A stretch of 35,394 nt of DNA, taken from IMG/VR virus record IMGVR_UViG_3300005265_000046, positions 1-35,394 of that record, one strand, 5' to 3'. The notes below the pieces were generated by a model that had not been told where the DNA came from, made no database searches, and saw only the letters and a list, made by a program, of their open reading frames with translations. A program made the translations under genes and the position numbers. Source of the DNA: a virus. Positions 1 to 35,394 of the stretch are shown here, in pieces; the first letter of the stretch is position 1, and every line of letters begins with the position of its first letter.

Positions 1-93
1 GAGTATTAGCTGACCACGCTCCCGACGAAGGAGTGAAAGATTTTTCAATTCTGTGCCATAACATTTTTCCTCCTTGTTTTTATATTTTTGCAT
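1..93 (-). CDS. 5' part of a small membrane protein gene, running off the left end
   Basis: An ATG at 93 follows a GAGGAG ribosome site, just after the stop of the fibre-like gene. Thirty-one codons stay open to the window edge (start MQKYKNKEEK, then a basic LLRRERGQ stretch). If position 1 is joined to 35394 the frame continues directly into the hydrophobic partial gene at the right end, giving one 104-residue protein with a charged N-terminus and membrane segments. A second ATG at 64 with its own AAGGAGG site is open in another frame but would stop after 27 codons across the same junction, so I prefer this frame. The function is unknown; a holin-like or virion membrane protein is possible. 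Confidence 0.5.
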   Translation of the reverse strand, partial: MQKYKNKEEKCYGTELKNLSLLRRERGQLIL

Positions 94-101
94 TTTTCTC
101 C

Positions 102-1502
102 TCAATAATTAATTCTCGCCCGCTTGCTTAAATTCACTTCTGTTATTTTTCTTAACCTTATCCGCCAGTCAATCTTTTCATCTAAAGTGAATTTCTTTTT
201 ATAAGTTTGGTATCCTGCTTTGGAGATTTGGAGGGTGTGGGGGGTGTGCATTGTTTGAGTGTAATCATAATTGCCCCCTCCTGGCGTATGCTGATAATCA
301 CTATGCACTAATGTTTGAGTAGGAATTATCCCATTTGCGGTTGTAGTATCTACAACTAAATTATCATTTTTATCCCAGATTTTTACTGTTGCTCCACTGA
401 TTGTATCACCATTTTCATTTATTACCTTTAAGTCTAATGTATATTCCCTATAATATTTTTCTTCAGTGCATCCGTGGGTAGGGCAAATTCCTTTCCATGT
501 CCCTTTGGAATTTACAAAATGAAGCTCGTAGTGGTCATTATGAATATAAAAATTACCTGTGTCGCCGCAAATCAGATTGTGTAGTGTTTTTGTTCCAGTT
601 CCGTGATAAACAACCATATATGTTGAATTATCAATAAAAGTATTGTTTAAGTCAAAATCAAAGGGTGGGGAAATAGTTAACCCATACCTGGGTTTAAAAA
701 TATAACAGTAATTAAATGTCCCAGATTTCAGTCCTCTTACATTGTTTATCACACAATACTTTGCTTCTATATTTGTAAGAAAATGTGATTGATTTAAATC
801 CTGAATTAAACTATTGTATATTATTGTTTCACCCAAATTATAAATACCGTGGTTTTTAAACACACCATTTCCCCAGAAAGTAATTGAAGTTCCCAATAAA
901 TTTCCTAAAGGGTCGCCTAATATTAAATGTCCGTCCGTCTCTATTTTAATCTTTTCGGCAGTGCTTTCTTCAGTAAAATATGCTTGAACCCCATAATCCT
1001 TAAGCCAACCAGAAATAGATATGGTGGCAGAATCTATTTGAAATTGATAATCTCCCTGCTTCCAAACAACCCCCCACTGACCTTGAACAAGAGAATAATC
1101 AAAGCTTGTTCCTGTAAATGCTGTAATCTGTGTCTGGGTTAAAGTTTTAAATAAGTCTGAAGCGTAATATGTCCCGTTGCCTGTGATATTTATATCCTCT
1201 GTTAAGCTATCACCGTTTTCGTTTGTCCCAATTAATCTCACAGTAGCAGAAGTAGCATTCCAACTTTCTACAACTATATACAAGTCATGCTTTGCTCCGC
1301 CCAGAAGTTTCTCATCGGCAGGACAAAGATTGTAAGTATTATTTACTGGATTAGCATCTGTACTGTTCATTCCATCCCTATCAATTAAGGTAAGGGTTCC
1401 AGCTTTATCTGCCTGATAAATATCTTCAAAGGTACAAGGAGTTGCTTCCGAATAGCCTGTTACGGTAATTTTATTGTCTGCTGCTGAGTATTGAATCGCC
1501 AT
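102..1502 (-). CDS. Putative tail fibre or appendage protein
   Basis: This 466-residue protein follows a GGAGG site. It is rich in beta-prone, Asn/Thr/Gly/Tyr sequence, as seen in phage fibres. The N-terminal ~180 residues look like a short beta module. The middle (about 190-330) has irregular short strands (ENDLNNTFID-like) consistent with a beta-helix or beta-prism. Residues about 355-455 resemble a carboxypeptidase-regulatory/Ig-like fold (LDLKVINENGDTISGATVKI, then a KAGYQTYKKKF strand). Two CxxH/C-type positions (CPTHGC) could bind metal. It sits at the end of the structural operon after small coiled-coil and beta-rich genes. A receptor-binding role is inferred from composition and place, not from a recognised family. 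Confidence 0.5.
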   Translation of the reverse strand: MAIQYSAADNKITVTGYSEATPCTFEDIYQADKAGTLTLIDRDGMNSTDANPVNNTYNLCPADEKLLGGAKHDLYIVVESWNATSATVRLIGTNENGDSLTEDINITGNGTYYASDLFKTLTQTQITAFTGTSFDYSLVQGQWGVVWKQGDYQFQIDSATISISGWLKDYGVQAYFTEESTAEKIKIETDGHLILGDPLGNLLGTSITFWGNGVFKNHGIYNLGETIIYNSLIQDLNQSHFLTNIEAKYCVINNVRGLKSGTFNYCYIFKPRYGLTISPPFDFDLNNTFIDNSTYMVVYHGTGTKTLHNLICGDTGNFYIHNDHYELHFVNSKGTWKGICPTHGCTEEKYYREYTLDLKVINENGDTISGATVKIWDKNDNLVVDTTTANGIIPTQTLVHSDYQHTPGGGNYDYTQTMHTPHTLQISKAGYQTYKKKFTLDEKIDWRIRLRKITEVNLSKRARINY

Positions 1503-1503
1503 A

Positions 1504-1761
1504 TTACAGCTCCTCCAATTGTTTTAGCAAATCTTCTTTTTCTTTTAGCAGCTTTTCTAAATCTTCCTTGTCTTCCCTAACATTTAACGCATTCCAAAAG
1601 TCCAAAGTTTCTTGGTCGGGTTTTGTCTTTGCTTCAGGGATACTACTCAATTGTGCTCTTAATTCCAAAATTTGCTCCCCAAGCTTATCAAGATATATCT
1701 CGCTTACAACGGTTTTAATTTGTCGTATTATGTTTGGGTCTTCTGTTTTTTCGTATTTCAT
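1504..1761 (-). CDS. Small coiled-coil structural-region protein
   Basis: This 85-residue acidic and lysine-rich protein is predicted mostly helical; its C-terminus is an EDLEKLLKEKEDLLKQLEEL heptad run that ends the protein. I choose the ATG at 1761 because GGAGATG lies at the right distance and it overlaps the stop of the upstream gene (TAATG); an in-frame start at 1806 would overlap that gene by 46 bases. The neighbours are two beta-rich proteins, so a fibre chaperone or connector role is conceivable but unproven. Confidence 0.6.
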   Translation of the reverse strand: MKYEKTEDPNIIRQIKTVVSEIYLDKLGEQILELRAQLSSIPEAKTKPDQETLDFWNALNVREDKEDLEKLLKEKEDLLKQLEEL

Positions 1762-2168
1762 TATGACATCTCCAATAAATTTATAGTTTTTGAATCTGTC
1801 CCACACACAGCATATAAATCACTCTTGCTATCAATAGTCATTACCCCACCTGCTTCTAAAAGAATACCATTTGTGGTAGTCACGGAAGAAGAACCAATGA
1901 ACACATCTGCATCTGATGCATTATAAATTACTAATAATTTCCTGTTGGCTAATTCATTCGCAGGCAGCTTATACGCAGTATCAGCAGTAGTTAAAGTAAG
2001 AGTGGTTGTAACTGGGTTAGCAAGACCTTCACTTGCTCCCGATTTAATATCAATAGGTAATGGTTTAGTTGCCGAAGGAACTCTCAAAGTGTTAGAAGTA
2101 TCCTCCCACAGCATAGGAATACCTGTTATAGAACTATCTTGGTCACCTTCAGTATATTCAGGATTCAT
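1761..2168 (-). CDS. Putative head decoration or fibre-related protein
   Basis: This 135-residue protein is rich in Ser/Thr/Ala and beta strands. The central part (LTLTTADTAYKLP, then KLLVIYNASDADVFIGSSSV) is of the kind found in phage head-decoration and baseplate beta-sandwich proteins, where a strand pattern of N-A-S-x-A-D-V-x-I-G precedes a final strand. The GGAGGAGAAA ribosome site lies inside the end of the upstream coiled-coil gene, so the two are translationally coupled. No enzymatic motif is seen. Confidence 0.5.
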   Translation of the reverse strand: MNPEYTEGDQDSSITGIPMLWEDTSNTLRVPSATKPLPIDIKSGASEGLANPVTTTLTLTTADTAYKLPANELANRKLLVIYNASDADVFIGSSSVTTTNGILLEAGGVMTIDSKSDLYAVCGTDSKTINLLEMS

Positions 2169-2433
2169 TTTCTCCTCCCAAAACCCATTTCAAAACACTT
2201 TCTTGAATTCTATATTTTGCGGAAAGGTCATCCATTTCTTTTCTTTCTGCTTCGCATCTCTTTTCTGTGATTTCTTTTGCTTTGTCAAATATCTCACGGG
2301 CAGAACGCAAAATAATTTTTCGTCCTGTCAAATCAATAGGCAACTTGTATCTTTTTAACTCTTCGGATAAAATGGAAACCAACTTTTTCAAGTCCTTAAT
2401 CTGCCTATTTCTTTTGAAAAAATTTAATTTCAT
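2158..2433 (-). CDS. Helical hypothetical protein
   Basis: This 91-residue, highly charged protein (KRNRQIKDLKKLVSILSEEL; EIFDKAKEITEKRCEAERKE) is almost certainly an alpha-helical coiled coil. It starts with an ATGA overlap on the stop of the gene before it and ends overlapping the next start, so it lies in a tight chain of small structural-region genes. The family is not recognised. Confidence 0.55.
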   Translation of the reverse strand: MKLNFFKRNRQIKDLKKLVSILSEELKRYKLPIDLTGRKIILRSAREIFDKAKEITEKRCEAERKEMDDLSAKYRIQESVLKWVLGGENES

Positions 2434-2738
2434 TTCTCATCTACCGCTAAATATACTGTGAATGGTTCATTGGCTGATGCATTCGCAATTCTCATCGTAT
2501 AAATTCCTTTCAAACAAATCTCCCTTTCTACTTGATGCAAAAATCCATAATTCCCGTCTTCATCATAAATAATCCTATCCTTACTGTCTATCAAGTCAAA
2601 ATCAAATGTAGTAGAAGAACTGGCGGCTTTAACATAAATTTCTTTTAGAAAACCCCCACTTATTTTAGGTGTATTTTCTTGCCAGCTTCCACCGCTGGTA
2701 ACAACTCCCGAAGGTTCTATTTGCAAAATAAGTTTCAT
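2430..2738 (-). CDS. Small beta-rich virion-region protein
   Basis: This 102-residue protein has alternating hydrophobic strands (FLKEIYVKAASSSTTFDFDL, then a TMRIANASANEPFTVYLAV ending). It looks like a single beta-sandwich with an initial LILQIEPSGV strand. Its place among portal-to-fibre genes suggests a head-tail or fibre accessory. An AGGAGAAA site overlaps the end of the upstream gene. The specific family is not recognised. Confidence 0.5.
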   Translation of the reverse strand: MKLILQIEPSGVVTSGGSWQENTPKISGGFLKEIYVKAASSSTTFDFDLIDSKDRIIYDEDGNYGFLHQVEREICLKGIYTMRIANASANEPFTVYLAVDEK

Positions 2739-2989
2739 TTTCTCCTTAATCTTTCTATATCGTATTCTTTGGGGTCTGCCCCCTGTGCCTTCATAGCGTC
2801 CTTAAAATACCTTATTTCGTGCTTCAAACGCATATCCGTTTTGATAAACTTCTGCACATTCTCGGGAGAAGGTATCCACGCTTCATCATAGGTGCAGATA
2901 CTATCTCTGATTTTCCGTTTGAGTTCTTTTGCTTGGCGATATAGTTTATTTCTTTGCGCTTGAGTTAATCTTTCGTCTCTACCCATCAT
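2735..2989 (-). CDS. Hypothetical basic helical protein
   Basis: This 84-residue protein begins MMGRDERLTQAQR. It contains alternating Arg/Lys and Glu (KLYRQAKELKRKIRDS), then a DEAWIPSPENV turn and a second helix. The ATG at 2989 overlaps the upstream TGA (ATGA). An in-frame extension back to 3019 exists but lies wholly inside the previous gene. It is part of the tail-end structural gene chain; function unknown. Confidence 0.5.
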   Translation of the reverse strand: MMGRDERLTQAQRNKLYRQAKELKRKIRDSICTYDEAWIPSPENVQKFIKTDMRLKHEIRYFKDAMKAQGADPKEYDIERLRRK

Positions 2990-3213
2990 TTGTAATTGTC
3001 CGACCCGCACAGCGGACACTCATTATCTCTGTCCATATTGCAGATAAATCCGCAAAACCGACAGCGGATATACTTGCTCTCATTTCCGTCTGAAGTCGCC
3101 GTAGGAGGGGAGTTTTCCCCCTCTAATAAGCGATTGCTTATCTCGGGATGCCCAATCTCCACAGGGACCTCAGGGGCACGGGTAAATACTCTATCTGCGA
3201 GTTTTCTGTTCAT
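2986..3213 (-). CDS. Small zinc-ribbon protein
   Basis: This 75-residue protein ends in a two-CxxC zinc ribbon (CRFCGF at about 51-56 and CPLCGS at about 67-72) after a Pro/Ser-rich flexible region. The ATG overlaps the stop of the lysine-tailed protein upstream (ATGA). Similar short ribbons recur elsewhere in this genome (8254, 14920, 16064, 17937, 25419). The fold suggests nucleic-acid or protein binding; its place among structural genes leaves the role open. Confidence 0.55.
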   Translation of the reverse strand: MNRKLADRVFTRAPEVPVEIGHPEISNRLLEGENSPPTATSDGNESKYIRCRFCGFICNMDRDNECPLCGSDNYK

Positions 3214-3461
3214 TTCTTCTTTCCCTTTGGCTTCGCAACAACTTTTTTCTTTCTCTTTGGTTTTGCAGGCTCCGCAACAACTTCTTTCTTCACACTTGGG
3301 GCAATTTTCGGCTTTACTAAATGCGACCCTTCTTCAGCAAAACGGACAGCCAAATCTGAATTATCTGCCTGCACAAAAACAGTTTCACCTTTAGAAGTTA
3401 GAACATTGTAGTGGAAACTACCATCTTCTTGTTGCTCTTTTGCTACTATAATTGCTTCCAT
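3210..3461 (-). CDS. Small protein with a lysine-rich, histone-like tail
   Basis: This 83-residue protein starts after an AGGAGG site. The first ~50 residues form a compact beta-rich segment (MEAIIVAKEQQEDGSFHYNV). The last ~30 are a KPK/KKK-rich tail (AKPKRKKKVVAKPKGKKK) typical of disordered DNA-binding tails in H1-like proteins. It could bind DNA or the negatively charged host surface; neither is shown. It lies immediately downstream of the glycosyltransferase gene. Confidence 0.55.
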   Translation of the reverse strand: MEAIIVAKEQQEDGSFHYNVLTSKGETVFVQADNSDLAVRFAEEGSHLVKPKIAPSVKKEVVAEPAKPKRKKKVVAKPKGKKK

Positions 3462-3470
3462 TTATACCTC

Positions 3471-4289
3471 CTATTTGGGCTTCGGCATTGTTTCCTCTAA
3501 CCTCTGCCGTATGCCCGTAAGAATATCTATTGGCCTCTCCCACAAGGAAGGCATATACCAACCTTTAATCAAACTCTCGTAGGGACACCACGCATACATT
3601 AACTTTCTCAATTTTTCTGGATAGAGCATAACAGTATTTACTTTCTCCTTTACTGCAAGGATAGATAACCCTGAAGCAAAACTAAAGAAAAAAGGCAATC
3701 TTCGTATAACTGCTAAACTCTCTGCCAGCGATAACTTCCCTACCAAATCTATGTATTCTATATGCTCGGCTTCAAGATATTTGATTAACTTATTTGATAG
3801 ATTTCTATCCCAGAACGCCCCTATTAAAACAGGCGTCATATAGGGGAATTTTTTACGCAATGTTTTTATAAGCACCAGCCATTCCAACGGCGTCCAACCA
3901 TTCCAAGCATTATTTACATCTTTGTGAGCCATTGCTATTCCCAGGGGGTATATGCAATCTGCTAACAATCTCTCTGCTTTTTCTTCTGCTTCAGCAGGGT
4001 GTTCTATCTTGTAGTAATGGTCAGTAGGCAGTTCAGGGAGATACTTCTCTATTCTTCCTCCATTATCTAAATGTTCGTTAGCGGTTAAATACACTATCTT
4101 ATCCGTGTTTTCCAAAAAATCTTTCTGTATATCTTGGGGGCGCCTTTTCAAAAATTTGTAATCAAATTCTCCGTATTCCACTTCTTTTACTTTGGGCAGT
4201 AATTTACAGAACGGCATTGAGCGTTTATATCCATCCTTGCTAATAACAAAATGCAAATCTCTATTAAGTTGTGTTAATTTTGAATACAC
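3471..4289 (-). CDS. Glycosyltransferase family 9-like (heptosyltransferase-like) protein, 5' end disrupted
   Basis: The readable part, from a GTG at 4289, gives 272 residues. It has a GT9/GT-B-like layout: an N-terminal Rossmann half, a linker, then a C-terminal half with PLGIAMAHKD, LVLIKTLRKKFPYMTPVLIG, IDLVGKLSLAESLAVI and a FSFASGLSILAV stretch resembling the sugar-nucleotide site (usually G-x-x-H-x-A). The true N-terminus appears upstream in another frame: codons from an ATG at 4354 read MIPAPLLKVAVPAGIG then hit a stop, while the continuing frame resumes at GDISWVYSKL. About five extra bases near 4304-4309 explain the shift. It may be a broken gene, or expressed from GTG. Sugar transfer to a virion or host-surface glycan is inferred. 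Confidence 0.6.
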   Translation of the reverse strand: MYSKLTQLNRDLHFVISKDGYKRSMPFCKLLPKVKEVEYGEFDYKFLKRRPQDIQKDFLENTDKIVYLTANEHLDNGGRIEKYLPELPTDHYYKIEHPAEAEEKAERLLADCIYPLGIAMAHKDVNNAWNGWTPLEWLVLIKTLRKKFPYMTPVLIGAFWDRNLSNKLIKYLEAEHIEYIDLVGKLSLAESLAVIRRLPFFFSFASGLSILAVKEKVNTVMLYPEKLRKLMYAWCPYESLIKGWYMPSLWERPIDILTGIRQRLEETMPKPK

Positions 4290-4303
4290 CCACGAAATAT
4301 CTC

Positions 4304-4363
4304 CTAACCGATACCCGCAGGCACAGCTACTTTTAGCAATGGGGCAGGTATCATTTTGGACAT
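4304..4363 (-). pseudogene. Detached 5' remnant of the glycosyltransferase gene
   Basis: Right after the HNH stop, an AGGAGGTG site precedes ATGs at 4363 and 4354. The short frame (MSKMIPAPLLKVAVPAGIG, 19 codons, stop TAG at 4304-4306) ends exactly where the family's conserved VPAGIGD loop should continue. The HNH gene upstream begins with a closely similar peptide, MNPKKLLKVGVPAG. So the same coding segment is present twice, flanking the endonuclease gene. Confidence 0.55.
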
Positions 4364-4980
4364 CACCTCCTGGAACTTGAGACTTCTACAATAATTTCCT
4401 TTGGAAGCCCTAGTAATTCAAAACTTTGCGATTTGATAAATATTTTTTTATTTTCGTAATACCACTCCACCGCAGTAATTTTCCTATGGCAATTTCTGCA
4501 CAAAACAACAAGATTATCTAATGAATGATTAGGCGAAACTTTGCATTTAGCCCCTCTATTATCTTTATGGTGCACTTCTAAATTTTTTTCGCTTCCGCAA
4601 AGCAAACATTTTTTGTCTCTTTCTAAAACTCTCAAATAATTTCCAGCATACTTTTTACGGTGGTATCTTTCTAACTCTTGGCTAAGATATTTTTTCCTAT
4701 GTCTTAGTTTATAACTTTTCTTAATACAATTATAAGAACAATATTTTCGACGAGGATGAGAACAAGGGGGAACAAATTCTTTCCCGCACACTATACATTT
4801 TTTTGCAGGCAAAGGTATCATTCTAACTTGTTCTCTCAGAAAACTTCTTTTTTCACTAAAATGTTTTATTCTACATTTTGTAGAACAATACTTTCTGTTT
4901 GGAGAAGGAACTAATCCACCACAAACTTTACATCTTCTGCCAGCAGGAACGCCTACTTTTAACAATTTTTTAGGGTTCAT
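4363..4980 (-). CDS. HNH homing-type endonuclease with N-terminal zinc fingers
   Basis: This 205-residue protein has two C2C2 zinc modules (CKVCGGLVPSPNRKYCSTKC at about 17-36; CIVCGKEF...YCSYNC at about 62-86). A basic helix follows, then a classical HNH core: CLLCG (about 129-133), LEVHHKDNRG (about 139-148), a SLDNLVVLCRNCHRKI segment with the last CxxC and His. This is typical of phage free-standing HNH homing nucleases that nick DNA and spread. Its first 14 residues, MNPKKLLKVGVPAG, match the N-terminus of the neighbouring glycosyltransferase, so it appears fused to that target gene's start. Confidence 0.85.
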   Translation of the reverse strand: MNPKKLLKVGVPAGRRCKVCGGLVPSPNRKYCSTKCRIKHFSEKRSFLREQVRMIPLPAKKCIVCGKEFVPPCSHPRRKYCSYNCIKKSYKLRHRKKYLSQELERYHRKKYAGNYLRVLERDKKCLLCGSEKNLEVHHKDNRGAKCKVSPNHSLDNLVVLCRNCHRKITAVEWYYENKKIFIKSQSFELLGLPKEIIVEVSSSRR

Positions 4981-5507
4981 CTTTTTGCCTCAAACAAAAA
5001 ATTGTAAATGTCCTCTCTGGGGGGGCATTCAGGTGTTCCTATCTTGAGACATTTAAATTTTCTCTTTTCAAAGAACCAAATAACCTCTTCTATCTTCTCA
5101 AAGCGGGAAAGATGCTCTCCAGGCTTTGTATGCTTCCATGTTCGGGGATTTTGATTTTTTGGCAATACTGGAACTGCAACCGCCGCATTTTTAGTTCTGG
5201 TTAAAATATTTTCTATTTTTTTGTCTGGTTTTCTTTTCCAATTCACATGCTCTAAAACATCCCAGAAACATACTAAATCGTAATTCCTGTGCTTAACGCC
5301 CGTTTGTATAACAGGCATAATGTCGTAAGTATCTACTATTACATCGGGTGCGGCATAAGCCTTAAAAAAACTCACACCGCACCCATAATCAAGAACTACA
5401 CGAGGATTGCATTCCTGCACAAAATCCCAACGGATACGGGCAATTTGTTCGCCTGTCTTCGCTTGTATGCGCAGCAAACGGTAATAGTAATCCTCGTTAT
5501 AATCCAT
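4977..5507 (-). CDS. Class I SAM-dependent methyltransferase-like protein
   Basis: This is 176 residues from ATG 5507 (MDYNEDYYYR). Motif I is VVLDYGCGVSFFKAY, the SAM-binding glycine loop; the acidic motif II region is VDTYDI; motif IV is DLVCFWDVLEHV, as in Methyltransf_11/23 families of small-molecule or sugar methylases. The longer frame back to 5576 would start inside a terminator-like hairpin and encode an odd Phe/Pro-rich leader, so I reject it. With the glycosyltransferase downstream this suggests a glycan-modification cassette next to the spike gene. Confidence 0.65.
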   Translation of the reverse strand: MDYNEDYYYRLLRIQAKTGEQIARIRWDFVQECNPRVVLDYGCGVSFFKAYAAPDVIVDTYDIMPVIQTGVKHRNYDLVCFWDVLEHVNWKRKPDKKIENILTRTKNAAVAVPVLPKNQNPRTWKHTKPGEHLSRFEKIEEVIWFFEKRKFKCLKIGTPECPPREDIYNFLFEAKR

Positions 5508-5524
5508 AATTCGCAAACTAAAAC

Positions 5525-5541
5525 AATGGGGGGTCCCCATT
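5525..5541 (-). promoter_or_regulatory. Perfect 7-bp hairpin before the methyltransferase start
   Basis: The arms AATGGGG and CCCCATT pair fully around a three-base loop, about 20 bases before the ATG at 5507. It is followed by TGTTTTAG on the transcribed strand, so it may be a weak second terminator or an mRNA-protecting stem. It sits 13 bases downstream of the better terminator at 5550-5571 and shares its ATGGGG arm. Confidence 0.35.
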
Positions 5542-5549
5542 CGGAAAGG

Positions 5550-5571
5550 AAAAAATGGAGACGTCCCCCAT
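5550..5571 (-). terminator. Probable intrinsic terminator after the spike gene
   Basis: On the minus strand a compact stem (ATGGGG... with one G-U pair, loop GACGT) is followed directly by six T residues. It lies just past the stop of the beta-helix gene at 5580 and ahead of the methyltransferase gene. It would end or reduce transcription after the capsid block, keeping the modification cassette low. Confidence 0.45.
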
Positions 5572-5579
5572 AGCATAAA

Positions 5580-6476
5580 TCACGAGCTGCCAGTGGTCGG
5601 GAAAGCCCTTCCGTGCTCATCTGGCGCATCGGCTTCGTAGTTCTCAAAACACATTAAAGTCCCTGGGTCAAGCATAGAGCCAAGTGTTCCTTCGGCAAAG
5701 TAGTTATCAGCAATAATCCCTGTAGTGCCTGCACTCTCAATATCTACACCAACCCCATAAAGAAATCTATTCTTCTCTATGCGGGTGTTGGTTATAACTA
5801 CTTGGCTGCCTGCTGTTGCAGCATCTATTGCTGCAACATCCCAAGCATTAGTGTCGCTTCCCCCCATAAAATAATTACCAATGATTTGCGTTCCGTCAGC
5901 TGCACCGCTGAAGGTGATAGCACTGTCAGGACCATTAGCAGTAATACGGAATTCATTATTCTTAACAATGCAATTGTCCCCGTCAGCAGTAATCTCTATG
6001 CCGTCCAAGAAGTTTGCTCCGCACTCAAATAAGCAATCCTCAATAACGGCATCAGCAGCGTTAACATAGACAATTGTAGCGCAAGAAGCACTGGGGGTAG
6101 CAAACCTAATGTTTTTAATTGCAACATTTGCCGCCGAGATATTCAGCGCTTTGGTTATTCCAGGCGTTAATGTTGCCCTGTTTCTGCCGTTGCCCAAACC
6201 AATTATAGAAATCCCTGCAACATCAACAGCAACGGATGCTGAAATAGCTTCGCTGTGCCCTGGCATTAAGAAGATTATATCTTTATCATTTGCCGTGCAT
6301 TTCCCAATGGCATAATCCAGCGTTTTAAATGGATGTTTAGGAGTCCCATTATTGCTGTCGCTGCCATCGCTGTAATGCACGAAGTAAACATTCCCAGTGG
6401 TGAAATAATCTTCGTTGCCAGAGCCGCCTACAGGAATCCCTCCTAATTCGTACACTCTATCATTGAAAGTTGTCAT
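5580..6476 (-). CDS. Right-handed beta-helix protein, probable tailspike or head spike
   Basis: This 298-residue protein starts after a CAAGGAGG site. After an N-terminal ~35 residues comes HYSDGSDSNNGTPKHPFKTL, the usual entry motif of pectate-lyase-like parallel beta-helix proteins (a DUF1565/NosD-type start: GSDxNxGTxxxPFKTLxxA). Repeating coils of I-x-N-N/N-x-F follow (IKNIRFATPSA, VIEDCLFEC, IVKNNEFRI, IIGNYFMGG, IEKNRFLYG, IIADNYFAEG). Such proteins commonly bind or cleave polysaccharides. Placement straight after the major capsid gene is notable and could mean a capsid decoration spike. Confidence 0.75.
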   Translation of the reverse strand: MTTFNDRVYELGGIPVGGSGNEDYFTTGNVYFVHYSDGSDSNNGTPKHPFKTLDYAIGKCTANDKDIIFLMPGHSEAISASVAVDVAGISIIGLGNGRNRATLTPGITKALNISAANVAIKNIRFATPSASCATIVYVNAADAVIEDCLFECGANFLDGIEITADGDNCIVKNNEFRITANGPDSAITFSGAADGTQIIGNYFMGGSDTNAWDVAAIDAATAGSQVVITNTRIEKNRFLYGVGVDIESAGTTGIIADNYFAEGTLGSMLDPGTLMCFENYEADAPDEHGRAFPTTGSS

Positions 6477-6539
6477 TTAAACCTCCTTGCCTGCTACCTC
6501 TCGGGTCAATGCCAATCGGACGCATCAGCAGGACACTGT

Positions 6540-7382
6540 TCAGCAGGGGGAGTATGCCTGGAAAGTGTTAAAGGAAACTTCCTGTTTAAATTCCAATGGG
6601 ATACGGTTGATGAAAACGAAGCATTCTTTCGCCAGCTCACGATCAATCATAAACCAGTTGTTGCTGTCGGTTAAATAGCTGCTCACAATAACATCATACT
6701 TCCCTCTGAAGAAGTTATCTGTATTGTGTGCATCATCAACCTTGTATTTAGAATTGGTAATCTCCCACGCTGTCTGCTCCAGATTGCGGGGAACCAGTAA
6801 AGTATCAGGATGAACGCCAATCTTATTGTTCTGGTCGTCCCTGAAGTCCATCATCGCAATTCTGGTTGCCTCTACTGCTGTAGAAGTCAAAGCAGTAGTG
6901 CCTTTGTTGTCCTGCGTAGAAGAAACAGCGTTGCTCGGATGAGCATCAGAACACAAATATTGCCCATCTCCCCCGCTTTGGTAAGCAGGGTTGCTGGAAA
7001 AAGCATCATTAAACAAAGATGCCTTGTGTTTCTCTCGGGTTCTTCCGCCTGCTCTCCCCAGACCTGCTGGCTTGCGTTTCATCAGGCCGTATAAATCATC
7101 ATCGTAGAGTTTCCTTTCAATGGTAAACTTGCCAGCATATTCTTTGGGGGTAATAGTGGTATCATACCCCTGATAACTATCTAATGCTGTCAAAGTTCCA
7201 TTGAATTCAGGAAGGTCAGGGAATGAACCAACTTCGCTGTATTTTTCCTCAGATTTCTTTGATGTTTCCATAGCGAATAATTCGTTCAATTCCTCTGGAA
7301 TGGCTTTATATTTGTCAAAGAAAACCTTGCGGAAAATTGGCGTTAATAAATCACCAAAACTTTCACTTGTTGCAATTGCCAT
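6540..7382 (-). CDS. Major capsid protein, HK97-fold (Mu gpT-like)
   Basis: This 280-residue protein comes after a TAGGAGGTGG site. An N-terminal helical arm (FGDLLTPIFRKVFFDKYKAIP) is followed by the domain with TPKEYAGKFTIERKLYDDDL. Then come a Gly/Ser loop, a spine helix (TAVEATRIAMMDFRDDQNNKI) and LLVPRNLEQTAWEI, the signature seen in Mu gpT-type major capsid proteins, with FFRGKYDVIVSSYLTDSNNW and a FMIDRELAKECFVF strand. Gene order scaffold - decoration-like protein - capsid fits a head module. Its closest relatives cannot be determined here. Confidence 0.85.
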   Translation of the reverse strand: MAIATSESFGDLLTPIFRKVFFDKYKAIPEELNELFAMETSKKSEEKYSEVGSFPDLPEFNGTLTALDSYQGYDTTITPKEYAGKFTIERKLYDDDLYGLMKRKPAGLGRAGGRTREKHKASLFNDAFSSNPAYQSGGDGQYLCSDAHPSNAVSSTQDNKGTTALTSTAVEATRIAMMDFRDDQNNKIGVHPDTLLVPRNLEQTAWEITNSKYKVDDAHNTDNFFRGKYDVIVSSYLTDSNNWFMIDRELAKECFVFINRIPLEFKQEVSFNTFQAYSPC

Positions 7383-7402
7383 CTAATTTCCACCTCCTAT
7401 TA

Positions 7403-8206
7403 TTACTCCTGCACGCCATATACATGGTCTTTCATTACGACTTCCGCATACAGCGCACCATTTCCGCCAATATTAACAGACCCGCCTGGGCTAAGGTAAT
7501 TTCGCAACGGCGTCAGGTGTGGATAACCATCTCCCTGGCAATAACTCTGGATTATTCGCAAATTAGTAGCCCCTTCAGGATAATCCAAAGTTTTGTCGCT
7601 GGTTAACTTAGTCGCTTCCGCATTCAAATTGCAAACGTAAGAGTGGTTGGGATTAACAAAGATGTAGTTATCCGATGTTGATGGTGTTGAAGGCAGCGCT
7701 GGAATAGTAAAAGTAGTAGTAGTATTGGCAGTAATCATCCTTAAGCAATTTTCTAATCCAGATGTGCTGCAGTTCTTAAACAACACCCAATAACCATCCA
7801 AACCGTTGGCATCAATATTGGAAAGCGACTCGTAGATAGTCGTAGTAGTAGAATTGGATTCCACGGCAATGTCGTCTCCTGTAGAACTATCTACCTCTGC
7901 CAGATACACAGCAAACGGATTGATAATAACCTTCCCAAGATAAACACCAGAAGTGTTGTCTACTGTCCTATTAGGAGTAGTCCCACCACTTTCATAGGTG
8001 CTTTCGGTAAGGATACCAATCGCATTTATGGCTGTGTTTGCGGCAGTGTTGCTAACAGCAGATACAGCACTAATTCCGCCATCGGCAGTGTTGTTGTCTG
8101 AAGTTCCCAACATCAGTAATTCCCCGTTAGCCAACGAAGCTGAATCGTAAACAGGAATATCCCTGATAATGGGGTCTGCGTGCGTTAAATCAAAAGCCCA
8201 TCTCAT
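7403..8206 (-). CDS. Putative capsid-associated decoration protein
   Basis: This 267-residue protein has a strong ribosome site (GGAGGTTAAA). It is a Ser/Thr/Asn/Ala-rich, beta-rich protein. The N-terminus (DPIIRDIPVYDSASLANGEL) resembles head-decoration proteins that precede capsid genes, and an Asn-Thr-rich middle forms probable beta loops. The C-terminal YLSPGGSVNIGGNGALYAEV segment looks like a structured strand pair. It is encoded directly upstream of the major capsid gene in the transcript, the usual place of a decoration/stabilisation protein. Assigned from context, moderately sure. Confidence 0.5.
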   Translation of the reverse strand: MRWAFDLTHADPIIRDIPVYDSASLANGELLMLGTSDNNTADGGISAVSAVSNTAANTAINAIGILTESTYESGGTTPNRTVDNTSGVYLGKVIINPFAVYLAEVDSSTGDDIAVESNSTTTTIYESLSNIDANGLDGYWVLFKNCSTSGLENCLRMITANTTTTFTIPALPSTPSTSDNYIFVNPNHSYVCNLNAEATKLTSDKTLDYPEGATNLRIIQSYCQGDGYPHLTPLRNYLSPGGSVNIGGNGALYAEVVMKDHVYGVQE

Positions 8207-8253
8207 TTTAACCTCCTATAGGGTTTGCCCTATCTTGCAAGTAATAGGTTTTC

Positions 8254-8544
8254 CTATTGCTTGCGTTTTGTTTTCCACTTATCAACGAGATTGGTAAAGA
8301 AAGGCGCCCTGTAAGGAGCGTAAGGATGGAAATTAGGATTATTAGAAAAATCATATTGGATAGTTTGCTTGCAATTTTTACATCTGTATTGAATTCTGGT
8401 CGGTGTGATTTGCTGCACAAACTCCCAATTAGATTTCTTCTTCCCGTCGGGGTTGCAAATGGGACAATTCAACGGAGTGCCAAAAGCCCCCCTATTGACT
8501 CTCATTCTTTGCGGAACCCCGCCACTAATAATTGTAATAGCCAC
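8254..8544 (-). CDS. Zinc-ribbon protein in the head module
   Basis: This 96-residue protein is read from GTG at 8544 after a GGCGAGGAG site; no better ATG is close. It carries one zinc ribbon: CPIC (about 27-30) and CKNC (about 55-58) with a beta hairpin between, followed by an aromatic, Pro-rich tail (NPNFHPYAPYRAPFF). It lies between the scaffold-like and decoration-like genes. A structural zinc-binding head component is possible. Another frame over the same bases (8208-8420) is rejected. Confidence 0.6.
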   Translation of the reverse strand: MAITIISGGVPQRMRVNRGAFGTPLNCPICNPDGKKKSNWEFVQQITPTRIQYRCKNCKQTIQYDFSNNPNFHPYAPYRAPFFTNLVDKWKTKRKQ

Positions 8545-8561
8545 TTTTGCTCCTCGCCAGC

Positions 8562-9485
8562 TCAGGCTGATTTCATGGATTGCAGATTTGCAGCATATTC
8601 CTCTTCGGTTAAACCTGCTTTTGCTGCAACTGCCTTTTGGGCTGGAGTAAGTTTGGCAGAGGTAGGAGCCTTTGGCGCAGAAGCAGTCTTCACTACTGGC
8701 GTGTTTGCCAATCTTTTTATCCGTTCTGCCTCTGCTTTTTTCCCTTTTTCAATAAGTGCATTTGCGTTCACTTTGCCACCTCCTCGTATTCCCAATTCTT
8801 CCTCCATAAGAATCATTGCTACTTTTGGCCCCTGTGGGCTATCAAGCAAGTAAGGATTTTCTTCAGCAATCCTATTAAACACTTGCGCCTTTTGAGTAGT
8901 CAAATCTAATTCTCTCTGCCCTGTCGCTGGGTTAATTTTGAACATATCAGGATGTTTTTCTTGCAGAACCTGCTGGTTAAGAGCAAATTCAGTATGAAAC
9001 TGCTTATACTGTTGCTTCACCTCCTGAATTTTGTCATTAACCCACGCCTGGGCTGACAACGGGTCTTTCTCATACCACTCGTCTAACTTATCAGACTGCT
9101 GTTGGGTAAGTCCGAGAACTTCCTTCACATTCACTTCGCCTATATCATAGGACGGAACGGAAGGCGTCCCCGTTTTCTCCAACAACTTAAGTTTACGCTC
9201 AAGACGCTTCTGTTTAGCATAAACCTCGTCAAACCTATCCTGAGGCACATAGTTCTTCTTTTCTTCCTCCGGCTTTGGCTCTTCTTCGGTTTCCGCTTCT
9301 TCTTCTGCCTCTTGAACACCCTCTGCCTTTGGTTCAACTTCTTCGGCAGACAAGTCAGGAACTACAACTGGAGGAGAAGTAGTCTCTGGCTCTGCGGGTT
9401 TTTGCGTTTCTTCGGGAGTTGCACCCTTGCCAGAAGGATCTACATTTTGCAATTCCTCCGGCACTTGCTGTTTTGCTTCTTCCAT
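8562..9485 (-). CDS. Putative scaffolding protein
   Basis: This 307-residue protein follows GGAGGCAAG. The first ~80 residues are very acidic and proline-rich (repeats of EE/PE). A coiled-coil core comes next (DEVYAKQKRLERKLKLLEKTG), then a long helix-rich part with LTQQQSDKLDEWYEKDPL. The C-terminus is Ala/Lys-rich and ends LTEEEYAANLQSMKSA, a small basic helix as found in podovirus scaffolds that bind the coat protein. Position between portal and capsid is canonical. No protease triad is seen. Confidence 0.65.
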   Translation of the reverse strand: MEEAKQQVPEELQNVDPSGKGATPEETQKPAEPETTSPPVVVPDLSAEEVEPKAEGVQEAEEEAETEEEPKPEEEKKNYVPQDRFDEVYAKQKRLERKLKLLEKTGTPSVPSYDIGEVNVKEVLGLTQQQSDKLDEWYEKDPLSAQAWVNDKIQEVKQQYKQFHTEFALNQQVLQEKHPDMFKINPATGQRELDLTTQKAQVFNRIAEENPYLLDSPQGPKVAMILMEEELGIRGGGKVNANALIEKGKKAEAERIKRLANTPVVKTASAPKAPTSAKLTPAQKAVAAKAGLTEEEYAANLQSMKSA

Positions 9486-9525
9486 CTTGCCTCCATCAGC
9501 ACAGTTTCAAAGGAAAACTGAGAAC

Positions 9526-9750
9526 CTATATTTTTTGCCTTAATATCTGCCTTGCTCTTTCCCAAGTATCAAAGCAAGCCAAATGATATAACCACTTGCC
9601 GTCATTGTTGCGGATAGAACTTTTAATATCCTTATCCGCCTGGGCCTGCGCCTGCAGGAACCTCCTCTCCAACACCTCTATTCCCGGATGTCCCTTCAGG
9701 TCTGCCAGCCATCTCGCCTCTATTTTCGCTTGCTTCTGCTGAATATTCAT
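9526..9750 (-). CDS. Small protein overlapping the portal gene's 3' end
   Basis: This 74-residue helical protein (MNIQQKQAKIEARWLADLKG; ends ERARQILRQKI) begins 119 bases inside the portal gene in another reading frame, after a GAGGCGTAA site. Its last 35 codons lie outside the portal gene in otherwise gene-free DNA. That and its plausible composition argue for a real gene. A portal-associated or scaffold-assisting role is a guess. Confidence 0.5.
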   Translation of the reverse strand: MNIQQKQAKIEARWLADLKGHPGIEVLERRFLQAQAQADKDIKSSIRNNDGKWLYHLACFDTWERARQILRQKI

Positions 9751-11806
9751 TTACGCCTCTTTGTGCCAATTGTGCTTGAAACTGTTGCTGCATTTGCCGC
9801 AAGGATAACTCTTGCGTTTCAGCAATGTGCTGCAACAGCAACGCCTGATAATTAGGGGGGGCTTGCTTAAATCTATCAGTCTGCACCTGAGCGGCGTGCG
9901 CCACCAAGTGCTGCATAGCATTTTCTTGAGGGGATACCTCCACCCGCCTCCCTGCCATCATTGCGTTAAATTCTTCTTCGGCATCTTGGTTAATTGTCGG
10001 CAGGCTTTCCGGTCTGGAGCCTATATATTTCTCTGGGTTCTCTTCGCCAAGCGCTTCCAGATAATCAGCCCGCAATTGCCACATTCTGGCTGGGTCAACA
10101 TTCACAAGCGGGTCGGCTATTAACGCTTGGTATTTTGCTATCATCATCTCTTGCTTAATCGCCAAATTAGCCGCCTCCATATCCACAATTAGATAAGCAA
10201 AATGCTGACCGATAATATCCCGTGCAGATAATCCCTCCGGGAATATCTGTTTGCCATCTTTGCCAACAATCGTTTCTGCCATACCAGGGGGCATATTCTC
10301 TTCGTAGAGCATTTTCAAGCGAGTAAGCAAATCAGCAACTATTCTGGCTACTCGTTTTGCGAGCAGGTTAAACTTTTGTTGCCCCTGCTGGATAATTGCC
10401 ATTGTCCCTGTGGCTGTCGCTCTGGTTTTGATGACATCGCTCTCCATGCCCGCCTGGTAAGCGCTAACGGAAGTCAATCGCTCTATTAAACCAAGAATAA
10501 CACGTTCTTCCTGGAAGGAATACTGAATGGCATTGGTAGAAATAGTTGGTATTAAAACATCATTTTTAGGGTCATCAGTAGGAATACACTGCGTTGGTCC
10601 CCATAGATGTTGCTCAGGGTCAAACCCCGAAGCAGGGCGATAAAATACAGGAGGAGCAATAGCAATGCTCCCTGCATCTACCCTCTGGTTATGAATAGCA
10701 TCCATCAACTTCTGAAGATGGCGCATTTGCTCGGGAACGCTTTTGCCGTAAATACTGCTACCTCTTCTAAAAAATGGTCTAATCAACCAGGGGCGGGTAT
10801 TAGTCTTGCTTCGGGCAACCAATGGATAACCTGAAAGGTAGGTCTTTGTTTCCCCGCAAACAAGAAATACGCATTCTTCCTCTACGCCGTCATCGTTATA
10901 ATCATACTTCCCATACCATTCCAGAAGTTCTGGCGAGTAGCGCCTGGTTTTTGCTGAAACCTGCATTAGCCCTGCGGCATCTAAACGGCTTCTTTCTGTG
11001 CCCTGCTTTTTTATAACAATTTCTCGCAAGGCTGATTCAAATTTCTCATCTATGTTCTTTATCAATTTTTTAGCCTGCATCTCCTTTAACTGCGAGTATT
11101 TATAATAAGTGAGATGTATAATGCTGTCGCAGGATTGCTCATCTTTTGCGTCATAGGGGAAGAGGCAGTTCTCCACAGGCACAAATTCCAAAGACGGGTT
11201 TTCAAAGATCTCTCTTTTAACTCTCTCCTCGTAAATTGTTTCTCCTGTTATTTCGTCTATATCCGTCTGCTCAACGGCTATAATATCCTTTTCCTGCCTG
11301 TCCCAAAACAGCTTTATGATGATAATCCCATCAATGAGCAACTGGTGGAGCAAAATATCTATAAAATCGTGCAATCCCTGGCGGTCTTCGTATATCTTTG
11401 CCTGCTCACATACCCAGCGCATAAATTTCCGCACTGCATTAACAGTCAAACCAGACGCTTTATTTTGCGGCCACCAATGGATGGCATCAGTATTCCAAAC
11501 CAACGGGAACAATTTTGCAGCCAGCAAATCAACTACCGCAGTGGTAACCATAGTGGAGATATTGCTGCAATTTTGCCAGGGCAAGTTTTTAGGCTCACGG
11601 ACGCCTTCGTAAAGTTTTATACTCTCCTTGCGGAGTTCCATATACTCCCTGCGAGAGCCCTCATAGTTCTCCTTATCAGCCAGAACCATCTCCACAATCT
11701 CCTGCTCCCGTTTTTTGCTGAAGTTGAACTGCAGAGATTGGTTTTCTTCCTTTTCGGCTTCGGAAACCTCCACTTTTTTTCTTTTGAAAAAATCTTTTAT
11801 TGCCAT
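9632..11806 (-). CDS. Portal protein
   Basis: This is 724 residues from ATG 11806, in a TGATG overlap with the upstream stop. It has the layout of podovirus-type portals: an N-terminal charged arm, a YEGVREPKNLPWQNCSN entry, an alpha/beta wing with VPVENCLFPYDAKDEQSCD, then RPWLIRPFFRRGSSIYGKSV and the long stem helices (MRHLQKLMDAIHNQRVDAG). A GTMAIIQQGQQKFNLL helix leads to a crown with QEMMIAKYQAL. The C-terminal ~70 residues are Gln/Ala-rich (QQQFQAQLAQRG) and disordered, ending GAGPGG. It forms the dodecameric DNA-entry ring with the terminase downstream of the same operon. Confidence 0.85.
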   Translation of the reverse strand: MAIKDFFKRKKVEVSEAEKEENQSLQFNFSKKREQEIVEMVLADKENYEGSRREYMELRKESIKLYEGVREPKNLPWQNCSNISTMVTTAVVDLLAAKLFPLVWNTDAIHWWPQNKASGLTVNAVRKFMRWVCEQAKIYEDRQGLHDFIDILLHQLLIDGIIIIKLFWDRQEKDIIAVEQTDIDEITGETIYEERVKREIFENPSLEFVPVENCLFPYDAKDEQSCDSIIHLTYYKYSQLKEMQAKKLIKNIDEKFESALREIVIKKQGTERSRLDAAGLMQVSAKTRRYSPELLEWYGKYDYNDDGVEEECVFLVCGETKTYLSGYPLVARSKTNTRPWLIRPFFRRGSSIYGKSVPEQMRHLQKLMDAIHNQRVDAGSIAIAPPVFYRPASGFDPEQHLWGPTQCIPTDDPKNDVLIPTISTNAIQYSFQEERVILGLIERLTSVSAYQAGMESDVIKTRATATGTMAIIQQGQQKFNLLAKRVARIVADLLTRLKMLYEENMPPGMAETIVGKDGKQIFPEGLSARDIIGQHFAYLIVDMEAANLAIKQEMMIAKYQALIADPLVNVDPARMWQLRADYLEALGEENPEKYIGSRPESLPTINQDAEEEFNAMMAGRRVEVSPQENAMQHLVAHAAQVQTDRFKQAPPNYQALLLQHIAETQELSLRQMQQQFQAQLAQRGVNEYSAEASENRGEMAGRPEGTSGNRGVGEEVPAGAGPGG

Positions 11807-11970
11807 CACTTACTCTTCTTGGCTTTTATGGGATAACAAACAGTCCTGCCACCCCGCTTTCCTGCTTTTCTGGTAACTGCGCAACGCAAAGTTTTCCCAT
11901 CTCTCTTAATAACTCTCCAACGAACTGCGCCTCCTCTTGCTTTTATCTTGCGTTCTGCACTTGCTGGCAT
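11806..11970 (-). CDS. Small basic hypothetical protein
   Basis: This is 54 residues from ATG 11970 after an AAAGGGGGAAT site; an extension to 11997 would start inside the previous gene. It is very basic, with KIKARGGAVRWRVIKRDGKT, CAVTRKAGKRGGRTVCYPIK and an AKKSK end. The two cysteines and basic strand pattern suggest a small beta-rich nucleic-acid-binding protein. It is coupled directly to the portal start. Confidence 0.5.
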   Translation of the reverse strand: MPASAERKIKARGGAVRWRVIKRDGKTLRCAVTRKAGKRGGRTVCYPIKAKKSK

Positions 11971-12152
11971 TATTCCCCCTTTTTTATCTCTACCCAAAAA
12001 CTTTTCCCGGCGTATTCTCTCTGCACTTCAAGCAAAGCACTAACATACTGACGGGAAACATCTAATTTTATTTTTCCACCATCGCCCATACCATCTAAAG
12101 TTATCGCACTTGCTGTCGGAGGTAAACTTGCTTCAAATTTTATCTTCTTCAT
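11970..12152 (-). CDS. Small hypothetical protein
   Basis: This 60-residue protein (MKKIKFEASLPPTASAITLD...KSFWVEIKKGE) reads as a small beta-rich domain with a central helix (VSRQYVSALLEVQREYAG). Its GAGGGGGGGTATGTCTAAATG start region is one copy of a repeat found again 80 bases upstream. It overlaps the next gene by one codon. Function unknown. Confidence 0.5.
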   Translation of the reverse strand: MKKIKFEASLPPTASAITLDGMGDGGKIKLDVSRQYVSALLEVQREYAGKSFWVEIKKGE

Positions 12153-12263
12153 TTAGACATACCCCCCCTCATAAATAAGAGCAAAAATACAATTAAACAG
12201 CATATATTTTTTCTCTTACTCCTTTACCTATTTAGACATACAATCTTCAAAAAATACAATTAA
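12150..12263 (-). repeat. Imperfect direct duplication upstream of the 60-residue gene
   Basis: Two units each hold a TTTAATTGTATTTTT block followed by a TATGTCTAAAT block: on plus-strand coordinates about 12229-12263 and 12150-12205. The second copy supplies the start region of the gene at 12152, while the first leads into a stop and an AGGTAAAGGAG. Looks like a recent local duplication of a gene-start or promoter segment. Confidence 0.5.
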
Positions 12264-12511
12264 AGCCCAAATTCCTTCCGTTTGCTACTCACATATTGCT
12301 GTGAGACGCCTATCGCTGCCGCTATCTGTTTTTCTGTCCAATTTAGTTTCAGCAGCACCCAAATCGCCTTTTCACGGGAGGTATTCCCAACTGCATCAGA
12401 ATATCTATTTTTCTTCAATCTCGGTTTAAAAATATGCAATCCCTCCTGTAATGCTTCTTGCCAAGTAATATGCTCCATTTTCAAAAATGGGCCTAAGGGG
12501 TTATTCTCCAA
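12260..12511 (-). CDS. Helix-turn-helix DNA-binding protein
   Basis: This protein has 83 residues from TTG at 12511, or 72 from ATG at 12478 (MEHITWQEAL). The C-terminal third is a clear HTH (NWTEKQIAAAIGVSQQYVSS), with the recognition helix rich in Q-Q-Y-V and preceded by an EKAIWVLLKL helix. Such sequences occur in sigma-4-like/XRE-type and resolvase-type regulators. Encoded just after the large terminase, it could regulate late genes or be a packaging accessory. No dimerisation domain is obvious. Confidence 0.6.
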   Translation of the reverse strand: MENNPLGPFLKMEHITWQEALQEGLHIFKPRLKKNRYSDAVGNTSREKAIWVLLKLNWTEKQIAAAIGVSQQYVSSKRKEFGL

Positions 12512-12590
12512 TTAGCTCTATATCCCCTTCTTTCCCACAAAAAACACGCTTCCTCCAAACTGAAAACTCTCTTCTGATTTTGCCTTCTAT
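12501..12590 (-). CDS. Possible 29-codon ORF with a non-canonical ATA start
   Basis: A textbook AGGAGGTGAGGC ribosome site at about 12591-12602 is followed at ideal distance by ATA rather than ATG. The frame IEGKIRREFSVWRKRVFCGK...ELIGE is well balanced and stops just before the HTH gene. A GTG a few bases upstream in another frame would sit inside the ribosome site and give a less plausible 34-residue peptide. Rare ATA/ATT starts exist, but this is tentative. Confidence 0.3.
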   Translation of the reverse strand: MEGKIRREFSVWRKRVFCGKEGDIELIGE

Positions 12591-12607
12591 GCCTCACCTC
12601 CTTTCTC

Positions 12608-12697
12608 TTACCTCCACCATCTAACACATTTAGCGGTTGCTGTCCATATAAGCAGCCCCCAAATCGCAATTGTAAAAATCAAACTTACCGCATCCAT
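12608..12697 (-). CDS. 29-residue single-span membrane peptide
   Basis: The ATG at 12697 follows AAGGAGGAGAGA. The protein MDAVSLIFTIAIWGLLIWTA... is one hydrophobic helix and ends with a basic CVRWWR cap. It is one of several very short membrane proteins in this genome. A lysis-related or membrane-anchoring role is possible; nothing in the sequence fixes it. Confidence 0.5.
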   Translation of the reverse strand: MDAVSLIFTIAIWGLLIWTATAKCVRWWR

Positions 12698-12719
12698 TCT
12701 CTCCTCCTTATTCCCTCCT

Positions 12720-14156
12720 TCAATACATTCCCCCTTGCGGACGATGCACTTTTAAAACACGATTGGTTGGGTTGTCCATTATTACGTATCTTGCGCAATC
12801 AGGGAAGTGCTTGTATTTCTCCTGCGGGCGCTCCTTCTGGGATTTAGTGTCCTTGCCCGCTTTCCAATCCTCATACATATAATGCGTCATTCCGTAAATC
12901 GTATTCTGCAAATCATCAAAGAAATATAGTTTAGGGTGGTTTCTCTCATCTATGGGCTTTGTTTCATCATAGTTTAACCACTCCCGAACTTTCTTATGCC
13001 CCGCAGGTATATCATCATTGGCGGGAGCAAATCTCATCGGGTATCCCTGCAGTCGGCTTTCTATTTCGTATTCCTCCTTAACTGTTCTACCAGAGTTGCC
13101 ATAGCGCTTCAAGCCGAAATTCGGGTCAATCAACCGCCGTGTTGCTCTACCATATTGGCGCTCTTTCTCAATTATCCGCTTTACAGTCTCTTTTGTCAAA
13201 TCAGTAGAAAAATCCTCATCGTAAAAATATAAATCACCTGTTGGGTCAAGAGCCGCCCACACCATAGCATTGGGCTGCCTGTCGTGTGGGTCAATAGCCA
13301 TCCATCTCGGCCAATGTTTCGGTATTGCAAAACGAGGTATTGTGTGTATCCCTCTCTTAAATTTTTTATAAACCAGCCCCCGCAGATACATAGGCCGCCC
13401 GTGCTGCCTCGCTTCCCTCTCCTCGTCATCATACGCAGAAATCATCTTCACAATATCTTCGTGCCTGAGGATGCCTCTGACGCCGTGCTCAATACAATTA
13501 TCCTCAATATCGGCATACAATATCTTCGCATCCATATCCGCCCGCTCAAAGAGAAACGCCGATTTCTGCAAAGGGGCGAGGGTTATAAAAATCTTCCCCC
13601 CAAACCTAAAACGGGCAACAGAGGCATTAAAAATTGTCTCTGGGATAAAATCGTCCATCCACAGCCAATCTAAAGTCGCCCCTTCAAACTGCTGTATCTC
13701 CTGTTCAGTAGTCAATAAATCAAAACTATGGGGGCCGACTTCGTATTTGCTGTAATACATCTTGCCTAATTTCCTCCGAGCATACCTATGGGGCGGGAGC
13801 CACTTCTTCAACTCGGGGTTAATGATATTGCTGATGATTTTCTCTGGGGCAATTATCCTGCCTACAAGAGGCTTCCGCCTAAACCTGCGGTAAAACGGCA
13901 AATCAAACCACTTATTCTGCGGGGACAGCAGCATATTCCCGATAAGATTGCACATTAAGGCTGTTTTCCCCACAGAATTAGCAGCGGAGAAGATGTAAAT
14001 AAACCCATCCCCAGCAGTCATTTTTACAAATTCCTCACATTTCCCGTTCGGGGTGTAATACTTCAGCGGGTTCAGCCGTTTTCGCCTCTCCAATTCTTCC
14101 TGAATATTCTCTAATTCTTTCAAGGAGTTCAATTTGTCTTCTCTCAAGTTCTTCAT
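12720..14156 (-). CDS. terL: Terminase large subunit (packaging ATPase/nuclease)
   Basis: This 478-residue protein has an N-terminal coiled-coil leader, then the ATPase. Its adenine/Walker A segment is IFSAANSVGKTALMCN (deviant P-loop, about 54-69), Walker B is LDWLWMDDF (about 160-168) and motif III is FITLAPLQKSA. The RNase H-like nuclease half has WMAIDPHDRQPNAMVWA (first Asp), ATRRLIDPNFG (second Asp) and a final HFPDCARYVIMD acidic cluster. The start overlaps the previous gene by 122 bases in another frame with a GAGGATGAGCG site. It drives DNA translocation at the portal. Confidence 0.9.
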   Translation of the reverse strand: MKNLREDKLNSLKELENIQEELERRKRLNPLKYYTPNGKCEEFVKMTAGDGFIYIFSAANSVGKTALMCNLIGNMLLSPQNKWFDLPFYRRFRRKPLVGRIIAPEKIISNIINPELKKWLPPHRYARRKLGKMYYSKYEVGPHSFDLLTTEQEIQQFEGATLDWLWMDDFIPETIFNASVARFRFGGKIFITLAPLQKSAFLFERADMDAKILYADIEDNCIEHGVRGILRHEDIVKMISAYDDEEREARQHGRPMYLRGLVYKKFKRGIHTIPRFAIPKHWPRWMAIDPHDRQPNAMVWAALDPTGDLYFYDEDFSTDLTKETVKRIIEKERQYGRATRRLIDPNFGLKRYGNSGRTVKEEYEIESRLQGYPMRFAPANDDIPAGHKKVREWLNYDETKPIDERNHPKLYFFDDLQNTIYGMTHYMYEDWKAGKDTKSQKERPQEKYKHFPDCARYVIMDNPTNRVLKVHRPQGGMY

Positions 14157-14622
14157 CGCTCATCCTCTCATATTTTTTAACTACATTGAAAGTCAAACTC
14201 GTAAGCTCGCCTTCTACTTCTTTGCGGGCTTCAACAAGGGCTTTAATCCTGTCCTCCCCTCTGCCCTCCTGATACATCTTTTCCAAACGCTCCAGCCTAA
14301 TGCGCTTATGGGCAATTGGCACTTCCCCAATCTGCCCTAAATACTCCTGCCTGCACTCCAGCATTTGCTCTCGGTGCTTCGGCAGTTTGAAAAAGTTCTC
14401 CACCTGCTTAACCTGCAGCTTCAATTGGTGCTTCTTGTTGACAATTTCAGTGATTTCCCTATCGGTAAAAAAACACCCCTTCAGCATGCATAGCTCATTT
14501 TGGACTTCCTTCTTGAAGGTTTGCCTTCTCCTGCCTCTGCCGTCAGGAGCAAGAAGCTTCTCGGAATCCTTGACGGCAATAAGGGCTTTCTTAACCTTAT
14601 TTGTTAACCGTTTTTTTCGCAT
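14035..14622 (-). CDS. Putative terminase small subunit
   Basis: This is 195 residues from ATG 14622 (after GGGGGTGAAA); ATG 14634 is also possible. It is basic at the N-terminus (MRKKRLTNKVKKALIAVKDS). Then comes a helix-turn-helix-like stretch (CFFTDREITEIVNKKHQLKLQ), a helical middle, and a long acidic/basic coiled coil (RIKALVEARKEVEGELTSL). The Phage terminase small-subunit class is DNA-binding N-terminus plus oligomerising helices, which this resembles, and it is directly upstream of the large subunit. Evidence is layout rather than sequence signature. Confidence 0.55.
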   Translation of the reverse strand: MRKKRLTNKVKKALIAVKDSEKLLAPDGRGRRRQTFKKEVQNELCMLKGCFFTDREITEIVNKKHQLKLQVKQVENFFKLPKHREQMLECRQEYLGQIGEVPIAHKRIRLERLEKMYQEGRGEDRIKALVEARKEVEGELTSLTFNVVKKYERMSDEELERRQIELLERIREYSGRIGEAKTAEPAEVLHPEREM

Positions 14623-14627
14623 TTTCA

Positions 14628-14780
14628 CCCCCATCTTTCCATTTTTCCTTTCTTTTTCTCCCACCTGTATCCCACTTTTTGGGTTTTCAAAACTCCACAA
14701 TGCCTAAAATCGCTTGTTTGACGGCTTAAATTGGCAAATAGACGGTGGGACGACCTCAGGACTTTCGCTGTCTCCATCTC
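14628..14780 (-). CDS. Possible 50-residue basic ORF before the small terminase
   Basis: An ATG at about 14780 follows AAGGGGGAAGAG. The frame reads METAKVLRSSHRLFANLSRQ, then a Lys/Arg-rich C-terminus, and its TGA overlaps the ATG region of the small terminase. It may be a real coupled gene or chance. The rest of the 14700-14920 gap holds poly-G/C runs and a GGTTGTAAAA...TTTTTAACC stem but no convincing promoter. Confidence 0.3.
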
Positions 14781-14919
14781 TTCCCCCTTGCTACATCTGG
14801 CATTTCCGCCATTTTTTTCCCTTTTAAAATGTTCCTACCTATATAAAGACCTTACCTGCGTCAAAACCCCCCCTAATTCGTCAAATTTGGTAGGTTAAAA
14901 ACGATTTTACAACCTCAGC

Positions 14920-15135
14920 CTAACCCACCTTTCGGACTGTGCCTTCATCCAATACTATATTTTTTAGCATTTCTTTAGGGATTAGCCCCTTTTCGTAGAA
15001 CTCTTTTCGGTGTTTTGGGCATAAAGTCATAGAATAGCCGTATTTTTTAACAAAAACAATCCTAACGTCTCCAAACCTTCTGCATTTCTCGCACCTGCAA
15101 GCCATATCAGGATAGCTTTTTTTTAGTTTTCCCAT
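14920..15135 (-). CDS. Small zinc-finger protein
   Basis: This 71-residue protein has four probable metal ligands: CRCEKC (about 13-18) and, after a short hairpin (VRIVFVKKYGYSMTLCPKHR), CPKH (about 39-42), a C2-CH arrangement. Its ribosome site region is a perfect tandem duplication (two GACAGGAGG units). It resembles the other zinc-ribbon microproteins of the middle region. Function not recognised. Confidence 0.6.
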   Translation of the reverse strand: MGKLKKSYPDMACRCEKCRRFGDVRIVFVKKYGYSMTLCPKHRKEFYEKGLIPKEMLKNIVLDEGTVRKVG

Positions 15136-15136
15136 T

Positions 15137-15218
15137 TAGACCTCCTGTCTTTTAGACCTCCTGTCTTTTTTGAATATGCTCTGGGAGGGGGGGTAATTTT
15201 GAATATGCTCTGGGAGGG
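15137..15218 (-). repeat. Two tandem duplications upstream of a zinc-finger gene
   Basis: On the plus strand TTTAGACCTCCTGTCT occurs twice back to back (about 15136-15166), giving the 71-residue gene two consecutive ribosome sites. Next to it TTTGAATATGCTCTGGGAGG occurs twice (about 15171-15190 and 15199-15218). Both look like fresh slippage or duplication events in an untranslated leader. Confidence 0.65.
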
Positions 15219-15240
15219 TAGATACTATACTTGAATACCC

Positions 15241-15258
15241 CACCCCCCCTTGCGGGGG
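15241..15258 (-). promoter_or_regulatory. Pure G-C hairpin after the 55-residue gene
   Basis: CCCCCCC TTGC GGGGGGG forms a seven-pair stem with a four-base loop about 14-31 bases past the stop at 15272. There is no T-run on the minus strand, so it is not a standard intrinsic terminator. It could stabilise the upstream mRNA end. Confidence 0.35.
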
Positions 15259-15271
15259 GGACATCCTCACC

Positions 15272-15439
15272 TCAAAAATCCTCCCGCCTTGCTTGTCCCG
15301 TTTTAATTAATAATTCTTCATATTCCTTTGTCTCTTCCTCTGTTAGCCAATCCCAGACGCTAAAGTCTCCTTTCTCGTCTGCATAAGTCACCAATGCGTT
15401 TTCGTATAGTTCCTCTAATCTCTCTTGTTCTTTTGTCAT
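15272..15439 (-). CDS. 55-residue acidic hypothetical protein
   Basis: The ATG at 15439 follows TAGGAGGTGATAAC. The protein MTKEQERLEELYENALVTYA... is acidic and helical with a FSVWDWLTEEETKEYEELL core and a basic RREDF end. The acidic, Trp-containing small-protein type is common among phage anti-host factors and DNA mimics, but this is inference only. Its leader contains the GAATGGTATAG-AGGAGGTG linker repeated elsewhere. Confidence 0.6.
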   Translation of the reverse strand: MTKEQERLEELYENALVTYADEKGDFSVWDWLTEEETKEYEELLIKTGQARREDF

Positions 15440-15560
15440 TGTTATCACCTCCTACTATACCATTCATTTCTGCATTGTGTATTATACATACTATACTATA
15501 CTATTGCTATTATATATTATTATCTTCTGTTACTGTTATCATATAGTCTATAATACATAT
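15440..15560 (-). other. AT-rich leader without a supported gene
   Basis: This stretch consists of ATAGTATAGTATAG-type low-complexity repeats with a TATAAT-like hexamer near 15492 but no matching -35. It contains only a 12-codon open frame. It separates the 64- and 55-residue genes. Confidence 0.5.
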
Positions 15561-15563
15561 CTC

Positions 15564-15758
15564 TTATCTTTTATGTATATGTGTTAGTATCTCTTCTGTT
15601 ACTGTTCTTGTTTCAGTACTATTTAGTTTCTGTGTACAGTAACTAAATATCTTAGATAATTGTTCTATTCTTTTATCTCTACTAATCGTAGAATTAGAAC
15701 TAAATTTAGAATTAGAACTGTTATGTAAAGTTTTATACTGTAATAGTTTAGATCTCAT
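15564..15758 (-). CDS. 64-residue Ser/Asn/Thr-rich hypothetical protein
   Basis: The ATG at 15758 follows GGGAGGTGTGAG. The protein MRSKLLQYKTLHNSSNSKFS... is rich in Ser, Asn and Thr and encoded by AT-rich DNA unlike most neighbours. It has a helical middle (DKRIEQLSKIFSYCTQKL) and a VTEEILTHIHKR end. The good ribosome site supports translation; composition hints at recent acquisition. No family recognised. Confidence 0.5.
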   Translation of the reverse strand: MRSKLLQYKTLHNSSNSKFSSNSTISRDKRIEQLSKIFSYCTQKLNSTETRTVTEEILTHIHKR

Positions 15759-15774
15759 CTCACACCTCCCAATA

Positions 15775-16001
15775 TACTGTCCATTTATACATTATATAAT
15801 CTCTCCATTCTTTACTCCATTTCTTATTCTATTATCCTTCTCCATCTTATCAATATTCTACTTCTTACTACTTAACTATCTTTCAATTACCTTATCAATT
15901 ACTCTATATCCGTACTAAAAGAATTAAATTACTCTTTACCAACAACTAACAGTTCTTTAAACTCTCTAAAAGAATACAATCTTCACCTCCTACTATACTA
16001 T
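15775..16001 (-). other. AT-rich interval with only micro-ORFs
   Basis: Only tiny frames occur: a TTG frame of 16 codons at about 15977 after a perfect TAGGAGGTGAAGA site (YSFREFKELLVVGKE), a 17-codon frame (MEKDNRIRNG...) and a 10-codon frame. Many TAG/TAA stops suggest a decayed gene or untranslated spacer. No hairpin or promoter of note. Confidence 0.4.
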
Positions 16002-16070
16002 TCATTTTCCACATCCGCTTGTCAGAAACAATACTACTACTGCCCATACCATAATGAATACCTTTACCAT
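16002..16070 (-). CDS. 22-residue lipoprotein-like peptide
   Basis: The ATG at 16070 follows GAGGAGGAGGA, which lies in the 3' end of the upstream gene. The protein MVKVFIMVWAVVVLFLTSGC ends GK right after a lipobox (LTSGC), so it would become a lipid-anchored dipeptide-plus-Cys after signal peptidase II. It is reminiscent of tiny lysis lipoproteins such as bacteriocin-release or entericidin-type peptides. Role inferred from form only. Confidence 0.5.
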   Translation of the reverse strand: MVKVFIMVWAVVVLFLTSGCGK

Positions 16071-16441
16071 TCCTCCTCCTCGTAATCCCGTAGTGGGATA
16101 TTGCTCTCATTCGCACTACACCGATATTTCCCGTTTCTGTTCCTTTGCCTCATCTGACAACCCCAACACAGAGGCACATCAAAGTGTTCCACAGAGAACT
16201 CATACACCTTACGGTTGATTTCCTTTCCGCACCGCTGGCAGCGGAGAACCTGTTCGCCTCCCTGCTCCTTCCTCTCGTATTCCCACAGAAATAGATTAAT
16301 CAGCCTCTTGCAAGCGGGAATATTAGGGATTTCTTCAATCGTTTTGTACCCCTTCCTCTTGAGAAGTGCCTGGCTCTTCTCCTCCCCCAGCTTCTGGGCG
16401 ATTTTCTGGAGGAGTTGTTTCGCCTCTATTAAACTTTTCAT
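16064..16441 (-). CDS. Zinc-ribbon hypothetical protein
   Basis: This 125-residue protein has a helical N-terminal half (SLIEAKQLLQKIAQKLGEEK, ...RLINLFLWEYERK) and a zinc ribbon: CQRCGK (about 73-78) and CWGCQM (about 97-102) with a beta hairpin between. An acidic YEEEEW end follows. It starts inside the end of the 94-residue gene. It may bind nucleic acid or a host protein; not recognised. Confidence 0.55.
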   Translation of the reverse strand: MKSLIEAKQLLQKIAQKLGEEKSQALLKRKGYKTIEEIPNIPACKRLINLFLWEYERKEQGGEQVLRCQRCGKEINRKVYEFSVEHFDVPLCWGCQMRQRNRNGKYRCSANESNIPLRDYEEEEW

Positions 16442-16619
16442 TTTTCGCTTGTCCCTCCTTAGCAGTGGCTTTCTCTTCCGCCTTCAGCCCCTTATGGTAT
16501 CTCTCCAGAAAGATATTTAAATGCTTCTTGCATCCTAAAACACGCACTTCGCCTCCGTCCACTGACAGGTTATAACCAACTCCTTCTAACCTTGCAACAA
16601 TACATTCTGCACACGCCAT
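16335..16619 (-). CDS. 94-residue Cys-containing hypothetical protein
   Basis: I start at ATG 16619 (MACAECIVARLEGVGYNLSV) because GGAGGAGGTATATT precedes it; a longer frame to 16697 runs through the membrane-peptide gene. The N-terminal ~45 residues form a small domain (CAEC...GCKKH could bind zinc). The rest is charged and disordered (Lys/Glu/Gly/Pro, ending EEGVQND). It overlaps the following gene by 107 bases. Confidence 0.5.
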   Translation of the reverse strand: MACAECIVARLEGVGYNLSVDGGEVRVLGCKKHLNIFLERYHKGLKAEEKATAKEGQAKNEKFNRGETTPPENRPEAGGGEEPGTSQEEGVQND

Positions 16620-16633
16620 AATATACCTCCTCC

Positions 16634-16768
16634 TTACAGGCAAAGCAATAGAATCCCTATCCCCAGCCTGATAAGCCTTCCCACCTGCCACAACCAAAAC
16701 TTATCAGCAGGCAAAAACAACGATAAAACTCCATCCAGGATTAAAATACCGCCTAAAACTTTAAGCAT
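16634..16768 (-). CDS. 44-residue two-span membrane peptide
   Basis: The ATG at 16768 follows GAGGAGGTGAAGG. Two hydrophobic stretches (LKVLGGILILDGVLSLFLP and VGRLIRLGIGILLLCL) are separated by a short ADKFWLWQ turn. This is the shape of small holin-like or superinfection-exclusion membrane proteins. It ends in the ribosome site of the next gene. Confidence 0.55.
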   Translation of the reverse strand: MLKVLGGILILDGVLSLFLPADKFWLWQVGRLIRLGIGILLLCL

Positions 16769-16970
16769 CCTTCACCTCCTCTCCCTCGTAATCAGGGCAT
16801 TTCTCGGCGATTTTTTGGAGTTCCTTCATCCCCCTGCTCCTCTTGTCAAAGATTTCCTTCGTGATAATCTTATGGACCTCTGGGTGTTTCACGCAATGAG
16901 CAAAAAATGTCCCGGCTATAAATTTAAAGTGAAAACAATCCAAACAAGATTTTTTGTTATTTTTCTGCAT
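16761..16970 (-). CDS. Small Cys/His protein
   Basis: This 69-residue protein begins MQKNNKKSCLDCFHFKFIAG, then TFFAHCVKHPEV. It therefore has a CxxCxHx(9)HCxxH pattern suggesting a zinc site at about 9-29, followed by a helical tail (RGMKELQKIAEKCPDYEGEE). A truncated copy of its N-terminus lies at 17487-17579. It overlaps the preceding and following genes. Confidence 0.55.
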   Translation of the reverse strand: MQKNNKKSCLDCFHFKFIAGTFFAHCVKHPEVHKIITKEIFDKRSRGMKELQKIAEKCPDYEGEEVKDA

Positions 16971-17490
16971 TTTTCTCCTCTGCTTTCAATAGATTTTTCT
17001 CCTTCAAAAAAAGCCACATTTTAGCTCTGGCTTCAGCTTCCGTGCTACCCGTGAATTCAATCCCTTCGTAAGTTTCGTAAACTGAAAGTCGGGCTTTGGT
17101 AATTCTAATACTCTTGGATATAGGGTCTGACACAAAGGAAAATTCGTGAGGCAACTTCTCTCCCAATTCTGCAACAGTGGGAGCAACACAAGACACAGGA
17201 TAATGAAAATAATTATCATCCCCAAATTCTCCCACTAGCACTGCATTAAATTTTATGTCCCCTTTGTAATCCTTTCCCTCGCTGCTTGAACGCCCACCTT
17301 TCCCTAAAAATCCCTGTGGTTCTGCTACACAAACGAGCATCTCTTTCGTTAAATCTCTTGCAGTGTTTCCGTATCCATCTCCATAGGGTTGACCTCTCTC
17401 CACCCACCAAAATATCCCCTCTTGTGGGTAGCCGTTTTCCTTTAATTCTTTACTCAGTTCTAACGAAACCACCTGGTCTTTAACCTTCAT
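16957..17490 (-). CDS. Conserved-looking phage hypothetical protein
   Basis: This 177-residue protein has a paired design: an opening DQVVSLELSKELKENGYPQE with aromatic GIFWWVERGQPYG, and a later SCVAPTVAELGEKLP element followed by a C-terminal TGSTEAEARAKMWLFLKEK helix. This architecture (VSLELAxxLKE-x-G, then APTxAELGxxLP, then EAxAxAxLWLxL) occurs in many phage and prophage genomes as an uncharacterised protein. The FLGKGGRSSSEGKDYKGD insert is unusual. Confidence 0.6.
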   Translation of the reverse strand: MKVKDQVVSLELSKELKENGYPQEGIFWWVERGQPYGDGYGNTARDLTKEMLVCVAEPQGFLGKGGRSSSEGKDYKGDIKFNAVLVGEFGDDNYFHYPVSCVAPTVAELGEKLPHEFSFVSDPISKSIRITKARLSVYETYEGIEFTGSTEAEARAKMWLFLKEKNLLKAEEKNAEK

Positions 17491-17579
17491 TTTACACCTC
17501 TAATAACCACCCTTAAATCGGCAAAGAAAGTCCCCGGAAGAAACTTAAAGTGAAAACAACCCAAACAAGATTTCATCAT
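17487..17579 (-). pseudogene. Truncated copy of the Cys/His protein (30 codons)
   Basis: The frame MMKSCLGCFHFKFLPGTFFA closely matches residues 8-24 of the protein at 16761-16970, then diverges to DLRVVIRGVK and stops. The DNA is also alike (AAAGTGAAAACAA in both). It is linked by ATGA overlaps to the nuclease gene before and the 177-residue gene after, so ribosomes may still use it for coupling. A partial duplication. Confidence 0.65.
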
Positions 17580-17944
17580 ACCCTCCGTAAAACCGCCTCT
17601 ACATCCTCCCAGCTGTATGCAAGGATGTAGAAGCGTTTTAGTTTCGGGTTATGGAAAACCTTCTGAAACTGCCGCTGGTGCTCGCTCTGTTTCCCGCCTT
17701 TAGATTTTGTCTCTATTCCCAACATTACCCCATTCTTAAAGAACAGCAAATCGGGAAGACCTTTGAAGGTATATGGGTCAAAAATCCAACTCTTCTTGCG
17801 GGTTAGGAAAACTCCCGTTGTATTCACCTTCCCGCCTACCCATCTTCTGTAGAGCAACATCTTGCAAATCTGCAATTTTAATTGCCGCTCTGAAACTTTA
17901 GAATGTGCATGGAGAAGTTTAGGTTGTGAGGTTGATTTAAGCAT
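17576..17944 (-). CDS. VRR-NUC-type nuclease
   Basis: This 122-residue protein shows the PD-(D/E)XK core of VRR-NUC domains: a helix, then KGLPDLLFFKNGVMLGIETK (catalytic Asp in GLPD, Glu and Lys in IETK) and GKQSEHQRQFQ with the conserved Gln after the lysine. Phages use such stand-alone domains as structure-specific nucleases near replication genes. It follows the primase-helicase and a zinc ribbon in one overlapping chain. Confidence 0.8.
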   Translation of the reverse strand: MLKSTSQPKLLHAHSKVSERQLKLQICKMLLYRRWVGGKVNTTGVFLTRKKSWIFDPYTFKGLPDLLFFKNGVMLGIETKSKGGKQSEHQRQFQKVFHNPKLKRFYILAYSWEDVEAVLRRV

Positions 17945-18080
17945 GAGCTTCTCCTACCATCCAAATTTTCTGCATTCGACCGCACGAACTACACCGCACA
18001 TACCAAAAAATGTTTCCGTCTTTTTCTTCTACCTTCTCACGGAAAACCAAAGTTCTCCGCCCACAGTGCTTACATTTCAT
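17937..18080 (-). CDS. 47-residue zinc-ribbon protein
   Basis: The ATG at 18080 overlaps the end of the primase-helicase gene. The sequence MKCKHCGRRTLVFREKVEEK, then VRCSSCGRMQKIW, has two CxxC knuckles 27 residues apart, a standard ribbon. It ends over the nuclease start. It could bind single-stranded DNA or RNA. Confidence 0.6.
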   Translation of the reverse strand: MKCKHCGRRTLVFREKVEEKDGNIFWYVRCSSCGRMQKIWMVGEAHA

Positions 18081-19749
18081 CTCCCTCAAATCGCTTATCA
18101 TCTCTTGCCTCCGCATATTTCTGGCTCATTGGATTAAACAAAAATCTAATCTTCCCACCAACAGCTGAATCAGCCCGCACTTTTTGAATATCCGCAAAAA
18201 CTTCATATATCTGCTCTTTCTCCTCTTTTTTTCTATTCCGCCAAAGCATAATAATATTATCCGAATTTTGTTTTATAGCTGATGAACCCTTTAAATCATT
18301 CATTTGAACATACCCCGTTTCATTTTTCAACTTGTGAGGATGTGCTACCAACAAAATATTCATTTTAGTCTTCTTCGCTACATCTACTATCCCACGCATA
18401 AATTGCTCTATCTCATATACTTGCTTATCTACGCCAGGTGGTATAAAAAAATGTAAATGGTCTAAAAGAGCAAACCGCACATCAAATCTATTATTAACAT
18501 AAATTAAATATTCGCTTATTTTTTCTATACTCAGCTCTTTTGTTGTTTTCACAAAAAACAATTTTCTACTCCCAAAAAAACTCATACTTTCCAACATCTC
18601 TTCTCTGCTTAAAGTATAAAACGCCTTCTCGCAATACATAGCAAACAACTTTGCAACAAGAGCTTTATTGCTCATTTCATTTGAAAAAAATATCCAAGCT
18701 TCTCCTTGATTTAACAACTGGTAAACCAAATTCATAGCGAATGTTGTCTTGCCAGCGGCAGTCTCCCCAGAAAGAACCGTGACCTCGCCTTCCCGCATTC
18801 CTCCGAATGCAAAGGTAAAATTTCCCCAATCTGTTAATGGTTTTCCCTTTAAACTCTCTCCTTTCTCCCACAATGTTTCAAGTTCGCCCAAAACTTCACT
18901 AATGTGAATTATGCCTGGTAATTTATACTCTTCTGCTTGTTTAAAAAATATATCTAAATCCTCTTTTTTCAAACCAGCCATTAAACAATCATTAAAATCC
19001 TTAAATGGCAATTTTACTCTTTTGCATCGTGCAATGCCTAACTTTTCTGCTACCTTCTTCGCTCCTTTTTCTCCTGCTTTATCTTGGTCAAAACAAATAT
19101 AAATCTCTCCAACATTCTCAAAAAAATCAATCCATTCATTATCAAATCCTCCCGCCCCTGTAGAAACTGACAGAACGTTCTCAAAACCCATTTGAACAGC
19201 AGAAATGCAATCAAATTCTCCTTCAGTTAACAACACTGGCTTACTTGTATCCAAATCATCAACATTAAAAAGCGTCGATTGGCAACCTTCTTCTCGATAA
19301 TAACCTTTTTTTTCAATCCACCGAAACTTATAATTAACCAAAACTCCCTTCTGATAATACGGAATTGTTATTCTTTGTTTATCATAACCAAGTTTAAATT
19401 TCTTGATAATTTCCATTGTAAAACCCCGTTCGTGCATAAGATAATCTAGCGCTCTTTCATTCTCCAAAAGTGCTTTATGATACTCCTGGTCACTGTCTTT
19501 CACTGGCCGTTTATATTCCTCCTGCTGGGGGACAATTTTCTGAATGTTAATATCCCCGTAAAATTTCTTCAACTTCCAGATATTCCCAGTCTCGTTGCAA
19601 ACCCAACATCGCCAAACTCCTTTCTCTGGATTAACCGACAAATGCTGTGGCTTCCCACAAAAAGGACAATCCGTAAGATATTCTGAACCCTGCTGTTTAA
19701 AGTGACAACCTTTAGTCTTTAAATATTCTACTATGTTTTGCTCTATCAT
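18070..19749 (-). CDS. Replicative primase-helicase (T7 gp4/Twinkle-like)
   Basis: This 559-residue protein has an N-terminal zinc-binding domain: CPFCGKPQHLSVNPEKGVWR then CWVCNETG. The TOPRIM primase core is PVLLTEGEFDCISAVQMGF and IYICFDQDKAGEKGA (DxD). The C-terminal DnaB-type helicase has Walker A VTVLSGETAAGKTTFAMN (about 325-342), LLDHLHFF as Walker B, and LVAHPHKLKN...LKGSSAIKQNSDNI as the H4/arginine region. It is linked to the upstream initiator by an ATGA overlap. It unwinds DNA and primes the lagging strand; no DNA polymerase gene accompanies it. Confidence 0.9.
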   Translation of the reverse strand: MIEQNIVEYLKTKGCHFKQQGSEYLTDCPFCGKPQHLSVNPEKGVWRCWVCNETGNIWKLKKFYGDINIQKIVPQQEEYKRPVKDSDQEYHKALLENERALDYLMHERGFTMEIIKKFKLGYDKQRITIPYYQKGVLVNYKFRWIEKKGYYREEGCQSTLFNVDDLDTSKPVLLTEGEFDCISAVQMGFENVLSVSTGAGGFDNEWIDFFENVGEIYICFDQDKAGEKGAKKVAEKLGIARCKRVKLPFKDFNDCLMAGLKKEDLDIFFKQAEEYKLPGIIHISEVLGELETLWEKGESLKGKPLTDWGNFTFAFGGMREGEVTVLSGETAAGKTTFAMNLVYQLLNQGEAWIFFSNEMSNKALVAKLFAMYCEKAFYTLSREEMLESMSFFGSRKLFFVKTTKELSIEKISEYLIYVNNRFDVRFALLDHLHFFIPPGVDKQVYEIEQFMRGIVDVAKKTKMNILLVAHPHKLKNETGYVQMNDLKGSSAIKQNSDNIIMLWRNRKKEEKEQIYEVFADIQKVRADSAVGGKIRFLFNPMSQKYAEARDDKRFEGDEM

Positions 19750-20453
19750 TTAATCCCCGCTTTCGCTTTTTCATAATCATCTTCGTAAATTTTTTCTGGT
19801 TTTCCATCTATTTTACTCTGTTTTTTCTTTTCCTCGTAACTTTGCCAAGTAATTATTTTCTGCTTCCAGTTCCGCACTTTATTCCCCTTGCTATCTATCC
19901 AATTTGCTTCCTGGAAATAATCGTAAAATCTCTGGGGAGATATAGAATATCCTTTTTCAGTAATATATTTTTTGACTTCTTCCAGAGTGGGGGGGATGAA
20001 TTTTTTTCCCCTCTCTCTATCTTTTGAATAAATATCTTTTGTAGTATCTTTTGAGGGTATCTTTTTGGATAACGATTTGTTATCTTTTTTGATAACGCTT
20101 GTTATCTTTTTTGATAACGCTTTTCCACTTGTTATCTTTTTTGATAAAGGTTTCCACATTTCAAAATCCTTATTAAATATATACTTATGCCCATTCGCAT
20201 TATCTTTTTTGATAATGATTAAATTCATCGTTATCAATTTGGATAACGCTCGTAAGATATTAGGCTTCTTAAGGTTAGTGCCTAAAACAAATTGAGAAAG
20301 TGGTATTCTATCCTCTTTCTTGTGCCACCCCCAAGTTTTACGAATTATAAAATCTAATACTTGCCGAGCCTCACCAGGAATTCTAATTTTCGCTAATGCT
20401 TCCATAACATTGGGGTTTATTTTTATAAATTTATCAGGTTGCACATCAGCCAT
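19746..20453 (-). CDS. Replication initiator, lambda O / replisome-organiser type
   Basis: This is 235 residues from ATG 20453 (MADVQPDKFIKINP). The N-terminal ~95 residues are a Phage_rep_O-like winged helix (VMEALAKIRIPGEARQVLDF, KTWGWHKKEDRIPLSQF). A linker with repeated LSKKITS units is encoded by the DNA iterons themselves. The C-terminal FIPPTLEEVKKYITEKGYSI plus RFYDYF and NWKQKIITW resembles the tail of DnaD/replisome organisers. It would bind its own internal iterons and load the helicase. Its start codon lies behind an attenuator-like stem overlapped by a leader ORF. Confidence 0.8.
   Translation of the reverse strand: MADVQPDKFIKINPNVMEALAKIRIPGEARQVLDFIIRKTWGWHKKEDRIPLSQFVLGTNLKKPNILRALSKLITMNLIIIKKDNANGHKYIFNKDFEMWKPLSKKITSGKALSKKITSVIKKDNKSLSKKIPSKDTTKDIYSKDRERGKKFIPPTLEEVKKYITEKGYSISPQRFYDYFQEANWIDSKGNKVRNWKQKIITWQSYEEKKKQSKIDGKPEKIYEDDYEKAKAGIK
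20057..20247 (-). repeat. Replication origin: six palindromic iterons inside the initiator gene
   Basis: Six 17-18-bp units of the form GTTATC-N6-GATAAC lie at 20057-20073, 20079-20096, 20101-20118, 20131-20148, 20199-20216 and 20230-20247. Three are identical or nearly so (GTTATCTTTTTTGATAAC). AT-rich DNA lies between and to the left. Iterons inside an O-type initiator gene are the lambdoid origin arrangement, so this is very likely the replication origin. Confidence 0.85.
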
Positions 20454-20619
20454 TGGTGTTGTTCCTAAAAAAATAAAAAGCCCCATTGGAGAAGCACCCC
20501 GCAACATTTAAGCTATTTTCGTAGCCAGCCGTTGTTTTACTTGCTCCAAATGGGGCTAATTGTTTTTTGAACAAAAAAATGGCCCTATCTTTCGTTGCGG
20601 GGATTTTTGTATGCATTTT
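20449..20619 (-). CDS. Leader ORF of about 56 codons over the attenuator
   Basis: An ATG at about 20619 follows AAAGGAGGCG. The frame MHTKIPATKDRAIFLFKKQL runs across both arms of the stem-loop system and ends in a TGA that overlaps the initiator ATG by a few bases. So ribosomes translating it would open or block the hairpins and re-initiate on the initiator. It may be a regulatory leader peptide or a small protein. Confidence 0.5.
20467..20602 (-). promoter_or_regulatory. Attenuator-like pair of mutually exclusive stems before the initiator gene
   Basis: On the minus strand, arm A (20594-20602, CCCCGCAAC) can pair with A' (20497-20505). Arm B (20540-20557) can pair with B' (20479-20494, sharing GGGGCT/AGCCCC and CTCC/GGAG). 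The order is A-B-A'-B', so forming one disrupts the other. The B-B' stem is followed by TTTTTATTTTTTT (20467-20478), an intrinsic-terminator signature. It would control read-through into the replication genes. Confidence 0.6.
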
Positions 20620-20636
20620 TCGCCTCCTTTATTTCA

Positions 20637-20781
20637 TCTTCTTTCTTAACTTCAAATAATTATCCAGTGCCCTATCAACAATAGCAGTAATCTTGCGATA
20701 TTCTTCCCTCGCAAGGTCTTTTAAAATTTGGTATTTTTCTAAAGTTACTTTAATGTGGATGTCTTTTTCTTTTTTCATCAT
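20637..20781 (-). CDS. Ribbon-helix-helix regulator (second copy)
   Basis: A 47-48-residue protein starts at ATGATG (20781 or 20778): MKKEKDIHIKVTLEKYQILK, then DLAREEYRKITAIVDRALDN and a basic tail. This is the RHH/CopG-Arc layout: one beta strand (IHIKVTL) and two helices with the conserved turn. It is the first gene behind a consensus promoter whose start point falls on the ATG itself, so the mRNA may be leaderless. Likely represses or tunes the replication operon. Confidence 0.7.
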
Positions 20782-20787
20782 ATCATA

Positions 20788-20815
20788 ATTATACAAAATA
20801 ATCCATTATTGTCAA
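20788..20815 (-). promoter_or_regulatory. Consensus sigma-70-type promoter of the replication operon
   Basis: On the minus strand TTGACA (20810-20815) and TATAAT (20788-20793) are perfect hexamers with a 16-base spacer. The expected start is near 20781, the ATG of the RHH gene. The -35 box is the edge of the 59-bp repeat. Confidence 0.8.
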
Positions 20816-20868
20816 ACCTCATTTAACCCAGTATTCTCCAATTTTCTGCCCTTTTTCTGCCAAATGCT
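20810..20868 (-). repeat. 59-bp direct repeat, copy 1
   Basis: It is identical over 59 bases to 23715-23773, in the same orientation. In both places it begins with the -35 box (TTGACA on the minus strand) and extends upstream of the promoter. Inside are two direct GGCAGAAAA units 11 bases apart, suggesting a dimeric activator or operator site. Confidence 0.85.
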
Positions 20869-20919
20869 TACGCACGCTTCCATTTTTGCAATTTTTCATT
20901 CTTTACCAAGTCTTTTTAA

Positions 20920-21058
20920 GGGGGCAGGTCTCTTTGTATCTCCATCCTACTCTGTTATGCCAAAGAGCGTTTTCCTGCCCCGCAGATTTTCGCTGGCGGC
21001 CGGAGTTACGAACAGCACCGCACTCCTGTTTGGGCGAGATGGACACCGCCAGCCTGAA
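20920..21058. other. Two adjacent strong hairpins in gene-free DNA
   Basis: First stem: GGGGCAGG (from 20921) pairs with CCTGCCCC (to about 20981), with inner CTCTTTG/CAAAGAG. Second: GCTGGCGG (about 20991) pairs with CCGCCAGC (to about 21056), with inner GGAGT/ACTCC. Neither is followed by a T-run on either strand, so they are not simple terminators. The block is GC-richer than the flanks and may be a structured RNA. It occupies the same place relative to the 59-bp repeat as the plus-strand RNA at 23.86 kb. Confidence 0.5.
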
Positions 21059-21059
21059 A

Positions 21060-21413
21060 TTAACTTTCTATGTCTTCCTGCAATGGTTTCAAGAACAACA
21101 CATCCTTCATTTTCCCAAACACCAACTGCTGAATAAAGTCGACTTCGCACTTTTTTCCAACCCACTTTTCTGTTTGCTCGCCATACGCCATTATTAGACT
21201 GTTCTGCGAAGTTTTATTTACTGTGAGCAATTTTTCATCCCCGTTGGGCAAGATAACGGTAATCTGAAAGACCTTCTTTTTCTCGCTTCCGTCCTTTGTC
21301 CGACTGAAGTCAACCTCTGCTATCCTTCCTGCGTCTGCAAAGGTAAGGATTTCTCCTTTTTTTAAGTCGGTTGTTCGCAGGAAGCTACCCATTTCGGTTC
21401 TTAAGTTAGGCAT
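21060..21413 (-). CDS. OB-fold-like, possible ssDNA-binding protein
   Basis: This 117-residue protein follows AGAGGAGGTGAAC. The pattern GSFLRTTDLKKGEILTFADA, strand-rich middle (VFQITVILPNGDEKLLTVNK), TSQNSLIMAYGEQTEKWVGK and a closing KMKDVLFLKPL strand matches a widespread phage protein type with WVGK and final hydrophobic strand that is thought to be an OB-fold-like DNA-binding protein. It sits beside a RecB/Cas4-like nuclease, as recombination SSBs often do. Confidence 0.45.
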   Translation of the reverse strand: MPNLRTEMGSFLRTTDLKKGEILTFADAGRIAEVDFSRTKDGSEKKKVFQITVILPNGDEKLLTVNKTSQNSLIMAYGEQTEKWVGKKCEVDFIQQLVFGKMKDVLFLKPLQEDIES

Positions 21414-21428
21414 TTTAGTTCACCTCCT

Positions 21429-22163
21429 CTATTTCTTCTCCAAAAACTCCCATACTTTCTTCACCGCTAAAAAAACCTCAAAATTATTCTCAATCTCCAT
21501 CCAAGTGTATTTCCCATCTGGCTGTAGATGCAAACCTGCCAGTTGGTCTATGCTTCGGAATAAATCTGGGGCGCTTCCCATTTCATCTACCGCCACCTTG
21601 TAGGCAGATAGTTGCAGAGATAATTCAATAGGGTATAAGTTCTTCCCTGTTTTTATATCCACTAAAAACAACTTCTTTTCAATCTCACAGGTAAAATCCA
21701 AGCGCCCAGCGTAACCATACCTTTTGGAGTATATTACCTGTTCGGTCAGCAAAAACTCCGGTTTCATTGCCTCCTGCCAACTCAAGAAGGCCTGGGCGTA
21801 ACCTCGCACCTCACTGGGCAATCCTGCTATGTCTATCTTTGCCTCTTTGGTATAGGCCTCTATCAATGAGTGGACACAACTTCCCTTGTTGCCTGCAGTG
21901 TCACGGATTTTATATGTCCCCGCTATCGCCTCTTCCGCAGTTAGAGTGGGGTTATCAAGGGCAATTTCGGCTGCTTTCTTTGCCATCCAGTATCGCAAGG
22001 CAGGTTTTGCAAGAACAGTATTGATGATGGTGGTTACAGAGGGAAGCTTCCTTGTCTCTCCGTCAATTTTCAGATAATACCAACCGTTCCGGCGGGGGTA
22101 TTCTTTGTTGTAGTCTTCAATTGTTTTCTTCGTTTCTTTCTCTCCAAATAAATCCTTCATCAT
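21429..22163 (-). CDS. RecB/Cas4-like PD-(D/E)XK exonuclease
   Basis: This 244-residue protein has an N-terminal helix-rich part (KLPSVTTIINTVLAKPALRY, AGNKGSCVHSLIEAY: the G-S-x-x-H motif I). Then comes YAGRLDFTCEI (catalytic Asp), LFLVDIKTGKNL (Asp-x-Lys) and IELSLQLSAYKVAVDEMG (QxxxY motif). This is the PDDEXK_1/RecB-like set used in phage recombination or DNA processing. The four-cysteine cluster of Cas4 is absent. It is encoded just before the OB-fold-like protein. Confidence 0.85.
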   Translation of the reverse strand: MMKDLFGEKETKKTIEDYNKEYPRRNGWYYLKIDGETRKLPSVTTIINTVLAKPALRYWMAKKAAEIALDNPTLTAEEAIAGTYKIRDTAGNKGSCVHSLIEAYTKEAKIDIAGLPSEVRGYAQAFLSWQEAMKPEFLLTEQVIYSKRYGYAGRLDFTCEIEKKLFLVDIKTGKNLYPIELSLQLSAYKVAVDEMGSAPDLFRSIDQLAGLHLQPDGKYTWMEIENNFEVFLAVKKVWEFLEKK

Positions 22164-22315
22164 TCCCCCTCAAGGCTTGCCCGTTCCGCCTCTTCCCAGT
22201 CTTTCAAAAACCTATATTCATTTTCCAACCACTTTCTATATTCTCTATTCATTTTTCGCTTAAACTCAATATCCCGTTGGGCAAATTCTACCATTCGTTC
22301 ACCGAGCGTTTTCAT
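22160..22315 (-). CDS. 51-residue charged helical protein
   Basis: The ATG at 22315 follows GAGGAGGTGCAAG. The protein MKTLGERMVEFAQRDIEFKR... is a single long charged helix with Tyr/Trp positions (REYRKWLENEYRFLKDW) ending EGE. Its stop overlaps the nuclease start (ATGATG). Probably a small accessory or regulatory peptide. Confidence 0.6.
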   Translation of the reverse strand: MKTLGERMVEFAQRDIEFKRKMNREYRKWLENEYRFLKDWEEAERASLEGE

Positions 22316-22598
22316 CTTGCACCTCCTCTGGAATTACAACCCCCAGTTTCACTAAAAGGCTTTCCAGTTCTAAAAAATGTTTTATCATTTCTGGTATTTC
22401 TTCAAAAGTAGATATATTTGGGTTTTTAAAACGGTCTTCGCCCTCGAATAATCTATATTCATATTTCGTATAACAAATTCTCCCTTCTGGGTATACAATA
22501 AAAGTAAAGTCCCTTACCTCAGGGCTAACAGTGAATTCTATACCTCCCGCTTTCCCTTCCTTGACTAAATTGTATAGTTTTTCAACATCTACTTTCAT
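22299..22598 (-). CDS. 99-residue early-region hypothetical protein
   Basis: It follows a GCAGGAGGTGCAAG site. It has a beta-rich core (GIEFTVSPEVRDFTFIVYPE, ICYTKYEYRLF) then two helices (EEIPEMIKHFLELESLLVKL) and an acidic end. The stop overlaps the next gene's ribosome site. No family recognised; small early genes of this kind often modify host functions. Confidence 0.6.
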   Translation of the reverse strand: MKVDVEKLYNLVKEGKAGGIEFTVSPEVRDFTFIVYPEGRICYTKYEYRLFEGEDRFKNPNISTFEEIPEMIKHFLELESLLVKLGVVIPEEVQDENAR

Positions 22599-22616
22599 CT
22601 TGCACCTCCTGCTATA

Positions 22617-22736
22617 CTATTCATTTTTCTCAATTTCCCTTTGCATAATTCGGGGAATATTTGCCCCCACAAAGGCTACACAAAGGAAGATTATTATTGA
22701 TGTTAGTAACAGTGCCCAGGCTAACATTTTAAACAT
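22617..22736 (-). CDS. 39-residue single-span membrane peptide
   Basis: The ATG at 22736 follows AAGGAGGGAGAAA. MFKMLAWALLLTSIIIFLCV begins a long hydrophobic helix, then a charged tail (QREIEKNE). Its stop region carries the AATGAATAGTATAG linker seen between other small genes. It would sit in the inner membrane with the tail in the cytoplasm or periplasm. Confidence 0.6.
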   Translation of the reverse strand: MFKMLAWALLLTSIIIFLCVAFVGANIPRIMQREIEKNE

Positions 22737-22761
22737 TTTCTCCCTCCTTGATGCCTCTTTT

Positions 22762-23418
22762 TCAAGGCAGCCACTCACTCAACGATTTCGCCAGTTTTTT
22801 CTCAACCTTTGTGAGTTCTTTTGCATTGCGGTGTATTTCCCTCAGGATACGCCACGCTTTCTTCAGCTCCCCTTGGAAGAGCGTCTTCCAGTAATCCTCC
22901 CAAAGAATGTCAATCTGTTTATGAAGAATTTTGTGGCGGGTAAGCAATTTATGGCATTTCTTTCCTTGTGTTAAAGCTTTCCCTACTTTAACTGCCCCTG
23001 GCGTGCTTGTGATTGTTTTGGTGGTAACGCCGCCAAGCAAAGGCAAGGTTGCGAGGTCAACTATTTCCAGTGGGGTTGGTTGGGTAATTTTTTCAGGGAG
23101 AAAAAAATCTTTTGCTTTAGCTGTAAGGGGGTCATATCCTATCCCGCAGATGCCTGGGGAAGTATTTTTGAAAAGTTGGTAACCGCTCTCTATTTGCTGG
23201 ATAATGGGGTCATTCTTGTCAACAAATACTATCGGTTCATCGGCTTTCTTGACAGTAGCAACAGCAACAGAAGTAAGGCACTCACGAGTAATAGTTTGGT
23301 TTGCAGCAGCATTGGTAATAAGAATATCCTGCGGCGCCTCTGCGAAGGCAGGATAACTCCCTATCAGTAGGTAGAAAATTACGGCAGAAATTTTCCCTAT
23401 GCGGCGTCTATGTTCCAT
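22762..23418 (-). CDS. Secreted early protein with signal peptide
   Basis: This is 218 residues from ATG 23418 (MEHRRRIGKISAVIFYLLIG), with a GGAGGTGCAAG site; a longer frame to 23457 lacks one. A typical signal peptide (Arg-rich n-region, hydrophobic core, SYPAFA cut site) is followed by a periplasmic or extracellular domain with three or four cysteines and a long amphipathic helix near the end (LKKAWRILREIHRNAKELTK). Second gene of the earliest operon, so it may act on the host envelope, for example superinfection exclusion; that is inference. Confidence 0.65.
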   Translation of the reverse strand: MEHRRRIGKISAVIFYLLIGSYPAFAEAPQDILITNAAANQTITRECLTSVAVATVKKADEPIVFVDKNDPIIQQIESGYQLFKNTSPGICGIGYDPLTAKAKDFFLPEKITQPTPLEIVDLATLPLLGGVTTKTITSTPGAVKVGKALTQGKKCHKLLTRHKILHKQIDILWEDYWKTLFQGELKKAWRILREIHRNAKELTKVEKKLAKSLSEWLP

Positions 23419-23463
23419 CTTGCACCTCCTCTTCTTTGTTGCTAACAAATTGTTCACATGGGC

Positions 23464-23619
23464 TCATATTTCGCTCCGTGGTTTTTTATAACATTTCTTT
23501 ATTGCTTCTTCCGTCAACAATTGAAAAGATTTATCTGTTTTGCGTTTTGCTTCCAGTAAAATCTCCCAACTCTCACGGGAGAGATTTACTGCTTTTCTCG
23601 GCTTTAGTTTAATTTTCAT
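23464..23619 (-). CDS. Ribbon-helix-helix regulator (first copy)
   Basis: The ATG at 23619 follows ATAGGAGGTG. The 51-residue sequence MKIKLKPRKAVNLSRESWEI, then a helix-turn-helix of the RHH kind (LLEAKRKTDKSFQLLTEEAI), places it in the CopG/Arc superfamily. It is first in the operon behind two promoters and next to the 59-bp repeat, so it likely regulates one or both repeat-bearing promoters. Confidence 0.75.
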   Translation of the reverse strand: MKIKLKPRKAVNLSRESWEILLEAKRKTDKSFQLLTEEAIKKCYKKPRSEI

Positions 23620-23639
23620 TTTTTTCACCTCCTATAGCA

Positions 23640-23668
23640 AGTATACCATATCCTTTGTAAAATTTCAA
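23640..23668 (-). promoter_or_regulatory. Proximal promoter of the early operon
   Basis: On the minus strand TTGAAA (23663-23668) and TATACT (23640-23645) are separated by 17 bases, each one mismatch from the sigma-70 consensus. The expected start lies just before the ribosome site of the RHH gene at 23619. Confidence 0.7.
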
Positions 23669-23691
23669 GTTCTTGTTTTTCTGACAAACCC

Positions 23692-23720
23692 ATTATGCCA
23701 AATTTTGAGTTGGCTGTCAA
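23692..23720 (-). promoter_or_regulatory. Distal promoter of the early operon
   Basis: On the minus strand TTGACA (23715-23720) and CATAAT (23692-23697) have a 17-base spacer. The -35 is the end of repeat copy 2, so this is the exact counterpart of the promoter at 20788-20815. Confidence 0.75.
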
Positions 23721-23773
23721 ACCTCATTTAACCCAGTATTCTCCAATTTTCTGCCCTTTTTCTGCCAAATGCT
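23715..23773 (-). repeat. 59-bp direct repeat, copy 2
   Basis: It is identical to 20810-20868 and ends at the same point of the -35 box. Beyond 23773 the two loci stay weakly alike for about 40 bases (GCTTC, CAAG-CTT), suggesting a larger duplicated control module that has diverged outside the 59 bases. Confidence 0.85.
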
Positions 23774-23817
23774 CACTTATGCTTCTTTTTTCGTAAAAGT
23801 TTACCCTTCATCAAGAC

Positions 23818-23846
23818 TTGACAAGATTTCCAAAATGTGGTATATT
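23818..23846 (+). promoter_or_regulatory. Strong plus-strand promoter
   Basis: TTGACA (23818-23823), 17-base spacer, TATATT (23841-23846). The predicted start is about 23853, six bases before the first hairpin. It is the only convincing plus-strand promoter I found and points away from the early operon. Confidence 0.75.
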
Positions 23847-23852
23847 ACAATC

Positions 23853-23946
23853 AACAATAGGTCTGAAGGCATTAAAGCCATTTCCTCAGAGGTTTGAGGA
23901 TGCCTTCAGACCTGAAAACTCAAACCTCTGACAAAATGGCTTTTTT
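23853..23946 (+). ncRNA. Short plus-strand RNA with two mutually exclusive stems and a terminator
   Basis: Arm A (23859-23872, AGGTCTGAAGGCAT) is perfectly complementary over 14 bases to A' (23900-23913). Arms 23874-23883 plus 23887-23898 pair with 23934-23943 and 23919-23930 (10 + 12 bp with a 3/3 internal loop), and this second stem runs into six T residues (23941-23946). The arms interleave (A-B-A'-B'). The RNA either folds as A-A' or as the terminator; in the latter, A' is displayed in a 20-base loop. Behaves like a regulatory sRNA or an attenuator for the RNA beyond 23946. Confidence 0.75.
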
Positions 23947-24274
23947 GCTCTCTGGTCGTTAAGCAATGTGCTTGGACTAACCACCCAAGTGTCAACGTAG
24001 GTAAGGGGGGAGTTTGACCAACTCTCGCTACGGACTTTCAGCCGACCGACGCCTCAAAACTTGCGTTTGAGGGCTGACGCTAATCTACTTGTTGAGGAGC
24101 AAGAACTCCAAGCGGGAACTCCATCCTTAACGGAGCAGGGTTTTTGGTGTCCTGGGTCGGAAGTGTGGAGGGTAAGGAGCCTTCCCGCCAAAACACCAAC
24201 CACTTCTATTTTTCTCACCTTCGTAACCACAGGGTTACTTTAGCCTTCCTCTGCCTAAAACTTGCGTTTTTAGG
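23947..24274 (+). ncRNA. Gene-free, densely folded segment, candidate structured RNA
   Basis: No convincing protein frame. Many local stems can be drawn on the plus strand: CGTAG/CTACG enclosing GAGTT/AACTC, CCTCAAA/TTTGAGG (24052-24072), CTTG-GGAG/CTCC-AAG, CTCC/GGAG with loop ATCCTTAAC, CAGG/CCTG, TTGGTGT/ACACCAA, and CCTAAAA/TTTTAGG (24254-24274). The first and last named seven-base stems share the loop core CTTGCG. It is downstream of the plus-strand promoter and terminator, so would be made only on read-through. An IS605-type end was considered and not proven. Confidence 0.45.
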
Positions 24275-24276
24275 AC

Positions 24277-24349
24277 AATTCTAAAACTAGAACAGTTCTA
24301 AAACCAAGTTTAATCCAGTTCAGGACAGTTCTAAATTAAAGTTCTAAAA
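24277..24349. repeat. TTCTAAA repeat cluster
   Basis: Four TTCTAAA(A) units at 24277-24286, 24293-24303, 24326-24335 and 24339-24349, plus a partial CAGTTC at 24316. One pair forms a perfect 13-base palindrome (TAGAACAGTTCTA, 24288-24300). The spacing and palindrome look like protein-binding sites (operator or secondary replication site). No such cluster occurs elsewhere in the window. Confidence 0.6.
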
Positions 24350-24422
24350 GTGAAAAGAAGAAGTTGGAAAAATGCGAAAGGCGCCCTTTGATTTTTGTCT
24401 GGAAGTTGGTGGCAGTAAACAA

Positions 24423-24453
24423 TAAAAAAGCCCCCTGATGTTTATCAAGGGGC
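24423..24453 (-). terminator. Intrinsic terminator of the late (ejection) operon
   Basis: On the minus strand GCCCCTTGAT pairs with ATCAGGGGGC (one bulged base) around a short loop and is followed by TTTTTT. It lies 32 bases past the stop of the last gene at 24485. It ends the whole circular run of minus-strand genes just before the control hub. Confidence 0.85.
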
Positions 24454-24484
24454 AAACTGCAGAGCAAAACTAGTGCTTTATTCC

Positions 24485-25174
24485 CTATTCGTATTCCACA
24501 ACAATTTTGCAGTCATATACTTCCTTATGCACTATCCCTTTTTCAGAAGGTATAATAAGAAATGCCTTTTCTAGCTTTTCTCCAGTGTTCATTTCTTTGT
24601 TCACTTCTTCCTCCGCAATTGTTCTGTCGCCAACTTGCAGATACACCTTTGACAGTTTAATTTTTTTATCAAAGTTGTTTTGCAGAGAATAATTTATTTT
24701 TATTTCCTTGTCTGCGTCTTCTATTTTATTCGCAGGGGTAATATACACTTCCCCAGGAAAATACAAGCCTATGCCTTTTAGCGCTTTAATGGTTACAGCT
24801 CTTTCCAAAACTTTCCCTGGAAGTTCCTTGTCTTTCCCATAAACATATAAAACCGCTTTAAGGTTTATATTATACGTGCCTGCGTCTTTTATCCCAGCTT
24901 CAAGCAAAGTAAACGATACGCAATATGTGTCTTTTTTGTGCCGTTTTAATACGTGTGCGCCAGGGTCTTTGCGCAAAAAAACTTTTCCATCTTTTTCAAG
25001 CTGAATTTTCCCCAAAAGGATAGCTTTGCTGCCGACCGTGTTGTTTTCTAAGACAAATTTTAGGTCTATTGGGGTATCTGCGTATTCAACCTGGCTTGGG
25101 CATTCTAAATCGTCAATGCAGAACTCAACATCCTCTAAGCACTCTAAAGTAAACTCTTTTGTTATTGTATTCAT
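24485..25174 (-). CDS. Two-domain Ig-like beta-sandwich protein
   Basis: This 229-residue protein appears to contain two Ig/arrestin-like sandwiches: residues about 1-125 (IDLKFVLENNTVGSKAILLG, VSFTLLEAGIKDAGTYNINL) and about 130-229 (IKINYSLQNNFDKKIKLSKV, YDCKIVVEYE). No signal peptide. The last gene of the ejection block before the terminator; it may be a virion protein or an accessory that binds host surface. Domain boundaries are estimated by strand pattern. Confidence 0.5.
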   Translation of the reverse strand: MNTITKEFTLECLEDVEFCIDDLECPSQVEYADTPIDLKFVLENNTVGSKAILLGKIQLEKDGKVFLRKDPGAHVLKRHKKDTYCVSFTLLEAGIKDAGTYNINLKAVLYVYGKDKELPGKVLERAVTIKALKGIGLYFPGEVYITPANKIEDADKEIKINYSLQNNFDKKIKLSKVYLQVGDRTIAEEEVNKEMNTGEKLEKAFLIIPSEKGIVHKEVYDCKIVVEYE

Positions 25175-25256
25175 TTTTTCACCTCTCCAATATTTTTTTA
25201 CACTTCACGCCAATATATTTTTGAGATAAAAAATTACAATAAAAATCTCCGCCGTC

Positions 25257-25376
25257 TTATCTCTTGGGGCATTTAACTCCCCTTGCTCTCCGACGGCCTA
25301 TTCTTGAGACACGGCGTCTGTATGAACCCCGAAAGGGGCCTGTGCCATCACGTTTGCCTCTTTGTTTAAAACTCAT
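25257..25376 (-). CDS. 39-residue Arg-rich small protein
   Basis: The ATG at 25376 follows AAGGAGGTACAAG. MSFKQRGKRDGTGPFRGSYR, then RRVSRIGRRRARGVKCPKR: a very basic peptide of a kind I recall as common but uncharacterised in small phage genomes (R-D-G-T-G-P motif, C-P at the end). The RNA also forms a CCCC-GAAA-GGGG stem within the gene. It may bind DNA inside the virion. Confidence 0.6.
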   Translation of the reverse strand: MSFKQRGKRDGTGPFRGSYRRRVSRIGRRRARGVKCPKR

Positions 25377-25418
25377 CTTGTACCTCCTTAGCGGAGAAGA
25401 GAAGTCACCCCCTTTCCC

Positions 25419-25640
25419 CTATGCTTTCGCTCCTGTGTGAGGTCTTCCCTTCTCCTCAAGTTTTTCCCTACATTTTCTACAAAGATACTGGCGGGTTCTT
25501 TTATCTACTTTTACATCTTGCCAGGATCCGCATTCTTCACAACACCACACAAGTTTCCCTGTTCTGAAATCCCGCTTGAGAGATTTCAACTGGTGAGCTA
25601 AATCGGGGTTTTCCTCTTGGATCTTTTCACTGATAGTCAT
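25419..25640 (-). CDS. Zinc-ribbon protein
   Basis: This is 73 residues from ATG 25640 (MTISEKIQEENPDLAHQLKS), chosen because GGGAGGTTTAAA precedes it; a frame back to 25730 is possible through an ATGA overlap. The ribbon is WCCEECGSW (about 34-42) and YLCRKCRE (about 54-61). It sits directly after the ejection protein. Function not known. Confidence 0.6.
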   Translation of the reverse strand: MTISEKIQEENPDLAHQLKSLKRDFRTGKLVWCCEECGSWQDVKVDKRTRQYLCRKCREKLEEKGRPHTGAKA

Positions 25641-25726
25641 TTTAAACCTCCCTGTTCGCCCTGAACCGTTCTGGTGCAGGGTTCGTCTTCTATTTACTTG
25701 CTGGATAGCCTGATGTAAGATTTTGT

Positions 25727-27670
25727 TCATAGCCCTTGCAGTTTCTGGAGATAATATGTTTTTGACTTTTTGAAATTGGAACTATGAATGTTAATTTCCA
25801 ATTCAGGGTTAGTAATCTTTGAATTATAGCGGGCTATTTGTTTTCGGATAGCGTCTATTCTTTCGGCATCTCCCTCCAACTCCGCCCGTGCCATTCTCTC
25901 GGCAAAAATAGACTGCTGTTCTAATTTATCCTTGTAGAGGGGGTCTTCTCTCCATTTCCACAATTGGTGCTCTTTGGAAAGAGGGAAAGCTAATGCTTTC
26001 AGGATTAGTTCAAATCTATTAAGCGGGAGTTTGCCTCTGTCTATGCCGTATATTCCCTGCCGTTCCCGCAGGCGTTCGGTCATTCTAATCCCTGCAGGGA
26101 TGCCTCCTTCTTCTCCATAGCGCAGGCTTCTCCATAGGGAACTGGCAAAGACAGGCAAAACATCCTCCCAACCGCTGGAGTCATTTCTCTGCAGTTTTTT
26201 CCAACCTCTAACCAACCGCTTATATAGACCTGCTATTGCTACATTATTCCAATCCCAACTTACAGAATTAGACATATTTATGCCCAACATATTAGGCACT
26301 CCAGCCATAATAACATTGCTCCAGGTTTGTGCAACCTGCGGAGGCATTTGCCATTTATCCAGTGCCATTTTCCGCACTTCTTCATCAAGGTTTTTTCTTC
26401 TCTTTCGGCGGAGAAACCAAATTAATAAACCTATAGCAGGGAGAGCCCGAATACCACCCCAGAACAACATCCATAAATGCATATTTAACATCCAGTTAGC
26501 GTTTGCTTTAAACCTGCGGACTTCTTTTTCCCGTTCAGCAGGGGATAATTTCCTCCCGCCTACTCCTATATTCCATCCGCTCTGTATCATCTGCCCAGCA
26601 GCATTAAACATCGCTTGCCCAAATTCCTGGTAGAAAGAGAAGAAGATGTAAAGCAATTTCCCCATTCCCTTGAGAGGGCCAAGGCAAGACAAAAAGAGGG
26701 GGTTATTCATATTGTGATACAAGAAGTGTGAGTCGTAGATAATGTTTCTGGAGGATGTTATAAGATTATCATCAAAAGGGATATTATGTTTCTTGGCTAA
26801 ATTCAATATTGTTATCAAAGTTAAATTTCGGTTAAAAACTTCCGTGCTCATTGGGATAAAGTTTAACAATCGCACGATTTTCTGCCTTAAAGTCGGCTCT
26901 AGCGCCCCGCTCTCCAACGACATTAAGAACTCCGCCATATTGGCATTAGTCAACCCCCTATCTGTCTGTTTATCTAACATTGCTTTGACATCGGGGTCTA
27001 ATTCTCTGCCTTTTTTTAATTTTTGTGCAGTTTTCTGGATGCCTCTAATCTGGCTTCTGGCTTCTGCATTAATATCAGGATGTATTTGCTCGTGTTTCTC
27101 CCACCATTCCAGTATTTGTTTTCTTTTGGCATCAGGGAAGGTTCGGCTAATGCCGTCTATAAGATGGTGAACAACAGCGTTCAAGTGCATTTTAATGGTA
27201 TAATTCAATGCTTGGGGAATAGCCTTTTGCATAGCAATATTTGCTTCTACCCCCGATTTAATCATATTTCCTGTTTGGAGAGTCAACCACCTTGCAATGG
27301 CAGGAACACCTAATATATAATTCTGGGTAAACTGCAGCAAACTAAAGGAGGGTTTCGGGCCAATGAAGTAGGTATAAATTAGCCTTCGTATAGTTGCGAA
27401 CTCTATTCCTTTCTCGGAAGGAGATATAAAATTCTCCGCCACCCACCTGGTTGCAAAATTATAGAGGGTGTGGGAGGTAGGTATTTTGCTGTCTTGGATG
27501 GCTTTGAGGAGAGGCTTGGTTGCTCTCTTTACCCGCAAGCGGGCTAACTGCATAGAAGCGCTCTCAAACGAATTGACAACTACCTTATTGATTTCTTCCA
27601 ACTTGGTATGCCAGCCTTTAACCCATCTGAATTTTTTGAGATAACCAGGGGTCAATTTATCTCGGAGCAC
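25727..27670 (-). CDS. Large ejection protein with PLxRFG-like motif and membrane segment
   Basis: This is 647 residues from GTG 27670, overlapping the upstream protein by 14 bases. Helical throughout, it has ALNYTIKMHLNAVVHHLIDG-type early helices, a hydrophobic WMLFWGGIRALPAIGLLIWF (about 400-422) that could cross a membrane, and LPLNRFELILKALAF near 550, matching the PLxRFG motif seen at the C-termini of very large phage internal virion proteins. Probably the second half of a split ejection protein that forms part of the DNA-delivery channel. Confidence 0.65.
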   Translation of the reverse strand: MLRDKLTPGYLKKFRWVKGWHTKLEEINKVVVNSFESASMQLARLRVKRATKPLLKAIQDSKIPTSHTLYNFATRWVAENFISPSEKGIEFATIRRLIYTYFIGPKPSFSLLQFTQNYILGVPAIARWLTLQTGNMIKSGVEANIAMQKAIPQALNYTIKMHLNAVVHHLIDGISRTFPDAKRKQILEWWEKHEQIHPDINAEARSQIRGIQKTAQKLKKGRELDPDVKAMLDKQTDRGLTNANMAEFLMSLESGALEPTLRQKIVRLLNFIPMSTEVFNRNLTLITILNLAKKHNIPFDDNLITSSRNIIYDSHFLYHNMNNPLFLSCLGPLKGMGKLLYIFFSFYQEFGQAMFNAAGQMIQSGWNIGVGGRKLSPAEREKEVRRFKANANWMLNMHLWMLFWGGIRALPAIGLLIWFLRRKRRKNLDEEVRKMALDKWQMPPQVAQTWSNVIMAGVPNMLGINMSNSVSWDWNNVAIAGLYKRLVRGWKKLQRNDSSGWEDVLPVFASSLWRSLRYGEEGGIPAGIRMTERLRERQGIYGIDRGKLPLNRFELILKALAFPLSKEHQLWKWREDPLYKDKLEQQSIFAERMARAELEGDAERIDAIRKQIARYNSKITNPELEINIHSSNFKKSKTYYLQKLQGL

Positions 27671-30600
27671 TCATCTCTTGGGTTCTAACTAACTGGACAT
27701 CTTCATAATCTCTGGCAATTAAATCTTGCTTGCGTGCCAGTGCTTCTTTCCTGCTCTCAAAGGTTTCAAACCACGCTGTAGGCGGACGATGCACATCTGG
27801 CAGTTCTCCTTTTCCTTCTAATGTCAACTGATAAGTTTTAGGGCTATGTTTAGCAATGACCGCCCAGTGGTAGCCATCTTTATCCATCAATCGTTGCATT
27901 GAAACCCATCCATCGTGAAAACGAGCGGAAATTGCTTGCAAGTGTTGGTATTTTTCCCGCCAAGTTTCAAGCAGTTTAAGGGTTTCTTCTGGGGGGAGAG
28001 AGCCCGCTTTCTCTAATAAAGCCTGCTGTAATTTATCCCTGCTGGCTAATCCTATTCTATCTTCATCCCAACCTAATAGTTCCTTCACAGAATTTATAGC
28101 ATCCGTGAATTTTGGGTCTTTTAATCCCAACTTTTCGTACCAAATCTGCAGATGAAGTTCAGTAATGAGTTTCTGCAGTTTTACCATCCATTTGTAAGCC
28201 TCAATCTCTCCTTCGTTAAAACCTTGTTCTTTCAATTCAGCCCCAGTAAAGTATCGCATTATTGCTCTGCCTCTTACCAAAGCATCCGCTAAAAGTCTCT
28301 CGCTTTCTTTTAATGCCTTTTTATAGTTCTTTTTGATGTAGTGAGAACGGATGTTTGCTCCTTTGCGGAGAGCGATTTTTCTCTGGTAGTTAAGTTTTCC
28401 AACCTCTGTTCTTAATTTTTCTACTTTGCTTACTCCTTCCTCTACAGCAGCATTGAAGACAGGTTCAAATAAGGTATTAACTTGGGCCAATCTGCAAGCA
28501 CGGCTGGCATAGTAAAGGGTTTTCCGTATGTTATCCTCAATATGTGGATAATTTTCCCTTACCTCTTGGGCGTAGTTTTCCAATCTTATAAGGGCGTTAT
28601 CTATATCTTCTTTACTGGGGATGCGGACAAATCCAGCATTATTGTAAAAAATGTTTTCTCTCTGGTGCATCTTTTTATTCAAGTTGGTAAGAATTTCTAC
28701 CATCGCTTGCTTGCGGTCGGGATTTTCCTTGATATATTCACGGAGATTCAGCCCTATTTTGTCCCACTTTTTCAGAACTTCGGGAACAGAGGTTTTCAGC
28801 GTTTTGGCAATTGCCTCAAATTTCTCTCCTGACATCACCGCTCTAAAGATGCTTTGGCTAACAGGGTCTTGCGTTTTGATGAAATCTTCTGCTTCTCTAA
28901 TAAGCAGTTCAAAACTCTCCATTTCTTTCTGGTCATAATGAGCAGGGGCTTGCAAAACTTCCCCATAAGTGAGTTCTGTTTCAGGGTTAATCGGAGCATC
29001 TATAGAAGCAGGAGAACTAAGTTTAATATTATCCAAAACGGCAACGGTTTTTTCCCTGCTCCATTTAAATGCAGTAGCAATTTCATCTACAGTGGGCGGG
29101 CGTTCATTCGTATAACTAAATTCCCTAATAAGCTCCTCCAGTTTGCGCATATCTTGGGCTTGGGCAGGAGATACCCCTCTAATGCGGTCAAGGGCATTAT
29201 CAATTCTCTTAGCAACCGAAGCGTTAATATACCCTGCTAACCCTCCTTCCATAGCGGGGGAGTAATTCCGCCAGAGTTTTTCAGCATAGAGGAGATACAT
29301 CTCATTGGCTACCTCTTCAAGATGGCTCTTTGCCCCTCGCTTGCGCAGTTCTACAGCACATATTTTTTTGATGAATTTGGCTGTTTCAGCGTCTAACGCC
29401 CCTTTGATTTCTCTCTGCAGGTCCATAAACTGCGGGTTATAATACGCAACGGCTAATTTATTTATTTTGCTTTTAATCTGGGATAATTCGCTGGGGTGTG
29501 AGGTCATTACTCTCTTCAGCCCCCCTAATTTCTCTATACGGAACTTGTTGTTGGCTTTCTCGGCTTCTATTGTTTTGGCTAGAGCATCTCTGCGCAGATA
29601 GTATTCTGCCAATAAGACTGCCTGCTGGGTTTTAGGATAATCGGCTTTCTTGATATTATTCAACAGGGTTTCTAATGCTGGGAGGGTATCAGTTTGGCGA
29701 ATTTTATCTATCAAACCTTGTATAGAAGTTGCTACAACATTGCCTATATTTCCTTCTATGATGCCTGCTTTACCGAAGGCATCTATAATCTTATAACTAT
29801 CCCGCAGTTTAGTGAATGGCTTGCGTGTTTTGCTGTTGATGTTTTTGATGTATTGGCTTGCTTGCTTATCCAATAAGGCATTTTCAGTTCGGGGTTTCTC
29901 TGGGGGTTCTGGGGTTTTTAAGGGTGGTTCTTCTCCTACAGGAATTATGTTGTCTACGGCGTCCAATGTATCGAAGGTATCGTCTAACTCTAAAGTTTCT
30001 CCGTTCTCTATAAGCAATGTGCCTGGTTCTTTGCCTTTCTTTACTATGTATTCCTCTCCATTGCGGATAACTTTATAGCCTGGGCGCAAAACAATTGTTT
30101 CAATAGTCCTGTATTCATCAGTCTTTATTGGGGTTTCTGCTTCGGGGAGATTTAACTCATATTCCTTCCACTTTTTGTCCCAGTCTATTTCACCTATTTT
30201 GCGTCCTTCTTTGCTCTGCAAAAGATGCAGTAAATAACTACTCGGGGTTTCATCTGGGGGGATGTTGATAACCCCCTCACTTGCCAACTCTGTGGCTATA
30301 TCATCTAATCCATTCCCACCTTTCTTTAGGATAGAGAGTAATCCATGTTCTTGTATGTCAGTTTTTATATCATAACCTAACGCTTTCAGGTTTTCAGGGT
30401 CAACTCCACCGTGTTGTTTTACTACTGTAATAAGAGAGGTCGGAGCTTTGGGGGGTTTTGGTTTTGTGGGTTTTGCTTCTTCGGCTATTTCTTTCGGAAT
30501 GCCCTCTACTTTAGGTTTAATTCCAACTTCTGGAGGAGACACGGGTGCTACCCTTTGCTCTGGTATTTCAGGGGCTAATTCGGGCGATTTGAGGGGTTCT

Positions 30601-31964
30601 TTGGCAACTGTGGGGGTGGGTTTGGCTGGCTGTGATGGCTTTTCTAAAACTTCCCCTGTTAAGGGTATTTTCCTCTTTGCAATTTCTTCTGCTCTCAATT
30701 CTGGCGACTGCCTTATTGCCTTCGCCAAAGATATATCTCCCCGCTTCAACGCTTCTTTCACCTCTGCTTCAGATAAAGGTTTCAAAGCGGTAGGCTGTTT
30801 TACCCCCAGCTTCTTCAAAATTCTATATCTTGCTCCTGCCAATTCTCCTTTTAATCTAGCTTTTGCCTGCGGGGATACCACCAGCCTTTCTTTTGTAAGG
30901 AATTGATATAATTTGGGATTTTTCTTGGCAATTATTTTTAACGCACTATTAGCAACTGCGGGGATTGCTTTTTCCAATCCTTTCCATATTACCCAGGAAG
31001 ATGGGCGTGTCCCCATTTCGAGCAATTCACCGGGCAGATATTCAGTAGCAAGCCAGGGGACAAAAGCCTTAACTGGGTGCTCTGCAATAAACTTTTCGGA
31101 AGGATGAGGAATTTTTTTGTAGGCAGGAGTTTCTTTCCAAATTTCCCCCCAGGGCTTCTTGGCTTTCTCTATATCCCTGGTAAAGAAATACTTTAGCGCA
31201 GGTTGCAGTGTTTCTGTTTCCCATTTAAGATAGTGGGGTATCGCACGCCTCCCCGCTTCCATAGCTATTTGTTTTTGAGAAAAGAATTTTTTGGCTTCGT
31301 TTATAATTGCTGATTTTTTGGCAGGCTTAACATCCTCCAGTGTGAAACCGAACTGCTTTTTGGAGGGCTCTACTGGCTCTAATGTAAAGCTGGGCCGCTC
31401 TTCTGCGTATGCTTCCTTAACAGCGAGGGGATTGAGAAAACTCCAGTTTTTTTCTTCTTCAAACAGGCCTAAATCTTTAAGCGTCTGTTTGTATTTCCCG
31501 ACTGTCCCTGCTCCTTTTTTCGTATTATAAAAGTTTTTCCATTGCTGCGCTCGTTCGCTTTGTTTGGCAGATGCCCCTTTAAACCCTTTTGCTGTTTGAT
31601 ACCGCATTAAAGCAAGAATAACATTAGTCCTTAAATCTTTCGCATCAAGGTTTCCCTCAGGCGTGTATTTTGCTCCTAAAACAGCAAGCATAGGCTTATA
31701 TTTTAGCTTCCGCATTTCCTTTAGGTGTATAGGCGTTAGCTGCATTACATTTTTAGGGGCTAATTTACCAAAATGGCTTTCTTGTGCGGCAGTTTCTTTT
31801 AACAAAGCCGCCAAATTGGCATCTCCGCCGTAAGTATTTACCACATCATCAATTGTTTTTTCTACTATTTCTCTGGTAAGAGTGGGTGCTTTCTTTCCAG
31901 CATTCTCTAAAGTCCAAGATGGTTTTTCCCTTTTTTTAACATCTTCCAAAGTAAAAGTCGGCAT
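27657..31964 (-). CDS. Giant ejection protein: transglycosylase-like domain plus sigma-70-like region
   Basis: This protein has 1435 residues. The N-terminus carries four short (P/G)-x-(F/W)-T-L-E motifs (about 2-8, 15-20, 191-196, 206-212). Residues about 30-130 look like a lytic transglycosylase: KETAAQESHFGKL (Glu-62 as catalytic acid) and KNVMQLTPIH. A Pro/Lys-rich disordered linker follows (about 420-520). Residues 882-1080 resemble sigma factors: region 2 (MEGGLAGYINASVAKRIDNA), region 3 (PPTVDEIATAFKWSREKTVA, then SPASIDAPINPETELTYGEV), region 4 (PVSQSIFRAVMSGEKFEAIA, HTH to W1067). The rest is helical. Likely carried in the head and injected; overlaps both neighbours. Confidence 0.75.
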   Translation of the reverse strand: MPTFTLEDVKKREKPSWTLENAGKKAPTLTREIVEKTIDDVVNTYGGDANLAALLKETAAQESHFGKLAPKNVMQLTPIHLKEMRKLKYKPMLAVLGAKYTPEGNLDAKDLRTNVILALMRYQTAKGFKGASAKQSERAQQWKNFYNTKKGAGTVGKYKQTLKDLGLFEEEKNWSFLNPLAVKEAYAEERPSFTLEPVEPSKKQFGFTLEDVKPAKKSAIINEAKKFFSQKQIAMEAGRRAIPHYLKWETETLQPALKYFFTRDIEKAKKPWGEIWKETPAYKKIPHPSEKFIAEHPVKAFVPWLATEYLPGELLEMGTRPSSWVIWKGLEKAIPAVANSALKIIAKKNPKLYQFLTKERLVVSPQAKARLKGELAGARYRILKKLGVKQPTALKPLSEAEVKEALKRGDISLAKAIRQSPELRAEEIAKRKIPLTGEVLEKPSQPAKPTPTVAKEPLKSPELAPEIPEQRVAPVSPPEVGIKPKVEGIPKEIAEEAKPTKPKPPKAPTSLITVVKQHGGVDPENLKALGYDIKTDIQEHGLLSILKKGGNGLDDIATELASEGVINIPPDETPSSYLLHLLQSKEGRKIGEIDWDKKWKEYELNLPEAETPIKTDEYRTIETIVLRPGYKVIRNGEEYIVKKGKEPGTLLIENGETLELDDTFDTLDAVDNIIPVGEEPPLKTPEPPEKPRTENALLDKQASQYIKNINSKTRKPFTKLRDSYKIIDAFGKAGIIEGNIGNVVATSIQGLIDKIRQTDTLPALETLLNNIKKADYPKTQQAVLLAEYYLRRDALAKTIEAEKANNKFRIEKLGGLKRVMTSHPSELSQIKSKINKLAVAYYNPQFMDLQREIKGALDAETAKFIKKICAVELRKRGAKSHLEEVANEMYLLYAEKLWRNYSPAMEGGLAGYINASVAKRIDNALDRIRGVSPAQAQDMRKLEELIREFSYTNERPPTVDEIATAFKWSREKTVAVLDNIKLSSPASIDAPINPETELTYGEVLQAPAHYDQKEMESFELLIREAEDFIKTQDPVSQSIFRAVMSGEKFEAIAKTLKTSVPEVLKKWDKIGLNLREYIKENPDRKQAMVEILTNLNKKMHQRENIFYNNAGFVRIPSKEDIDNALIRLENYAQEVRENYPHIEDNIRKTLYYASRACRLAQVNTLFEPVFNAAVEEGVSKVEKLRTEVGKLNYQRKIALRKGANIRSHYIKKNYKKALKESERLLADALVRGRAIMRYFTGAELKEQGFNEGEIEAYKWMVKLQKLITELHLQIWYEKLGLKDPKFTDAINSVKELLGWDEDRIGLASRDKLQQALLEKAGSLPPEETLKLLETWREKYQHLQAISARFHDGWVSMQRLMDKDGYHWAVIAKHSPKTYQLTLEGKGELPDVHRPPTAWFETFESRKEALARKQDLIARDYEDVQLVRTQEMSAPR

Positions 31965-32842
31965 TACCGCAACCTCACTTTTTTCTTTTCACCATTTACG
32001 ATAATAATATCGCCGTCTTTGATTATTCCTGCATCTATATCGGCTTGTATTTCTTCTTCGGAAGCATAAACCTTTTCTTCGGCAGGGGGAGTAGCCTCTT
32101 GTCCCTGCACCGCTCCTGACAAATCAGGGACAACTACTTTCCCCTCCTTTTTGCTCCAAAGCGGGCTGTATCCTTTATATTCTCGGTATGCTTCTATTTT
32201 TCTTCGGCTTAAACTGTCTGCGGGTTCGTTCGGGTAAACGGGAATTTTATAGCTCCCAAGGCCCCTTCCGCCAAATCCAAATCTGCCGCCTACTATTCTT
32301 GTTCCTATTGGAGCGGGAGTTTTAGGCTGGCCGAGCCCTGTTGCTAACGCTAATCCTCGTGCTTGTTCAAACTTTGTATCCCCGATATTCTTCTGTTCGG
32401 CAATAGTCATCCAATCGGTTAATTCATCAGGGAGGGTTTGTTTGAAGGCTTTTATATCATCTATCAGTGCCGCAGCTTGTTCATTGCCTCTTTCTGCTTC
32501 AGACAAAAGTTTTCCATAATTTATCCCGTTTGCCTCTATTTCCTGCATTAACCTTCCTGCACCATACCTTTTGCCTTCTCTTTCAGCATCTTTGTATTTT
32601 AACTTCAATTTCTCAAATTTTGATTTGAGTTTAAATACTTTGTCAGGAGCAAGCATTTCAGGCTGTTGCAAGGTAAGCCGTGCCAATTCTGCTTTTCTGT
32701 CGTATTCATATTTCGTCTTGAGAATGTCGTAGGCAAACTTTTCACGGCGTTCTCTTGCTGCTTGCTCTATCTGCTGCTGCTGTCGGGGGTATTGAGCCAA
32801 ACCTCGTGCTATACTCCCCAATGTCCATCTGCTGACTGGCAT
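31964..32842 (-). CDS. Helical internal virion protein
   Basis: This 292-residue protein starts after GCGAGGTGATAA. After WTLGSIARGLAQYPRQQQQI, a long amphipathic coiled coil runs to about residue 110 (REKFAYDILKTKYEYDRKAE). A less ordered part follows, and a beta-rich end (AQGDIIIVNGEKKKVRLR-like). The helical N-terminus followed by Gln/Arg-rich segments is typical of ejection proteins. Its TAA overlaps the start of the giant protein. Confidence 0.5.
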   Translation of the reverse strand: MPVSRWTLGSIARGLAQYPRQQQQIEQAARERREKFAYDILKTKYEYDRKAELARLTLQQPEMLAPDKVFKLKSKFEKLKLKYKDAEREGKRYGAGRLMQEIEANGINYGKLLSEAERGNEQAAALIDDIKAFKQTLPDELTDWMTIAEQKNIGDTKFEQARGLALATGLGQPKTPAPIGTRIVGGRFGFGGRGLGSYKIPVYPNEPADSLSRRKIEAYREYKGYSPLWSKKEGKVVVPDLSGAVQGQEATPPAEEKVYASEEEIQADIDAGIIKDGDIIIVNGEKKKVRLR

Positions 32843-32875
32843 AATTTATCACCTCGCTTTATTGTTTCTTTATTC

Positions 32876-33142
32876 TTATTGCAAACCGCCAAGAGCTTTA
32901 ATTACCTCTTCGCTCAGTATCCTTCCTGTTCGGTCAACCCAGTTTCCGCTTTCGTCCCTTGTGACTTTTCCGCCGCCTTCAGAGGCGTATGCTAATGTAT
33001 TCAAATCTTTGCGAAGTTGTTCGTAATCCTGGTTTTTTAAATCGGTTCGTATTATCTCATCTGCCCCTACTTGTTTGGCGATATTAAACAATTGGTTAAC
33101 AGTGGCAACATCATAATTAACCGCTTGTGCAACTGCAGCCAT
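32876..33142 (-). CDS. Small helical ejection-block protein
   Basis: This is 88 residues from ATG 33142 (MAAVAQAVNYDVATVNQLFN); TTG 33154 is also possible. Helical first part, then a DESGNWVDRTGRILSEEVIK end. It overlaps the end of the Gly-rich ejection protein. Likely a partner of the neighbouring virion proteins. Confidence 0.5.
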   Translation of the reverse strand: MAAVAQAVNYDVATVNQLFNIAKQVGADEIIRTDLKNQDYEQLRKDLNTLAYASEGGGKVTRDESGNWVDRTGRILSEEVIKALGGLQ

Positions 33143-34193
33143 TTGTCTTTCCAATGCCCTTATCTAACGCATTATAAGCTGCATACATTTTTTCCATTTC
33201 TGCCAATTTCTTTTCAAGGTCCTCATCCAAGTTTGCAGCTGCCTTTTCATAACGCTCTTGGTCTAATTCAGTCCAACCTTCTCCTGCTGCTAATTCGCCT
33301 AACTTCTCTGTGCCTATACGCCCTGTGGGAGTAACGCCACCTCTGCCCGTTACATTAGCATAGATGTCTCCATACATATTTCGGGCTTCATAACTTGGCT
33401 CGGCTGTGGGAACCGCTCCTGATGCTAACCGAAGCGCCATGCTTAAAGCTCCTGTTTCTAACACTTTCTTGCCTAATCCTTTAGTCCCGCTCCAAAGAGA
33501 AGACCAAATACTTTGCGACGCTGGCGTAGCTGCTGTTGCAGAGGGCCCAATTGCTCCCGTTCCTGGGTATGTTAGAGCCAATTCTTCAGCTGTTGGCACT
33601 CCTAAAGATGTAGGAGTTGCCCCTGATAGATATGCCCCTGTTGGATGTGGCTGGCTTATTACCCCTGGTTCAGCAGATACCCCCGCAAACTCTGAAGAGG
33701 GAGTTGGTTTATTCCACATTCCACCTTTACCAAAACCAGGGATACTTTCTTTATATCCTGTAAGCCCTGTGCCCATTCCTTCCCATACTCCCTTAGCTGT
33801 GCCTGCTAATTTTGAGCCAATGCCTGGCGTTGCTGTAGAGAGCCCTTTCATGCCACCTGCGAGCCCTCCCTTCACAATACTGCCAGCCCCGCCGAGAGTA
33901 AAACCTCGTAGAGCGCCAGCCAGCATACCTTTCGTCCCGCCTCCATGCGCTCTGCCTGCCTGTGCTCCGTAGGCTGTTGCTAAAGCGGGACCAGCACCTG
34001 GAACTGCCCCCCAAATCATATTCGCTATTCTCCCTGCGCCTGTGCCAGCAAATTTCTTAGGGCGAAACAGTGCTTCAATAGGACGCTCAATATTCCTTCG
34101 CCAAAACTTCCCAAAATCCCCCCCCTTCCACATTACATCTTTCAAAAAACTTAAGTGGTAATTCAGGGGTTCAGCATTATGCCAGAGTCTCAT
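33117..34193 (-). CDS. Gly/Ala-rich putative ejection or membrane-pore protein
   Basis: This is 358 residues from ATG 34193 (MRLWHNAEPLNYHLS), chosen for its GAAGGAGGAAATT site; an ATG at 34220 is upstream without one. After a basic N-terminus come repeated Gly/Ala-rich hydrophobic stretches (GAVPGAGPALATAYGAQAGR, GGLAGGMKGLSTATPGIGSK) like membrane-inserting ejection proteins, then charged coiled coil (DEDLEKKLAEMEKMYAAYNA). Role inferred from composition and position. Confidence 0.55.
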   Translation of the reverse strand: MRLWHNAEPLNYHLSFLKDVMWKGGDFGKFWRRNIERPIEALFRPKKFAGTGAGRIANMIWGAVPGAGPALATAYGAQAGRAHGGGTKGMLAGALRGFTLGGAGSIVKGGLAGGMKGLSTATPGIGSKLAGTAKGVWEGMGTGLTGYKESIPGFGKGGMWNKPTPSSEFAGVSAEPGVISQPHPTGAYLSGATPTSLGVPTAEELALTYPGTGAIGPSATAATPASQSIWSSLWSGTKGLGKKVLETGALSMALRLASGAVPTAEPSYEARNMYGDIYANVTGRGGVTPTGRIGTEKLGELAAGEGWTELDQERYEKAAANLDEDLEKKLAEMEKMYAAYNALDKGIGKTNGCSCTSG

Positions 34194-34588
34194 AATTTCC
34201 TCCTTCTGCTCATATGCCATTTGCTATTTTTCAGGTCATACCACAGCAAAAACTTTACCTTCTTTTCTCTTCCTACTCCGATATTCCACATTTTTCGCAG
34301 AACTCCTTTGTGTTTATTTTTTATAATCAATGTATCTATGTAAGCAATCTCGCCATCTGGTCGGTTAGGAAGCATTTGCCAATTTAAATACACGCTGGGC
34401 AAATTCTCTATATCTTCTTCGTTTATTTTGTAATAAAGCGCCAAACCTACTAATTCGCCGTTGCTTCTTTCAGCAACATATAAATTGTCTTCTAATAATT
34501 TTTTAACTGTTTTATAGCAATTCCCAAGAGGTTCAATGCTCGCCCCGTTTTGGTGTATAAAATTTATTGCTTCTGCTACGGAAAGCAT
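34190..34588 (-). CDS. Possible GNAT-like acetyltransferase-fold protein
   Basis: This 132-residue protein has a beta-alpha layout: SVAEAINFIHQNGAS, NLYVAERSNGELVGLALYYK (beta hairpin with V-G-L), GEIAYIDTLIIKNKHKGVLR (the strand and turn before the acetyl-CoA loop). The usual R/Q-x-x-G-x-G/A loop is not intact (KHKGVLRK). It may be a degenerate GNAT used structurally or for protein modification. Weak recognition. Confidence 0.35.
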   Translation of the reverse strand: MLSVAEAINFIHQNGASIEPLGNCYKTVKKLLEDNLYVAERSNGELVGLALYYKINEEDIENLPSVYLNWQMLPNRPDGEIAYIDTLIIKNKHKGVLRKMWNIGVGREKKVKFLLWYDLKNSKWHMSRRRKL

Positions 34589-34591
34589 GTT

Positions 34592-34921
34592 TTACTCAAC
34601 CGCCAGCAACCGCCTAAACTCCCTGATGTAGGCTTTAATTCGGCGGGCTAACATCTCCTTCTGCAGGTCTTTGCGCTTCATCCTGCGGTATCGTTCCTGC
34701 ATATTGAAGATTTGAGCAGCAAGCCGTAAAGCCTTTTTGCAGAGGCGGTATTCCTTGTTTCTCTGCCTCTGGGATTGCTTCTTGGGGTCTATGGCGGTTT
34801 GCAAGAAACTGAAGAAACTGGGCGTTAGCGAGGCAATACTTGCCGCCAATCTTATTGCCGCTTCTACGACATTAACGAGTTCGCCCAAATTACGCATAAT
34901 GTAAGCGAAAATCTTGGACAT
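34592..34921 (-). CDS. Basic helical hypothetical protein
   Basis: This 109-residue protein follows AAAGGAGGTGGATT. N-terminal hydrophobic helix (ELVNVVEAAIRLAASIASLT) and a very basic rest (KQSQRQRNKEYRLCKKALRL; RMKRKDLQKEMLARRIKAYI). It could be a membrane-anchored nucleic-acid-binding component; located between the XhlA-like protein and the ejection block. Confidence 0.5.
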   Translation of the reverse strand: MSKIFAYIMRNLGELVNVVEAAIRLAASIASLTPSFFSFLQTAIDPKKQSQRQRNKEYRLCKKALRLAAQIFNMQERYRRMKRKDLQKEMLARRIKAYIREFRRLLAVE

Positions 34922-34946
34922 AATCCACCTCCTTTTTCTCTTCTGG

Positions 34947-35165
34947 CTACCCTGCCAGAACCTTCAGAGCCACCCCTATAATCCCTGTGACGACTGCAAG
35001 GATTAAGGCAAAGTGAATGCTCATCTGGGTTTCCAGTTTCCAAACCCTCTTGGGAATGCCGTTAAGTTGCTTGAGCTGAAGGACAACCTTCTCCCGAAAA
35101 CGGATTTCGTCCTTGAGTTCGTCTAATTCTTCCCTTGATAAGGTGATTTCTTTAGTCTTTGGCAT
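34947..35165 (-). CDS. XhlA-like / small holin-associated membrane protein
   Basis: This is 72 residues from ATG 35165 (GAGGTTGCG). A charged coiled-coil N-terminus (TLSREELDELKDEIRFREKV) is followed by one C-terminal membrane span (FALILAVVTGIIGVALKVLA). That is the layout of haemolysin XhlA-type proteins that assist phage lysis, and of antiholin-like peptides. No endolysin other than the transglycosylase-like domain is visible. Confidence 0.5.
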   Translation of the reverse strand: MPKTKEITLSREELDELKDEIRFREKVVLQLKQLNGIPKRVWKLETQMSIHFALILAVVTGIIGVALKVLAG

Positions 35166-35172
35166 CGCAACC

Positions 35173-35394
35173 TCAATACAAAAATAGGGTTAAAATTATG
35201 AACGCTCCTCTACCTACTTCTTCTACGACAGCATTGCTGGAATACTTATGCCACAGTCTCATACTAAAAGCCAGTGCGATTACTCTCACACTGAAAGCCA
35301 GCCAGGATATGCTCCCTACTATTGCATAGGGCAAATAAGCGAATGCTACCGCCCCTCCGTGAATGAAGAAGTTATCTTCGCCAAATAGGTCGTC
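35173..35394 (-). CDS. 3' part of a membrane protein gene, running off the right end
   Basis: The visible 73 residues include two hydrophobic stretches (GGAVAFAYLPYAIVGSISWL... and RGAFIILTLFLY). The stop TGA is at 35173-35175. The frame is open to the window edge and joins in frame with the 31-codon fragment at 1-93. The internal MRLWHKYSSNA resembles the start MRLWHNAE of the ejection protein at 34193. Confidence 0.6.
   Translation of the reverse strand, partial: DDLFGEDNFFIHGGAVAFAYLPYAIVGSISWLAFSVRVIALAFSMRLWHKYSSNAVVEEVGRGAFIILTLFLY

Follow-up and report, generated by a model that had tools for sequence, protein, structure and literature searches.

The locus at positions 23818-23946 raises the question of whether a phage whose plausible genes all read in one direction also carries, on the opposite strand, a gene for a small RNA that can fold in two ways. 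The window is the whole 35,394-base virus record IMGVR_UViG_3300005265_000046, whose source type is a tailed phage. Every plausible gene in it lies on the minus strand, including those for a capsid protein (6540-7382), an SU10-type portal (9632-11809), the large terminase (12720-14156), a primase/helicase (18070-19749), replication protein O (19746-20507) and an exonuclease (21429-22163). A perfect 12/12 promoter (TTGACA-16-TATAAT) stands at 20815 on the minus strand and precedes the replication genes. Within the replication protein O gene, positions 20058-20157 hold tandem repeats of TATCTTTTTTGATAACG that resemble the iterons of the lambda origin.

About 850 bases separate the end of the right-hand (structural) operon from the start of the left-hand operon, and the predicted RNA locus lies in this gap. 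The right-hand operon is closed by a minus-strand gene of unknown function (24485-25174) and ends at a minus-strand intrinsic terminator (24430-24453). The first genes of the left-hand operon include those at 23464-23628, which encodes a 54-residue small protein, and 22762-23457, both on the minus strand. Two minus-strand promoters, divergent from the locus, precede this operon: TTGACA-17-CATAAT at 23692-23720 and TTGAAA-17-TATACT at 23640-23668, each with the TG extension.

The promoter of the locus reads along the plus strand at 23818-23846. It is of the sigma-70 type and scores 11/12, with a -35 hexamer TTGACA (23818-23823), a 17-nt spacer, a -10 hexamer TATATT (23841-23846) and a TG ahead of the -10 hexamer. 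This is the only plus-strand site in the window that scores at least 11/12; three others score 10/12. Its extended -10 element, TGG, is common to both divergent minus-strand promoters (23720 and 23668). The near-consensus promoter opposite to all genes, as it was described in the original prediction, is thus present. A transcript from this promoter would start at about 23853, 7 nt past the -10 hexamer.

Downstream of the predicted start, four arms follow one another along the plus strand in the interleaved order A-B-A'-B'. The original prediction of a perfect 14-bp stem overlapped by a 10+12-bp stem with six T residues agrees with what is found. Arm A (23859-23872) pairs with arm A' (23900-23913) over 14 bp, all of them matched. 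Arm B (23869-23898) is the 5' arm of the terminator stem, and all of it except the first bases falls within the A-A' loop. Its partner, arm B' (23919-23948), is the 3' arm recovered by both the stem search and the fold. The two 30-nt arms are 87% complementary, and arm A' lies inside their loop. The lower part of the B-B' stem has 9-10 bp (AAAGCCATTT/AAATGGCTTT), the upper part has 12-13 bp (CAGAGGTTTGAG/CTCAAACCTCTG), and the stem ends in the T6 run of a predicted intrinsic terminator (23941-23946). When the arms are read on the minus strand no T run follows them. The presence of T6 on the plus side only argues for an RNA rather than a DNA palindrome, and the one-sided T run together with the shared extended -10 element favours a plus-strand RNA.

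This arrangement is rare by chance. The RNA from 23855 to 23950 folds at -41.4 kcal/mol, compared with -20.7 +/- 3.5 kcal/mol for 200 dinucleotide shuffles, none of which folds as well (0/200; z -6). Of the shuffled windows, 1% contain a 14-bp inverted repeat that is perfect and has a loop of 40 nt or less. The window has one case of interleaved perfect stems, 9 bp or longer, followed by a T tail, and the nine phage sequences searched (299,629 bases) contain a single other interleaved-stem match, of 9/11 bp, at position 10752 of a related phage (L003). That match is read as an artefact of A/T runs.

Folding of successive prefixes of the growing transcript separates the two stems in time. The A-A' hairpin is complete at 23914, with an energy of -31 kcal/mol, and the A stem has a probability of 1.0 for transcript ends from 23910 to 23938. 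It is the sole probable fold until about 23938-23939, the two folds are near balance at 23940, and B-B' has a probability of at least 0.98 from 23942 onward. The favoured fold therefore switches just as the T run is made. At full length the energies are -35.2 kcal/mol for B-B' and -30.2 kcal/mol for A-A', and the same order of folds is computed from 20 to 70 C. The RNA folding check proposed with the original prediction thus gives A-A' first, with B-B' taking over at about 23939-23942.

The competition between the two folds is sound. The claim that one fold excludes the other holds for nested folds; it does not hold as an absolute, as a partial pseudoknot that combines A-A' with the lower part of B-B' only is geometrically conceivable. 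For nested refolding from A-A' to B-B', a barrier of about 29 kcal/mol was computed on the path found. Such a barrier would favour read-through, unless refolding is aided by strand exchange via a pseudoknot. The real barrier may fall below this value, because B' can start to pair with the A-A' loop as a pseudoknot while A-A' frays.

The locus is best explained as a tailed-phage gene for a short non-coding RNA that terminates its own transcription and has bistable folding, a prediction that is given about an even chance. The predicted RNA of about 94 nt (23853-23946, plus strand) is delimited by the promoter and the terminator. Intrinsically terminated phage small RNAs have a promoter of their own and an intrinsic terminator within about 50-200 nt, and no evident coding frame; the predicted RNA fits this pattern, with a length of about 94 nt and no frame led by a ribosome site. 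Host RNA polymerase with the main sigma factor would start at about 23853. The first 60 nt are computed to form A-A' while the RNA is emerging. After synthesis of B', the stable fold is computed to be the B-B' hairpin, which is longer and, with T6, would end the transcript at about 23946. Since A-A' must open first, termination is probably delayed or incomplete, and the main product would probably be about 94 nt long, with some transcripts running further. In the released RNA, A would be unpaired at the 5' end and A' would lie in the loop of the terminator; this RNA may act in trans, its target being an RNA or a protein of the host. Of the switch described in the original prediction, the bistable self-terminating RNA is retained, with its promoter, competing stems, T6 and swap of folds; the wording of a "designed on/off switch" is not.

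The region downstream of the RNA offers little for it to control. On the plus strand downstream of the RNA, no reading frame preceded by a ribosome site was found, so a stand-alone RNA is a simpler reading than a leader, and the attenuator half of the original prediction is weakened. The folded region that was said to lie beyond the stems is not clearly above shuffles on the plus strand, with z -0.5 for 23950-24270 and z -2.1 for 23950-24420. A large structured downstream RNA is accordingly unsupported on that strand, given the z of -0.5 for 23950-24270. No plus-strand terminator is called between 23950 and 25300, and later terminator-like matches on this strand are no more numerous than in shuffles. 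Any read-through to 25300 would therefore run antisense into the structural operon. Promoter-like sites on the minus strand are absent from 23950-24400, and a 9/12 site at 24448 is the only one nearby. Across 44 phage genes, no start region pairs with the RNA or its free parts better than with shuffled RNA. Antisense action on the phage's own messages was set aside, as the best pairing equals the shuffled-RNA level.

Several sequence features lie in the block downstream of the RNA. Two hairpins (24057-24068 and 24258-24269, in the stretches 24053-24073 and 24253-24273), 201 bases apart, have the loop AAACTTGCGTTT in common, and compensating changes distinguish their stems (CCTCAAA/TTTGAGG and CCTAAAA/TTTTAGG). 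On the minus strand at 24267-24305, GTTTTAGAACTGTTCTAGTTTTAGAATTGTCCTAAAAAC resembles the type II-A CRISPR repeat of S. pyogenes. The local score is 21, compared with 16 or less in 2000 dinucleotide shuffles and 14 or less in eight other phage sequences. This stretch could be a repeat mimic like those named Racr (PMC10651486). A 17-bp tandem repeat and TTCTAAA boxes, which may be operators, overlap it. A comparison of the downstream boxes with tracrRNA is negative.

A single relative was found, the phage IMGVR_UViG_3300005265_000083 (L003). The two genes that flank the gap are 85-87% identical in this phage, with 87% for the adjacent protein. The stretch 22762-25174 and L003 share 82-89% identity with the middle exchanged, as in a mosaic module, and there is little other DNA similarity. 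The equivalent of the left-operon promoter at 23692-23720 is retained in L003 at 10915-10943. The whole block is missing: a different sequence stands between the flanking genes, with no plus-strand promoter and no comparable stems. Its absence from the one relative found suggests that the element is dispensable for phages of this type. In the window, the GC content of 23875-24250, within the block missing from L003, is 0.49-0.52, compared with 0.415 overall.

Other searches for relatives are negative. Searches with the exonuclease and portal return no relatives, searches with two adjacent unknown proteins return one phage only (L003/L006, the same contig), and no prophage relative is found in the genome collection. 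Pattern scans of viral contigs with the arms and the downstream stretch, and of genome contigs with the downstream stretch, find no relative; these scans depend on exact words and might miss members that have diverged, and records that lie very close to the window may have been hidden from them. A blastn search against phages and plasmids also finds no relative. In the window, nothing reaches the Rfam gathering score, and the weak matches are to micro-RNA-precursor models, on the long hairpin only and far below gathering scores. Membership of a known RNA family was rejected on this lack of a match. A plus-strand frame at 23990-24240 seemed to resemble the C-terminus of TnpB and was considered as a transposase end; it was rejected, with no Pfam or plasmid match and with empty scans of viral and genome contigs.

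Among the rival explanations, an attenuator like that of pT181 is possible but unlikely. In such an attenuator A-A' would be the default anti-terminator, allowing read-through, and capture of A by an antisense RNA, a protein or another signal would let B-B' stop transcription. The read-through RNA would be antisense to the right-hand structural operon and would delay its expression. The A-B-A'-B' order and the T run fit the anti-terminator/terminator logic of pT181 (PMC4878617), A-A' is finished before B' exists and faces the nested barrier given above, and plus-strand terminators are lacking as far as 25300, with later matches at the level of shuffles. However, the downstream region provides no plus-strand gene with a ribosome site, no good minus-strand promoter close by for an antisense regulator and no clear plus-strand structure, and the stems do not match the pT181 ctRNA family. 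A kinetic version, in which the nascent A-A' permits read-through by default into an RNA antisense to the whole structural operon, and in which capture of A by a signal brings termination back and frees the late genes for expression, is decidedly unlikely. The palindromes and repeats could instead form a DNA-level element, a site for protein binding or for replication or recombination, with the promoter and T run incidental, which is also quite unlikely. The block does carry four TTCTAAA boxes (24279, 24296, 24329 and 24342), the 17-bp tandem repeat and the twin hairpins with an identical loop, and it stands in place of a different block in L003. The T run, however, is one-sided and lies exactly where a terminator requires it, the promoter comes close to consensus, has the right spacing and carries the extension seen in the neighbouring promoters, and the iteron-like repeats in the replication protein O gene are a more obvious candidate for an origin.

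An ordinary strong terminator behind a promoter would give short, futile divergent transcription that acts through promoter interference or control of supercoiling, with no role for A-A'. The divergent promoters at 23720 and 23668 are about 100-150 bp away, as this would suppose, but termination does not require the interleaved perfect 14-bp stem, which would arise in 1 window in 100, and the explanation is very unlikely. Least probable is that the locus is left over from a mobile element or from a plasmid copy-control RNA. Absence of the block from L003 and its higher GC content are consistent with such an origin, but the plus-strand frames tested have no Pfam match to a transposase end, no plasmid match is meaningful, and the stems have no Rfam match to a ctRNA.

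The predicted self-terminating RNA can be compared with three known systems. In the repC leader of the Staphylococcus aureus plasmid pT181, a sequence made early sequesters the 5' arm of an intrinsic terminator (PMC4878617). The present locus likewise has two competing stems, a putative anti-terminator and a predicted terminator with a T run. Unlike pT181, it is followed by no replication gene or other gene, and it has no detected promoter for an antisense RNA and no Rfam match at the stems. IsrK of the Gifsy-1 prophage has its own promoter and terminator, alternative structures, and short terminated and read-through forms; it continues into orf45-anrP, with whose transcript it pairs (PMC4825925). 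The predicted RNA has a similar layout, phage-borne with its own promoter and terminator, but no sequence kinship; it is not followed by a frame led by a ribosome site, and no partner for pairing was found. The OOP RNA of phage lambda is a short RNA with promoter pO and terminator tO that runs against the main operon and overlaps cII by 52 bases (PMC5869508). The predicted RNA is also short, with its own promoter and terminator, and is opposed to the operons. It has no sequence kinship with OOP and, unlike OOP, is intergenic and overlaps no gene. The locus thus resembles pT181 on paper but lacks a downstream gene, and its layout is that of OOP and IsrK, so it is filed as an orphan self-terminating small RNA.

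On the best reading, the locus encodes an orphan small RNA, about 94 nt long, with no homologue found in the collections searched and no phage target that beats chance. If expressed, it would provide an unusually clean natural pair of long folds, close in stability (-30 and -35 kcal/mol), whose exchange takes place only a few nucleotides from the point of termination. It would then be a handy test case for co-transcriptional folding and for strand exchange at a terminator. It would also be a candidate regulator in a group of phages with almost no known relatives.
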